DNA of 64,000 nt from contig JAKSYS010000054.1 of the NCBI GenBank assembly GCA_022925895.1, positions 92,671-156,670 of the forward strand, given 5' to 3'. Made by a program: the position numbers and the translations under genes. How positions within the stretch are numbered: the first letter of the stretch is position 1; every line of letters starts with the position of its first letter. This DNA comes from Fragilaria crotonensis. Lineage: Eukaryota; Bacillariophyta; Fragilariophyceae; Fragilariales; Fragilariaceae. This document shows, one piece after another, positions 1-64,000 of the stretch. A model generated the notes under the pieces. It saw only the letters and a list, made by a program, of their open reading frames with translations, made no database searches and was not told the DNA's origin.

Positions 1-3000
1 AAGGGGTCACGAATGTCCCCTCTCCCAATGAAGTCGACTCTAGCTATATTGATACCATAGCGTCCAAGCCAGAACCAGGCAAACTTCTTTCCCCGCCGGA
101 GGAGCTTGGATCCCTTCGGCCATTTGGCTATTTTGAAGTTACCGCTCCGTTGGATATGCTCAACCCCTTTGTAGTCTGCGAGGCTGTTGCTGAGATGTTG
201 AGTGAACCCACGGCCAAAATTCAATCAAACGCTGAACAGTTCTTCGAGGAGGTGCTTAGAGAGTCGATAGGCATTTCTAGGTCTGACTCAGCTGGAATCG
301 ATGGCAAGGAATTTAATGCAGCTCAGTCGGCATTCTACGAGACATTGCTTGAGGCATTGTGTCGCTATGCGACCACGAAAGCTTGGAATGTCGTGTCAGG
401 TTTACGTAGTGCAATCCTGGTAATGATTGACGTTCTCGGTTCCAGTTGGGCGATGCAATACGAAACGGAACTAGTTCATACAGCGGTTTTGTCATTGAAA
501 AGATCTGGTAGGGAAATTCCGTTCTCTGGTGTGAAAGCCTTTCAGTTCTTTGTCAGCATCTTTGTATCGTTGTACGGAAAGCCTGCCAAGTGGGATTCAA
601 TAACCTGTGTTCCTGACATCCTGGCCATTGATAAGGAGAACGAAATCACTTCCCGTAGCGACTCAGGTGAATTCACTGTGCCATCTGATGCCGTGCTCCA
701 CATTTTGATTGTCGAACTCGCTTCGACGAAGCAAATACTAAGGTATGTCCTGACATCGCGGTGATTGGCTGTAAATTGCGTCCCACGCTCTGCTAACCAT
801 TTTTAGATTCGCCACCCGCTATGCTCTCAAATGCCATGTTTTTGATGTGTTGGACTTGCGGGAACGAGAAAAGAAAGTGTCGCCACTGATGTCCACCATC
901 AAGCGTGTTCTCTTTACGAGATCGCTAAGGCTCTTACCGCTCCCTGAACAAGTTGCTGTGATCGAGGCGCTTAGTACATTGGTTGATTTCGTTCCCAGGC
1001 TTCTTCCAATCGCCGACCAGCACTTACTTGCATTCTTGTCTGAGTACTTAAAGCTTTCGTCTATAGCAGATGGGGACATAACAGATCCAAGTATTGTGGG
1101 CTTCGTGGTGGATAAGAATGGTTTCACGGGTGTCACGTCGACCTCACGATACTCGCGAGGAGCAAGCCACATGACTGGATTGTTCCTACGGAGAGAGTGC
1201 GTAGCTCGACTTTGCGGAGACGTATACATTTCACTTCCTGAAGAACTACCTCTTGGCGTCCAACTCAGAGTCTCCGCTCTGCGACTTGTGAACACAGTAA
1301 TCTGTCGCCATACTGACGGATTTTTCAATGCTGATGCAACGACCACCCCAATTGGTAAGTTGTTTTCGTGAGCATGTTGGCAAAATCTCTTCGTGTCTCA
1401 CACTATCACAGGCAACATCCGTCCACATGTAATAAACCTACTTTTTAGGTCTCTCGTGTCCGAGCCTCCGATGTCCGTGCGCGCTGCGCATATTGCCCTC
1501 CAGGATGTGCTCGCCTTGAGTGTGGTGACGAAAGACGATGGAGAAGGCAGCAAGAGCCAGTCGCGACTTCCTAAGGAACTCTTGCAAACATGCATACGTC
1601 CGGTCCTGCTAAATCTCCGAGATTATACGAGACTCTCTGTGTCGCTATTGCGTGGCTTGGCTCGGTTGCTTTCCCTCCTCGCCAGCTGGTTCAATAAAAC
1701 GCTTGGCGAGAAACTTTTGGAGCACCTTCAAAAATGGACGGAGCCAGAACTCATCATGGCTTGCAAGATTTGGAAGCACGGGGAAGAACCCATTGTTGCG
1801 GCCCGAATCCTGGATCTGTTTGCATTGTTACCTCACGCGTCTCACTTCGTTGAGCCACTTGTAAAGACGGTAATAAAGCTTGAGGCTGCTCTACACAGAT
1901 TCAAGGGTCACCAAGATCGGTCTCCCTATAGAAGGCCACTGGCGTCCTACTTGAACAAGCATAGTCAGTACGCTGTGAGTTTTTTTTTTCAGCGGTTGAA
2001 AAGTCCTATGTACAACGAACTCTTCCAGGACATCGTTGAGATGAAGGAATCTGATTCCCTACGGAGTTACCTGAGTGGCCGGCAGTGCTGCGTAAAGATA
2101 TTGAATGTGTGCTTCGAACGACCGCTCGCGATCATTCGATCTGAAAAGACGTCTGCGTCCTCGACTCCTGGAAAGCCGTCACCTGGCGTTTCTAGTAGTT
2201 CGAATGACATTATGTCGACACACGGAATATCCCTTGACCAGGGGAAGCAACGAGAAGTATCGCTGCGCCAGGATATCGAAGCCAAACAGAAGAAACTTCT
2301 GGTGTTGCAGCAGGAAGCAGCTCGGACGAAGGAAGTTTTGCAGGCTCGTATTGCGACCCTTTCCACTGCTTCAGAAGGTCAGGAAGTGACGGATGATGCG
2401 AAGCGGCGTCACAGAGTGGCTCAAGCTGCTGTAGACAAGTTGCAGAAAGAACTCACCGAGCGCAAGCAGCGATACGCCGCCGAAGTAGCTCACCCAGAGA
2501 CTTCGGATTCTTCCTCAAAAAAGATGACCGTGGATGCCCTGGAGCTTCAGAACCAAGGATTTCAACTGGTGAAAACGCTCGTCAAATATAACCCGATGTA
2601 TCTGACGGAACACAACGACATTGTCAGGGCCTTCCGGTGGCTGTGGAGATCAAAAGGTCGCCACTTGCGCCTTCAAAACGAAGAACTGATGCCGCCTCGA
2701 TTCCATCGAGAGTCCATGCTATTGGGCTCGCTTCTAGTTGACTATTCGAAGTCCTTCCCTGGTGACGTCGATGTCTTGTTCGAAATTCTCAGGATCTTCC
2801 TTCAACCGACAACTTGCGACTTTGGATTCATACGGTCGTTCCTCGCTACTACAGTGTCCCACGGGATCTCGAACGAGAAGAAAAAGCATTTAATTCAGCT
2901 CTTCTTTGCGTTGTTGACTGGGGAAGGACCCGAAGAAACAAAGGTCTTGTGTATCCAACTCATCGTGATGCCTATGCTACTTAACTCCTTCCCCTGTCGT

Positions 3001-6000
3001 AGAGAAGTTTCATTATGTCAGGAGGAGCCGATCCGTCCTGCAGCCGACGATATTTATGACTCCTTATCGGAGGACGAACTAATTGACCAAGAGACGATTC
3101 GGAAGTTCGTCCAAGAAGTCCTGCTGCCAAATGGTGCACCTGCGCTCTTTGGGGACAGGGCTAGAGTCGAGCTCTTGCGGCTATCGACATTGTTCATACA
3201 GAGGAAGCCGGAGTTGATGGACGCACACAAAAATGATGTCATCAAGTTTTCCTGGGCGCTGCTTAAAAGCGATGATTCTATCTGCAAGAGCTGGGCTTAC
3301 TTGAATGTATGTAACTTCATTGCTGCATTCGAGACACCCGCAAAGGTTGTTTTGCAAGTCTATTATGCCTTGATACGCATGCATCAACACGATGGAAAGG
3401 GGTGTATCAGGGCAGGACTAGCAACCCTTCTTCCGACCTTGGTCGACAAGCTTAATGAGAAGGAGTTCCTTAAGTTGATCGAATACACGGTCCGGCTTCT
3501 CGACGAAGAAGGGAGCAACGAACCTCAACTCACACACATTTGGCAGACCGTTGCGAATCATCCTGGGGTATTTGTTGCCTATCGAGCTAAGTTCATGCGA
3601 CACATGGTCAGCTCGCTAAGCAGAGTGGGCCTCACACCCAGCAGTCCCATTGAAAACCGGTTCCTTAGTATCACAATTGCAGAACTTGTTTTACACTGGC
3701 ACAACCTTGGGCCGACGTTTTTACCGAGCGTGGACACCAGTGGCGACGCATTGTCGACTGTGCCAACAAAGAAGTTAAAAGCAGCTGACGGCCGAGCTAT
3801 AGATGCCAGCATTACCCAACAAATGATCGACGAAAAGCTTAGCGATTCATCCTACCTTGATCAGTCGATGGTGAGTACTTTGTCGAGCATTCAGCAGTAA
3901 CCTTCATCATTTTCTCACCCTCTTCCCTGTAGGTTGATAATGTTGCGAACTTTCTTGTGCAAATGATGATTTTACTTGCAGATACGAAGACAGAAACGAG
4001 CTCGAAAGATCTTGAGGGGAAGACTAGTATGCTGCTATCGGCCATCCTGCGGAAGTGGCGGACGTGTGAGATTCACTCTGCTTGCTTCGAAAAGGTAGTA
4101 TCGATGTGCGCCGAAGAAGTAGCGGCCAACAAAATCCCAATGCCAGACGCATCTGACAAGAAGGCTCGGGAGAAGGCGAAGGTGCGAGGGCCCGCCAGAA
4201 CTATGAGTAGGGGGTCTAAGTCGGTGTCCTCCAAATCTTCCCAATCTCCCGGTCCTGGGAGAGAGGAGCCAAAACCGGCATCTACCGCCCTGCTGTGCGT
4301 GTGTTTGCAGGTATTCACTGTGCTGGTGACACTCTCTCCGAATAATTCTTTTTTTGTTTTGAATCAACGCATGGTGAATGAGATTCTTGAGGTATGCTTC
4401 CTTCGGGCCAAGCTCCGGGATGGACAGGAAATCAGGAAGAGGCTGAAGGAGTTCTTGGTCCCTATCCTAATTGAAGGTCTGAACCAGCAAATCCACTATC
4501 CTGGGATCGATTTACGCCTGCGGGTTCTGCTGGAAAATTGCATCTTGAACTCAGAGTCGGAGTCCCTTCATTCCCTTCAAGGACCTGATAACACGAGAAA
4601 AAGTGAAGGAATTTCCTCTTCTTTTGACGATGGACAAGTCGGTAGTCCCTGTTTGGCCTTTTTCTCGCTTGATATCATCCTTGAGGTCAGCAAAGTATTC
4701 CTATCATTCGTCGAGAGTTTCACTGGATCTCTGGTTACACTCGCAGAAAAACTAGTCGCTGTCCATCTGCAAGAGACGAGATCTGGACAGCAGGTGACCG
4801 GAACGGCTTATCGTCAGCAGCACCCTACTGCAACGTGCGGCATCCTAGATGAAGCGGTCACGGCGTCCAGAAGGAGGAAGAAGCCATTGAATGAAGCCAA
4901 ATTCAGCAGTACTGCGGACCCAGGTTTGAAAACTATCACTGAGCTGAGTATCTCGCTGAGGTGCATCATCGCTTGCATGAGGTTAGTCTCCTTGACTGAC
5001 CTACCGTACAGTTTCGGCAAGACTAGGCAGATTTTCATGCAAACCCTAGGATCGATTCTCGATTCAGGCGATAACATCCAGCTCTTGCTGACTGCGGTAG
5101 GTATTATCGGAAAGTGGCTTGTCTCTGAGGATGGACCAGGCCCGCTCGCGTTTGACGAAAAAGTCACTTTCTTGAGAAAGTTTTCATCCCTCGACAATCG
5201 ACAGGCCCCCCCTATCGTAGCACAAACAATTGCCGACTTGGTTGACTCGATTGTTCTTGCCATCGCAGATCAAGGGGAATTGGACAATGTTTTTCCTATC
5301 GAGACTCCAGCGTCGGACGTCCCAAGCGCTGTCGAGCTCGCCCGCGGTAGTTTGGCCCAGTGTTTCGATTCACCTCGAACAATATTCCACCGCGCCATGA
5401 CCGCTTGCATGCTCAGTGCGCACTCCTCCTTCAGAAAAAGAGCGATTTCCTTCTTCTTGAGAGAGGGGGGCGCAATAGTCGAGGCCAAAGCCGATTGCGA
5501 CGCATCACAGTCAACATCTGCGGGAAGGTCCGTGTTCGACATGTTGTGGAAGCTCCTCCATACTGACTACGAGGCAGTTGGCGGAAGAATGTGGCCGGTC
5601 ATTTTTGTTGAGGCGTTGATAAGTGGATGTATTTCCAAAGTAGGGGCAATATCAGGGAGGGCTAAATGGGTACCCCGACCCAACCGTTCTCCTTACACCG
5701 GATCAACTGCAGGTACAACCCAAGCTTCCCTAGGATCCTTTTTCGAGTTTATGGTCGAATTCAAGGAGCTAACGGAAGCGAGACTCGTTTCTGTTCTCTA
5801 CCTGTTGCATTGGGATCCATCTCTGATGCAAGAGCTTTTCGAATCTCTGCTGGTGTCGGCCTGGAGCGAGGTTACAAGCGACGATGCTAGGGCGCTCCTT
5901 ATCAGACCAATGGAACAGCTTATGTCACGTCCATGTCACTCCCATAATTTCATCAACTCAGATGTCGTTGCAAACTCTGTTCAATCAATGTTGAGGGCTT

Positions 6001-9000
6001 GTAGAAAGCTGCATCCGCAACCTGCTTTAGACCCAGAACTGCTATTAAGGCTGGGTGGAATGTACTGCGCTATGCACGATGTGGTATCCATTTTGGAGCA
6101 GGAATGCAAGGTGCTTGGCTCCGGTCGCGACGCTGTGTCCCAGAAGGTTTGGTCCGGAATATGCGCATGCCTCCAGCAGCTAGGCGAACAAAACTTGGTG
6201 CTTGGCCTAACTCAGAAGTTGTGCTGGCAGGGCGAGTCGAGTTACGTTCTTTCGCTCGATATCCACGGCTTGGTTGCGGAAGCGATCACCGGGTATTCAA
6301 AGCTTGTCGATCTCGCTGAGACGCGTGGTGATTGTGATGAATTTCTACCAAGCGATTTTGAGATGGGCATATGGGAAAATAGGTGGGCACACCTGCAAAA
6401 GGAGATGGGTCAATTGAAGGTGGTGGCAGAGTTTGCAGCTATGAGCGGAGATGACGGCATGCTGCTAGATGCAGCATGGAAGAATCAGGATTGGGACAAA
6501 GTTGATGCATTGAAATCTTCTCCGGAATTGAACGCTTTGTACGAGCGAGGGGATCCCAGCTTGAAAATGAGTGAGATGTTGTCAGCAATCATGAGGGGGA
6601 AGCTTTCTGAGGTGGAGAATCTCCACGCCCAAACTGCTCAGTTATGCCTCCAACAGTGGCAGTCGCTGTCTAGCCTGGCGAACGGAAGTCATCAGCATTC
6701 TGCTCTACTCCATTTCTTTCACAGGCTTGTCGAATTTCGAGAATCTGGACAGATTATGGTCGAAACTACAAGTCACTCAAACAGACGAACACTTCCCGAT
6801 TTGAAGAATCTTCTGAGGTAAGTTCTTGCTTAATGACCTGCTTGCTGGATAATGGTCGCTCAATTCTGTCTAGTGCTTGGAGACACCGGCTCCCAAACGA
6901 TTACGATGACCTTGCCGACTGGAATGATATTGTTACTTGGAGGACGCACATGTTCAGCTCTATCACATCCAACTTTCAGTGGAGCGAAGCTAGCACGCTT
7001 TCCACATTGCACGATCGTCCATGGACAGTCATCAGAATGGCTAAGACCGCACGAAAGCAGGGAATACGAGAGGTCGCAATGCTGTCTTTGAATAGGATAT
7101 CCGATAGCTCAATGGATGTGTCTGACGCTTTCTCGAAGTTACGCGAGCAAATCCTTCCACTTTATAACGTTGAGTCAGACCTTGAAAGGACTGCGGGCTT
7201 AAATCTTGTCAACACGACAAATCTTGGATTTTTTGACGTATCGCAGAAGAGCGAACTCTTTCGATTGAAGGCTCAATTCCTCTCTTCCCTAGTAGGTGGC
7301 AGGTCGAAAGCGAACCAAGCCTACTGCCATGCTGTACAGGTTTGCCCGACTTACGCGAAAGCTTGGATAAGCTGGGGAAGTCTGTGTTCGTCCTTGGGGC
7401 GTCTAGCCGAAAAGCAGCAAGCACAACAACAGCCTGACCCTGCTGGGGAAACCAAGGAGAACCCGAACGCCAAGAAAGTCGCACAATACATGGCGCAAGC
7501 GATGGGATGCTATCTCGAAGCTGTCAGTTGCGACTCTGACGAATCGTGTAGGATCCATTTGCCAAAGTGTCTGTGGATGCTTGCAAAAGATGGCTCGGCT
7601 CCAGGTGTTCTCAGTCAGACCCTTGAATCCCGAGGATCATTGCTGCCTTGTTGGGTGTGGCTGCCATGGTGTCCTCAACTGCTCACGGGGTTGTATCGCA
7701 ATGAAGGTAAGGCTGCCAAGGCGATTCTCACTGCGATGGCAAGGACGTATCCACAAGCTCTGTACTTCCCTTTGCGCGCCTTTTACCTTGAAAGGCGAGA
7801 TGTCGAAAGATCGAAGGGATCGTCCGCGGGTTCTCAACAAGGGTCTGTCGTCCATTCGGAAGAGTTAATGTCGTCCCTTCGCCGCGCACACGCGAGTCTT
7901 TGGAGTTCGCTAGAAGCAATTTTGGAGGAATTGATCGTAAAATTCCGTCCATCATACGAAGAAGAACTCCTCGCGACGATGACGGCGCTGCTGGAGCGAG
8001 TTGAGACGCAAATGGAGACCTCATTCTATTCTACAAAAGACAATTCTGAAGACGAAGAGGCAGTTGTGGCATCAATCTCGAAGACGCTGGGGAGAATCGG
8101 GAGCAAATTTTTCCGCGAAACCTCCAGCGAACCCGCACTGAATAAGCGTGATGAGAGGTCACGAAAGACAGAGGCTTTCAGGGACAAGTACAAGGCACTC
8201 TTCGAAGATGACTTTCCCACACTAGCAGCAAGAACTGAGAATGAAGTCAAGGTTGAAGCCAGCTATTTCTTGGGGAGACTGCGAAAGTGGAAGAAAATGC
8301 TCGAAGAGCAAGTTTCATCTACACCGCAACAGCTTCCTCTCGTCGAATCTTCCCAATCTCTGGCACACTTCTGTACAGAAGCACCTGACTTGTGGCCGAT
8401 GTCGTGTGACCCAAGAGCAGCAAAGGAGCTGTTTGAAAAGGAGCGACCACAAGATGACAAGCAGAGCTCCTCTTCAACCTCTGCCTCTCCCTTGGAAGCT
8501 CAAACAGCGGCGGTCACAGCTGCTATTGCGGTCGCGAACTCTGCAGCTAGCGAGGGTCTCGGAGGGGAATACGGTGGTGGGTCATCGTCAATCGAGATTC
8601 CGGGTCAATACGTCCCAAATACAGTATCAGCAGTTGATTCGAAACCCCTGCCTGAGCTCCACGCCAAGCTGCTGCGATTCGAACCTCGCGTGCATGTTGT
8701 TTGTCGAAATGACCAATTGATCAGGCGTATCGGAATGGTCGGAAGTGACGGACGACGCTATAACTTTTTGCTTCAATTTGCTATTCCATATTGGACTCGG
8801 ACTGACGAACGCACGGTACAACTTAGCTACATATTCGAAAAGATGCTCCGACGTGATGTCGTGTGCTGCAGAAACTTTCTATCTGTGCAACCATCTCCGG
8901 TGATTCCGATCGCTCAACGCTTGCGCATGACGTACGAGAAGGAGAGTCGACTTTCTCTTGATGACGTGTTCAGGAGACGTTGCGATCAGGCTGGTTGCGA

Positions 9001-9799
9001 AACCAATGTCATCGTAGGGTACTACCGATATCGGGTGAAGAAGCTTCGCGATATGAGGTCAAACGAGAATATGTCTCCAGAGGAAATGAAGCAACTAATG
9101 ATCACCATACACATCGACGTCCTTCGTGACGTTTGCGAAACGAAAGTCGACGCCACGATTTTGCTGGATCATATCCAAGGCAATCTTGTATCCGCCGAAA
9201 ACTTGTTTCACTTTCGCCGATCGTTTGCTTCGCACCTAGCCATCAATTCACTAATGCAGCACGCATTCTGCGTCGTGGTGCGAACTCCATCACGAGTTGT
9301 CCTGAATGAAACGAGTGGACAGGTGCTATCACAGGATTTCCGGCTTTCCTACAACAATCAAGGCTTCCTCGATAGTCAAAAAGTCCCCTTCCGTTTGACA
9401 CCAAACTTAAACGAGTTGATAGGACCAATCATGATGGACGGCCGATTCATTCCCTCCTTCTCGATGGCGGCGTCTGCTATAAAATCAAACATGGAGGATA
9501 TTGACTCCATTCTGCGACTGTTGATGCGAGATGACATCGTCTCCTGGTACACATCGAAGTCCATGGCGAAAAGTGACGCAAAAACGCAGGAACTTGAGAA
9601 TCAGCTGGTGGATCGAGTTGCAAAGAATGTTGCTGCGATTCAAGCTAAATTTTCTGACTGCTCAGTTCAGAGAGAGCCCAAAGGCGCTCTCAATCTGAAA
9701 ACCCAACCGGTCAATCAAAGAGTGAAGGAGCTGGTTAGTGAAGCGTGTTCACTCGAAGCCTTGTCGACTATGGAGTCAAGCTTCCAGCCATGGCTCTAG
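1..9799 (+). CDS. TRA1: TRRAP/Tra1, PIKK-family pseudokinase scaffold (5' end outside window)
   Basis: Transcription-coactivator scaffold of the SAGA and NuA4 complexes, which binds activators in the nucleus. The frame is open from base 3, so the N-terminus lies left of the window. Exons read 3-742, 807-1354, 1412-3870, 3933-6817 and 6874-9799, giving at least 3185 residues in frame; known TRRAP/Tra1 proteins are about 3700-3860 aa. The four introns are 56-64 bp with GTATGT, GTAAGT, GTGAGT and GTAAGT donors. Most of the protein is helical HEAT/TPR-like, with a charged coiled-coil segment near 2250-2480, a FAT region around 6.4-8.4 kb, a PI3K-like domain at about 8.67-9.5 kb, and a FATC tail ending in SSFQPWL. 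The kinase domain is recognisable by the segment GSDGRRYNFLLQ and the DERTVQL block. Where active kinases have the DRH and DFG motifs there is unrelated sequence, so it should be a pseudokinase like other Tra1 proteins. Family call is confident. Confidence 0.93.
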
Positions 9800-9822
9800 T
9801 AATGTTGACTCCATATCCATAC

Positions 9823-11562
9823 CTACTCTTTGCCTACTACGGTAACCAAATCTTCGATGCCTAAACGGACGGCAGTTTTTTCGTCCAAACCAGGCTCTCG
9901 CGACAAGCCAACCGACCTTGAGAAAGCAACTGCCGCGTCAACAATTTCAGACACATGTACTCCAAACTCGGGGGCTCGCTCGACGTAGCAAGCGAGAAAG
10001 GATCGATATGCTCCCTTAGCTGCCGGGGTGAGCAAAGCATCGCCACTTCGAATAGCTTGGACGGGTTTGCCAACCATGAGCTGCCTGTCGCGAGGCGGTC
10101 GCAAAAGTTCTGAGTTCTCCACCATTCCGCGACGACTAAGTTTCCCGATCAATTTCTTTTCGAACGGCAAGACAACTTGCACCCCTTTTCCCTGCTTCCC
10201 GGCTCGTCCAGTGCGACCCAATCGGTGGATGTAGGTATCTTCGTTGTCAGGGGAACCATGCTGGACTACTAGTGAGACATCAGGATAATCGACTCCACGA
10301 CTCGATACGTCGGTAGTGAGAAGAATCGAAGGAAGAGGTGTGGAACGAAAATGTTGGCTTGTTCTTTGGCGCGCTGACTGAGACATTCGAGAGTGCAGGC
10401 GAGCGACACCTGGCATATTGAGACCAAATTCCAAGTAGTCCGCGAAGAAGGCCACCAACTTTGTCGTCGGCAAGAAGATAACTATCTTGTAGGTTTTGGT
10501 TCGATCAATTTCGTGCAGGATGATGCGTACCAGCGAGGTAACATAGTCATCCATGCTTTCTAGTAAGACATAGGATTGCTCGACGCGCGCATTGGTCAAG
10601 CTTGCTACATCTTTCTCATCGACGCAGTTGATCTCCTCATAATTATTTCCCAATAGATTGTCGATCACGCCTCTCATTGACTTGGGAAGCGTCGCTGAAA
10701 ACAGCAATGTTTGACGCTTCCGGGGCAAGTGGCTCATGATTTTCATAACGTCGTTTTTAAAGCCCATATCCAGTAAGCAATCCATTTCATCCAACACGAC
10801 AATCTTGGTAGCGTCGACAATGTCACAAAACTTTCTGCCCTGGATTTTTGTTTCGGAGAGATGTTCCAACAGTCGACCTGGCGTCGCAACCAAAACGGCA
10901 GGTAGCCGGCCCTGATTTGATAGGAGATTAATGTCTCGCTGGATCTTGGTGCCACCATAGAGACAAGCAACAGTCATGTCCGAAGAATGATATGTCAAGA
11001 GCAAAGCCGCTTGATCCGCGATCTGTTGTGCCAACTCTCGCGTTGGAGCTACTACGAGTATTCCAATCGTTCTCCCAGGAATGTAAAGTTCCTTGTCACC
11101 AAGAAGGAGCCGTTCAAGTGATGGTATGAGAAATGCCAGAGTCTTGCCAGTTCCAGTTCTGGCCCGGCCCACCACGCTGACGCCTTGCATCGCCACAGCG
11201 AACGTTTCAGCTTGAATTTGTGTCATTTCTTGAAGCCCTAACACCTCTACGATCGCCCTTTTGGTGGCTGGATGAATCTCGTTGCGATCAGAAAATCGAA
11301 TGCTTGTCAAAAGAGTGGGATCTTGCAGTGCTTGTTCTCTTCGCGCTTCTGCTTCCACCCGTCGTATGTTCACCTTGTCTTCGATCGATGACAACCGAAT
11401 GGGACGAATTCGTTTTGTCTTGCGCGAAGGATGTTCTTCATTGTAATCGGACAAGAACAGTGGAAGCCTAGACTCACGTCCCGTTGGTATGTGAAAGGCA
11501 CAAAGGCAGGTGCATAACGAGAGGCCAGCAGCCAAAAAGGCAACGAGGCGGCATGTTAGCAT
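9823..11562 (-). CDS. DEAD-box RNA helicase, probably plastid-targeted
   Basis: ATP-dependent RNA helicase of 579 aa. Motifs in order: Q motif near residues 112-120, motif I ARTGTGKT (134-141), PTRELA (173-178), TPGR (227-230), motif II DEMD (258-261, where the family norm is DEAD), SAT (289-291), TTDVSSRGVDYP (416-427) and HRLGRTGR (446-453). I chose the ATG at 11562 because upstream in-frame sequence has only a TTG, and because this start gives a clear signal peptide (MLTCRLVAFLAAGLSLC) followed by CLCAFHIP. A Phe right after the predicted cleavage site is the hallmark of heterokont plastid bipartite presequences, so import into the plastid for organellar RNA or ribosome work is inferred. 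The gene is intronless and converges on TRRAP, with 23 bp between stop codons. Substrate unknown. Confidence 0.9.
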   Translation of the reverse strand: MLTCRLVAFLAAGLSLCTCLCAFHIPTGRESRLPLFLSDYNEEHPSRKTKRIRPIRLSSIEDKVNIRRVEAEARREQALQDPTLLTSIRFSDRNEIHPATKRAIVEVLGLQEMTQIQAETFAVAMQGVSVVGRARTGTGKTLAFLIPSLERLLLGDKELYIPGRTIGILVVAPTRELAQQIADQAALLLTYHSSDMTVACLYGGTKIQRDINLLSNQGRLPAVLVATPGRLLEHLSETKIQGRKFCDIVDATKIVVLDEMDCLLDMGFKNDVMKIMSHLPRKRQTLLFSATLPKSMRGVIDNLLGNNYEEINCVDEKDVASLTNARVEQSYVLLESMDDYVTSLVRIILHEIDRTKTYKIVIFLPTTKLVAFFADYLEFGLNMPGVARLHSRMSQSARQRTSQHFRSTPLPSILLTTDVSSRGVDYPDVSLVVQHGSPDNEDTYIHRLGRTGRAGKQGKGVQVVLPFEKKLIGKLSRRGMVENSELLRPPRDRQLMVGKPVQAIRSGDALLTPAAKGAYRSFLACYVERAPEFGVHVSEIVDAAVAFSRSVGLSREPGLDEKTAVRLGIEDLVTVVGKE

Positions 11563-11887
11563 GATGTACAAAGAATGTTGTCTGCAGCACGTTAACGGGG
11601 TATCATACGATGGATTGTGGATTGCGCTCCGAAACTCGGAACTTAAAACTCGGGTGGCGGGTAGCGGCTGCAAGTAGGAGTACTAGCGAAGGCAGTACTG
11701 GTACTAGTGTTCAACGTGTACCGGTAATACAAGTAATCCGTAGTACCAGTACATGACTACTGTCTTAATGGAGAATTGTTGTATGGTCTCATCCGTACTC
11801 CGTAGAGCTCTACACTATACTGGCTGGTACTTGGTTTAGCACAGTACCGACTGTGGGCGCTAATCGTCGGACTTGCTGAAGATCTGC

Positions 11888-11909
11888 TATATTATATATA
11901 TATATATTG
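11888..11909. repeat. (TA)n microsatellite
   Basis: Alternating T and A for about 20 bases within intergenic DNA. Confidence 0.8.
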
Positions 11910-12109
11910 AATACTAGTAGTGGGTACCTCACATTTGATCGGAGTGTCTACTACAGGAAACTGGACGTACAGTACCCCCAACCTGGTCGTACTCTGTACC
12001 ACTACTTTTACTGTTACTGTTTACTTTCAGTACTCAACCGTGGCGAAGTGAAAAAATTCAGACAGTATTCATTTCATCCAGTACCCCAGAGTGGTCATAC
12101 TCCGTAACA

Positions 12110-12139
12110 GACGGACGCACGCACGCACACACGCACACA
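12110..12139. repeat. GCAC/CACA microsatellite
   Basis: Imperfect run of GCAC then ACAC units in intergenic DNA. Confidence 0.75.
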
Positions 12140-12592
12140 ATTAATTTATAATATAGTAGGATATGATATAGTATGAATTGGAGTATTATTGTATTGCACC
12201 AATACAGCAGATCAACAAATGGAATTTTGAAGCATCAAACTGGCCCAACATCAGACGATGTCGTGACCAAAAGGGTTGACTAGCTTGGAAACGTTCGCAA
12301 ACACCCTCGACAAACTCCGGTCTCACTACCGCACCTGCCGCTGAAATGTTCATAAGGCTTCCGTACGAAGCATCAAATGTCGCAACCATGTGAAGCGGAA
12401 TATTGTTTTGCAGCAACAAGTATGATGTTATGATGATTCGATTCTGCTATCAATGGCATGCGAAGAAATGCTTCTCGAAATGGCACCAGTGTTTCATGCC
12501 CTCCCTTCATGAATGCTCTCTCTTAATCTCACGAAGACGGTGAAAATCCCCCAAACCTCGAAAGAAGTTCCAATTCTCGATGAGAAGTATTA

Positions 12593-13114
12593 CTAAAGCT
12601 CTGCTTTGGAAGAAGGGAATAGATCGTTCAGTGTTGGCAATGTGCCGGTACAATGCTCCTCCACGGACACATTTCGCCACTTGAGCCACAGCGGAAGCCC
12701 AAGGGAAACGAACACAATGGAAAACACAGGAAGAACCAGAGCTACGGAACCTAGGAAACTGGGTTCTTTCTGCGAAGCCGATGACGTTGACGCCATGACT
12801 GCCATCCAAAATGCAACCACGAGACAGCCCCCAAGCTCCCGACCAAGCTCTGATTCCACCATGTAGGCAATCGAATCAATCGTTTTGACTTCCAAAACAT
12901 AAATCAAGGCCAGTCGTAGTAGTGCAACAGCTCCAAAGATGGTGCTGATGTACACAGACAGCGTGGACACCCCGTATTGCAGCGAGAAGTACGCCGCAGC
13001 GGCGTAAAGGAACATCCACGTGAACCAGTCAGGATCATTCCACTGAACGATGGCTGCATAGGTAAAGAAAACAGCCATTACCAGTGAAAGGGTGCGCAAC
13101 AAAGAAGCAGACAT
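12593..13114 (-). CDS. TMEM220-family membrane protein
   Basis: Protein of 173 aa with about five hydrophobic segments and no large soluble domain. The family is recognised by QWNDPDWFTWMFLY after the first membrane segment, the following alanine-rich helix, and the later ESELGRELGG segment, which match the NDPDP...REL pattern of TMEM220 proteins. Their molecular function is unknown. The start is the ATG at 13114; the frame stays open further upstream only through non-ATG codons and an 11-bp tandem repeat, which is probably 5' UTR. The first helix (LRTLSLVMAVFFTYAA) may act as a signal anchor. Confidence 0.75.
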   Translation of the reverse strand: MSASLLRTLSLVMAVFFTYAAIVQWNDPDWFTWMFLYAAAAYFSLQYGVSTLSVYISTIFGAVALLRLALIYVLEVKTIDSIAYMVESELGRELGGCLVVAFWMAVMASTSSASQKEPSFLGSVALVLPVFSIVFVSLGLPLWLKWRNVSVEEHCTGTLPTLNDLFPSSKAEL

Positions 13115-13129
13115 CGTATAGAAAGTGAA

Positions 13130-13165
13130 GATGCTGTGGAGATGCTGTGGAGATGCTGTGGAGAA
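13130..13165. repeat. 11-bp tandem repeat upstream of the TMEM220 gene
   Basis: Three exact copies of GATGCTGTGGA followed by a degenerate fourth, ending 16 bp upstream of the ATG, so probably inside the 5' leader. Confidence 0.8.
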
Positions 13166-14643
13166 GCTGTGAAGATGAATCGATGACGAGTAATGAACAC
13201 TATTGATACACAAGAAGCTCTGCTTGTGGTGGTCACGGTGGTACGCGAACTCGAAATTTGGTTCAAAGATCCTGCGATCAACATTGCACCAGCCGACAGG
13301 CCTTGAAATTTACGGAAGGGCGGAAACCTGGATGTGAAAAACCGTCTTTTACCGGACATTCCCGACCACGTTTTCGTTCACACCATGGAATGAGGAATTC
13401 CAGTTCCTTGAGTTGATGGCACGAACGCAGTGAGACATGGCCACAGATTTCGGCAAACCGGAGCGACAAAGTTTCCTCAAAACAATTCTGGCGGTGGACG
13501 ATGAAGGACTGGAGGTGAGCCCCTGTTGTTGCCTCAATGCAGCGTTTCATTCCAAATGATTTATATCGATATAGATGACGAGTCCTAGACAACTTATTGT
13601 AGTAGATGAGTGTCGGTGACGATTAAGTACGAGGCATTTGTATGATGGGAAACATGCCTGACGCCGTGGTAGATCTTCTGCTAGCATATTGCTTTCGCTC
13701 ACACTTGATCCTCGCTTCTCCTCATTCTTCGTAGATGATGTAAAGGATGACATTTCCCAGCCCATTGAGACCCCTCGTGCTATTGTCAAGTGAAATGGCT
13801 CGTACTTCAGCATGCCACCTCCCAGTGTCGTTGATAACTTTGTGATTTTTGGTGAGATTTGAGATACTCCCTCAAGGCACGAGAGGTGGAACATCCATCT
13901 CGGATCGACTTGACGAGATTTCAGCGTCAACAATTGGTGCGATGGATCTCTGCAGGAAAACTGTGTTCATGCCCACAGGTGGTTCTAATCCCGTGAGTCC
14001 TTTTCGGAGATCATTACTCAACTTGTTTACCGTTTGGCCATTACGCGTGAAGATAATGTTCTAATAGTATTCTTTTGAAGCTCATGCACACGTCTTTGCA
14101 AGCGCTCTCGATGACTGTTGTTATGATGTACAAATATCAAAACTTCGACCAATGCGCCGTGCACTTACTATTTTGTGGGGCTTTGTGATGGCACTGAGTG
14201 TACCGATTGGAATGCCTGTCCATCGGGGAGATGTGGAAAATGCAAAGCGATGTGTAAGGAGCCCATTGACCGCACGAATATTGCATAGAGATATTAGATA
14301 CAACCATACGCGGGCTTCGATGGGAATGTTAATGCGTCACGTGGTCCACGGAAAAGCCTACACCTCCGTAAGCCGTAAGAGCGTCCCCACCGGATTGTTC
14401 AAATAACTTTCCAGATAGAGACAATGGCTGTGCGTTTTGGTCTTCTCTCAGCCTTCAAATTCCAAGTTCATGTGGCCGCCATCTCGAGATCTCTTCCCTC
14501 TTTTCATTGCATAGTCGCACTGTTGCAATTTGGCATTGACCACTTGCAATTTGCTATGTGCAGCAGATGTTGCTGCGGGACCGGTACAGTAGTACTGGTA
14601 CTACCGGTAGACTTCGTTGAGTTGCTATTTGTGGCCTATGCAT
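13166..14643. other. Intergenic, no supported gene
   Basis: Short open frames exist on both strands (for example minus 13547-13933 and plus 14152-14406) but none shows a domain, a convincing codon pattern or splice signals. Bases 14580-14620 hold the palindrome CTACCGGTAG that recurs through the window's intergenic DNA. Confidence 0.5.
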
Positions 14644-14964
14644 CAGAGACGGGAATTTCTGAAAATATCAAACCCATGGGTACCCACGTAAAGCTACGCT
14701 CACGGAAGTACCAGCCCAAACCCACCCAGAACCCATACGATCTACCAAGACCTACCCAAACCCACCCAAACCCAGTAGTTAGTACTGGAGTAGATGGTTC
14801 TACTACTACCGGTAGCAAACATCTACTGTCATTTTTTGCAATGATTTGCCGGCCCACCCAGACCCACCCATGAAATCCTGAGCTCACCCAAAACCCACCC
14901 TTAACCCAATGGGTTTGGGTGGGCCGTGGGTTTGGGTGGGCTGGGTTTGAAATTCCCGTCTCTG
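14644..14964. mobile_element. hAT-type MITE, 321 bp, with 8-bp target duplication
   Basis: The ends are perfect 16-bp terminal inverted repeats, CAGAGACGGGAATTTC at 14644 and its complement ending at 14964. They are flanked by an exact 8-bp direct repeat CTATGCAT (14636-14643 and 14965-14972). An 8-bp target duplication with CAG-starting ends is typical of the hAT superfamily. The interior has no coding capacity. It holds runs of ACCCAAACCC on the left and GGGTTTGGGT on the right, so the whole element can fold back on itself. Confidence 0.88.
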
Positions 14965-15120
14965 CTATGCATACACTGAACGATTATACCAGGTACTAGT
15001 ACTTGTACTCAGAGTATGTATTTCATAGTACCAGTAGTCTAGTAGTACTCCGAGTATCAAGTACTCGGGTACTTGTCCTTGTACCAGGTTCACAAACATA
15101 TATATCATACACTGTACTAG

Positions 15121-16710
15121 CTCCAATGCGGCGGTTCGAGTGCACACGGTTTTCACGTGTTTTTATTTACTGTGATTTTTCTTCATGACTTGTTGCTTTC
15201 TTCTTTATACGTACCTCCTAGTACAGTTGCACGTAGAGATTGCAAAACGTATCGCTCCAATCAAAAACCCCTCGTACAGTAAAATTATAAACATATCCAT
15301 ACTCTCGATCACTGCCTGGCATCATCAAGAAGATTATTACTATTGCACTTGTAAGTACTTGGTGCTACTTCTACTGTGTTACCTTGTTACAACAGTCTTC
15401 TTTGCTACACCATGTTGGGGAGTACTCGAGTACATAGGAAGTCGGCTCGAACGTGCTCAAATGAGACTCCTGCTCTTGAAGGAAAGTTCTCATCACAGCT
15501 CTCGCTTGACGTCGCAGCAATACAATACACCAGTTCCCTAAATTCGACAATACTTCCAAAGATGCTTACCAGATTTCTGTATGCAGTGCCTTCAGGTTTT
15601 GTTACATCCACTCGGCTTTTGCTTCCTCATTGAAGTTGCAAAACAGCACTGCTCGCGGCTGCATGTCACATTCAAATACCTTCTCGTAGTTCCTCCGCTC
15701 CTCAATGTGATAAGCAACAAAGAGGTTTCTTATTGCAGAAAGGCATACCTGTGCCACTTCTTGACTGTCAATGACATTTTGTTCCGCGTGATTTCAATTC
15801 CTCTCATTGCCGACTTCTTTTTCGTGCGCGTTTTAATTGTTGAATGATTTTTACTGACACCCCACGCTTTTGCCACGTAACTGATAGCTCATGAGTTGCC
15901 TTTGTCGTACTCTTTCCATGTTTTCCTTTGCAAGTTCATTGTTGTGTATCAGAACCAGACACACCGACAGATGACCGCCCTGCCAGAAATCGAAAAAGTT
16001 GTCGGTACTGTTGGCACAGCCGATGCTGAAGATGCTCGTTTCGAATCCCAAACTTCAAAACACTCCAAGCTCTTTGGCTTGCTATTCCTTATTCTATCCA
16101 TGTAATGAACCATCAGCAAGTGCTTCATTCTTGACGTTCTTGTGAGCATTGAATCGTTTGCCTGCTGATTTTGTTTCAGCTCGTGACACGTCCGCTTACT
16201 TGTAAGGACCGTCATATCCCAGCATGCAGCCAACATCTCCACTTCTCTCTTGGCCATGTTCGTGCTCTTGCTGCTTTTCTGTAGCTCTCATCATTATTAA
16301 TTTCAAATTCCTCCTTGAAACTTAGACAATTTCCCACCAAAAGTGGATTAAACTCCTCCAACAGCTTGGAATCTTGGGTTTGCTCGTGTTTTCGCGCGGA
16401 AAGTTGAATTTGTGCATTTCTCCTTTTCAATTTGTTCAAACTCAGCATGCCCAACAGGCTAGAACTCATGAACAATCTGCTTCATGTGGCCGCACAGTAC
16501 ATCAGCAAATGGCGGTGTTACAGATGTCATTGTCACTTGAGGAGTTGCGCAATGGAAGCTTGCACTTTCTACCAATTTATGACTCCGACGATGCTCCAAC
16601 ACAGTGAACGTTGCACCGTAGAATTAATATCAGAAGCTACACGTGCGATTAGTCAAATTCACTTCGTGGAAATTTCTTGAACCGTGTGCACTCGAACCGC
16701 CGCCTTGGAG
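15121..16710. mobile_element. 1.59-kb element with 31-bp terminal inverted repeats, family unknown
   Basis: Bases 15121-15151 and 16680-16710 are inverted repeats matching at 30 of 31 positions, with the core GGCGGTTCGAGTGCACACGG. A third copy of the same end begins at 52798, and scattered similarity continues inward there (compare 15299-15440 with 52975-53130), so this is a repeated family. No intact transposase is visible; the longest internal frames are under 120 codons and unrecognised. No clear target duplication was found. The end contains GGTTCGAGTGC, one mismatch from a Pol III B box, which may be chance. Confidence 0.6.
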
Positions 16711-16979
16711 GTCGTACTCCGAGTAAACATCAATCTCGATCGGGAAGATAACTATTGGCGCCGAGAACTTTGTTTCGCTAACAATGACAATGCTGTGAAA
16801 CTTTGAAACGTTGACAACCACGAGCATAATGGTGCGCAAGCTTTGTATCTGTGTCATTTGTCGCGGACGATTCATCTCTGTCTCTGGTAAGTTGACGCCA
16901 AATCAAACTGTTTTCTGTTGTTGTGGAAATCTGCCACCAACAAACTCTGACATTTATCACGTCGAAGGCGACAACGACA
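16711..16979. other. Upstream region of the SNM1 gene
   Basis: No separate gene seen. A possible splice donor (CTCTG|GTAAGT) at about 16886 leaves room for a 5' UTR intron or an upstream coding exon of the SNM1 gene. Confidence 0.35.
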
Positions 16980-19064
16980 ATGATCTCTGCAAGAGATGCC
17001 GCTAAGCGTTCACTGCCAATTCCCTCTTTTGATTCTCCTGAATCAAGGCGTGATTCAAAGCGTTTAAAGGGAGATGTTATGGACGCTGATGTTATGGATT
17101 ACGTAGATTCAGCACCGTCGCCATGGAGTACAGCTATCAATTCAGCGATAGCTAACAAAGAAAATGTGGAACCTTCATATGAAAAATGCACAACCCATCC
17201 ACTAGTCACCGACGTCATAGTTCAGCGAGAGGAAGTGAATTCTCATGCTAAGAATGAAAATGGGTTGGGGGAAGATGATGATGCCAGCGTTTCGAGCGAG
17301 GGGACGGATTCCTTGGAGGGTTTGACACTTGCAGAAATGGTCGCATTCAAATCAAAACGGGACGAACAACCTGGCGTTATGATTCCGGCGGATGAATCAA
17401 GAATTCCGATGGAGAATGTCGTCAGTGGTCTATGTGTACCAAACGAGTCGTCGGGTTCGCGGCAGCTGGACGTATTTGCAACAAAGCTTTCTGATATCAC
17501 TCAACCCGAAACCAATAGTTTGGGTTTACAGGTGGAGAACACCAAGCAGACTCGTGTCGCCTTGGAACGTGCTGAATCGTGTTTCATTTGCGGGCGCTCG
17601 TTCGATCGAGTTTCAACAGGCTTCAAAGGACGTCTAAATCACATGAAGCGATGTTCCAAGAATCACGGTGTCACAGCTCAACTAATGAAAATCGACAACG
17701 ACGCCGAAGAATTCGAAGCGTCTCCAGTAGGGCGCGATACAGCACTCAACAATCCGTATACAAAGGTGAATAACGAATGGCACGCAGGTGCCGAACAAGA
17801 TCTGAGACTAGCTGGCAAGCAAACCACATTGACTTCCTTTTTTGAAGCTCCAGTCAAGTCAATCAACAATGTTCTAATGGCCGGGGCGAAACGCATCGCG
17901 AAGACTGGCGATTTAATTCTTGCCGCAGCGAAGAAGAAGCAAATGCGGAAAGAAACTGGGAGGTGGGACTCCGCCAGTCGGAACCGAGGGCCTTGCCCGT
18001 TCTACAAGAAGATACCTGGGACAGATTTTGTTTGCGACGGATTCATGTATGCCAAATCGTCCGTTACCAAGAACTACTTCTTGACACACTTTCACTCGGA
18101 CCACTATGGTGGCATCAATAAATCCTGGAACGCCGGAATCATTTACTGCTCTCTCCCTACGGCCAACCTTGTCGCGCAACAACTTGGTGTTGACAAGAAA
18201 TATCTTCATCCGCTGGGGATGAACACACCTGTGGTCATTGAAAGCCAAGGAAAGCCCGTAACAATAACACTGCTTGATGCCAACCATTGTCCGGGCGCGG
18301 TCATGTTTTTGTTCCAAGTTGGGCGAAGGCATATCTTGCATGTGGGGGACTTCCGTTGGAACCGTGATCGGATGTACGCCGGCCTGAAGGATTTCATCAC
18401 TCTTAAGTTACGTCTGGATGATTTGTTTCTGGATACCACATATTGCAACGAAAAATATCGCTTACCAACACAAGAAGAAGCTATTGCTGCAACTGTAGCG
18501 AAGGCCGTAGATGAAGTCGAATCGTGCCGCAAGACAGGAAAACGATTGCTGATGCTCTTCGGCGCCTACACGATCGGTAAAGAAAGAATATACCTAGCAG
18601 TGGCGGAAAGGCTCGGGATGAAGGTGTATGTGGACAAGACTCGGTATCAAATATTAGCTTCCTTGAATTGGCCAGCTGATAGGCTCCGTCTCTTCACTAC
18701 CGACAAGGAGACGAGCTGCTTGTGGGTAGTCCCACTTGGTCATATCAACTTCAACAAGCTAACTAGTTACTCCGATGGATCGAGCAAGGTCTTTGGCAAG
18801 AAGTCGTTCGACAAGATTGTTGGCTTTCGACCGACAGGTTGGACCATGACTGGGTGTAAGGAAAGCAGCATCCTCAACTCTCGAACGAATGGGATCTTTA
18901 CCGTTCACGGGGTACCGTACAGTGAACATTCCAGTTTTCCAGAGCTTGTGGACTGCCTTGAATGCCTGAAACCGAAGCGAATCATACCCACAGTGTCAGT
19001 GGCAAAGAGCGACGAGCAAGTTGGCCTTCTACTGAAAGCCCTTAACGACAGAAAAGTAGTCTAG
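16980..19064 (+). CDS. PSO2: SNM1/PSO2 DNA cross-link repair nuclease
   Basis: 5' exonuclease of the metallo-beta-lactamase/beta-CASP class that processes interstrand cross-links. From the ATG at 16980 it has 694 aa; upstream in-frame starts are non-ATG. It shows a UBZ4-type zinc finger near residues 200-226 (CFICGRSF...HMKRC), which in animal SNM1A binds ubiquitinated PCNA. A canonical PIP box QTTLTSFF follows near 280, then the metal-binding motif HFHSDH (370-375), DANHCPGA, HVGDFRW, and the C-terminal DRMBL region with KIVGFRPTGW and YSEHSSF. Order and motifs match vertebrate SNM1A. Intronless in the part shown. Convergent with TRAPPC10, 101 bp between stops. Nuclear location is inferred. 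Confidence 0.92.
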   Translation: MISARDAAKRSLPIPSFDSPESRRDSKRLKGDVMDADVMDYVDSAPSPWSTAINSAIANKENVEPSYEKCTTHPLVTDVIVQREEVNSHAKNENGLGEDDDASVSSEGTDSLEGLTLAEMVAFKSKRDEQPGVMIPADESRIPMENVVSGLCVPNESSGSRQLDVFATKLSDITQPETNSLGLQVENTKQTRVALERAESCFICGRSFDRVSTGFKGRLNHMKRCSKNHGVTAQLMKIDNDAEEFEASPVGRDTALNNPYTKVNNEWHAGAEQDLRLAGKQTTLTSFFEAPVKSINNVLMAGAKRIAKTGDLILAAAKKKQMRKETGRWDSASRNRGPCPFYKKIPGTDFVCDGFMYAKSSVTKNYFLTHFHSDHYGGINKSWNAGIIYCSLPTANLVAQQLGVDKKYLHPLGMNTPVVIESQGKPVTITLLDANHCPGAVMFLFQVGRRHILHVGDFRWNRDRMYAGLKDFITLKLRLDDLFLDTTYCNEKYRLPTQEEAIAATVAKAVDEVESCRKTGKRLLMLFGAYTIGKERIYLAVAERLGMKVYVDKTRYQILASLNWPADRLRLFTTDKETSCLWVVPLGHINFNKLTSYSDGSSKVFGKKSFDKIVGFRPTGWTMTGCKESSILNSRTNGIFTVHGVPYSEHSSFPELVDCLECLKPKRIIPTVSVAKSDEQVGLLLKALNDRKVV

Positions 19065-19165
19065 TCAAGTTTATGGCGTGTAACAATTCTAGAGGCACCG
19101 CGACGCCGAGCACATCATAGCTATGGACCTTTGTCCTAGACACAATTTGGGCCGTTCTACGAGCA

Positions 19166-22100
19166 CTAAGCCTCAAGGCCAACTGGACATGCTAACGCCA
19201 TGTGGTTGACAAACGACAGCGATTTGAAGTAATCCGGGTGACTAAGATGGACTGTCATCGGCGGAGCGTCCTCTTGAGCAGATTCATATTGCACCAATAG
19301 CGCTGGGAACTCCTTCAACACCCCTGGATGCACAGGAATACCCACAAAGTCAACGGTGAAGTTCTTCGTCGTGGAACATTCCAGGAGACCCTTAACCTTT
19401 CCTCCTACAATCCAATTAGTCTCATCGGAAACAATCTTGTACAAAAGGCTAATGCTGTCATCGTCGACGCGCTTCGGTTTAGCGACCTTGCTGGCGTCAA
19501 TTTTGATCTTAAAAGTCACTGGTCCGCCGACCAAGCCCTCCAATGCCGAGCACGACAAGTTTGCATCCACACTGTTCGTGACAGCATACTCCTCATCCCT
19601 TCGCATTTTATCGTAGAAGAAATAAAGGTCCAAAGGTAATACCTGATTGAACGTCTTACCATACTCATCTTGGAGGACAATCCGGAGAACAGGCAACGCG
19701 TCTTTACTCCCTTCTTGGCCTTTCGCGTACGAGCAATTGAAAGCAAGTGAAAGTTGTTCGCCTTCGGATATGGCGTGTCCAAATAGTTCCTGATTCATAT
19801 CTCCGTCTGGTTCAACTTCTACCCTTGGAAGTTCAACCTCCCATTCCTTTATCGAAAATGGAACTGGAGTGTTGCAATGGAGCAAAATTGAGATCAACAC
19901 TCGATCCTCAGCGTATGAGTAGGCGCGGCATTCGTCAACGGTGAACGCCGGTTTGTCAAGAGTTGTCACCATTGCTTCCACAGTGCTGCTCATACATGGG
20001 GTATCACTGTCACCTTTCAAACTTGATTTCCCATAACCTTCGTGATAGTAGGATGTCATCACTCGCGCTTGCATTGTCTGAACTGCACCTGAAGTGGCTG
20101 GACTGTCCTCAAGGGCTAGGCCCAATTTCTGTTCCATCGACTTGAAAACACGACTCTTTACCGAGGTTGTCAGTACAACCATTCCATCTGCATTGCACGG
20201 CGGCAACGCGACGGAGCACGCCTCGACCCATTTGTCGTCAGCAGGTTCAGTTCCTGGGGAAACCACCTGAAGCCCATCAGAACAGACAAGTTCAACCGTG
20301 CCCTCCTTAATGATGTCACTCCCAGCACTGAACGTCATGCGCACTTGCTGGATTTGGCCTGGAATAAGAAAAAGTGGATTCAGCTCGATGGTCTGGGTGG
20401 GATCACTCGGGAGGACTTCGATGGCAGAGAGAGGCTTCCGAAGGACGGCGCTGTCGTAGTGAAAGCAGCCGTGCTTCCATTGCATCTGAACTGTAGACAA
20501 GGTAAATACGCCAGTCGACATCGGTGTGAACAAACATTCGTACACATTTTCGCCGGGATTAACAAGCGTGCTACCGTCAACGGACATAATAGAAAATGCG
20601 TCTTTGGAAGAAACCATCTCCTGATTATGAAACAGCTCTTCGTATTTGCCGAAACCAACCAAGAGAATTTGGAGCGCGTCCGCAGTGAAAGGATTCGGAA
20701 GGTAAGATCTAACAGTGAGTTTGACTTTCACTTCTTCGCCGACTTTGCAGAAACTCTTCACGAGCTTTTTTCGGACGAAGTTTAACAACATGGACGACAC
20801 TCCTCCTGATGTGGCCTCAACAGTCAGATCAGTTTCCAGGAAAGACGAAACCCCGAGTCGCAGCCTGCTGACTTGAGGATGATTGACAACGGCTTCAAAG
20901 TCCTTCTGCAGAGCCGTTGCCGCCGCCCTGGGAGCGACGTCTGTCAAATGTGGTCCAAAACACAATGACAGGGTATTCAGGTATGAAGGCACCTTGCATC
21001 GCGTACGCTGACAGCTAGCGAGCCGGAACAAGTGCCAGAAGTGACACCTAGCCCATCCGTCACTTGCACAGACATCTAAAATTGGGAGGAGCGACTGAAC
21101 TGCGGACTTGTAATCACCTCGTCGTGCGTAAATCTCGGAAACTTCGGTGTGCAATCTCGAAGCTATACGTCGTCTACCAGCTAGCCGATTGCACCGGGCT
21201 ACAGCTTCGGCAATTTGGAGATATCTATCTTCGTATGCGATCTCCGAATCGAACGCACCTTCTAGCAAGTCGCCATCTTCATTCGCTTCCAGAATTCGCC
21301 GGCTTGGGGACCTAGTCACGGACTCGTCTTTCACGACAGAGTCAGTCTCCCGAGCCACCCACGGTTCCCACGATGTGAGCATATCACTCGGGAGTTTTTG
21401 GGCATGTTTCGTAATTGGGTTGTCAAACGAATCATGTGCATCACCAATGCGCAGAAACCGAAGTCGAGCAAATTCGAGCAGTTCTCCCACTTTTGAGGCC
21501 AATCGCTTCTCAATGTCTTCGACGACAGGATCAGGAGGAATGGATTCCTCCTCATCATCATCTCCTTGAAACCCTCGTACAGAGTCGATCTTGCTGAACG
21601 AGAATTCTCTGACCTCTTTGTCATCATTGATTTGCAGCACAGTGAAAAAATTATCAGTAGCACATTTGACATCCCAACAAAACCTCAGAGCCCAGAGCTC
21701 GGCGTCCATTTTCCTCTGCTGCGAGTCTTCCTCTGTTCGCATGCCATCTGTAATTAAGCCAACGCCTTTGATCTTCATCTTATACATAGTCTGGACGAAC
21801 GAGTGGGAGCGTCGAAGGATTTCAACTGGAGCTTTCATCTGGAAAAGAAGTTCGGTCTCGCGAGCGTACAAATAGTGCAAAATGACTTGCTCGACAATCC
21901 CAAAGTCCGTGACTGTTCTCATGCGCTTTCGGAAGCCAACCGACTCTCCAGCTATGGCAAGTGCAACTGCAGCACTGTCAAACACCTTTCCTTGAAGCTT
22001 AGCAGCCTTTTTTTGTCGCGTCGCTTTGTCCTCAACTGACTCAACAACGCTTTCCTCGTCTCCAGACGTTTCAGGAAGAAAACCCCGCAATTCTTCGTAT

Positions 22101-23560
22101 AGCAGTAAGGCTTCAAGTGGAATCTGCATTTGTTCATACGAGAATGCCAGACTCTCTTTAACGAGAAAGAAGTGACCGAGATCGAAGAAAGACTTGCTTC
22201 CCTTGCCAAGCTTGCTTATCGTCCGATTTCCAGCTGCACGGGCAGCTTCGAGTCGTCGGAATTCTTCTTCATATCGGCGGCAACGGTCTCTGAAGCCACT
22301 CACAACAGCAGCACCCATCATACGGAGAAAACCATTCCATTCTTGATTCTTCAAAGGACTCATTGTAGCAACAGAGTCACCATCGACTGAATCCAGCAAT
22401 GTCGAGAGAATGCAAGTTCTCCCATTAGGAAAGTCAACGACAAACTTCTTGAAAATTTCCTTCTCAGTTTTACTGGAATGCCTAACTGGGCCTGGAGGAG
22501 GTGCCTCAGATTCATTGGCGAATTCACTCGCAAGTTCAGTACCATTGGACTCGCCACTGTGGGTTGAATCATTCGATTCGCGACCAGCAATGATCTGTTT
22601 CCGAGCTGCGTTCAGACGAGAGCCTAAGGCGTTTCCAAGGAGACGGTTACCACCTCCAATCAATGACTCAGCGCTAGTTTTGGCAGGCACCTCTTCGGAC
22701 TCAGCAGTTCGTATAGGTACGTAAACAATTACATAATGTGAACTGTAGTTCATAGACGGTGCCGAGGCCTTGGTCGAATGGCTGACTCGATTCGACGCAG
22801 CTCCTTCAATCTGACTGACAAAAGCTTGCAAGGAGGGCCGAACCTTGGTGCGATAATGATCAAGACTCTCACAGGCGGCGATATACACGTGACAATAGGG
22901 TCCACTGTGCCATTCCGCCGGGTCACTCACAGGTGCTGCTGACGCCCCTGAGGTGGGAGGCAGCGCAACGCCTGCGTCGCCCACCAACGCGTGAGTGGTT
23001 CCATGTGATTGTGTTAAGAATGTCCGAATCGGAAGTCGTTCAATATTTCCGGGTGCACCAGTGCGAGGATGCTCGTAGGGAACGGAATGCAAAGTCGATC
23101 CATAGTCCCGTTCAAAACTGGTGGTGAGTTTCTCGAAGAGATTTAAGGTCATCACCGATTCACCACCTGTTCCTTTGCCGCCGAGAGGAGCCAGGAAGTT
23201 GAACTTTTGGGGCGAATTCCTCGCATCAGCAGAAGTTCCAGCGGTCGTGGGATCGATGAAATTGACTGTCGCATAGTAGTGGGGTGGTCGGTTGAAGGTC
23301 TCTGGATGATTCTTGCCGACTCGCGATTCCTTGAGCGACCTGAAGCCATTGCACAGCTTTTCTCGAATGATTCCGCTGGGATCCTTGTTTGAGGAATGTT
23401 CGTCCTTCTCTTCGAGTTCGTATTCTTCATCATCGTCATCCGAAACCTCATTGACCTCTTCAATCTTGGATTCAGTCTCGTCACCGGTTGTGGGCATAGC
23501 ATCTACCTCTTCAGGTCGAGGATTGTCCGGCGAATCATCAGCAACAATTTTGTCACTCAT
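19166..23560 (-). CDS. TRAPPC10: TRAPPC10/Trs130, TRAPP II vesicle-tethering subunit
   Basis: Large (1464 aa) intronless protein. TRAPP II acts at the Golgi and endosomes as an exchange factor for Rab GTPases. Recognition rests on the N-terminal segment with HYVIVYVPIRT and FVVDFPNGRTC, the conserved SFFDLGHFFLVKESLAFSYE region followed by IPLEALLLYEEL, the helical middle, and a beta-rich C-terminal half as in TRAPPC10/Trs130. The first 60 residues are acidic and low complexity. The start is the ATG at 23560 and the stop is clear. The length is close to human TRAPPC10 (about 1260 aa) plus insertions. Yeast Trs130 (about 1100 aa) is shorter. Confidence 0.82.
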   Translation of the reverse strand: MSDKIVADDSPDNPRPEEVDAMPTTGDETESKIEEVNEVSDDDDEEYELEEKDEHSSNKDPSGIIREKLCNGFRSLKESRVGKNHPETFNRPPHYYATVNFIDPTTAGTSADARNSPQKFNFLAPLGGKGTGGESVMTLNLFEKLTTSFERDYGSTLHSVPYEHPRTGAPGNIERLPIRTFLTQSHGTTHALVGDAGVALPPTSGASAAPVSDPAEWHSGPYCHVYIAACESLDHYRTKVRPSLQAFVSQIEGAASNRVSHSTKASAPSMNYSSHYVIVYVPIRTAESEEVPAKTSAESLIGGGNRLLGNALGSRLNAARKQIIAGRESNDSTHSGESNGTELASEFANESEAPPPGPVRHSSKTEKEIFKKFVVDFPNGRTCILSTLLDSVDGDSVATMSPLKNQEWNGFLRMMGAAVVSGFRDRCRRYEEEFRRLEAARAAGNRTISKLGKGSKSFFDLGHFFLVKESLAFSYEQMQIPLEALLLYEELRGFLPETSGDEESVVESVEDKATRQKKAAKLQGKVFDSAAVALAIAGESVGFRKRMRTVTDFGIVEQVILHYLYARETELLFQMKAPVEILRRSHSFVQTMYKMKIKGVGLITDGMRTEEDSQQRKMDAELWALRFCWDVKCATDNFFTVLQINDDKEVREFSFSKIDSVRGFQGDDDEEESIPPDPVVEDIEKRLASKVGELLEFARLRFLRIGDAHDSFDNPITKHAQKLPSDMLTSWEPWVARETDSVVKDESVTRSPSRRILEANEDGDLLEGAFDSEIAYEDRYLQIAEAVARCNRLAGRRRIASRLHTEVSEIYARRGDYKSAVQSLLPILDVCASDGWARCHFWHLFRLASCQRTRCKVPSYLNTLSLCFGPHLTDVAPRAAATALQKDFEAVVNHPQVSRLRLGVSSFLETDLTVEATSGGVSSMLLNFVRKKLVKSFCKVGEEVKVKLTVRSYLPNPFTADALQILLVGFGKYEELFHNQEMVSSKDAFSIMSVDGSTLVNPGENVYECLFTPMSTGVFTLSTVQMQWKHGCFHYDSAVLRKPLSAIEVLPSDPTQTIELNPLFLIPGQIQQVRMTFSAGSDIIKEGTVELVCSDGLQVVSPGTEPADDKWVEACSVALPPCNADGMVVLTTSVKSRVFKSMEQKLGLALEDSPATSGAVQTMQARVMTSYYHEGYGKSSLKGDSDTPCMSSTVEAMVTTLDKPAFTVDECRAYSYAEDRVLISILLHCNTPVPFSIKEWEVELPRVEVEPDGDMNQELFGHAISEGEQLSLAFNCSYAKGQEGSKDALPVLRIVLQDEYGKTFNQVLPLDLYFFYDKMRRDEEYAVTNSVDANLSCSALEGLVGGPVTFKIKIDASKVAKPKRVDDDSISLLYKIVSDETNWIVGGKVKGLLECSTTKNFTVDFVGIPVHPGVLKEFPALLVQYESAQEDAPPMTVHLSHPDYFKSLSFVNHMALACPVGLEA

Positions 23561-24782
23561 TCTTCTCCTTGAATGCCTAATGCTTTACGCCCTACTCACA
23601 ATTCGAAACAATGAGGAGAGTAGATGAATCGATTATCGATTGTATGGGGGGCCTGAATCCGTCCAAGCGGGAGTCCTCCGAAAAAGGTGTTGATGCAATT
23701 TTCGTCTTTTCAATTTATCACACTACGACGACAAGTACTAGCTATACGTCGTATAGATGTAGTAGGGAGCATGACTGTAGTACGAAGCATGAAGTGCACT
23801 CGGCGTACAAATATACTACGGAGTACAAGTACCCAATCTACTTGGAGCTTGGCGTCACTAGCTAGCACATGTTGTATTGTACTGGTACTAAAGTACAGGT
23901 CTACTACTGCGTACCAGGGGTCGGCGTACCCCCCAACCACTGGAATGCTGCAGTACTAAGAGCATACCGATATGTTAGAACTGGAGTGTTGCGTACTGGA
24001 GTACCTGGTCCTATGTACGTAACAAGTGGTTTCGAATTCCGATATATGCGATGTATGCATATATGCATATGCTCCGTCATTTTGCAGTACGTGCTACAGT
24101 ACGTCTTGTACCTCCAGTACCGGGTACAGGTATCGAAGTATGATACATTTGATAGTATATATAGTATTCATACATACGTACATGTATGTCATATTGTTAC
24201 TTGTTAGTGGCTGAAAGGTCAGTACCAGGTACTGTAGTATCCTTTTCTACTATCTACTGCAGACTACACAGCACGCACAGGTAGCGAGTATCGAGTACAA
24301 GTAGCGAGTGTATCGGAATTGAGAGTTTAAATCGCGCCAGGATTTTTCGACAGGAAAGTACAAGTACTTGGACACGTACGCATGACTGGGTATTGGGTTT
24401 ATATGTGTATGACACTCGGAGATGATGCGAAGTGCACAGGTACTTGTACCTTGTACCCCATGCCAAGACTCCAAACTCCAAACGCACGATTTCTATGTCA
24501 AATGTCAAGTGCAGTATCACTGAAAACTATAAGCTCCAAGCTCCAACTATGCATACAATCTGGAGTCTGGAGTGCCTTTGTATTTACCACTCAACATCTA
24601 CGGAATTATGACCAGGTAGACGCCCAAGTGAGGGTCAGGTACTCTACTAGCACAGCCCAAAAACTAATCGTCGTTGAGAGTTTACAGTCACAACGCCTCT
24701 CCACTTGAATTGTGCATCAGTACTGGAGTTGTAGTACACGACTTTGACGTAGTTACTTATTAAACTCGTTAGAATCTAACGA
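23561..24782. other. Intergenic, dense in GTAC words
   Basis: No gene supported. The stretch from about 23730 to 24320 consists largely of overlapping GTAC, AGTACT, GGTACC and TACTCCGAGT words with small palindromes such as ATGCATATATGCAT. Open frames here carry no domain and look like translations of this low-complexity DNA. Confidence 0.6.
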
Positions 24783-25688
24783 TTACTCGTCATCTACATT
24801 CCAATCAATGGGGTCCAAATTCATCTTCAACAAAGCCTCATTGGCTCGACTGAAGCACTTGCTGCCCAAGAAAGGAGCGCTGGTCTTAGTCGCCCCGAGC
24901 GGACTTGGGTGGGACGTTTGAATAACGACGCAGTTACCTCGTGAAGGTCCAATTATGTTGTTGGCTTTTTCACTCGCAGGCTTTCCCCACAACAAAAAGA
25001 CAAGGCCCCGATCTCTGGCATCGTTGACCAAGACACGAATCACTTGATCAGTAAAGGCCTCCCATCCCTTTTTGCGATGACTATTGGGATCATTTTGGCG
25101 CACTGTCAAAACATTGTTGAGCATCAAGACTCCTTGCTTGGCCCAGCGTTCCAAGTATCCATGACGTGGCATCCCTCGTTTGTTCGGAAAGAATACATCT
25201 TGGTCATTGGCTAGTTCCTTGTAGATGTTCCTAAGCGACGGCGGAATCTTGATGCCTTTCCGAACAGAAAAGCAAAGCCCATGCGCTTCGTTGGGATTAT
25301 GGTATGGATCTTGGCCGACAATCACGACCTTCACTTTTGACATGGGAGTCCAGTTCAATGCGGAAAAGGTATCAGCCGGGGGAGGAAAAACAATTGCTTT
25401 GTTGCGATCGTTCTCCAAAAAGGTTGCTAGAGTCTTGAATGAAGCAGATGAAGTGTGGCGGCAGAGTGCTTGACGCCAAGACGTGGTGTTCTCGTCATCA
25501 TCGCCGAAGTCGGCTAGGTACGACAACAGTTTGTCAACCTCTGTCAATTTCGTTCGTTTGTTGCATAGACAAGTCTCTCCTGATAGGTCTTCTGCTGTTC
25601 TCTTTGATGCACTCTGCACGCTCGTCATTCCCGGCTTTGGTGGGTCGACCACTTCCTTCGCCTTCGGGGCAAAGAACGATGAAATCAT
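24783..25688 (-). CDS. UNG: Uracil-DNA glycosylase, family 1
   Basis: Removes uracil from DNA as the first step of base excision repair. The 301 aa contain GQDPYH (125-130, with the water-activating Asp127), Phe140 for base stacking, Asn191 in LMLNNVLTV for uracil recognition, FLLWG (231-235) and HPSPL (260-264). I chose the ATG at 25688 because further upstream only a TTG is in frame. With this start the protein opens directly with MISSFFAPK, which resembles the N-terminal PCNA-binding motif of nuclear UNG2 (hydrophobic residue, two residues, then FF), although the usual Gln is absent. No mitochondrial presequence is seen, so a nuclear form is inferred. Single exon. Confidence 0.95.
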   Translation of the reverse strand: MISSFFAPKAKEVVDPPKPGMTSVQSASKRTAEDLSGETCLCNKRTKLTEVDKLLSYLADFGDDDENTTSWRQALCRHTSSASFKTLATFLENDRNKAIVFPPPADTFSALNWTPMSKVKVVIVGQDPYHNPNEAHGLCFSVRKGIKIPPSLRNIYKELANDQDVFFPNKRGMPRHGYLERWAKQGVLMLNNVLTVRQNDPNSHRKKGWEAFTDQVIRVLVNDARDRGLVFLLWGKPASEKANNIIGPSRGNCVVIQTSHPSPLGATKTSAPFLGSKCFSRANEALLKMNLDPIDWNVDDE

Positions 25689-25968
25689 GCCAAACCTATG
25701 TCGTGTCCTCAATTGCGATGAGAAGTGCCGTCAACTTTGACATGAAGGGAATGAGAAATGAGGCAACAGAAGTACTCGAGTACTCTACAGTACATAGTAG
25801 ACTACTACTGCAGTAATACCGGTAGTCCTATTTTCTGCTACTACCAGTTCGGCTACTAATAACAGTAGGAGTACCAGGTAGTGCAAGAATGTACCGGTAG
25901 ACCCCTCTACTTCGAGTTCACGTAGAGCACTATGTATTCGGATCCATACTACAGTACCTGGTATCAGG
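25689..25968. other. Intergenic, GTAC-rich
   Basis: Upstream region of UNG; contains TACCGGTAG palindromes and GTAC words, no gene seen. Confidence 0.5.
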
Positions 25969-26409
25969 CAAGGGTGGCATAAACCTAATTTCTTTTTTGT
26001 CACAAATAAGGTTTAAGGTTTGAGTATTTAAACCTTAATTAAACCTTAATAAACCTAATAAGAGGCTGCTGTAGTAGTACTGTACTACATAGTACTCAGT
26101 ATCTTGTATACTGAACACAAATTTGGGGACTTTAGCTGGCACTTCAATGAAGATGGTAACACTGCAATTGTTGAATCCACAATGGGATGCACCATGGGGA
26201 CAGGATCACAATCCACAATCGCTACTAGTAGCCATCGTCTTGCTTCGCTCAACGAACAGCAACGCTGGAAATAGGAGTCACTATTGAGTACTGACTACTG
26301 TACACTGTCTACTGTATTTAAACCTTAAAACCGTCTAATAACAAAATCAAGGTTTAGTATTTAAACCTTAATAAACCTTACGTATTTAAACCTAGTGATG
26401 CCACCCTTG
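25969..26409. mobile_element. hAT-type MITE, 441 bp, with 8-bp target duplication
   Basis: Terminal inverted repeats CAAGGGTGGCAT at 25969-25980 and its complement at 26398-26409. They are flanked by the exact 8-bp direct repeat GTATCAGG (25961-25968 and 26410-26417). Subterminal DNA is packed with TAAACCTTAA/TTAAGGTTTA motifs in both orientations (about 25980-26065 and 26315-26395), as expected for transposase-binding subterminal repeats. There is no coding capacity. TIR style and duplication length indicate a non-autonomous hAT element. Confidence 0.9.
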
Positions 26410-26503
26410 GTATCAGGTGACTCCGAGTTCTGAGAACTACTGTATGTATCATCATACAGTATTATTGGTCTACATAGTAGATACTGTAGTTGACGGACTT
26501 CTC

Positions 26504-26584
26504 GGAGGTCCGGTAAAATGACGTTTTTTCTCGTTGCTTCTACATGCAATTAATACCAAGCAGACGTTAGTGGCTGGACCTTCC
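26504..26584 (+). mobile_element. 82-bp inverted-repeat mini-element, copy 1
   Basis: Starts GGAGGTCCGG and ends CTGGACCTTCC, an imperfect terminal inverted repeat, with an interior that includes ACATGCAATTAATACCAAGC. Two further copies lie at 31331-31412 (inverted) and 31447-31528. Conservation across copies is high, with clustered differences near TTTTTTCTCGTTG. No target duplication is clear. Confidence 0.75.
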
Positions 26585-26679
26585 TCTGAGTACTGTATTC
26601 AGTACGAGCAAGGTATGTATATGTACGCGCCATATTGTCAACACATCTACTGTGTACGTACCGTGGTACCAGGGTAGAG

Positions 26680-26707
26680 GTCAACTGCATTATTAAATGC
26701 AGTTGAC
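26680..26707. repeat. Perfect 12-bp-arm hairpin
   Basis: GTCAACTGCATT, 4-base loop, then its exact complement. Isolated in intergenic DNA; no poly-T tail or neighbouring gene gives it a role. Confidence 0.7.
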
Positions 26708-26739
26708 GGAGGTGCTGCATCGTTCTATCATCACCACTA

Positions 26740-27039
26740 CACCGAGTACAGTATTTAGTCTGGTCCAGACTATTGTGCAACATGCCATTTTTCGACCCCA
26801 AACATAAATTAGTCTGGATTGGCCAGTTTGCGAATATCGGCGCACGGATATCAGGGGCATCAGGAAACACATCTACGATTCGTATTATCAGTGATGCAGA
26901 AGCCACATGAAACAATCTGAATTTTCCTGATGCCCTTTAGGCAAAAATAAGTTTCAAACATATATTAGTCTGGAGTCTGGACCACATTATTTGGAATCCA
27001 GAGGTATTTGCCCATCCAGACTATATACTGTACTCGGTG
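26740..27039. mobile_element. 300-bp inverted-repeat element (MITE-like)
   Basis: Ends are a 24-bp inverted repeat with one mismatch (starts CACCGAGTACAGTAT, ends in the complement at 27039). Inside there are several TAGTCTGG words and a second nested inverted pair (GGGCATCAGGAAA near 26856 and its complement near 26923). No coding capacity and no clear target duplication. Confidence 0.55.
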
Positions 27040-27303
27040 AACTGTACCATACTATCATATTCCAGTACAAGTACAAGCTATCATAACAGTTTACTGGAGT
27101 ACTGGTACTTGTACTACCGGTAGACTACGATCATACTGGCGGAAGCCGGCTTGCGCCGCCGGCCTCCCTTGCTTTTTTCATGTGCATACATTTTGTGGCA
27201 GTCGGAGCAATTCATACGAGTGGGCCGTGTATCCAGTACTCGTACGGAATACGAGATGAGCCATGAAGACATGAAGTATGATGTATGATAGTCGTTGAGG
27301 GGG
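27040..27303. other. Intergenic between repeat elements
   Basis: GTAC-rich DNA with one CTACCGGTAG palindrome near 27115; no gene seen. Confidence 0.45.
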
Positions 27304-29567
27304 TCCGATTAGGTTTCACCAATTTGACGTCAGCACTTTTCAGCACTTTTGTTGCGGAATTTAACTTGTACGGAATCTTTATCTTTGATTTTCTCAGCGC
27401 CCACTTTTCAAACCACCTCTTGTGCAAAACTACGTTCTAGATAAGGAACATAAATCAGCGCCACATTTGTTTGAATAGAAATAAAAATGATCGTGTCTAG
27501 ATGTGTATATAACAGGGTACCAGTAGTGGATTCAAGTTTACTCACACAAAACTCATAATTTTGATATTTCACAACCACGATGGTACGGCACTTTGTCTCC
27601 CTGTCATTCTTGTTTCTCTTGTTGTTCTTGCTCTCCTTGCTGCTTTTGTTTCTCTTGTTGCTGTTGTTCTGTTTTTGCTCTTGTTCGCTCTCTGTCTGTT
27701 GCCATTTTGCGTTACTACAGCACCCACCTACCGATTATTCTGTAACCAACCCCCTGTTTTGTTCTCTTTAGGATCATCCACAACAAGCAAGAAGGACCAT
27801 TGATGCAGGATCCACATCCAGTGGATCAGACTCTATCTGCTCTCAAGGCTATGTCATGGACTGCTTCTTTGCCTTTCAAAGGTCATTTTTGTCATGCAAC
27901 CGATTTCAATGTATCATTGGAAACCAAGTATGACCTCTTTCAGTACACTACTTCTATGTACAAAGGTTCCAAGCACATTATTTGGTCCTAGCTAATCAAT
28001 GTCGCAAGAGATCCACTTGCCTGAGGCACCACTCAACGACCTCTGTTCTGGACATGAAACTGATGTTTCTGATAATTTTGTTGATGTACAGCACACGAAG
28101 TAGTACATTTAGTAGAATTAAAAACAACTTTCGTTCTTGTTCGACATCATGAGTAGGATGGGGACTACTATTTGGTGATCGAAATTTGATCTTCAAATAG
28201 TCGTCACAGTACGAGTAACACTAGTACAGTACAATGGCGACTATTTGGTGATCGAAATTCGATCTTCAAATAGTCGTCACAGTACGAGTATCACCAGTAC
28301 AGTACAATGGCGACTATTTGGTGATCGAAATTCGATCTTCAAATAGTCGTCACAGTATGAGTAACACCAGTACAGTACAATGGCGACTATTTGGTGATCG
28401 AAATTGATCTTCAAATAGTCGTCACAGTCGAGTATCACCAGTACAGTACAATGGTGACTATTTGGTGATCAAAATTTGATCTTCAAATAGTCATCACAGT
28501 ATGAGTAACACCAGTACAGTACAATGGCGACTATTTGGTGATCGAAATTCGATCTTCAAATAGTCGTCACAGTCTGAGTATCACCAGTACAGTACAATGG
28601 CGACTATTTGGTGATCAAATTGATCTTCAAATAGTCGTCACAGTATAGTAACACCAGTACAGTACAATGGCGACTATTTGGTGATCGAAATTGATCTTCA
28701 AATAGTCGTCACAGTACAAGTAACACCAGTACAGTACAATGGCGACTATTTGGTGATCAAATTGATCTTCAAATAGTCGTCACAGTCTGAGTAACACCAG
28801 TACAGTACAATGGCGACTATTTGGTGATCGAAATTTGATCTTCAAATAGTCGTCACAGTACGAGTAACAGCAGTACAGTACAATGGCGACTATTTGGTGA
28901 TCGAAATTCGATCTTCAAATAGTCGTCACAGTACGATATCACCAGTACAGTACAATGGCGACTATTTGGTGATCGAAATTTGATCTTCAAATAGTCGTCA
29001 CAGTACAGTAACACTAGTACAGTACAATGGCGACTATTTGGTGATCGAAATTTGATCTTCAAATAGTCGTCACAGTACCAATAACACCAGTACAGTACAA
29101 TGGCGACTATTTGGTGATCGAAATTCGATCTTCAAATAGTCGTCACAGTACCAGTAACAGCAGTACAGTACAATGGCGACTATTTGGTGATCGAAATTCG
29201 ATCTTCAAATAGTCGTCACAGTACCAGTAACAGCAGTACAGTACAATGGCAAATAGTCCTTTGAGTACGGTAGTACTGTTGCAGTACAGTGTAGTACTCG
29301 AGTGATTCAAAAGGGAAACACATGAAGATTCAAAAGGGAAACACATGAATCACTGATAGAAGGAGAAGAGTAGCAGTTATCTATCTGACATGACAAAGGC
29401 TTGGCATGCGCATTAGGAAAAGCACCGATAGAAGTCAACAACAAAGATTCCGTGTTTTGTCAGCCATTCAAATTTCCGATGTCTTCAAAATTCTTCTACA
29501 GGAGGTCTCACTGTAGATTATTACTATGACGTGGGCGCTGACGTCAAATTGGTGAAACCTAATCGGA
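27304..29567. mobile_element. 2.26-kb unit bounded by 31-bp perfect inverted repeats, containing a palindromic tandem array
   Basis: The ends at 27304-27334 and 29537-29567 are exact inverted repeats (TCCGATTAGGTTTCACCAAT outermost). Immediate flanks GTCGTTGA on the left and GTCATTGC on the right agree at 6 of 8 positions, so a decayed 8-bp target duplication is possible but unproven. Inside are a TTGTT/CTTGTT-rich low-complexity stretch (27600-27700), a 63-codon open frame at 27800-27991 with no recognised domain, the tandem array at 28166-29250, and a 23-bp direct duplication near 29307-29350. No transposase is seen, so if mobile the unit is non-autonomous. Confidence 0.6.
28166..29250. repeat. 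Tandem array, about 15 units of 70-73 bp, each with a 37-bp palindrome
   Basis: Units begin at about 28166, 28239, 28312, 28385, 28456, 28529, 28602, 28672, 28744, 28815, 28888, 28960, 29032, 29105 and 29178. Each starts GACTATTTGGTGATC, passes through GAAATTC and ends GATCTTCAAATAGTC, forming a near-perfect hairpin of 18 possible pairs with two non-pairs. A linker of about 36 bp containing CAGTACAGTACAATGGC follows. The array ends with a truncated unit at about 29251-29268. Units differ mainly at CpG sites. There is no open frame through the array and the linkers are conserved, so this is not a CRISPR. Confidence 0.93.
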
Positions 29568-29778
29568 TCCGGTCATTGCTCACAGGTACCTCACAGTTTA
29601 ATCAAACATCAAGGAAGTAACGCTTCAGCTAAAGACAGACCCTCGGTACAGTCCCTTATTCCCTTCCCTGAGCTAGACCCTGCATCGCACTCCTCACTCC
29701 ATCCTACTTTGGATCGATTGATTGTGCACGGTGACGTTACCGTAGCCAGAAGGATCACTAGGTTCTGACTATCCCTAC

Positions 29779-30774
29779 ATGCTTGCTTCAATTCCAGTCA
29801 TACAAAAGCGTGGTCGTCCACGACCTTCGTCCGTCGGCTTGATAATTGTTGCCGTTGCGATTGTAGCATTCAATGCGCAAAAGCTTGACTTCTCCAAATT
29901 GAACCATGGAAAAAATATCGAGATGACAACGCGAACTGACCATGCAGATGAAATTCAGCCGCGTCTTTCTCCAGCTTGTACATTCAATCGGGGAATAGGA
30001 AAAGGAGGCTCTCGGATAGAAAAAATTGTCCTGGTTCACATGCGTAAGGCCGGCGGAACCAGTATGAAGGCATACTTGGGTGAGGTCTCAACAAAATACA
30101 ACATTACACTCCAAGACTTTGAAGGAGAGCGCCCGATACTGCCGGAACACTCCGACGGCAAGACCTTGTTCGTCACCCATATCCGAGAGCCCGCCTCGCG
30201 AGTTTTGAGCCACTACAAGTACGAAATGCGCTGGTATTGTAAACACCTCACGGATAAAAAGAAAACGTTTGATCCAGTTAATTCATCGAGAACGACGCTG
30301 GATCGCTTTGTCGAACGTGAAAACAAACCGAACACCGCTGGAGGCGAAAAAGGTAACCTGTGGGAATGTTCGCACAATTGCTACGCTAAGTGGTCCACTG
30401 GGCTATGTTGGATTGAAGGTGCTTTCGATGAATCAACCATGTGCTGGTCTAGGGAGAATGATGAAGGGTCACTACTCTCCCGGGCACGCGAAGTGCTGTA
30501 TTCCTACCATCTCATCGTGGTCATAGAATGGCTTCAGAATCCAGAATATGTGAAAGCAATTGAAGCGCTCTTTGGTCTAGAGGGCATCGCGAAACAGAGG
30601 ACAGATATGTGGTGCGGAAAAGAATCAGCGGCAGCCAACAAAAAGTTTCCGCTAGTAGTTCCAGAAGATACGCGACAACGAATCCTGCATTTCAACCAGC
30701 TGGATACAATACTCTATAATGAGCTGACGAACTGCTCAAGACTTGATTTTCCGAATCGTTCCATTTTTGTGTAA
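29779..30774 (+). CDS. Type II membrane sulfotransferase (Sulfotransfer_2-like)
   Basis: Transfers sulfate from PAPS to an acceptor, probably a glycan in the Golgi lumen. The 331-aa single-exon protein has a short basic N-terminus, one membrane anchor at about residues 19-33 (VGLIIVAVAIVAF), then a luminal domain. The 5'-phosphosulfate loop is VHMRKAGGTSMKAYL (86-100) and the 3'-phosphate motif is REPASRVLSHY (136-146). Cysteines at 30-50 residue spacing suggest disulfides. Acceptor specificity cannot be read from sequence; the family includes heparan 2-O- and chondroitin/carbohydrate sulfotransferases. It lies 211 bp right of a repeat unit, in an otherwise gene-poor island. Confidence 0.8.
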   Translation: MLASIPVIQKRGRPRPSSVGLIIVAVAIVAFNAQKLDFSKLNHGKNIEMTTRTDHADEIQPRLSPACTFNRGIGKGGSRIEKIVLVHMRKAGGTSMKAYLGEVSTKYNITLQDFEGERPILPEHSDGKTLFVTHIREPASRVLSHYKYEMRWYCKHLTDKKKTFDPVNSSRTTLDRFVERENKPNTAGGEKGNLWECSHNCYAKWSTGLCWIEGAFDESTMCWSRENDEGSLLSRAREVLYSYHLIVVIEWLQNPEYVKAIEALFGLEGIAKQRTDMWCGKESAAANKKFPLVVPEDTRQRILHFNQLDTILYNELTNCSRLDFPNRSIFV

Positions 30775-31330
30775 TTTCGATGTCGTCGAAATCATTGTAA
30801 TAGTTCTACGATTCGATACTGCAGAGTTTGTTATGGATGTTGATGTCGATTGGCGACCACATAATTCTCACAGAAAAGTTACATGGTCGCACTCTACATG
30901 CAATAGCTTTGGCTTCAACTGACTCGCTGTGCGGAGAAAACAACTGGATCTTCTGTGTCTTCCTTCAGAAGAGCTTCATCATCCTTATAGTAGACTTGTT
31001 CAATTGGATAAAAGGATACATAGATGTTGTCATTATCAATGAAGAAGCTGTTGTTTCATGAAATGTTGTGTCAGGAGGGCAGCCATGATCAATTGCTCTC
31101 ACAGCAGAACCAAGACCCTCAGTTAAACTTGTTTACTCATAGGCTCATAGGAATAAAACTTGATTATACTTCGATCGATTTCTGCCTTTCGATCTTTGGC
31201 TTGAAATATGGGAACCGACGGGTAAAAAAAACTCTCAGTCCTACAGTACAAGCGCTTACACCCTACACTACAGTACATGGTGCTACGAGTTACGACGTAT
31301 CGACCGCAACCAGACTTGCAGAGACTTGCT
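30775..31330. other. Intergenic, no supported gene
   Basis: Downstream region of the sulfotransferase. Plus-strand frames at 30828-31061 and 31024-31365 lack domains, and the second runs into the 82-bp element. Confidence 0.5.
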
Positions 31331-31528
31331 GGAAGGTCCGGCCACGCACCTCTGCTTGGTATTAATTGCATGTAGAAGCTACGAGAAGAAACGTCATTTT
31401 ACCGGACCTCCCTCTGGTCAAGTTGTAGACCTGTACTTTTAGTGCTGGGAGGTCCGGTAAAATGACGTTTCTTCTCGTAGGTTCTACATGCAATTAATAC
31501 CAAGCAGAGGTGCGTGGCCGGACCTTCC
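31331..31528. mobile_element. Head-to-head pair of the 82-bp mini-element (long hairpin)
   Basis: Copy 2 (31331-31412, reversed) and copy 3 (31447-31528) are nearly exact inverted copies separated by 34 bp, so the 198-bp region can form a hairpin with about 80-bp arms. Each arm is itself bounded by GGA(A)GGTCCGG-type inverted ends. The arms differ by only a few bases, which indicates a recent inversion-duplication or gene conversion. Confidence 0.85.
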
Positions 31529-31763
31529 TGGAGCTCAACACAATGTACTAGAGTATGCGAATCCTACGTAAAGTCGACGTAGGGATGCGAACTCTGATTG
31601 GCAGCGTCGGCATTTTTGACACCTTTTTCGGCTCCTTCCGCTGCATCTGCGTCCAGCGTCTTGCTCTGTTTGCGTTGTAGCTTGAATCCAAACACTCTTT
31701 CACAACTCGCACCATCTCGAAACAGAGATTGCCTCACATCGCAACTTTCGTACCATCAAGACA

Positions 31764-32528
31764 ATGAAGATTCTAGTTGGAGTCAAGAGAGTTGTTGACT
31801 ACGCCGTCAAGGTTCGAGTACAGAACAACACAGTGGACTTAAACAACATAAAGATGAGCCTCAATCCTTTTTGTGAGATTGCCATCGAAGAAGCTGTACG
31901 CTTGAAAGAGGCCAAGGTCGCCAATGAGGTGGTTGCTGTTTCGATTGGTCCTAAGCAATGCACGGAAACACTTCGCACAGCGCTGGCCATGGGGGCCGAT
32001 CGTGCGATTCATATTTCGACTGATTTGAGAACTGACTACATGCAGTTGCAACCGTTCGCGATTGCGCAGATATTTCAAAAGGTTGTTGAGCTGGAACAGA
32101 GCGATCTGGTATTGTTGGGTAAGCAAGGAATCGACTCTGATTGCGGTCAGACAGGACCCATGCTAGCGGGTTTACTGGGTTGGCCGCAGGTCACCTTTGC
32201 CTCCAAAATCGACACCGACGGAAATAGCATGACGGTGGAACGTGAAACGGATGCAGGTACTGAAACCATTCTCATTCCGCAACTTCCAGCTGTCATTACG
32301 TGTGATTTACGTCTAAATGAACCGAGGTACGCCACTCTGCCTAACATAATGAAGGCAAAGAAGAAGAAGGTCGACACTATGTTGGCAGAGGAAATGGGAA
32401 TTGATTTGTCTCCGAAGAATGAAGTTCTTGCAGTCTTCGAACCGCCTCCTCGCAAGGAAGGAATTATGGTGGAAAGTGTTGATGCTCTGTTGGATAAACT
32501 TCGGAACGAAGCGTCAGTCATTCAGTGA
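31764..32528 (+). CDS. ETFB: Electron transfer flavoprotein beta subunit
   Basis: Partner of ETF-alpha in the mitochondrial matrix; passes electrons from acyl-CoA and amino-acid dehydrogenases to ETF-QO. The length of 254 aa equals the family norm. It begins [19 protein letters not shown], keeps the adenine-nucleotide-binding fold with [21 protein letters not shown] and [20 protein letters not shown], and has the family signature [20 protein letters not shown] near residues 188-207. The start at 31764 is firm because an in-frame stop lies at 31683 with no ATG between. As in other ETFB proteins there is no obvious cleavable presequence. Single exon. Confidence 0.96.
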
Positions 32529-33007
32529 GTTACAGCATCCGGTTTCGCACGAAATACCAATAGTTTCTAGCGTAGTAGGCGTCATTCACTCGTATGCATA
32601 GAAAGGGCAAGCAGAGTTCGCGCTCCCATCAGGCTGAATGGCTAGATCTTATTATCGACCAGATGCTGTTAGTACTTCTTGCACCTGTTCGGCTATGTCA
32701 TTCACTCTACTATGGTAGCATATGTACTGTGTGCCCGAATAGTTGAACAGGTACAAGCTAGTACAAGTACCTGGTAGTAGAGTTCCGGTAAACTCTCACA
32801 TTTTAGCGTGGAACCGGAAATATTGTATTGGTACTGAGTACCATAGTACTCCGAGTAGGTTTTAGCACGCCATCATATTCGATTTTCTATCTTCAGCATC
32901 GAGACAGCAAGACTGCAATGTATGCTATTGCAACCCTTGGCGTAGAGGGAATGAACAACCGCATTTGTCTGTATAACCCCAGTGGTCGATGAGTTTCACC
33001 TTACGAC
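32529..33007. other. Intergenic, no gene seen
   Basis: Contains GTAC-rich words near 32690-32870 and nothing else I can identify. The 5' leader of the downstream SNF2 gene must lie here. Confidence 0.5.
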
Positions 33008-36000
33008 ATGGCGGAAGAGATTCGGAGACGAATACGATGGGAAAACAAAGAAAAACAGCGAAAGAGACGTGAAGAGAAGAACAAAGAGCGAGGCCACGAA
33101 CTCAAACGACAACACCGTCTTGAGGTGTCCGAACATAATGCTCGCCATCACCTCTATGAAAACTCAACAATACCAGTCAAGTCTTTAAGAGTGAACGGTT
33201 ATCATGAAGATGTTGTTGCAATTACGAGAGCGCCGTCGCCCTCTCCAAGTGGGTCGGCTGTCTCATCGAATTCTCCAAGCTCCATGATGGAAGCGAGTGG
33301 GCCATTGTTCTCCCCACCGTTGAGGAAACCGACAAAAAAGTTATGCTCACCATCCACTCCAATCTTTTGGAATGATAGCGATGACGACGTTGATTTGTTA
33401 AGAGATGCTCAGCTGTTGGCACAAAGAAAAACTGGACACCTGCGACAACAGCCGGCGTTGGCCAGCCCTGCAAAAGCAAGCTCCCACACACGTCTGAAGG
33501 TTGTAGATGCAACGACGTTACCACCTTCGGTTCATAGTAACAGTAGCAGTGACAGTGGCAGTGATGATGATTTATTACGAGATGTCCTGCTTCTCAAAGA
33601 AAAGCGGAAGGCTGATTCGAAGTCTTTTCGACCTAAACCTTGCTGTCAAGATGAAGAGTTGGAAATCGGTAATGCCAATAAACGCGATGTTGTCGAGCCT
33701 CCACCGCCTTTCGCGTCACTGCAAGGAGATAATTGCGAAAGTAGGGAGGATGAACCTTGCTCACCACAAAGCCATCCTGTTGCCAAGGATAGCCTATGGA
33801 GTGATTCTGACGGTGAGGTGCCGAAGCCTGAAGAGAAAAGTGTTAAAAAGAGAAAACAACGAAACCGAACACCCTCGAAGTTAAATAAAGTTGCACGTAC
33901 TCCTGCTCGCCGTTCAGTCTTGTGCACTAAATCAGAGATATCGTTATCAGACGAGGACGAAGGCAATAAGAGCGACGATAACATTGAAATCGACAGGCTC
34001 ATGCCTCATTTTGACAGCCCAAAGTTGGGACCTCCTTCTGATCTCGTGCCACTGATTCTGAAGTACGTTGGCGGAGAACGGATCGTTCCAGCATCCATTA
34101 ATCGCTATCTCAAAGGCTACCAGCGAGAAGGTGTTGTCTTTATGCACAACCGGATTTCATTGCAGAAGGGAGTGATTCTGTAAGTTTCGTCAGTTGTAAT
34201 GATTCATTTGGTCATGAAGCGTTCCAACTAACTCGAAGTGTGCTCGATACTTTACAGAGGTGATGATATGGGCCTAGGGTAAGTTTAAGGGCTGCACCCG
34301 CTTGCGTTTAGACGCGAATGATTCCACTAACTTTGGCATTACTTTGACACCCTTAGGAAGACTGTCCAGGTTATCTCACTGCTCGCAGCTCTCTTGAAGA
34401 AGACAGGAAGCGGAGCAGACGAACTTGAACTACGGAAGCGGAGAAAAGTAATTACCCAGAAGCTTGATCAAGACAGACGAGAGCAGGAGCGTGCGTTGAG
34501 GAACGGAAATGTAACCGAACTCCACAGCCACATTGATGGTCTCCTCATGCCGAAGTGGTCTCCAATTCTCGTTATCGTTCCTCCTAGTGTGATTGAAAAT
34601 TGGATGAACGAATTTAAAGCGTGGGGGCATTTTGGTGTGGTCGCATTCACTGGTCCGTCGCGAGATGTGGCAATGGGACGCATAAGTACGGGCCTTGATG
34701 AAATTATGGTATGTGGTAGAACCATGTTACAGAGCGACGACGACCTCGCTGAAGTTAAACATATCCAATGGAAGCTCATCGTCATTGATGAGTATCACCA
34801 GTACAAGAATTTTAGAACAAAGCTATATTCTGGATTGAAATCGCTGAGGGAAAGCTGTGACGCCCCACTCGTTGGGCTCACTGGAACACTGATGCAGAAT
34901 AACCACGAAGAGTTATGGAGCGAGGTGGATTTGGTGAATCCTGGATTCCTAGGCACGTGGGAAGAGTTCAAAGACGACACCTCAGTGCCGATCAAACTAG
35001 GACGAACAAAGACAGCTGACGACGCGGCCGTCGAAGAAGGCAACCAGGTGCGAGACTGGCTCAAGACAAAATTAAAGTCGTTTTATTTACAGAGAAGAAA
35101 GGTTGACGTTCTGAAAGACGATCTTCCCGAAAAGAACGAACGGGTCGTTTTCTGTGAGCTCTCACCTCTGCAAAAAAGGTTGTACCAGCATGTTATGACT
35201 CTGCCAGATGTTGTGCTCGTAAAGTACGGTAACGCGCCGTGCGAATGCGGAGTCAACCAAGCAATTTTTCAAGGCTTCAAGCACATGAGAACTGATAAAG
35301 AAAAGATTGCTTATCAGCGAAATCATCGGGATGATATCGTTCCGCGGAAGTCGTGCTGTCACAAGCGACCACTGAACTTGTTCCGATTTGATGCTGGGCA
35401 AGAATTCTACGACCCCAGGGCTCCCCTTTGGAGATGGCAGCATGAGCGGCTTGTGAGCGGTGAAGCGGAAGTGGGCACAGAGTGTAAAAGCTGCCCCTAT
35501 TGTATCTCGTTCGCTGTTCTTGATAAGCTTTACAAGCTTTCATCTCACGTTTCACTCCTTCAACTCTCGAAACATCCCGACGACTACGTCGAAGGCTCCC
35601 GATCATGGAAAGACGCACAAAAGGCACTTGACTTTGCTAGAGTGGCATTTCCAGAGGATGTTTTGGACTCGCTTCCTGGGCGATCATACATTCGGGAAGA
35701 TGGGATTATGGATGACCATTCTAACCTTTCTGGGAAAATGAAAATGCTCGCAGACCTTCTCTCCGAATTCAATAGAAGAGATGATAGGCTCTTAATCTTC
35801 TCTTTCTCCACGCAAACCCTTGATCTCATTCAAAATTTTGTCAAAGCACAAGGGTACTCGTTTCTGCGATTGGATGGATCAACTCCCACCAAGGCTCGGC
35901 AAGGCCTTGTCGACAAATACCAAAAGGACAAGAATATATTCCTATTCCTGATTTCTACAAAGGCTGGCGGTCTTGGGCTGAATCTCACAGCTGCGAATGT

Positions 36001-37063
36001 TGTTATTGTGTTTGACGTTGATTTCAACCCATCAAATGACGAGCAAAGTCAAGACAGAGCATATCGAATTGGGCAGAAGCGTGACGTGCTTGTCATTCGT
36101 CTTGTCTCCCGTGGCACCATCGAAGAATTGAAATACATCCGTCAGCTTTACAAACTTCAGCTTAAAAATTACACTATTGGATCTGTGCAAAGCCAACAAA
36201 CGGCTGAGGATGCAGAGGCTGCTCGGATGTTTCGCGCAGTTGAAGGTGACAAAGACCGGAAAGGAGAATTATTTGGAATGGAAAATCTGCTGAAGTTCAA
36301 GGACGGTAGCTTTATGGATGACCTTTGGAAGTCGACAACAAAGGAGAACACCTCTTTGAAAGGTTTAGAACGGTTCGGCCTCTATAGTGCCATGGATATG
36401 GTGGACGAGATTGAGAGAATGTCGGAAGATGGAATCAATGATATTGGGGGGAACATTGTCGACACAGTTTTCAGGGAGGCTGCATTGAGAACTGCCACCA
36501 GTGATGGAGCCACGAACGGAGGACCAATCGGCGTTGAAGGCCTACTTCGCGGGAACAACTCCAGAAGTCATGCCGATTACTTGCGCGCCGACAGAGGCGA
36601 TGCTTTGTTTAAACCCGGCGACCATGGTTTCGAGGAAGAGATGGGTGGGTTCAGTCAAGCAGAACATTATGTCATGGAGAATGCAGATGTTGCCGAGGAA
36701 TATGATCATGTTTATAACCCCCCTCCGATTCTTTCTGCTGAACTGACTGAAGTGGCGCCATCGCCCGTAAGGAGCACATCATTCACAGCGACCTACACGA
36801 GTGTTCAAGATGCTGTCGATGAGAGGTACCGTCGAGGCATCTCACCGGACCCTCGTTCCGGAGAAACAGCTGAAGAGCGTCGATTTGCGTCGGTTCCCCA
36901 ATCGCAGAGTGTATGTAATACGATCCCACAGCGTTCTATCCGGACTGGCGGACTGAGCTCCGCGAAGACTATCTGTCTAGGAAAGAAAGGGTCAAGTTTG
37001 TTTTCATCGAAAGACCTTCACATTCCTGGGAAAAAACGGAAAACGAAGACAAAGGTGCGGTAG
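33008..37063 (+). CDS. SNF2-family ATPase, ERCC6L2-like
   Basis: DNA-dependent ATPase/translocase of the CSB/ERCC6L2 branch. Exons 33008-34179, 34258-34278 and 34357-37063 give 3900 bases, 1299 aa. Both introns are 78 bp with GTAAGTTT donors and CCA(A)CTAACT branch-like sites. The N-terminal 340 residues are charged and Ser-rich. Motif I (GDDMGLGKT) is assembled across the 21-bp middle exon. Motif II is DEYH (34787-34798) where DEAH is usual. LTGTLMQNN follows, then a Cys-rich insert (PCECGVNQ..., KSCCHKRP, ECKSCPYCIS). The helicase C half has LLIFSFS, LRLDGSTP, KAGGLGLNLT and DRAYRIGQ. The C-terminal 350 residues are poorly conserved and end in basic KKRKTKTKVR, a likely nuclear signal. Assignment to ERCC6L2 rather than another CSB-like type rests on the insert and overall order, and is less certain than the SNF2 call. 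Confidence 0.85.
34258..34278 (+). other. 21-bp micro-exon of the SNF2 gene
   Basis: Flanked by TTTACAG on the left and GTAAGT on the right. With the last two bases of exon 1 and the first base of exon 3 it encodes LGDDMGLG, the centre of ATPase motif I. Skipping it keeps the frame but deletes the nucleotide-binding loop. Confidence 0.88.
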
Positions 37064-37668
37064 GTAGTGTATGCGGCGCAGAGACTGCAATCGACAATTC
37101 TTCAGTGGGTCTGAATTGTGAGCTTGTAGCTCTAACTGTTCACGAGTACTGCTTCGTAAGAACGTCGCCTTGACCAAAAAAAACGTTTGGTCAGACAAGA
37201 TCAAAAACTGCACCAGGTACCCTGAAGGTAACTTGTTTTCATTAATCTTAACCCACTTATACACTCTTCATTTCCAAAAGTCCTAGAGAGAAAGAAAGTT
37301 CCAACTATGCTTGTTCTAAAAGTAAATAGTGATGATGATGAGCAGATAAGAATGCATAAGTGAATGCTCGTCGCCTTGTAGCTTGAAGTGATCTTGTGAT
37401 CTCCCACACTGAAGGCTGATTTGAATCGTAATGAAGGAGTCCACAGTACTGGAGTACAAGTACAGGTGTTCCAGATGAGATGCCTCACTGGGACAGTCGT
37501 ACGCTACTGCTACTGAAAGTTTTACATAGTACAGTATGTTGGAGAGACTGTCGATTTCAATGCCTTCGTTCGAGTCTCCATGGCGACGAAATCCTTACTG
37601 TACAACAATTCGATTCAACCCTATTCGATCGATTGGTTCATCTTTAGTCCTTTGCGCGAACTACGATC
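37064..37668. other. Intergenic, no gene seen
   Basis: Downstream of the SNF2 gene and upstream of ADA2 in tandem orientation; only small frames without features. Confidence 0.5.
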
Positions 37669-40144
37669 ATGCCTGCGAAACGTCGGAAAGGAAAGCAAGG
37701 CGGAAGTCAGGCTGTGACTACTCCGTCGTCACCTACAAGGGTTTCGGACAAGGATCCAAGACGCACGCCTTCGTCCCCGTCCAAAGAACCACCGTTGGTC
37801 TTGACATCCGACAAGCGAAGGGGAGTCTACGAGTGTGACTATTGCCATGCGGATATATCGCAGGTTCCTCGAATTCGTTGCGCTGTCTGTCCCGACTTCG
37901 ATTTATGCCTGGATTGTTTCGCCAATACTGACCATTCCGTCGCAGTGTCGCGCATTCGAGCGGGAGCGTCTGGTCACGGGACCGTTCGAGAAGGGTCAAC
38001 TCCTGGCACATCGGCTTCAGCCATCAGTCACTCTGGCGCTCATAAATACCGAGTCGCCGATTCGACACGATATCCTCTCTTTCCATCGGCTCGCGCCATT
38101 TCGAAGGAGGTGGGGTCTGAGTCGATGGACATTGATGACCTGGACGACGCCGAAGGAGAAGAGAAAAACGACGAAGAGTTGAAGCAGATGGAACCAAATA
38201 ATCAGATAAAGGATAAGCCGAAGGATTCGATCGCTGAGGTGGAGATGACTGATACAGAAAACCCTAATGATACCGAAGTTGGCTTCGTGGTTCAAGATGA
38301 CCGCAGAACTCTTTGGACAGTCGAGGAAGATTTGCGCCTTTTGGATGCAATATCCACTTGTGGACTCGGCAACTGGACTGACATTGCTGAAGCCATCAGC
38401 GGTCAGGGCTCCTCATCCAAAACCCCAAGGCGATGTATGGAGCGGTATTTTGACGATTTCCTTGGTCGTTATGGTCATGTTCTACCTGCCTACACAATCA
38501 TTGAAGATGAAGATGGGCAAGAGACTGGGGAAGACGACCGTGTTGCTGGAGATGGCGAGAGCGAGCCTAAGAAACGACGTATGGAGCGCATGAGTTCCTT
38601 CGGTGTCGCAGGGTTGGCGACCGGGCGAAGAGGCAAGAAACTCAAGGTAGTTACCACATCATCACTTCCAGGTTACGACAAGGTTTGGTCAAATCCCTAC
38701 CTTCCACCAATACCTGGGGTGCAAGTTGGGCAAGAAGTTGGTCGTGATCATCGCTATCGCGCAGAGCAGGTATTTGTGAAGCTCATTTCGAATGCTGAAT
38801 CAGTGGAGGAGGCTGACCGAATCCGCAAGGAGTGGACAGAGACGCGTCTTAATGAACCAAATGGTCCGACGGTGCTTCCTATGCGACCAGATGATTTGGC
38901 CACTTTGCCTGGATCCGATCTCGCTGGTTTCATGCCTCGCCGTGGTGACTTCGACATGGAATGGGACAACGATGCTGAGAACATTTTAGCTGATATGGAA
39001 TTCACAGCTGGCGACTCAGCTCAAGACCGCGAACTCAAGATTAAAGTCATTCAGATTTACAACTCAAAATTGGATGAGCGCGATCGTCGTAAAAATTTCT
39101 TGCTAAGCCGAGGTTTACTGGACTACAGAAAGAACCAACAGGCCGACGCCATGTTGCCACGCGATGAACGAGACCTGGTTCGTCGAATGCGATTGTTTGA
39201 ACGACTGCACACTCCCGAGGAGCACCGACTCTTTATCGATGATCTACTCAAGGCGAAGAGACTTCGCAAGGAAATCGCTCAGTTGCAAATGTACCGACGG
39301 ATGGGTATTGAGACCCTTGCCGAAGCAGAAAAATACGAGAATGATAAAACCCGACGCGAGATACATAAAATGGCGTATCTTCAAAAGGAGGCGGAGGCTG
39401 GAAAAACAGATGTTGCAAAATCAAGGCCTACCAAGGATGCCCCCCCTGGGCTAGTACAAGATGAAGACGACGTCACTTCTTCACTTTGGAAGCAATACCG
39501 GACTAGCGACCGAAAGAACCGTCGGAGCGTCAATCGTTCTGCTCCTGGCGCTATCAAAACGGATCTAGACCGATCAGTTGAACAAGGCGACCAAGGTCGG
39601 GAAGTGGCAGGGCTTTCTGAAGGTCGTGGCGACGACATCAGGCCCAGTTGTCTCAGATTGTGCTCTCAACGAGATCACGAAGAATCTGAATCCAGATACC
39701 GAGAAAGCCGATCCTACCGATGCTCCCTTCCTTGTGTCGCATGCCACCGTAACGGCGCCCCTTAATAACAACGCAGTTGAAAAGTCGATTCTTCCCGAAG
39801 CTGGGGGTCAAGAATTCCATGCAGCCGCGGCGAATGATGCTGCCGCGTCCACCATCAACGATGAGACCGGCAGCACTTTTGCCATAGCCGGTATGAGTGG
39901 TTATGATCTATTGACTCGCAAGGAAGCCGATTTATGCCGCAAACTACAGCTCAAACCTAGGCAATACCTGAAGGTGAAGAAAGCTATCATTCAAGAATCA
40001 TTCCGAATGGGTCTCCTGGACAAGGAGAGTAGCCCGAATCATACCGTCGTAACTATTGACGTGATAAAGAGGGGGGAGGTCGTTGATTTCATGGTGAGAG
40101 CTGGCTGGATTTCCTCTAAAGTTGGAGATACCTTGAAGCAGTGA
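37669..40144 (+). CDS. ADA2: ADA2, SAGA histone acetyltransferase adaptor
   Basis: Partner of GCN5 that potentiates nucleosomal histone acetylation. Domains in order: ZZ zinc finger near residues 55-90 (YECDYCH...RCAVCPDFDLCLDCF), SANT/Myb domain near 211-262 (LWTVEEDLRLLDAI...GNWTDIAEAI...CMERYFDDF), a conserved helical middle, and a SWIRM domain at the C-terminus (GYDLLTRKEADLCRKLQL...VKKAIIQESFRMGLL). The upstream frame runs to a stop at 39765, while the SWIRM part is in the next frame, open from 39569. A 61-bp GT-AG intron 39596-39656 (donor GTCGGG, acceptor TCTCAG) would join them into 804 aa. Its size fits this window's other introns but its donor is weak, so a one-base indel near 39570-39660 is the alternative. 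Identity is certain, the junction is not. Confidence 0.88.
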
Positions 40145-40226
40145 CGTGCGGTTGTGCTTCGAGACATGTGTTGTAGTTAGAACTCAAATCATATGTGTAC
40201 TTACTCCTTAATAGCCCCGGATTTGC

Positions 40227-41282
40227 CTATTTCTTTGTCGCGGAGTACGATGCTCCATGATCTAAGGCGTCACGATTTGGCATATCCAACGAATAAGACC
40301 GCCAATATGGAAATGCGCCTTCTTCAGTCAAGGCGAAGGCGCCCTCAAATGCGCCCAGCAAATCTGGAGAGAGGGGCCCCTTCTCAGAAGCTTTGCACGC
40401 TTCGAGATTCTCTTGAAGCTGAGCCAGAGAACTGGCGCCGAGAAGGATACCATCGTGCTCGTCCAACATGGAATGGCAAAGCAGCCAGCGGTAGGTGCCT
40501 TCGACCATGGATATGCCCTCTTTTTCGCATGCTTCGTTGATTAGTTGTACCGCTTCAAAGTTTTTGTCGGTATAAAAGCGTGGCAAATAGTTTGGATTGT
40601 CCTTGAACCGACCCTTGGCAACATTTCCCTCCTTTCGGTGTTTTCCAGCAAGTAATCCCGCTGCCAGGGGATTGTACGCAACAAAACTGCATTTGTTGCG
40701 CTTAAGCAATGGAATCAGATCTTTCTCCACGCAGCGATTAAGAGGATTGTACAGTCCTTGATATACACTGGGTTTGGTCAAGTTGTGTTCGGCACACAAC
40801 TCAAATGCTCGCTGGACTTCCGATGCATGGTAGTTAGACATACCGACACTGCTACAAAGGCCATCAGTCACCAATGAGTGAGCTTTTTGAAGGGATGATA
40901 GTAAGGAATGCTCAGTGTCGGGCTGATGAAGATAGAACTCGCCGATACTCGAAAGTTGCATCGCATTCAAGGAAGAATTGATTTGGCTTTCAATTCCAGC
41001 TGGTGACAGACCGTCTGTTTGACTGGGATGGGCCTTGGTCCCGATCGACAGCACTCCTTTCTTAGGCGACCCGTACTTTTTGAGCACCTGACCGAGGATC
41101 TCTTCGGTCTTTCCCCCGGCATAGATTCGTGCCGTATCAATGAAGTGCACAGGAGCGTCAGAGTTGAAATCGACGAACACCTTCAACATTTCCAAGGCCA
41201 CAGATTCGTCAACGTAGGACGATGTTTGAGACCATCCAAAGGTCATCGTTCCTAAGTACAGGCGTGGCAATTGGGCTCTCAT
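40227..41282 (-). CDS. Aldo/keto reductase, AKR7-like
   Basis: NADPH-dependent carbonyl reductase of 351 aa; AKR7 members reduce dialdehydes and succinic semialdehyde. The catalytic tetrad is visible: Asp49 (FIDTARIY), Tyr54, Lys83 (GTKAHP) and His119 (FYLHQPD). AKR7-type signatures include VYQGLYNPLNRCVE, FVAYNPLAAGLLAGK and ILGASSLAQLQENL. The start is the ATG at 41282 and the gene has no intron. It converges with ADA2 (82 bp between stops). The 3' LTR of the copia element begins 139 bp upstream of the ATG in the same transcriptional direction, so the LTR may sit in or replace the native promoter. Substrate in this organism unknown. Confidence 0.9.
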   Translation of the reverse strand: MRAQLPRLYLGTMTFGWSQTSSYVDESVALEMLKVFVDFNSDAPVHFIDTARIYAGGKTEEILGQVLKKYGSPKKGVLSIGTKAHPSQTDGLSPAGIESQINSSLNAMQLSSIGEFYLHQPDTEHSLLSSLQKAHSLVTDGLCSSVGMSNYHASEVQRAFELCAEHNLTKPSVYQGLYNPLNRCVEKDLIPLLKRNKCSFVAYNPLAAGLLAGKHRKEGNVAKGRFKDNPNYLPRFYTDKNFEAVQLINEACEKEGISMVEGTYRWLLCHSMLDEHDGILLGASSLAQLQENLEACKASEKGPLSPDLLGAFEGAFALTEEGAFPYWRSYSLDMPNRDALDHGASYSATKK

Positions 41283-41421
41283 GGCTAGGGACGACTGCGA
41301 CTGTGTGATCTTAATGGCAATCCTAGGAAGGCTCTTAGTGACGAACAGGTTGCTAATGTCGTATGCAAGTCGAAATGCTCACCTTTATACCATGTACCAG
41401 GCTACCAGGCACTGTAGTGTC

Positions 41422-42009
41422 AGTCGAAGTACACGGCGTGATCAAGGCTGCGTACTAGTTCGTAGAAATCCGGGTTCGGTCAAACGTAGAGTTATTAATT
41501 CTAGTGTTGTTTAACTTATGAGCTTATTTCTAGGTTTCACTTTGAAGGAACCAATTCAATCCAGGTCCGATTGAATCTTGCCGATCTACTTTCGCGAAGT
41601 TAGAGGGTTGTGGGAGTGAACATTCAAAGCCTTCATCCCACTGATAAGGGCATTGAAATGTCAGCTCCAACTCCGCCGTCACGAGCAAATTGACAGTCGC
41701 AACAACTGTTGCAACATGGCCAGACTTAGCCAACATGATGAGGGACACATGTTGGAAATTAGTTGGCACATGAAGGGAAATTGCAGTTGAATTGCACTGG
41801 GTTAATGTGGACAAATTGTTGTTGTAGAAAAGGAGGTTATGAGGGCGGAAAGCAGTCCGGGACAACTGTAGTTTTCGTACTGGCGATTCGCCGTATACAG
41901 TTGGCGTGAGAATCTTCGTATCCAAAGCCGGATGGGACTCAGCTGGCGGGGACGAAATTTCAACGTCAATAACGGCACAATAACAGCTGTCAGCTGCTGT
42001 ACCTTGACT
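41422..42009 (-). repeat. 3' LTR of the copia element (588 bp)
   Basis: Matches 48898-49494 over its whole length. It lacks a 7-base duplication (GTGAACA-type, near 41620) and two A residues of the A-run near 41827 found in the other LTR. It is 139 bp from the AKR7 start codon. Confidence 0.95.
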
Positions 42010-42018
42010 CTCCCTCTC
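42010..42018 (-). promoter_or_regulatory. Polypurine tract
   Basis: On the minus strand GAGAGGGAG directly abuts the 3' LTR, the position where plus-strand priming occurs in LTR elements. Confidence 0.8.
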
Positions 42019-42040
42019 ATTCAATGAAACAAGAAATAGA

Positions 42041-43697
42041 TTAGTGATGGTGTGGTGAAAATGTAGGACATGAACAATAAACATATGGGCTTGCAGGATA
42101 AGAGGGAACACTCTTAAATCCACCCAACACAAGTGCGGCGGTGCCGCGTGTCACCAACCTTGAGCAAGCTTTGAATGCGTTCGAAAACTTCTCGATTGAG
42201 GCCCTTGGTAAGGTAGTCAGCCAACTGGTCAGTGGTTGCAATCTTGAGCACTTCGACATCTCCGTTGCGGACGTGGTGCCAAAGAAGTGCCACTTAACCA
42301 GGAAGTACTTGGTGCGATTAGTAATGCGTTGCTTGGTAGCGAGCAGCAGAGCACCATTGTTGTCTTCAAAGACTCGGCAGCGAATGGTAGACTTGAAGTC
42401 AGGTGGCAGAGTCAATTCCTTGCAGATTTCTCCAAGAAGATCACGAAGTGGCAACAGAGTCCTCATGCTTGCACTGAGAGCAGAGTACTCAGATTCCAAT
42501 GTGGACAGGAGATCTCTGTTTGCAGTTGAGACTTCCAGAGAATTGGACAACCTCCAAGGGTGATGATGTAGCCGGTGCGGGACTTGGCGCTGGTGTCAGA
42601 ATGATCAGGGTCACGACCATGGAGGCCAGCAAAGTCAGCATCAACATAACAATCAAGAGAGAGGTCTCCAGTGGAGTCACAATAGTTCCTTTGTCAGCAG
42701 TGCGGTGCAAGTAGCGGACAATTGTTTTGATTGCCATGGCATGGCTCTTCTTGGGAGAATGATTGAACCTGGCAACTTGACTTACTGCAAATGTGATGTC
42801 TGGCCTTGTGTTTGTTGACAAGTACAAGAGCATTCCAACAATAGAGCGGTAGTTCCAGAACTCATCCATGGGTTCTCCATCAGGGTCAATCCCAAGGCAT
42901 GCTTGCATAGCAGGGTGTGGTTGGGGTTGCAGTCTTGAAGTCCTGTTGCCTTTATGATCTTCTGGATCAAACCCTTTTGTGTTAGGGTGACAGTGTTGGA
43001 ACTTCATCCTTGACAAACTTGATTCCAAGAAAGTCAGTGAAGGTGCCTTCACGAGTGAACTCCAAACCCAAATCAGTAAGATCCTGGAACAGTTTGTCAA
43101 GATCCTTCTTGTTGGAGTAGGCAATCCCAAGATCATCAACATAGAGAACAATCATGATGGTCTTGCTGTACAAGAGGCATGAGTCTGTGGCACTCTGCTT
43201 CAATCCTTGGAGGAGGAGTGCTTCACGAATGTGTTGATACCAAAGGCGGGAGCAACCGAGAGACCGTAGAGGCTCTTAACAAGTCGTAGGCAAGTCCTTT
43301 GGTCGCTTGGCTGATCAGACTTGAAGCCTCTTGGCATGTGGATCCAGACTGGGTCAGTTAGGTTGGCTTGGACAAAGGCACTGCTGAAGTCAATGGAGCA
43401 AGTTTGCCATCCCAATGTTAGGGACAAGACAAGGAACAATCGAACTGAACTCCAAGCAACAACTGGGGCATAGGTTTCAGGTTCTCCTTCTTCAAGGTCG
43501 CCTCGAACACAGTAGCGCTTTGTACTTGGTGACTTCTCCATCTGGGGATCGCTTGCGCGAAATACCCAAGTCCCTGGGAGAATCTTGGTCTTGGCTTCAA
43601 GGATACTGACTTCCTTCCAAGTCCCATTCTTCTCAAGGCTTGCCACTTCCTTAGCAGCTGCCTCCATCCACTTGGTCACATGCTCAATGTCAGCCAT
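42041..43697 (-). pseudogene. Copia reverse transcriptase and RNase H, frameshifted
   Basis: Read on the minus strand. The segment from 43697 has the start of the polymerase domain (ASLEKNGTWKEV, CSIDFSSAFVQANL, IHMPRGFK). The frame then changes near 43200 to one with the catalytic YVDD box (VLYVDDLGIAYSNKKDL), again near 43000-43150 to one with the conserved YRSIVGMLLYLSTNTRPDI, and again near 42550 to RNase H (ESEYSALSASMRTLLPLRDL, EDNNGALLLA, NRTKYFLVKWHFF). At least three frame changes mean no full-length polyprotein can be made from this copy. Confidence 0.88.
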
Positions 43698-43711
43698 AGC
43701 TTGGTCAAAGC

Positions 43712-44593
43712 TCAGAGTGTCAGGATCAGATGCAGCTGCCTTGAAGGCAGTTGGGGAAAGGATGATTCCATTTTCCTCAAAGATCCAAGCACTTGGAGAA
43801 GCAAAGTATCCATGGCCTTGAGTGTTATCGTATCCAAGGCGTTGTGGTGCTGCGCGAATGCGGTTGGACCGGCGCGGAGACGTTGGTGGCGGAGGCGACT
43901 TGACTGGTTGCTCGTCACGTGGTGAGTCAAGGGCGAATGCATTGTCTGGAACAGGACTCTCCTCGTTTCAGACATTGGGGTCTGCTCCCGAACTGGGGAG
44001 AAGATTGGCTGATGAACTGGGGAGATCGGGGTAGCTGGGACCTTGCGTGGCGTCTCTTCCTTGGCTTGTGAGCTGGAGTGTGGACGGCGTTGCAGAGGTG
44101 AAGTTCTGATGTCTGGCGTTGGAGGAGACTGGAGAGACCGAGGATCGATAGACTGCTCCCTCGTTTGAGACATCATGGGAGTTGGAGGCCTTGGAGTGAG
44201 CAATGGAGAACTTGGCAATGGCTGTGGAACAGTTGGTGTCCTGGGTGGAGCCTCAGCCAAGGGAGGAACTGGGAGTTGTTCAATTGCAACAGCTTCATCC
44301 ATGGAGGCAGCAACTCTTGTTTGGTTCTCATTGATGGCTTCTGTAGCTTGGGAGTCCATTCGCGCTTCCTCTGTAGCATCATTGTCGTCGTCGTCATCGA
44401 ATGGGAACTGATATCTTGAGTCGCCAAACAAACGGGCCCAACGCGTTGTATTAAAATCCGGGAGGGCATCCACATTGGTAGCCACTGTTGCAAACCAATC
44501 ATCAAACACAATGTGATATTGGGGAGTGATGTACCCTGTCTCTGGATTCAAAACCAAGGGGACTGTGCTTGCATGTTTCTTGGAGAGCCCCAT
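43712..44593 (-). pseudogene. Copia integrase-RT linker fragment
   Basis: Minus-strand frame beginning MGLSKKHASTVPLVLNPETG, typical of the post-integrase region before reverse transcriptase, followed by a Pro/Ser-rich linker. It is in a different frame from the integrase segment (which ends at 44502) and from the RT start at 43697, so it is separated by frame changes on both sides. Confidence 0.7.
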
Positions 44594-46526
44594 GTTGACA
44601 CAGCGGATGGACCGAGGCTTCCAGCGAGGCAGCTTCTTTCCATCTGCAATGGTTTCTCAAGAGCATACACAGGCATCCCCACACATGCAGATCATGATAC
44701 TTCCTTTGCTCCCATCTGGACTTGGTGAAGACATCACTTGGACAGAGACCTGTTGCCAAATCAGGAACATGGTTGTGGAGAAAGATAGCATGGGAGACTG
44801 CCATTGGCCAAAGTGTTGCATCAGCCACATCTGGCCAATGTACCGCTGAATGGAGCATCATTGTCCGAGCGATCGACATGATCGTTTGGATTGCCCTCTC
44901 AGCATGGCCATTGTGATGGTGAGCTCCAACTCCAGCAAACTTGACAACTTGTTTCAGAGTTCCAAGGTGCTCAGTGAACTTAGCTGAGGTGAAGCTCCCA
45001 CCATTGTCAGAGAGATAGGATTGTGGAATGACTCCACTGTCCCTTGCCATCAACTCAAAGTTCTGCTTGGCCTTCAGAGTCTCATGAGTGTTCAGATGCT
45101 TCTGAAACTCAACATGCACAAAGTTGGAAGCATGATCAATGAAGAGGCAGCCACCAGCAAACATGTCTGAGTTCAAGCTCCTTCCAGCTGAAGAGAAGAG
45201 CCTTCCCTTTGTTCCACAAATGAAGTGATCAATGGAGACTTGTTGTCCAGGGAGCAAGTTGTCTGCCTTGAGAACTCCAGCTCGATCCTTGATAACAGTT
45301 GTGATCTTGGCAGGAGCTGGTCGCTGATGTTGCTTCCCATATTGGCATGCGGCACACTTGGGAGGGTTGACAATTCGGCAAGCAGCAGTATGGAGTGATC
45401 GATGCGACTCACTCCGACTCAGGACTCCAGTTCGCATGATGAATTGGATCTTGCGAAAGGAAAGGTGTCCAAGGCGGTGGTGCCACCTTAATAACTCCTT
45501 CTCAGCTTCAGTCAAGTTGAGGTTGCTCTCATGAACAGTGTTGAGAGTAATGTTGAGAGCTGCAACTGCCTTGGGAGTATCTGAGCTGCGGTGTGCATCA
45601 GAGGTAGGCAAGTTGTTGTCAGGGTTGACTCTTGCAATGAGTTGCCCTCTGGCTTCATCAGAGGTGCCACTCAAGGTCAGTTGATGAGCTTCAATGGTGA
45701 TGGTCTCTCCAGGGTAAGCTTGGAGCAAGCTTGTGGTGGATAGGAGCCTGACCTTGATGCAAGACACCAAGTATGCTGGGACCTTGAGCATCCTTAGGTT
45801 GCCCAGAGTATCTTGCATTGCCCACAGAACATGACCTTGGCCTTCAATCCTGAGTCCCTTTGCAATGCCCTGCAGTTGAGTGATAGGGCCAGGGGTGTTG
45901 ATGGGTCCAACAAAGTCCTTGCGGTCAGGAGTGATCGAGATGCTTGCACCAGAGTCCCAAATGACAGGAAACGTTGAAGCCTTGGGAAGGGATTCGCGGA
46001 AGCGGTCGGTTGACTGGAGAGCCATGCGAAGGATTGTGGAGTAGTTGCCGTTTGGAAACTTAGCCATGTTCACTTGCATTGCCATCTTGCGAGCAGCTTG
46101 AAGTTGCTTGGAGGTCCACTGATGGTTCCCTAGGCCTTGGAAGCCAATGGGAGAGACGGGGCGATAGACGCCGTTGGACTTGGGAAGCCTGCGAGCGCGG
46201 CGTCGCTGCTGGCGAAGCGGAGCGTCGAGGTAGGCGTCGTTGACATCGCAGTGGTTGATCCTTGGCCCTTCCTCTTGCGTCGACAAATCCGATGGCGAGC
46301 GGGATGTGTTACGGAGCTTGGGGCAAGGTTCAGTTGGCCCATGGACGATTGTATCGTTGCAGTGGCGGCAGGTCCAGTGAGTTGATCGCGGAATGGAGCG
46401 CTTGAGCGAGTCGACACGCTGAAGGAGAGTTGCAACCTTGGAGTGAAGGTCGTTCAACTGCACTTGCTGCTGTTGTTCAACCAACGTTGGTGCATTCCTC
46501 CGAATGTAGCGTCCCATGGATCGCAA
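44502..46526 (-). pseudogene. Copia protease-integrase segment
   Basis: Longest surviving frame of the element (674 codons, minus strand). It holds the aspartic protease motif WDSGAS near 45950, a GAG-pre-integrase zinc region (HHRLGHLS...CAACQYGK near 45340-45490), and the integrase core with acidic residues in SIDHF, YLSDNGGSF and GHAERAIQ. The frame is lost near 44640, after HDLHVWG. Confidence 0.9.
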
Positions 46527-46921
46527 GTTAATGGGGTACCTGCGATGCAGTCCATGGGAGCGAATACTTCCGGCTTGGGAACATTCGCGCGTCGTGTGAC
46601 CTTGCGATTGTGTTGCTTGAGAGCACGACGATGGCGGCGAGAAGGTAGCTCCTTAGGATCAGGCTCAGGCGATGTTGAGCTGGGCTTAGGAAGCCAGAAC
46701 AGTACGACCATGGCCAGTAAGGCCCAAAGCAATGGAGCAATGAGCGCCTCCTGGTGAGCCTCCAAAATTGCGAGACGTGCGGGCGAACGACCATGACATG
46801 CGCTCGAAGGATTGCCATGACTTGGCTCCAATCGACGGCGTTAAAATGCGCCATGGCGAGTTGAATAATTTCCAGCGTGGAGGTCCACATAGTTTTGCAA
46901 ACGGGACTGAAAATATTGCCA

Positions 46922-48653
46922 TCACGTAGGTGAGCAGTAGAACGAGTACGGGAGGATCCGGGTCACCATGGTGCGCAGGATAAAGAGCGCGTCAGTCACA
47001 CTTGGGACGACCTCAATTTCCGTGGTCCACACCGATGGATCGAAGGCAAGGGAGACATTGTTGATTGCAGAACCAACACCTTGAGGGCCCTCAGAGCTCT
47101 TCTTGACACCAGTGTGCGTTGCCGTTGCGTGGGTAGTGGTCCAACGCTTGCAGCTTGCGCACCAGTTGAAAGCCTTTCCGTTGGCTTGCTTGACTTGAGG
47201 TGCTCCAGATGGAGGAGGAGTAGACTTCCAGGACTTGACATCCTTTGGTCTTTCATTGCCATTCCCATTCCTGCCCTTGCCCTTGTTGTTCTCTGGGCAT
47301 TCGCGCGACCAGTGTCCAGGCTTGTTGCACTTGTGACAGACTCCTTTCTTGGCAAGTCCAGCACCATTGTTGGAGGCCTTGGACTGGATGAGGTTGAGTA
47401 CCTCAGCTCTGGTGATTGGAGTTGCCATGTTTCCAATGCAGCTGGTGGAGCCTTGGAGTCGCGAGTGTGACGTGCAGGTGGCCACTCCTTCCTGTCAAAG
47501 AGCGTCCTGTAGGCATCCTCTGCGTGAGCGCAGATGTCCTTGTAGGTCAGCTTGTTGACTTGCATGTGAAGGTTGGCAGCTTCCTTGTCCTTGAATCCAA
47601 TGTCCAAAGAGCTTGCTCCAAGTTCTGCTTGACAGATCTCAGGGGAAGCGGAAGTCCTCATTGCCAGAACCACCAGCCAAAAGAAAGATCTTGAGCATGG
47701 CCAGAGTGAGGTTGTGGTCATACTGGCCAGCAGTTGTCAACTCATTTGCATCCTTGCGAAAGTGAGCTGCCAATTGTTCAAGGTTCTCTCCAGAGTACTG
47801 ACTTGGGAGCCTGGCCTTGATGATGGCCTTGAGATCTTCAAACCTCTCAATGGAGGTGGACTGGATGGACTTGAGGAACTGGAGCCAAACAACTGGGAAG
47901 GAGTCAGAATCATCCAACTTCTCAGTCACCTTATTGCTTAGCTCAGTAGAGTGAAGCAAGCAAATAGGTCCTGGCTGCCATATCGTTGGTCCGTCATACT
48001 TGTCGTAGCGTTGAACTTGAGCTTCCGCCAACAACTTTGCCGACTGGACCGTGTACCTGGCGTGAGCCTTGATAACGTTAGTCATCTTGGCGTCGTCAGT
48101 TGGGTCCCTGAGGTAAGCAATGGAGTCCATGCCAGTGTCCTTGAGATGATCCCAGACAACATTCTGGAAGCTGATCAAATCATCACTTGGCTTGAAGGAG
48201 ATCTTGTGCCCAGTTCTCCTGAAGTTGTAGCCCTTCTGGGCTGCAGAAACATAGACAGGGCGGAGCTGGTTGGGAGAGGTGTGCTCTAGGAGAGCAATGG
48301 AGCCATCCAAACCTGTCCAGGTGTGGTTGGGCTTTCCACCTGTCCAAGCAGACCATTCATCCTTGGTCACCAAAGTGATTCCCCAATGAGGGAACAAGAG
48401 GCTTGGAGCTTGAAGGAGCTGGGAGCTCCACTGGGGCAGTCATTGGAGTTGGGAACTCCAAGACAGACTCTTCATCAGTAGCAAGAGTCCTGGCTTGAGC
48501 GATTGCCTCGGTGAGGCGAACGTCGACAGGATCGGAGATCTCGAATCCTTCTGGATTGCCGCGGCCTTCGACAGCAGTCCCGAGGATTCCAACAACAGGT
48601 TCGTCTGGAAGATTCGTCGGGGACGTAGAGCCTTCAGATGGTGGAACCGACAT
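46922..48653 (-). pseudogene. Copia gag, frameshifted
   Basis: Starts MSVPPSEGSTSP at 48653. The frame changes near 48390 into FPHWGITLVTKDEWSAW, near 47650 into EICQAELGASSLDIGFKDKE, and near 47450 into the part with the CCHC zinc knuckle CHKCNKPGHWSREC (47298-47339). Together these make a recognisable copia Gag in three frames. Confidence 0.85.
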
Positions 48654-48897
48654 GATGATTGGAGTCTTGGCTTGGAAAGCAGATCTTCAACCACTCAACA
48701 GATTGCTGACTGCGTACTCGAGTTGGCAGAGAGCAATGAATCAGCCTAGTCTTGGGAAGACGTGGGGCTGTCGCAGGATCGCCGGAGGAGACCTGCCTTG
48801 ACGCGGAGCGTAACTTCCTTGGAAAGGAACTTGAAACGAGCTTGCCGGAGAGGAAAGTGCGTTAGAGGGTAAGTCTTATTATTGGGCGAAAATAACC

Positions 48898-49494
48898 AGT
48901 CGAAGTACACGGCGTGATCAAGGCTGCGTACTAGTTCGTAGAAATCCGGGTTCGGTCAAACGTAGAGTTATTAATTCTAGTGTTGTTTAACTTATGAGCT
49001 TATTTCTAGGTTTCACTTTGAAGGAACCAATTCAATCCAGGTCCGATTGAATCTTGCCGATCTACTTTCGCGAAGTTAGAGGGTTGTGGGAGTGAACAGT
49101 GAACATTCAAAGCCTTCATCCCACTGATAAGGGCATTGAAATGTCAGCTCCAACTCCGCCGTCACGAGCGAATTGACAGTCGCAACAACTGTTGCAACAT
49201 GGCCAGACTTAGCCAACATGATGAGGGACACATGTTGGAAATTAGTTGGCACATAAAGGGAAATTGCAGTTGAATTGCACTGGGTTAATGTGGACAAATT
49301 GTTGTTGTAGAAAAAAGGAGGTTATGAGGGCGGAAAGCAGTCCGGGACAACTGTAGTTTTCGTACTGGCGATTCGCCGTATACAGTTGGCGTGAGAATCT
49401 TCGTATCCAAAGCCGGATGGGACTCAGCTGGCGGGGACGAAATTTCAACGTCAATAACGGCACAATAACAGCTGTCAGCTGCTGTACCTTGACT
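48898..49494 (-). repeat. 5' LTR of the copia element (597 bp)
   Basis: Counterpart of 41422-42009. The sequence directly inside it on the minus strand begins GGTTATTTTCGCCC; I could not match this confidently to a tRNA 3' end, so the primer-binding site is unresolved. Confidence 0.94.
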
Positions 49495-49499
49495 GTGTC

Positions 49500-50324
49500 T
49501 ACTCCACTACCGGTAGTATGGAATCACTATTTCGGAAATCCAGTCGTACTGTATTGCTACAGTATGTTTGCTATGATATCGCAATGCGGTTTACGTCCTC
49601 GCCTCTCGCCTACTGAGTGCACCTACTATAATCCGAGTCTACAGTATATATACGATTGTCATGAAAGATCAGAACTCGTAGGTTGTAGGTTGTTGCTTCT
49701 ATTGCTTGTTCTCCGGAGTAGGTTGGAGTGTACATCGGAAAAGTATGTATGCATACGCCGAGTACTGTAGATGCATAGCTTGCATAGAACACAGTTATGA
49801 AGATTTTTGATGAATTCGCATCATAAGGACTACCTAGTAGAGTACCACTTCGACTGCCGGGACGTGCGATCGCTCTGAAGTTATTCACATGTTATCATGA
49901 CACCTACAAACTGGCAAAGTTGTTCCGTCAAATAACTGCTGGCTGTGTTGTTACGTCAAACACAGACGGACTGAAACGAAATTCAGATTAAGGGGAAGAG
50001 GTATAACATTATACGGGATGTGGTACGATGTACTCCAGCATATGATCACCGGTAACGACGGTAATACGCAAAATCTGGTGGGACGCCACACGAGGATCTT
50101 CTTCATACTAGATTACTCTGAGTAAAGACCCACCTCTGGGAATTCATTAGCCGTATCTACACTGCCAACATTTACGAGGAAAACGTTGACCAGCAGATGA
50201 TCATCATCGAAGCACTGAATACGTAGAAACACCGCTACCGGTACCATAGAAGTCACGCAAGAGCAAAAAAATACTTGGGCCTTGTCTTCGTCCATCCACA
50301 CCCGCAGAACTGACCCTCCATCAC
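49500..50324. other. Intergenic, no gene supported
   Basis: Contains one CTACCGGTAG palindrome near 49507. A 71-codon ATG-started frame on the minus strand (50113-50328) overlaps the lipase stop but shows no domain. Confidence 0.45.
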
Positions 50325-51485
50325 TCATAAAGCTACTTCAATGCCAGAATTTGAGGCTGTTACGCTGGCATTCTTAGCAGCTGCCATTTTAATCATAGGC
50401 TTCAAATAGAAATCAGGCATGTGATCGCGGAGCGTCTTGGGGATACTCTGAACCTTCCTATCATACGCAGTTGGTTCGTCGTCCTGATCAACAGCATCGT
50501 CATCGGCGGTGAACACTTTCCGAGTGCCCTTCACAGCGGCGCTGATTTCGGTCTGGTCACTCTTTGTTTCCTCTCCTTCTCCTACGAACTTAATACTTCC
50601 GCCTTCAGATATAAAGACCAAATCATCTATATGACGGAAACCGAACAGGGCAGGAGGTAGGGTAGCAACGATATCTTTGTCGTTCACCACACGACAAATG
50701 ACGGCCTTATCGCTGCATCCTTTTTTCCTTAGCCTTGTTATCTCCTCTTTGACGTGCTCCCTCATGCCACCCTGACAAGCCCGAGGACTACCGGCTGTGA
50801 CAATTACAAGTTTGTGGGGCAGTTCCGACCAGTCGTGTTCCAAGAGAAAATAACAGCCGGCCATGGTAGCAACGCCAGCACCTAAGGAGTGACCGCAGAC
50901 AAAGAGCGTACGCGGAGGCTGATCTTTCGCAAGTAGAGGTTCCACGAATTGCTTGATGTCAGGGACTGTGGCGAGAAAGTTGTTGTAAAATCCTGTGTGC
51001 ACTCGAGGCTTGTGTGCTCGTCCACCTAGGCAACACAATCCCTCGAGCCCACTGCAGACCCCTGAGTAACCCTGAGGAATGTCTTCATCTAGCTCCCAGT
51101 CGCTGCTGCTGGTGTTAAAGTTCGTCAACCAGTCAAAGATTGAAGTTGTACATCGGTATGCAAGCACAATAGTGTCGTCGTTGTGTGCAATGTATCCTTG
51201 AGTGTCCAAGAAATGCCCTCCTGGTGTTATGCCTGATCTGTTGATATGGCAATCTACCTTCAGACCATCCATGTACTTATCAAGAAGGTAAGTCAGTGGT
51301 TTATGAGCCTCTTCCTCCGAACCAGAAATCAGCGTCAGTGCCGATACGTGCCAAGGGTTCATCTTCGCCACCTTCTTCAATGTACCTTCCTTATCGTCCG
51401 TTATGGAAAGGCTTGCATATTTCATTCCTCTGAGGACATCGTTGATGTCGAGTTCAACCGCTGCGATGGGAGAATCATCCGCCAT
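50325..51485 (-). CDS. Class 3 lipase (alpha/beta hydrolase)
   Basis: Hydrolyses acyl esters, probably triacylglycerol or polar lipids. The 386 aa include the nucleophile elbow GHSLGAG (Ser200), the catalytic Asp in VVNDKDIVATLPP (Asp271) and a candidate His285 in FGFRHI, the Ser-Asp-His order of Lipase_3 proteins. LVIVTAGSPRACQ is the conserved strand-turn after the elbow. No signal peptide or membrane segment is evident at the N-terminus (MADDSPIAAVELD), so a cytosolic or lipid-droplet-associated enzyme is inferred. Single exon, ATG at 51485. The copia 5' LTR lies 0.8 kb beyond its 3' end. Confidence 0.88.
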   Translation of the reverse strand: MADDSPIAAVELDINDVLRGMKYASLSITDDKEGTLKKVAKMNPWHVSALTLISGSEEEAHKPLTYLLDKYMDGLKVDCHINRSGITPGGHFLDTQGYIAHNDDTIVLAYRCTTSIFDWLTNFNTSSSDWELDEDIPQGYSGVCSGLEGLCCLGGRAHKPRVHTGFYNNFLATVPDIKQFVEPLLAKDQPPRTLFVCGHSLGAGVATMAGCYFLLEHDWSELPHKLVIVTAGSPRACQGGMREHVKEEITRLRKKGCSDKAVICRVVNDKDIVATLPPALFGFRHIDDLVFISEGGSIKFVGEGEETKSDQTEISAAVKGTRKVFTADDDAVDQDDEPTAYDRKVQSIPKTLRDHMPDFYLKPMIKMAAAKNASVTASNSGIEVAL

Positions 51486-51638
51486 GGCTGCTCGTCAATC
51501 TACCTTTGTAGTGAGCCTGTAGGATTGTTGAAGGTAAGGTGTTCAGACTTTCTGAATAAAACCCAACAACGCAGCATGCACACAGGGAGAGGAACAAATG
51601 TAAACTCTCGATCATCCGTTTGACTAACGCTCGTGGTC

Positions 51639-52747
51639 GAGAAAACTTAATGTCTATATATTTCGATCTATTTAGAATCTATATCGAAGATATACTTATT
51701 GATACATGTACACATTTATGTAGCTTCATTTCGACGTCATCGATACGAACCCCTCAGTGCACTTAAAATCTCATCCCATGTGTATCCAATATGACTTACT
51801 TGGGGTAACTGGGGTCTACGAGGGTCCATTTTGATTGCATGTCGACGGAGCCGCGCCCAAATCCGAATTTGAAAGCCACGGGAGTTACGTATGTCTCCTA
51901 CACGCGTACGTAGAAATGGTACTCAAGGTACGGGTATCGTACACATTTCGAAAACTGATCACACAAATACTCCACAATTGCAATTTGCCACAATGCACCC
52001 TCAACTGCAGACAATCTGCATGTAATATCTCTGTAGTTCATTAATTAATTTACTTTCCATTCTTTGTCTGTATTGCATGTAGCAATTGCAGTCTGTTGTA
52101 GTGACTGTGGGAATGAAACTTGTTGTTTTTGATAGATATTCAATGCATTTTTTGACAGGGAACCAGGACAACAACAATCAACAGGAGGCTACCGGTATCA
52201 ACGTACTGTAGGTTTCACAATCGAGTACTGCGCTACTGGACTACTCCGAGTACCTGATACTTGCATAGAATCTACGGTGTATTCCGCATTTCTGATATAC
52301 TCGTACGTATACTGCTGTACTACAGTACTCCCTTAAATCATTGAACGAGGTGTTGTACAACAGTACCGGTAGTACCATAAGCCATTTGCTGACAGATGAC
52401 ATCGACTCGTAGACTTTGAGTAATAAGCGGTTGTAGGTTTGTCTTAGAAATATTTGAGGGGTCGATTTGGATTTTACCAACCCAGATTACAAACGGCGTA
52501 GCATACGGGCAACGTACACAAGTATGTTACACATCCGCCATGAATGTCAAACAAAAATTCGGCAACCGGGCCAGCGCCGATCTTGCGAACAGCCGAGTTT
52601 TTGAGCAGTCTGATTGGTGAAAATCGAAGACGGGATGACGTCCAAGGGGCTGAAGGACAAATGAAGATAAATGTAATCACAAGTGAATACTTTTATCTTC
52701 GATATAGATTCTAAATAGATCGAAATATATAGACATTAAGCTTTCTC
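51639..52747. mobile_element. Mutator-like (MULE) non-autonomous element, 1109 bp, 9-bp target duplication
   Basis: Terminal inverted repeats of 54 bp differ at one position; they start GAGAAAACTTAATGTC at 51639 and the complement ends at 52747. An exact 9-bp direct repeat CTCGTGGTC flanks both sides (51630-51638 and 52748-52756). Long inverted repeats with a 9-bp duplication are diagnostic of Mutator-type elements. The 1 kb interior has GTAC-rich DNA and short frames only, with no transposase. Confidence 0.88.
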
Positions 52748-52797
52748 CTCGTGGTCTTGGCCTAAAGATCTACGCAGAGTAACATGTACTCTACGAC

Positions 52798-53200
52798 CTC
52801 CAAGGCGGCGGTTCGAGTGCACACGGTTTTTTCGCTCTGATTTTTCTCAGTCACAGCTTTAGTACTAGGGCTACGGTAGGCGCACGTAGGTGCCGTACTG
52901 TACTAATGCGGCCATCGAACATCGACCATCAAACGCACATGGTGTGTGATGTTATCGGCATACCCAGATATCCTAGTACTCTCTCGATCCCTGGTTTCTT
53001 CTTGATTCCTATCGTCAAGATTAAGATAATCATTCGTATCGCTAAGTAATTGATGCTTCTAGTACACTGTTACCTCGTCACGACAGCAGACTTTGTTGCT
53101 ACACCATCAGGAGTAACATAGAATCGGCTCGACCACAATTTTCCTTGCCATCTCCGCACAACTGGCGTTGATCATGAAAGTCGCAAATAATTGCACCAAT
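52798..53200 (+). mobile_element. Second, truncated copy of the 15.1-16.7 kb TIR element
   Basis: Begins with the same 31-bp end (CTCCAAGGCGGCGGTTCGAG...) and shares interrupted similarity with 15299-15440, for instance the words around TTTGTTGCTACACCAT and ATCGGCTCGA. I found no matching opposite end further right, so the right part is lost or replaced. The right limit given is where similarity fades. Confidence 0.55.
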
Positions 53201-53419
53201 TCAATGTAGTTAGCAGCCAATATCAAGTACTGCTTGGGCCAGACTTCTCAGGCACACCTCCTTCAAACTTCAAACCATCCACACGCTATAAACTGGCTCA
53301 TACTGAATCATCGGACAACTGAAATAGTAGTTTGCCTTCATGATGAAGTCCTCGCTCTGGATCACCAGCAGGATCAAATCATAGTAGGGTTCATTATGCT
53401 ATGATATCGGCTTAAAAAT

Positions 53420-54723
53420 CACCCTAACTACTGAATTCAGTAGTTGCAAGAACGTCGCTATCGCAACTACTAAACACACTCTGGAGGTGATCGAGGGCTC
53501 ATTTTGTGCATTGTTACATGCTTTTAAATCAGGTAACAAGAAAAATGGATGTTACTTGTGTGGGTGCTGAGTTATTGACTGTTGTAACTCGAGCAAAAAT
53601 CGACATTTTCTATTTCGCTGAATTCAGTCCTCAACTACAATGTCGTTATCTCTCGATGTAATGCGTCTTCTGATAAATACCAGGCACTTCCAATACCCTG
53701 CCTTGCAGCTGCAATACGTTTTGATGTCTTTTTGCAATTCAATGTCGTACAGATGAGTTGTGGGTATGATGTGTCCAATCTGCAAAAGTCGCGTGCACCG
53801 CAGACTTTAGTGCCATTTCCTCACCACAGAGCGATCAACTGATGAAGTTTTCAGGCCTACATTTTCTCTTGTGCCTCAAATGAAATGTAAACAAGTGCTG
53901 TTGCGAGAAACGGTCTGAATTCGATTTGGGTGATGCGTCGCTTGCCATCAGCTCTAATCAGTGTCGGTTGGACATCATTACCACCACAAAACCACGATCA
54001 CAGTATGGAACAGAATTCCACAACTGGTTTATGCATTCATTGGGATTTCTTCTTGTAAGAGATGCAACATTCTCTGGGGATGGGTCATTATCATCGTCAA
54101 AAACAGAAACCCAGAGCTCAGAATTTTGACGCATCTCCATCGTTCAAAACTGTCGGGATTTCAAGAGCTTCGTTTGCTTGTTCCTCCACAGCCACAGCTC
54201 CCCCACCTTCAAGATAGTCTTGTCGATTATCTTGACGACGTGTTCAAGCGCTCCTTCTTCCGCCACATGAGTGTGATGGTATGGAGGAGGTGCCCATCGT
54301 TAAAATCATCATGACGCCTAATTATACACGACTGCCTAGTCGTCAAAGCCGTTTTCTGCTTCTGTCACACCGCAAAAAGCTCATGGAGCACATCTATATT
54401 GCCTTCATTTACGTGCTTTGCAGCTGCAAGTGTCTGGGGTTGTAGAAACGTCGTGTACACCGAGATGTTGGCACCGTCGCCATTGCGAGGCCGTTTTTTT
54501 TAATTCTTAACGATGAAAAATTTCGTGCTTCAACGCAACTTCAAAATTTCGTATCTCAACAACTACCGGTCCAATAAAGCGCATCTTGATATCGTGAATT
54601 CTACGAGATTCCTTCTGTATTTGTTCACGTGGACACATTCGCATACTTGCACTGGTTCAAAAGATATCCTATTTTTGAGTTGGAAACTGAATTCAGTTAA
54701 TTTCAACTGAATTCAGTAGGGTG
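53420..54723. mobile_element. 1.3-kb inverted-repeat element with ACTGAATTCAGT ends
   Basis: Left end CACCCTAACTACTGAATTC and right end reading the complement CACCCTACTGAATTCAGTT inward. The same palindrome ACTGAATTCAGT recurs inside (near 54685). Outside each end, after nine unrelated bases, lies an inverted ATATCGG (53404-53410 and 54733-54739). Interior frames (for example 53926-54129 and 53961-54314) have no recognised domain. Confidence 0.45.
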
Positions 54724-54834
54724 GTCCAATATCCGATATGCATTCTATGCATACGCGCCGAGGCGACTGGAATGCCTGGTACTCCAGTATGTCATACTTA
54801 GTACAGTACTAGGAGTACCACGTAGTACATACAG
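54724..54834. other. Intergenic, GTAC-rich
   Basis: Short spacer between two inverted-repeat elements; no gene. Confidence 0.4.
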
Positions 54835-55060
54835 GGAGGCCGTGTATGTCCCCTAATCGAGCCGATCGAGCTTTTCTAAATAAATCGACTCCATAAATTA
54901 TATTGCAAATAAAGTTACACATCAACTTTACCTACAAATCTCAGACTGCTCCTCTGAGGACAGAAATACCGTGCAGTGTACCAGTAGTAAGTAGAACTCA
55001 GTACTCCCGTACACTATTGCAGGTGATGGCCGGCTCGATTAGGGGACATACACGGGCTCC
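54835..55060. mobile_element. 226-bp inverted-repeat element
   Basis: Perfect 25-bp inverted repeats (54840-54864 and 55031-55055, beginning CCGTGTATGTCCCCTAATCG), extended by a few matching bases outside. No coding capacity and no clear target duplication. Confidence 0.6.
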
Positions 55061-55502
55061 ATGTGTATCCCACGAAGGATTTGCAAAACCATGCAGAGGC
55101 AAGCGTGCGTTCGTTGGAGATATCATATGCATACGTTCAGGGAGTATGGAGTATGGTACAAGTACCAGGTAGTAGCACCTGGTACTAGTAGTATGGAGTA
55201 CTTCGAGTATGGACTATGAACTCCACCATAAGACATCCTCCTGTATGCACACATACTTTACGTAGAACTAGTACTACAGTACGTATTACAAATTGCACCA
55301 ATAGTCAATACTTGCTACGCCCATGATGTCCACACGCCACACAACATTAACACACACAGGGTGTTGCCAGTCGCTGCCTATTGTCTACTCAACCTCTCTG
55401 TTCGTATCACTTTCACACAAACATTCGGGACGAAGTCGTCGGCCTTCTTGCAGCTCTTCTTAGCGGTAGCAAATCCCTGTTCATCTATTGGGCGGCTCAA
55501 CG
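55061..55502. other. Intergenic upstream of mL54
   Basis: GTAC-rich to about 55290, then ordinary sequence that should contain the promoter and leader of mL54. No gene seen. Confidence 0.45.
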
Positions 55503-55796
55503 ATGCAACGTTTCCTTCAACGTCACATCACTTCATCAGCATGGACACAGCAAGCCATGAAGCCAGGTACACCTATCCCTGGTCTCAATTTCCTCAAGGG
55601 TAAGGATGCCCCTGTCGCGTTGGAGCGTTCAGAATACCCTGAATGGGTCAATGACCTCGGAAAGCCGTTGATTTCGCTGGCCAAGTTGCGTCGAATGGAC
55701 GAGGAGGACGCTACTGATAAAGAGAAAATGCGATACTTGAAACTGACAAGGAGGTTGCAGATCAAGGGGAATAACGCTGAGGCTGGTGCAAAGTGA
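55503..55796 (+). CDS. MRPL54: Mitochondrial ribosomal protein mL54
   Basis: Small subunit of the mitochondrial large ribosome (MRPL54, yeast Mrpl37). The 97 aa begin with a basic, hydroxylated presequence (MQRFLQRHITSSAWTQQ) suited to mitochondrial import. The conserved core follows: SEYPEWVNDLGKPLISLAKL and MRYLKLTRRLQIKGNN, matching the family's P-x-W-L ... L-R-R/K-x-x-I-K-x-x-N pattern. I chose the ATG at 55503; upstream the frame continues only through TTG. Intronless. The family is short and weakly conserved, so confidence is moderate. Confidence 0.72.
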   Translation: MQRFLQRHITSSAWTQQAMKPGTPIPGLNFLKGKDAPVALERSEYPEWVNDLGKPLISLAKLRRMDEEDATDKEKMRYLKLTRRLQIKGNNAEAGAK

Positions 55797-56829
55797 TATC
55801 GTTTCACATACCAGTGATTATTCTGCTTTTGCGTGCCGGGTTGAGACTTGTAAGGCTATCGTTTATCTGTGACACAGGTCACGCCGGTCGAATGCCATCC
55901 TTGATCTTTGGCATAACGTAACGTAAGACGGGATATTGTCATTTAATAGTTGGAGTTATTATGATGCGGTGACTGACCAATATACAAGTATGCAGCCTTT
56001 GTTTCGGGACGATCATCTTCGTTCATGAAGTATAGAACTCTGGTAGCCCAGTCGGTAAAGGTAGACAATTGCTACGGAGAAGCTAGTAAAGCTAAGTCAA
56101 CTCCTGTCATCCAGACCACATTGTTTCCGGCCGATGAATGCATGTCATACCATATCAGCCCAAAACCATCGGATGCATGATGGAACTTTAACACTAAAAA
56201 CACCCATTAATGCACGATGATTCACCTTGCTGAGGGGCTCATACTGTTTCAGATTGGTCCGTCCTCCCCGTAATGCCTTAGTGCATCTCTGTTGTCTCGC
56301 CCAATAGCGACTAACCTCTAAAGCTAGTACTGTCATGACATTGCACTACGAAATAGTACGGAGTATGCTTACTTGTGACAGGTGCTTAAAATTACAGGTG
56401 ATGGAGGCAAGTACTCCGAGGAGTATGTATACGAGAGTGCCCAGTGCCCAGTGCCCAGTGCCCAGTGCCCAGTAATAAATATCTAATCGATTATCGGATT
56501 TTATATTTTATCGGTCGTTGAATCAAGTTGTCAATATGATAGTGTGTACCTGGTAGTGTCCTAAATTCCAGTACATAGAAGTTGTCTACGCAAGTACATC
56601 GTACATCATATCTAACTGGAGACTGGAGCACTACCCCTGGTACTGCTACTCTTGTACTAGTCGTAGACGTCTGCTACCAGTAGTAAGACTCAACGTATGT
56701 CCTACTATTCGGATGAATCGTTCGTACCATGATATGCACACATTTACAAGGTTGTAGGTTGTAGGACTCGCGGTGCAAGGAGTAGTTCTAGGGAGTACGG
56801 GTATTGGAGTAGAGTTGTAAATATTTTTC
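55797..56829. other. Intergenic, no gene seen
   Basis: Holds a 7-bp minisatellite (56436-56473) and GTAC-rich DNA from 56560 on. A tRNA A-box-like word (TAGCCCAGTCGG) near 56045 is not followed by a B box or a cloverleaf. Confidence 0.5.
56436..56473. repeat. 7-bp minisatellite (GTGCCCA), about five copies
   Basis: Exact tandem units, abruptly bordered by unrelated sequence. Confidence 0.9.
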
Positions 56830-58509
56830 ATGGACAGCATGTACTCTAGCTACTGTAGTCGCGAAGTAGTGTATGCTACTGCACGTACCGGTGTACGGAA
56901 GTATTTCATTCGGTTTTATGTTCTCCAGGATTCAGGATACAAAATCGATGGAATTTCATTGTCAACCGACAAGAACCCCAAGGTCTGCACAGGACACAGG
57001 ACGCAGCATTTGTGTGTTCTTATCTTTCAGTCCCCAGTTCACAGATGCCCTTCGCATTTAATGTTTTTGTTCCACAACGATTGTTCCGGAACCTGTCAAC
57101 ATGATGGCAGACATCTTAGAACTTTCATCGCCGCTTTGAGGTGCGTTGGGACAGCAGGGACCATGGCAGTTGCTGGGTACTACCTCCATCGGCGGGGATT
57201 AATAACGCCTCAAGGAACGAACGCATTCGCAATTATGTCTCAACAAGTCACCATCCCGGCACTCTTTTTCTCCAAGATCATATACTGTCCGCAAGATTTC
57301 TCTCATGAAAAGTGCCCTGACATCACTGAAAACATTGGAGATATCTGGATATTGGTGCTGTGGCCTATTGTGGTGGTGGGTGCTGGGCTGGCAGTTGGTG
57401 CCATCGCTGCTAAGTGCTCGAATACTCCCACATGTCAGCGCCGTAGCGTCATTGCTGCATGTGCTTTTCCGAATTGCACAGGACTTCCTATAACGTTGTT
57501 GACTGTTATACATGGCAACTTTCCAGCCACCGCTAAACTCGCAACTGTGGACCCAAACCTATTCTTGTCCGTGTTCTTGCTAATATACCCTGTACTGCAA
57601 TGGGGGATCGGCGGATGGCTGCTGGCGCCTGGCGGGGACAATGATGCCGACGAAAACGGGATTCACCATGTGCTGAATGTTCCACTGAACGAGTCTAAGG
57701 AGGATACTGCTTCGCGCATCATCAGAGAGCTCTCTCTCACGGATCTTTTCGAAGCCAGAAAATCTTGGACCCCCCTTGAGACAGAAACCACAGCACTGGT
57801 CAAGGGCGACGACCATACTGCAATGGCGAACCCGTTGCATGATGTGGCCCCACTAACGGAGACTGTTGCCAAGGTACTTCCCAAGGCGCTGCAGCCTCCA
57901 GTTGTTGGGGCATTGCTGGGAATTTTCATTGCATCATTTCCTCAACTCCGCGGATTATTCGTCGATCTGAATGATCGTGCTAGCAATGCACCTCTGCAAT
58001 GGTTATTTGATGGAATCCATGCAGTTGGAATGGCCGCTGTTCCGATCAATATGGCCATACTTGGATTCAATCTCTCTCTCGCATCGCAAGAAAAAAAAGG
58101 AGATGACACGTTGAGAAACACCTTTTCTCGTAGCACCCTCGCCGCCGCTGTCATTGGGAAAATGATTGTGTTACCCATTTTTGGAATTGTCTTAACTCTC
58201 ATTCTTAAGCAATACATCTTGCACATCCCGGATGAAATAGATGAGGCGTTTTACCTCGTCCTCATGATTGTCTTTATCACGTAAGTTCTGATACCAACGT
58301 TGACATGTTGGCCGATTTTGAATCCTTTTGAGATCTCTTCTCACCGCGTCTTTCATAGTCCAACAGCAAACAATGTGATGGTGATGGTCGAACTAAGCGG
58401 AAGTGGTGTCAAAGAGGGAATGGCGCGGTGCATTGGCTGGCAATACGCCTCCGCCCCACTGATTCTCAGTATCACCGTGATGCTGGTCGTGCGAGTGGCC
58501 TGTTCTTAG
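56830..58509 (+). CDS. Auxin efflux carrier (AEC/PILS-like) family transporter
   Basis: Multi-pass carrier of the Mem_trans family. Exon 1 ends at 58280, a 78-bp GTAAGT...TTTCATAG intron follows (58281-58358), and exon 2 runs to the stop at 58507-58509. An N-terminal set of about five membrane helices (FIAALRCVGTAGTMAVAGYYL onward, with FPNCTGLPITLLTVI) is separated by a hydrophilic loop (about 57640-57840) from a C-terminal set of similar size. The polar crossover FPNCTGLP corresponds to the family's GNxGNLP motif. The start is uncertain: ATG 56830 is in frame, but the first 77 residues look unlike the family and 57061 is an in-frame ATG just before the conserved region. Substrate unknown; auxin transport should not be assumed. 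Confidence 0.78.
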
Positions 58510-59239
58510 GTAGTTATTGAAGTTCATTTCGGGGACGAACGGTTATTAAGGCGAGGATTTCCGATTTTGTAGTTGAGAGGTGTATACATGTACTTGAATG
58601 GCTGTCGATACACCTTCTGCATGATCCATTTCAATCATTGCCAAGTAACCATTCCCTGCATCGAATTCTGGAGAGGGTGTTGGTGCAAGATACGTCCCTG
58701 TCGACGAATCATGAGTAGCCTACTTTCATGCAACAAGAGAGGCTCCAGAGCTGCAACATACGAATGTATGGAATGTGCCGAGAGCTGTCGGTGACTCTAT
58801 CCCATGAGCTACATGACTCCTACACCGTACCGGTAGATTAATTCGCCAAGGTCTGCCGGATGGCGAATACGTCGTTAGAATTTACATCGGCGTTTAATGC
58901 TCATGACTAATGATCTCATGATTGATTAATTGATTCTCAATCCCCAACACCAATGCTACTACTACTAGAGCTCGTATGATGCTAAGATAAAGTTAATATG
59001 TGCACTTGCCTCCTCGCTTGACTCAAGTAGGTCGTTACTGTAGTACTGGAGTACCGTCGTAGGTGTCGCGCTTCCCAAAAGGCGAAATTCTTTTATCGGT
59101 GTGGGTCTACCGTAGACTACGAGTACTCCGAGTAGAACTGCTCCATTCTTCCCACCCTTCACGCACTGCACCCCAGAGAAATCGGTGAACGGATTGCAGT
59201 TGTCGTCGTTCAATACACTGTCCCGCCACCTCCTTCAGC
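58510..59239. other. Intergenic, no gene seen
   Basis: One TACCGGTAG palindrome near 58828 and a few GTAC words; open frames are short and featureless. Confidence 0.5.
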
Positions 59240-59776
59240 ATGACCAACATCTGCTATTGCATTTTATCTCTTGCCACGTTAGCTCCGTGGTTTGTGGGAT
59301 CCAGTCACGCGTCATTCATCACTCTCCAGAAGGCCTCAAAGGAAACACAGGCGTTGCTGACGCTGTCCATGCCATCTGATCCTATCGACCCGCGAGTTTC
59401 TGGAAAATTCAAGATTGTGACTTGTTCTGCCACGAGCTGTGCCCAGAAACGAAGTGCTCTAGGCATGGATCAATATGCTACATTTAGTGCTTTCTTTACC
59501 CGAATAAAGGAAGCAGACTTTCCTGGCGTACAATTGGACGAGAGCAGCTGTCTTGGAGGCTGTAAGCTCGCACCTTGTGTGGCTGTGGAGCATGATGATT
59601 TCGTGGGTACGGTGGCACTGGAGGGTATGACTGCCAACGAATTTAGCGCTCGAGTCTTTCACAGAATCATTACGGAAGATGATGCAGATCGAGTTTGGTC
59701 CTGTATCGAAAATGCGATTCGAATCATGGCAGACGAACATGACGAGTGTTTCGATACTGACGACGGAGCCGTGTGA
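59240..59776 (+). CDS. Thioredoxin-like [2Fe-2S] ferredoxin, probably plastid-targeted
   Basis: The 178-aa protein has a signal peptide (residues 1-24, MTNICYCILSLATLAPWFVG then SSHAS) followed by Phe, consistent with the heterokont plastid presequence rule. The mature domain shows TCSATSC (Cys62, Cys67) and SCLGGCKLAPC (Cys104, Cys108, Cys113); the C-x4-C ... C-x3-C pattern is that of thioredoxin-fold [2Fe-2S] proteins such as the NuoE/HoxE group. A role in plastid electron transfer is inferred. The acidic tail (DEHDECFDTDDGA) is unusual. ATG at 59240, single exon. It converges on the U1-70K gene, 21 bp from that gene's preferred stop. Confidence 0.75.
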   Translation: MTNICYCILSLATLAPWFVGSSHASFITLQKASKETQALLTLSMPSDPIDPRVSGKFKIVTCSATSCAQKRSALGMDQYATFSAFFTRIKEADFPGVQLDESSCLGGCKLAPCVAVEHDDFVGTVALEGMTANEFSARVFHRIITEDDADRVWSCIENAIRIMADEHDECFDTDDGAV

Positions 59777-59797
59777 CGAATGAAAGAAGTATTGCCT

Positions 59798-60852
59798 TTT
59801 AATTTAGTATCGTCGTCGAGCGTTTGGTTGACGTCGGTCTGGACTGCGCGAGCGTGGTCGCTTATGCCTGTCTGATCCTCCTCCTGGACCACCCGGCGGC
59901 CCTCCTCCTATTGGGCCGCGATCGTTGTATCGCATTGGTTGCGGTGGTGGCTGGCGCTCCCATTGCCCTCCACCTCGAGGTGGCCCGGAGGGACCAAGCC
60001 CAGGCGCACCTCTACCTCTTCCAAATCCTCCAGGACCACCTCCGCCATAGCCAGGTGGCGGGCCACCTCTACCAAAACCGCCGTTGTGATGCGGTGGAGA
60101 ATGCCGCGACCCATACCACCGCTACCCATGCGTGCTGGATCAACTTTGGATGGGTCGAATCGTCCAGGGATGTGGACGTTTTGATTTTTGCCTCCTAATC
60201 GTGTGCCACCCAATCCGCCTCCCAATCGTCGGGGTAACCAACTTGGTACTGTATGACCGCGTTCCACGTCTGCCACAATGGCTCGACCCTCCAACTTGAT
60301 GCCGTCGGCCGCGCGATAGGCGCGCTTCATGTCATCCTCGTGTTCGAATTCGACGAACGCATAGCCCCTGGATTTTCCGGTCTGCTTATCCTTGATAAGC
60401 TTGAGATCCTTCACCGGCCCAAAGACTTCCAACTCGCGCAACAGTTTGCGCTCTGTAACTTCGTAGGCAAGTCTGCCAACGAAGAGAGTATTGTAGCAGT
60501 TCATTCCCTCGTATTCACCAGCAGATTCTTTCTGCTCACGTCGATAGGCATTCACCAAGGGTTCCAATTCCGCCTTATGCTCCTCTTCTCTTCGTTTGAT
60601 CGCCGCCTCCTTGTATTGTTTCGGAGTCAACCCTCCGACTCGTTTCGGCGGAGGTCCGGATTCCAAGAACGGTAAGTATCGCGCCACGCCAGTCCATTTT
60701 GTCTTTCGTCTCTTGGTTGGAGGGAGCTTTTGCTGAAGCGGTGGGTTCGGCATGAATGTGGCGCGGATGTGCGGTGGCATCATCATAATAGCCGGACCGG
60801 AGTTGGCCGCTCGCGTCATTTGACCACGAGGGGTGGACTTTCGATCGGCCAT
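59798..60852 (-). CDS. SNRNP70: U1 snRNP 70 kDa protein (U1-70K)
   Basis: Binds stem-loop I of U1 snRNA and takes part in 5' splice-site recognition. From the ATG at 60852 it has the conserved N-terminal helix region, the RRM with RNP2 LFVGRL (123-128) and RNP1 RGYAFVEF (162-169), and the diagnostic ERGHTVPSWLPRRLGGGLG (197-215). The simple frame stops at 59908 with an atypical tail (ILHRITTAVLVEVARHL). The next frame instead encodes a Gly/Arg/Pro-rich tail ending with KRPRSRSPDRR and a stop at 59798, as expected for this family. Either a one-base indel near 60090-60115 or a 59-bp GT-AG intron (60125 down to 60067) is needed to reach it. The intron version gives 331 aa. Identity is certain. 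Confidence 0.9.
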
Positions 60853-62014
60853 ACTTAACAGTCCCTGTCGTTTGGTCCAATCCTTTTTCAACTGGGCTTT
60901 TCACAAAGTAGTTTCAGTTGCAATTATCCTTTGATCGTGCCCAATGCTAGTGCATGCCAATGGGATTTGATGAATTGAGAATTGTCGCACAATCAGACGT
61001 CGGGTGATGGACGATGGTGCTGCTTTGACAAGTTACAGTTTTGTCGGTGTGTCGGCGGACGGGGGCGGATGATTCCGTGTGCGCACGGACTGCGGAGAGT
61101 TGAGCGAACGCCAGGACTGTCGTTTCGGTACAAGGTGCTAGTACTACTAGTACCGGCACAAAACCTGCACTGTCCTACAGTACTGGGAGCTGTCGAAGCT
61201 AACGGTAGTAGTTAGTCGTCAGTATGTCATAGTACAAGTACATTTACTCGAAGTACGAGTACGAGTTACTCCGATTATTCGCTTCACTTCTATACTCTTC
61301 TATACACATTATCACATATCTGGTAGGTACTACTAGTACCGGGCGTTCCAGTAACAAATCACATGTACTGGAGTACTAGCACTCAAGAGGACTGGACTGG
61401 AATGGACCAGGGTCGCTAGGGAGCATCGTTTCCAGATGGCTCCACTCTTCGGAAGTATGATAAGTTCTCTCTATTATGCTTTCTGCGCATTTTCAATGCC
61501 ATTTTGTCGTGTGCCGTCGGTTGCCGTCATGTATCGTACCGGTAGTGCAGGTTCGTGCATCGTGGACCACCTCGTGCACAATGCGCGGACTGCCTCCAAT
61601 GCGAAAAAAGTGAAACGTGACCCATTCCAGTACAGTACCTGGTGGCATTGATTACCTCCTCACATTTAACTGGTTCATTTCTCTATTGGTACGTCGTCAA
61701 TAGAATGGCGGGTTTATGCGATCAGGTTGGCGTCTGGCGTGGGTGTTGAGCTTGTTTTGGAGTACATGCAGGATTAGAAACGACATGGACAGCATGCCGA
61801 TGACCCCCTACGTGAATTCCCGTAGTACACTATACTGGTGGAAGGCGAAAATCGAGCCGTTGAGGTGCACACTCCCTGCACATTGGTCGCAACGATTCGT
61901 TTCCTCGTTCTCTGTGTCGATCGATCAGATCATCATCTTAGCAAATCAAAAAATCTGTGACCTAACTTCGCTCGAATCCATTCGACACCTTTGGTCCATA
62001 GCAAATTCACGTTC
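60853..62014. other. Intergenic, no gene seen
   Basis: Divergent promoter space of U1-70K and the auxilin-like gene; 61130-61400 is rich in GTAC words. Plus-strand frames at 61436 and 61716 lack features. Confidence 0.5.
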
Positions 62015-63540
62015 ATGAGTCAGCACGAATCGATTACTGTTCTTTACAAGGTCGTGAACTCTGGTACAGACCCAAGCAGCGATCTCTACAATGCCTTCCG
62101 TATGCCACATGGTGCTGGTGTTACTCTTAAGATTGTCAAACAGTAAGTTGGTAACGATGATATGTGATACTTCGTCGGCGAGTTATGGTTCATGTGACCT
62201 CACTGCACGTTGTCGTTATCAGGCATTGCGCAGCTTTGAATCACTTGAATCATCTGGGTGCCGATGGGTTTCACTGGCGAGTTTGTATCGAGGACAAGCA
62301 GCCTTCGTCATCTAGCCATAGTAATCCAAGCTTTAGTTGGTGGGACATCCAAGATGAAAATGCTCGGTTGCCAGTCAAGGAGACAGCCATGTCGCAGATC
62401 GAGTCCATGTTTATGCCTCCAAAGAAATCCAGCGCTTCGTCGTCCACTGATTCTTCGGCATCAAAGGCAGCAAAGGGTGCTTTGAAAGGGTTAGGAAAGG
62501 CGTTCGCTGGGGCTCTTGATGGTAACGATAGCGGCCCGATGGTTCCCATTATTGCGTTCAAACTCTTGGATTTGGTTAAAATGAACGACGACTTTGAGAA
62601 CAAGCACGGCGGCCTAAAGGGGCATGCTCCCGTCTCCGCACCAAGAGCTCCACCCAAACCTCGCGCGGCACCGCAGCATAGGACACCAGCCCCACCGCAA
62701 TACAGGACTCCAGCGCCTCATCCGACGCCTCAGCAACAGAGGCCTTCACAACAGCAACATAGCGCCTCTGTTCAACGACCACCCCCGACGCGGCAACCTG
62801 CCGCTCCGCAAGCCACAGCAAATCTCATGGATTTTGGAACTCCTGCCCCGGCATCGCATGGTGGCTTCCATCGCAGCGCATCCATGCCTGCTGTTCCTAG
62901 CAACGAGACTCGCGCTGAAAAGCTCAAGAGGGAATATGCTAAGAAAACCCAATCATCGAACCGGGTGTGGGACGATGTCGATCAGCGATGGGTAGAAGTC
63001 GATCCGGCAGCTGGCTTCAAGGCAGGGTCGCAATCTGCACCACCAGAGCCGTCATCGTCCCCTTCCAAGAAGACGGTGGGGATCCAGTTGGATCCGGCCA
63101 ATGCGATTGGAAAGTCGGCTACTGTGCAGGCTGCGGTTCATGCCCGCGTGAATGAGATGAAACAATCCCAAGAAAAGGCCGTGCAGGAAGTTCGCGAGCG
63201 AGAGGCTAAAAAGGCGGCATCTGAGGCTGAAGAGGATGAAGTTCGCAAGCGCATGGAACCCAGAATCAAGGCCTGGAGCGAAGAGCACGGAAAGAGGAAG
63301 CCGCTTCGTGCGTTGCTGGCGTCTCTTCACACTATCTTGTGGCCTGGTGCGAATTGGAAGCAGCTAACTATTGGTGATTTGCTGGATGACAGCAAGGTCA
63401 AGCGAGCCTTTTTCATGGCCTCGCGTGTGGTACATCCCGATAAAACGGGCGACCTGGATGCTGAGAAACGTTTTTTAGCCAAGCGCGTTTTCGACGCGTT
63501 GAGCCAGGCCAAAACTGACTTCGACAGTGGCGGGAAATAA
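62015..63540 (+). CDS. Auxilin-like J-domain protein
   Basis: Cochaperone expected to recruit Hsc70 for clathrin uncoating. Exons 62015-62142 and 62223-63540 (80-bp intron, GTAAGT...TTATCAG) give 481 aa. The C-terminal J domain is of the auxilin type (LRALLASLHTILWPGANWK ... VVHPDKTGD, with HPD near residues 446-448). Before it lie a Pro/Gln-rich linker with repeated PAPPQYRTPAPHP-like units and an LMDFGTP motif that resembles a clathrin-box/DxF-type peptide. The first ~110 residues (ITVLYKVVNSGTDPSSDLYNAF ... DGFHWRVCIEDKQ ... SFSWWDIQDE) look like a folded domain that I do not recognise. No PTEN or kinase domain is present, unlike animal auxilins. Confidence 0.82.
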
Positions 63541-64000
63541 GTTGGCAACGGCGAGTCGAATCCTAGGCATTTCATGGATTCAATTTTCTCTATAGGCTCT
63601 ATTTTGCTTTTGCTTATCGTCTCAACCCTTACAGCGATTGACTACCGAACAGGAATCCTCGCAAGGATAGGTGCAATCATGGTTCTAGGGTCATCTCCCA
63701 TCCATCAAGACCATTGCGATTTGTTTATGGATGTCTGGTGGACGTTGGTTCATTCCAATCACATCATCACGGATAACATCATCATTTCTTCAAGTCGTTT
63801 CTCTTGGAGTGTTGGAATGTTCAGAAAATTGTCATGATTACTCCAGACTCCGTACATCCATGAGCATACAATAGCATACAGCTTCATGGCACTCAGGATC
63901 GCCGCAGATATCTCGTTGCTATCCAATCTTGCGTGAAGTTGCCTCCGACAATTCAAATTATTCCGCCGAACACGGATGGGAACACCAAAACTACGCGTAT
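63541..64000. other. 3' flank of the auxilin-like gene, no gene seen
   Basis: An ATG-started 87-codon frame at 63574 with one hydrophobic stretch has no recognised family and lies where the 3' UTR should be. Confidence 0.45.

What the first reader, a model, noticed from the sequence alone, without database searches (positions are those of the whole stretch)
28166..29250. Tandem array of fifteen ~73-bp units, each a 37-bp hairpin plus conserved linker
Seen directly: units of 70-73 bp, each with arms GACTATTTGG.../...CAAATAGTC that pair at 16 of 18 positions. The array sits inside a unit bounded by perfect 31-bp inverted repeats. Transcription through it from either side would give a chain of hairpins, a plausible small-RNA source; alternatively each hairpin is a protein-binding palindrome. 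I know of no described element with this layout, but I cannot search databases.
Basis: partly seen in the sequence, partly recalled or inferred. Interest (0 to 1): 0.75.

Follow-up and report, generated by a model that had tools for sequence, protein, structure and literature searches.

The report
Diatom transposon carrying repeated palindrome arrays
The hairpin array belongs to a shortened copy of a mobile element of a freshwater diatom; a full-length copy carries three such arrays, a transposase gene and a gene resembling DNA-demethylating enzymes, which suggests that the arrays are landing sites that help the element escape silencing.

Summary
Observation confirmed: fifteen 70-73-bp units (28166-29250) inside a 2.27-kb element with perfect 31-bp inverted ends. 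The genome is Fragilaria crotonensis. The window copy is an internally deleted derivative of a dispersed ~12-kb transposon with a MULE-type transposase. The long copy read in full has three arrays (B and C inverted relative to A), a TET-like dioxygenase gene ending inside array A, and a DUF6824 gene. A second family (transposase 62-70% identical) repeats this layout with differently sequenced, ~52-bp, again palindromic units. In array A the two 15-bp half-sites diverge least; at three of four edge CpGs 86-92% of CpG transitions hit the base outside the half-site, the fourth shows no such bias. CpG transitions are in excess, as in methylated DNA. Derivatives of 150-165 bp with ends only have also spread, so arrays are not required in cis for movement. 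Best explanation (inferred, 0.45): binding platforms of an element-encoded anti-silencing system, working like Arabidopsis VANDAL/VANC; membership is not shown. Rivals: neutral minisatellite, RNA source, transposase sites. No 8-11-bp target duplication in 24 copies, as listed for published diatom MULEs.

The parts
27301..29570 (+). Non-autonomous (internally deleted) element of the MULE-type family F1; 2264 bp between the outer ends of the 31-bp repeats
   Evidence: ends and length; homology to the 12.2-kb copy on contig C77 in blocks
27301..27334 (+). Left terminal inverted repeat, GGG + perfect 31 bp
   Evidence: 96 forward + 91 reverse genome matches
27304..27986 (+). Left region shared with long copies (91% identical to C77); in C77 it precedes and includes the 5' end of the transposase gene
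   Evidence: (40 of 184 candidates scored)
27995..28040 (+). 46-bp remnant of the region just behind the SWIM-like frame of the long copy
28166..29250 (+). Array A: fifteen 70-73-bp units, each with a 37-bp palindrome of two 15-bp half-sites (GACTATTTGGTGATC / GATCTTCAAATAGTC) and a linker
29304..29349 (+). 23-bp tandem duplication in the right arm
29251..29536 (+). Right subterminal region shared with other copies
   Evidence: 40 of 158 candidates scored: 20 of the short type, 20 of the long type
29537..29570 (-). Right terminal inverted repeat, perfect 31 bp + TCC

Best explanation
The array is a functional cis-element of a TIR transposon with a MULE-type transposase in Fragilaria crotonensis. 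The window holds a deleted copy that keeps the two ends, the left flank with the 5' end of the transposase gene, and array A. SHOWN: the one long copy read in full carries three arrays of homologous palindromes, B and C inverted relative to A, plus a transposase gene, a gene whose product has a TET-like fold, and a DUF6824 gene; a second family has the same layout with differently sequenced palindromes; half-sites are the least diverged part of the A unit; CpGs in the unit carry a methylation-like decay pattern; small MITEs with ends only have also spread. INFERRED: each unit binds a dimeric element-encoded DNA-binding protein (candidate: the DUF6824 protein, the most diverged of three genes compared on one contig; or the TET-like protein itself). 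The array would concentrate it on the element and, with the dioxygenase, remove or block cytosine methylation so that the element's genes stay expressed. Deleted copies that keep the array would share the protection in trans. This is a VANDAL/VANC-like anti-silencing scheme.
Against: No binding, methylation or expression data. No VANC sequence was compared. MITEs of 150-165 bp without arrays amplified, so protection or binding is not needed for every mobile derivative. The fourth edge CpG shows no such bias (7:15 among distinct units, 11:10 by contig; 29:10). Units share descent, so unit counts are not independent events. Deamination in extruded cruciform loops could mimic part of the CpG bias. 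Only two families of one genome were compared. A 40%-identical transposase relative (C220) shows no array in the 2.8 kb read downstream; whether that locus is a transposon is not known. Sequence search alone does not place the dioxygenase in a Pfam family.
Confidence: 0.45

Rival explanations
1. Neutral minisatellite: the arrays are tandem repeats that grew by slippage or unequal exchange inside the element and are carried along; similarity among units is concerted evolution.
For: Unit number varies, about 8-19. Minisatellites are listed for Phantom of aphids and for Rehavkus (outgroup there) in the table of PMC6446971 (passages). MITEs without arrays spread.
Against: Uneven divergence along the unit (arms 0.02, linker 0.12) and the directional CpG decay at three of four sites are not expected of a neutral repeat; F2 keeps arrays in two orientations and dyad symmetry with other sequence.
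Confidence: 0.2
2. Double-stranded RNA source or 3'-end element: convergent transcripts of the transposase and TET-like genes run into array A, giving hairpin or duplex RNA that feeds host small-RNA silencing or ends transcription.
For: In C77 array A starts about 70 bp after the last frame behind the transposase and supplies the stop codon of the TET-like gene; hairpins fold far below shuffles. In P. tricornutum the majority of small RNAs map to silenced, methylated transposable elements (PMC4247016, passages including the abstract).
Against: Array B lies between divergent frames, not at a 3' end; the B/C consensus loses the inner stem (-10.0 kcal/mol); within F1 the outer arms are kept as sequence, not by compensation: 1 cell of 3762 (9 outer pairs, 418 A units) has a change on both sides.
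Confidence: 0.17
3. Transposase-binding array: units are extra copies of the end motif that raise transposition, as subterminal repeats do in other DNA transposons (recalled).
For: F1 B-type unit CACCAAATAGTCGTCA resembles the F1 end CACCAATTTGACGTCA at 13 of 16 positions; ungapped, 30 of 1000 and 19 of 500 shuffles do as well.
Against: With gaps 85 of 1000 shuffles do as well for B; A-type units are weaker (76 of 1000 ungapped, 72 gapped; 43 of 500), and the F2 unit has no match to the F2 end (493 of 500 shuffles as good). MITEs of 150-165 bp with ends only have spread in both families. Arrays A and B are internal, not subterminal, in the long copy.
Confidence: 0.15

Closest known systems
VANDAL21/VANC anti-silencing system, Arabidopsis (PMC5735166 and PMC10398659, passages seen)
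   Same: MULE-type element; tandem repeats of a short motif in noncoding regions, expanding and contracting, differing between related families; element-encoded accessory genes
   Different: VANC motifs are 8-9 bp, and those of VANC21 stand in one orientation; here each unit is a 37-bp palindrome and arrays occur in both orientations. No VANC sequence was compared; a TET-like gene and a DUF6824 gene are present here. Binding and demethylation are not shown here.
MULE-Diatoms, group 37 in PMC6446971 (table passages)
   Same: Diatom host, MULE transposase, no target-site duplication listed, SWIM-type finger listed (a CxC..CxH stretch is seen here by eye)
   Different: The table lists TIRs of 123-124 bp, one ORF and no other motif; here TIRs are about 34 bp, with at least two further genes and three palindrome arrays
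Fungal DNA transposons encoding TET/JBP dioxygenases (PMC12730594: outline with abstract, introduction, section 4.2 and a term search)
   Same: DNA transposon carrying a TET-like 2OG dioxygenase; escape from methylation silencing proposed
   Different: Other transposon lineages, fungal hosts; the terms 'Mutator', 'diatom', 'algae' and 'tandem repeat' do not occur in its main text
MULE-like elements with minisatellites (Phantom of aphids; Rehavkus as outgroup), table of PMC6446971 (passages)
   Same: Minisatellite inside or after the transposase gene
   Different: The table gives no palindromic units, inverted array pairs or TET gene; sequences were not compared here

Membership tests
Mutator-like element (MULE) | MULE (DDE) transposase domain | tested here: met
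   PF10551 E 1.7e-13, above the curated cut-off; homologues with PF10551, some named 'MULE transposase domain' by a source
Mutator-like element (MULE) | Terminal inverted repeats | tested here: met
   31-bp core without mismatch in most ends held
Mutator-like element (MULE) | 8-11-bp target-site duplication (usual in the superfamily; listed as absent for the diatom group) | tested here: not met
   24 copies: no exact repeat longer than 5 bp; one 8-bp match with one mismatch (C658) that overlaps the end bases; mean best score 1.63 against 1.27 permuted, 36 of 300 permutations as high. Published group 37 lists 'No TSD', so it is filed by its transposase as a diatom-type MULE, not as a canonical one.
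Mutator-like element (MULE) | SWIM zinc finger | tested here: inconclusive
   CDCNYYECNGVICPHMMH seen by eye in L081:2738-3271; no Pfam hit for that ORF
VANDAL/VANC | Noncoding tandem arrays of a motif that differs between related families | tested here: met
   F1 73-bp and F2 ~52-bp units
VANDAL/VANC | VANC protein encoded by the element | not tested
   no VANC sequence was compared
VANDAL/VANC | Protein binding to the motif and loss of methylation | not testable with these tools
   needs EMSA, ChIP or methylome
TET/JBP dioxygenase (gene beside array A) | TET-type double-stranded beta-helix fold | tested here: met
TET/JBP dioxygenase (gene beside array A) | Fe(II) triad HxD...H and 2OG-binding Arg | tested here: inconclusive
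   H350, D352, R398 and H411 (P0001 numbering) invariant in 31 of 31; their position at the active site of the model was not checked
TET/JBP dioxygenase (gene beside array A) | Sequence-family match | tested here: inconclusive
   PF20515 in 1 of 31 members, E 0.13, below cut-off; no TET chain by profile search of PDB sequences at E up to 1
TET/JBP dioxygenase (gene beside array A) | Oxidation of 5-methylcytosine | not testable with these tools
   enzyme assay needed

The most novel reading that the evidence does not exclude
Diatom MULEs carry a complete, family-specific anti-silencing module: an element-encoded TET-type dioxygenase steered to its own DNA by arrays of palindromic sites that co-evolve with an element-encoded DNA-binding protein (DUF6824 candidate), and deleted copies such as the window element survive by keeping the ends and one array.
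Probability: 0.33. Interest if true: 0.85.

Novelty: new variant of a known kind. Interest (0 to 1): 0.62.

Why it matters
Sequence-specific anti-silencing by arrays of motifs is described for plant VANDAL elements, and TET genes on DNA transposons are described from fungi. A diatom MULE with both features would be a parallel invention in another supergroup. It would make a testable system for how a transposon steers a demethylase to itself, and would give a reason why deleted copies retain a minisatellite.

Tried and rejected
Array units as copies of the TIR: marginal in F1, absent in F2. Target-site duplication, and inverted repeats between the two flanks: no signal (36 of 300 and 52 of 300 permutations as high). 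Known RNA family: none at threshold. Relatives of the TET-like protein in the viral and prokaryote contig collections: 82 and 18 stretches matched a pattern, none confirmed by tblastn. Profile search of PDB sequences with the TET-like alignment: one weak unrelated chain, E 0.81. The first structure model (pLDDT 54.6) was weak; its TET matches were repeated with a better model. Literature, seen as listings only: 0 papers with DUF6824; subterminal/tandem/palindromic/Mutator (12 of 52 listed), TET JBP/transposon/dioxygenase/algae (12 of 180), diatom/TET/5-methylcytosine/dioxygenase/transposable (12 of 199), TET/transposon/Mutator-like/diatom/demethyl (12 of 62), diatom/MuDR/hairpin/tandem repeat/transposase (8 of 14). 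I saw no such element in those listings, but most hits were not listed and the library is partial, so 'not in print' is not claimed. The third protein search found 7 relatives of the DUF6824 frame and no clue to function.

Full report
WHAT IS THERE. The array is as described: fifteen units of 70-73 bp at 28166-29250, each with a 37-bp or slightly shorter imperfect palindrome whose consensus folds far better than shuffles (z -6.5), inside a 2.27-kb element with perfect 31-bp inverted ends at 27304-27334 and 29537-29567. Named proteins on contigs whose lengths equal three G000 contigs (124917, 107150, 49822) identify the genome as Fragilaria crotonensis, an araphid diatom.

A DISPERSED FAMILY (F1). 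The end occurs 96 times forward and 91 times reverse with at most 3 mismatches, with no match for the reversed pattern. Of 184 candidate places for the left flank 40 were scored: 21 are of the window's short type and 19 match only the outer ~690 bp. Of 158 candidates for the right arm 40 were scored, 20 of each type. Left and right matches of the long type on the same contig pair up at 11.9-13.0 kb on 13 contigs and at 3.9-5.3 kb on three (my pairing). The window copy aligns to the long copy C77 in blocks: left 683 bp at 91%, a 46-bp remnant, and array A with its leader at 94%. It is therefore an internally deleted copy.

THE LONG COPY. One long copy, C77:62781-75027, was read in full. It has a transposase ORF with PF10551 (E 1.7e-13), followed by ORFs with a SWIM-like stretch seen by eye. 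Array A starts about 70 bp after the last of these. The TET-like gene lies on the other strand and ends inside array A: its last lysine and its stop codon are read from the last half-site (positions; end of match). Its N-terminus is encoded by the 132-bp tandem repeats; the C77 copy of this gene is frame-broken relative to the public protein P0001 and was left so. Array B lies between the TET-like gene and the next plus-strand frame; array C follows the DUF6824 ORF (E 2.2e-7) and precedes the right end. The B consensus aligns to A better when inverted; C carries the same unit as B, strand for strand.

A SECOND FAMILY (F2). Transposase relatives at 68-70% identity in the MULE region (62% over 569 residues for C57) define family F2. 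Two F2 copies (L083, L084) and part of a third (L086) have arrays of ~52-bp units with another palindrome (CGACATTAGTGG...CCAGTAATGTCG), in two orientations on either side of the TET-like gene. On contig C388 the places and strands of transposase, TET-like, DUF6824 and unit matches fit the same three-array order (my reading). There the identities to F1 are 78% and 58% for two transposase pieces, 55% for the TET-like gene and 32% for DUF6824. BLAST finds no similarity between the F1 and F2 arrays, while the stretches of over 100 bp that align outside them are 72-80% identical. So layout and dyad symmetry are kept while the sequence is replaced. A more distant relative, C220 (40%), shows no array in the 2.8 kb downstream.

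SELECTION WITHIN THE UNIT. Of 351 linker-anchored A units, 195 are exactly 73 bp, 77 of them distinct. Mean divergence among the 77 is 0.020 and 0.022 in the two 15-bp half-sites, 0.076 in the core and 0.117 in the linker; the 16-bp anchor used for selection (0.060) is biased downward. CpG transitions are 0.092 per site against 0.024 (C) and 0.007 (G) in the 195 units, as expected of past cytosine methylation. In 350 units (238 distinct) three CpGs at half-site edges decay mostly on the base outside the half-site: 44:4, 35:3 and 32:5 among distinct units, against 13:10 at a linker CpG. The fourth edge site shows no consistent bias (7:15:10 with another selection of units), so the outermost base appears unconstrained. 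By contig the changes are seen outside:inside in 22:2, 17:3 and 20:6, fourth site 11:10, control 10:12. Units share descent, so these are not independent events, and deamination in extruded cruciform loops could add to the bias.

WHAT IT IS NOT NEEDED FOR. In the listed part of the 187 F1 end matches, six pairs lie 157-165 bp apart, and a seventh is in L036. In the listed part of the 280 F2 end matches 17 such pairs span 150-163 bp (my pairing). These MITEs have no room for an array. Arrays are thus not obligatory for movement in cis. Mid-size derivatives that keep arrays exist in both families (F1 short type; F2 C241, C328, C248).

MECHANISM. The facts fit a platform that binds a protein through two inverted half-sites, used by copies that must be expressed or that benefit from protection, and dispensable for tiny MITEs. 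The element also encodes a TET-like enzyme, and its units carry a methylation-like scar; in the diatom P. [quoted passage not shown] VANDAL elements are reported to do this with VANC proteins and tandem motifs (PMC5735166, PMC10398659; passages). I therefore prefer an anti-silencing array at 0.45. DUF6824 as the binder is a guess resting on its divergence (32%).

MEMBERSHIP. By transposase and ends it is a MULE; the usual 8-11-bp target-site duplication was tested and not found in 24 copies, in line with the published row for diatom MULEs. It is not filed as a VANDAL.

Noticed in passing
window 41421-49494: Direct repeats of about 590 bp, 99-100% identical, 7.48 kb apart, with a gag_pre-integrase ORF between: probably a young LTR retrotransposon on the minus strand.
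   Followed up: partly
window 31331-31528 and 26504-26584: 82-nt inverted repeat (99% complementary, 34 nt apart) and a third copy 4.7 kb away, on the two sides of the element: another MITE-like family.
   Followed up: no
window 29779-30774: 331-aa ORF starting about 210 bp beyond the right end of the element, weak sulfotransferase match (PF03567 E 0.0028, below cut-off).
   Followed up: partly
G000 C592:8074-9387, C411:1953-3026, C121:18965-20038, C269:62831-63916, C84:87213-88322: TET-like genes at 52-57% identity on contigs without a scored F1 or F2 transposase or array match at those places, perhaps of further transposon families.
   Followed up: no
L049 (C451), left flank of the F1 copy: An F2-type terminal repeat lies within about 20 bp of the F1 insertion.
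   Followed up: no
window 15114-15151, 16680-16717, 52792-52828: A 37-38-bp motif (AACCGTGTGCACTCGAACCGCCGCCTTGGAGG...) present three times in both orientations.
   Followed up: no
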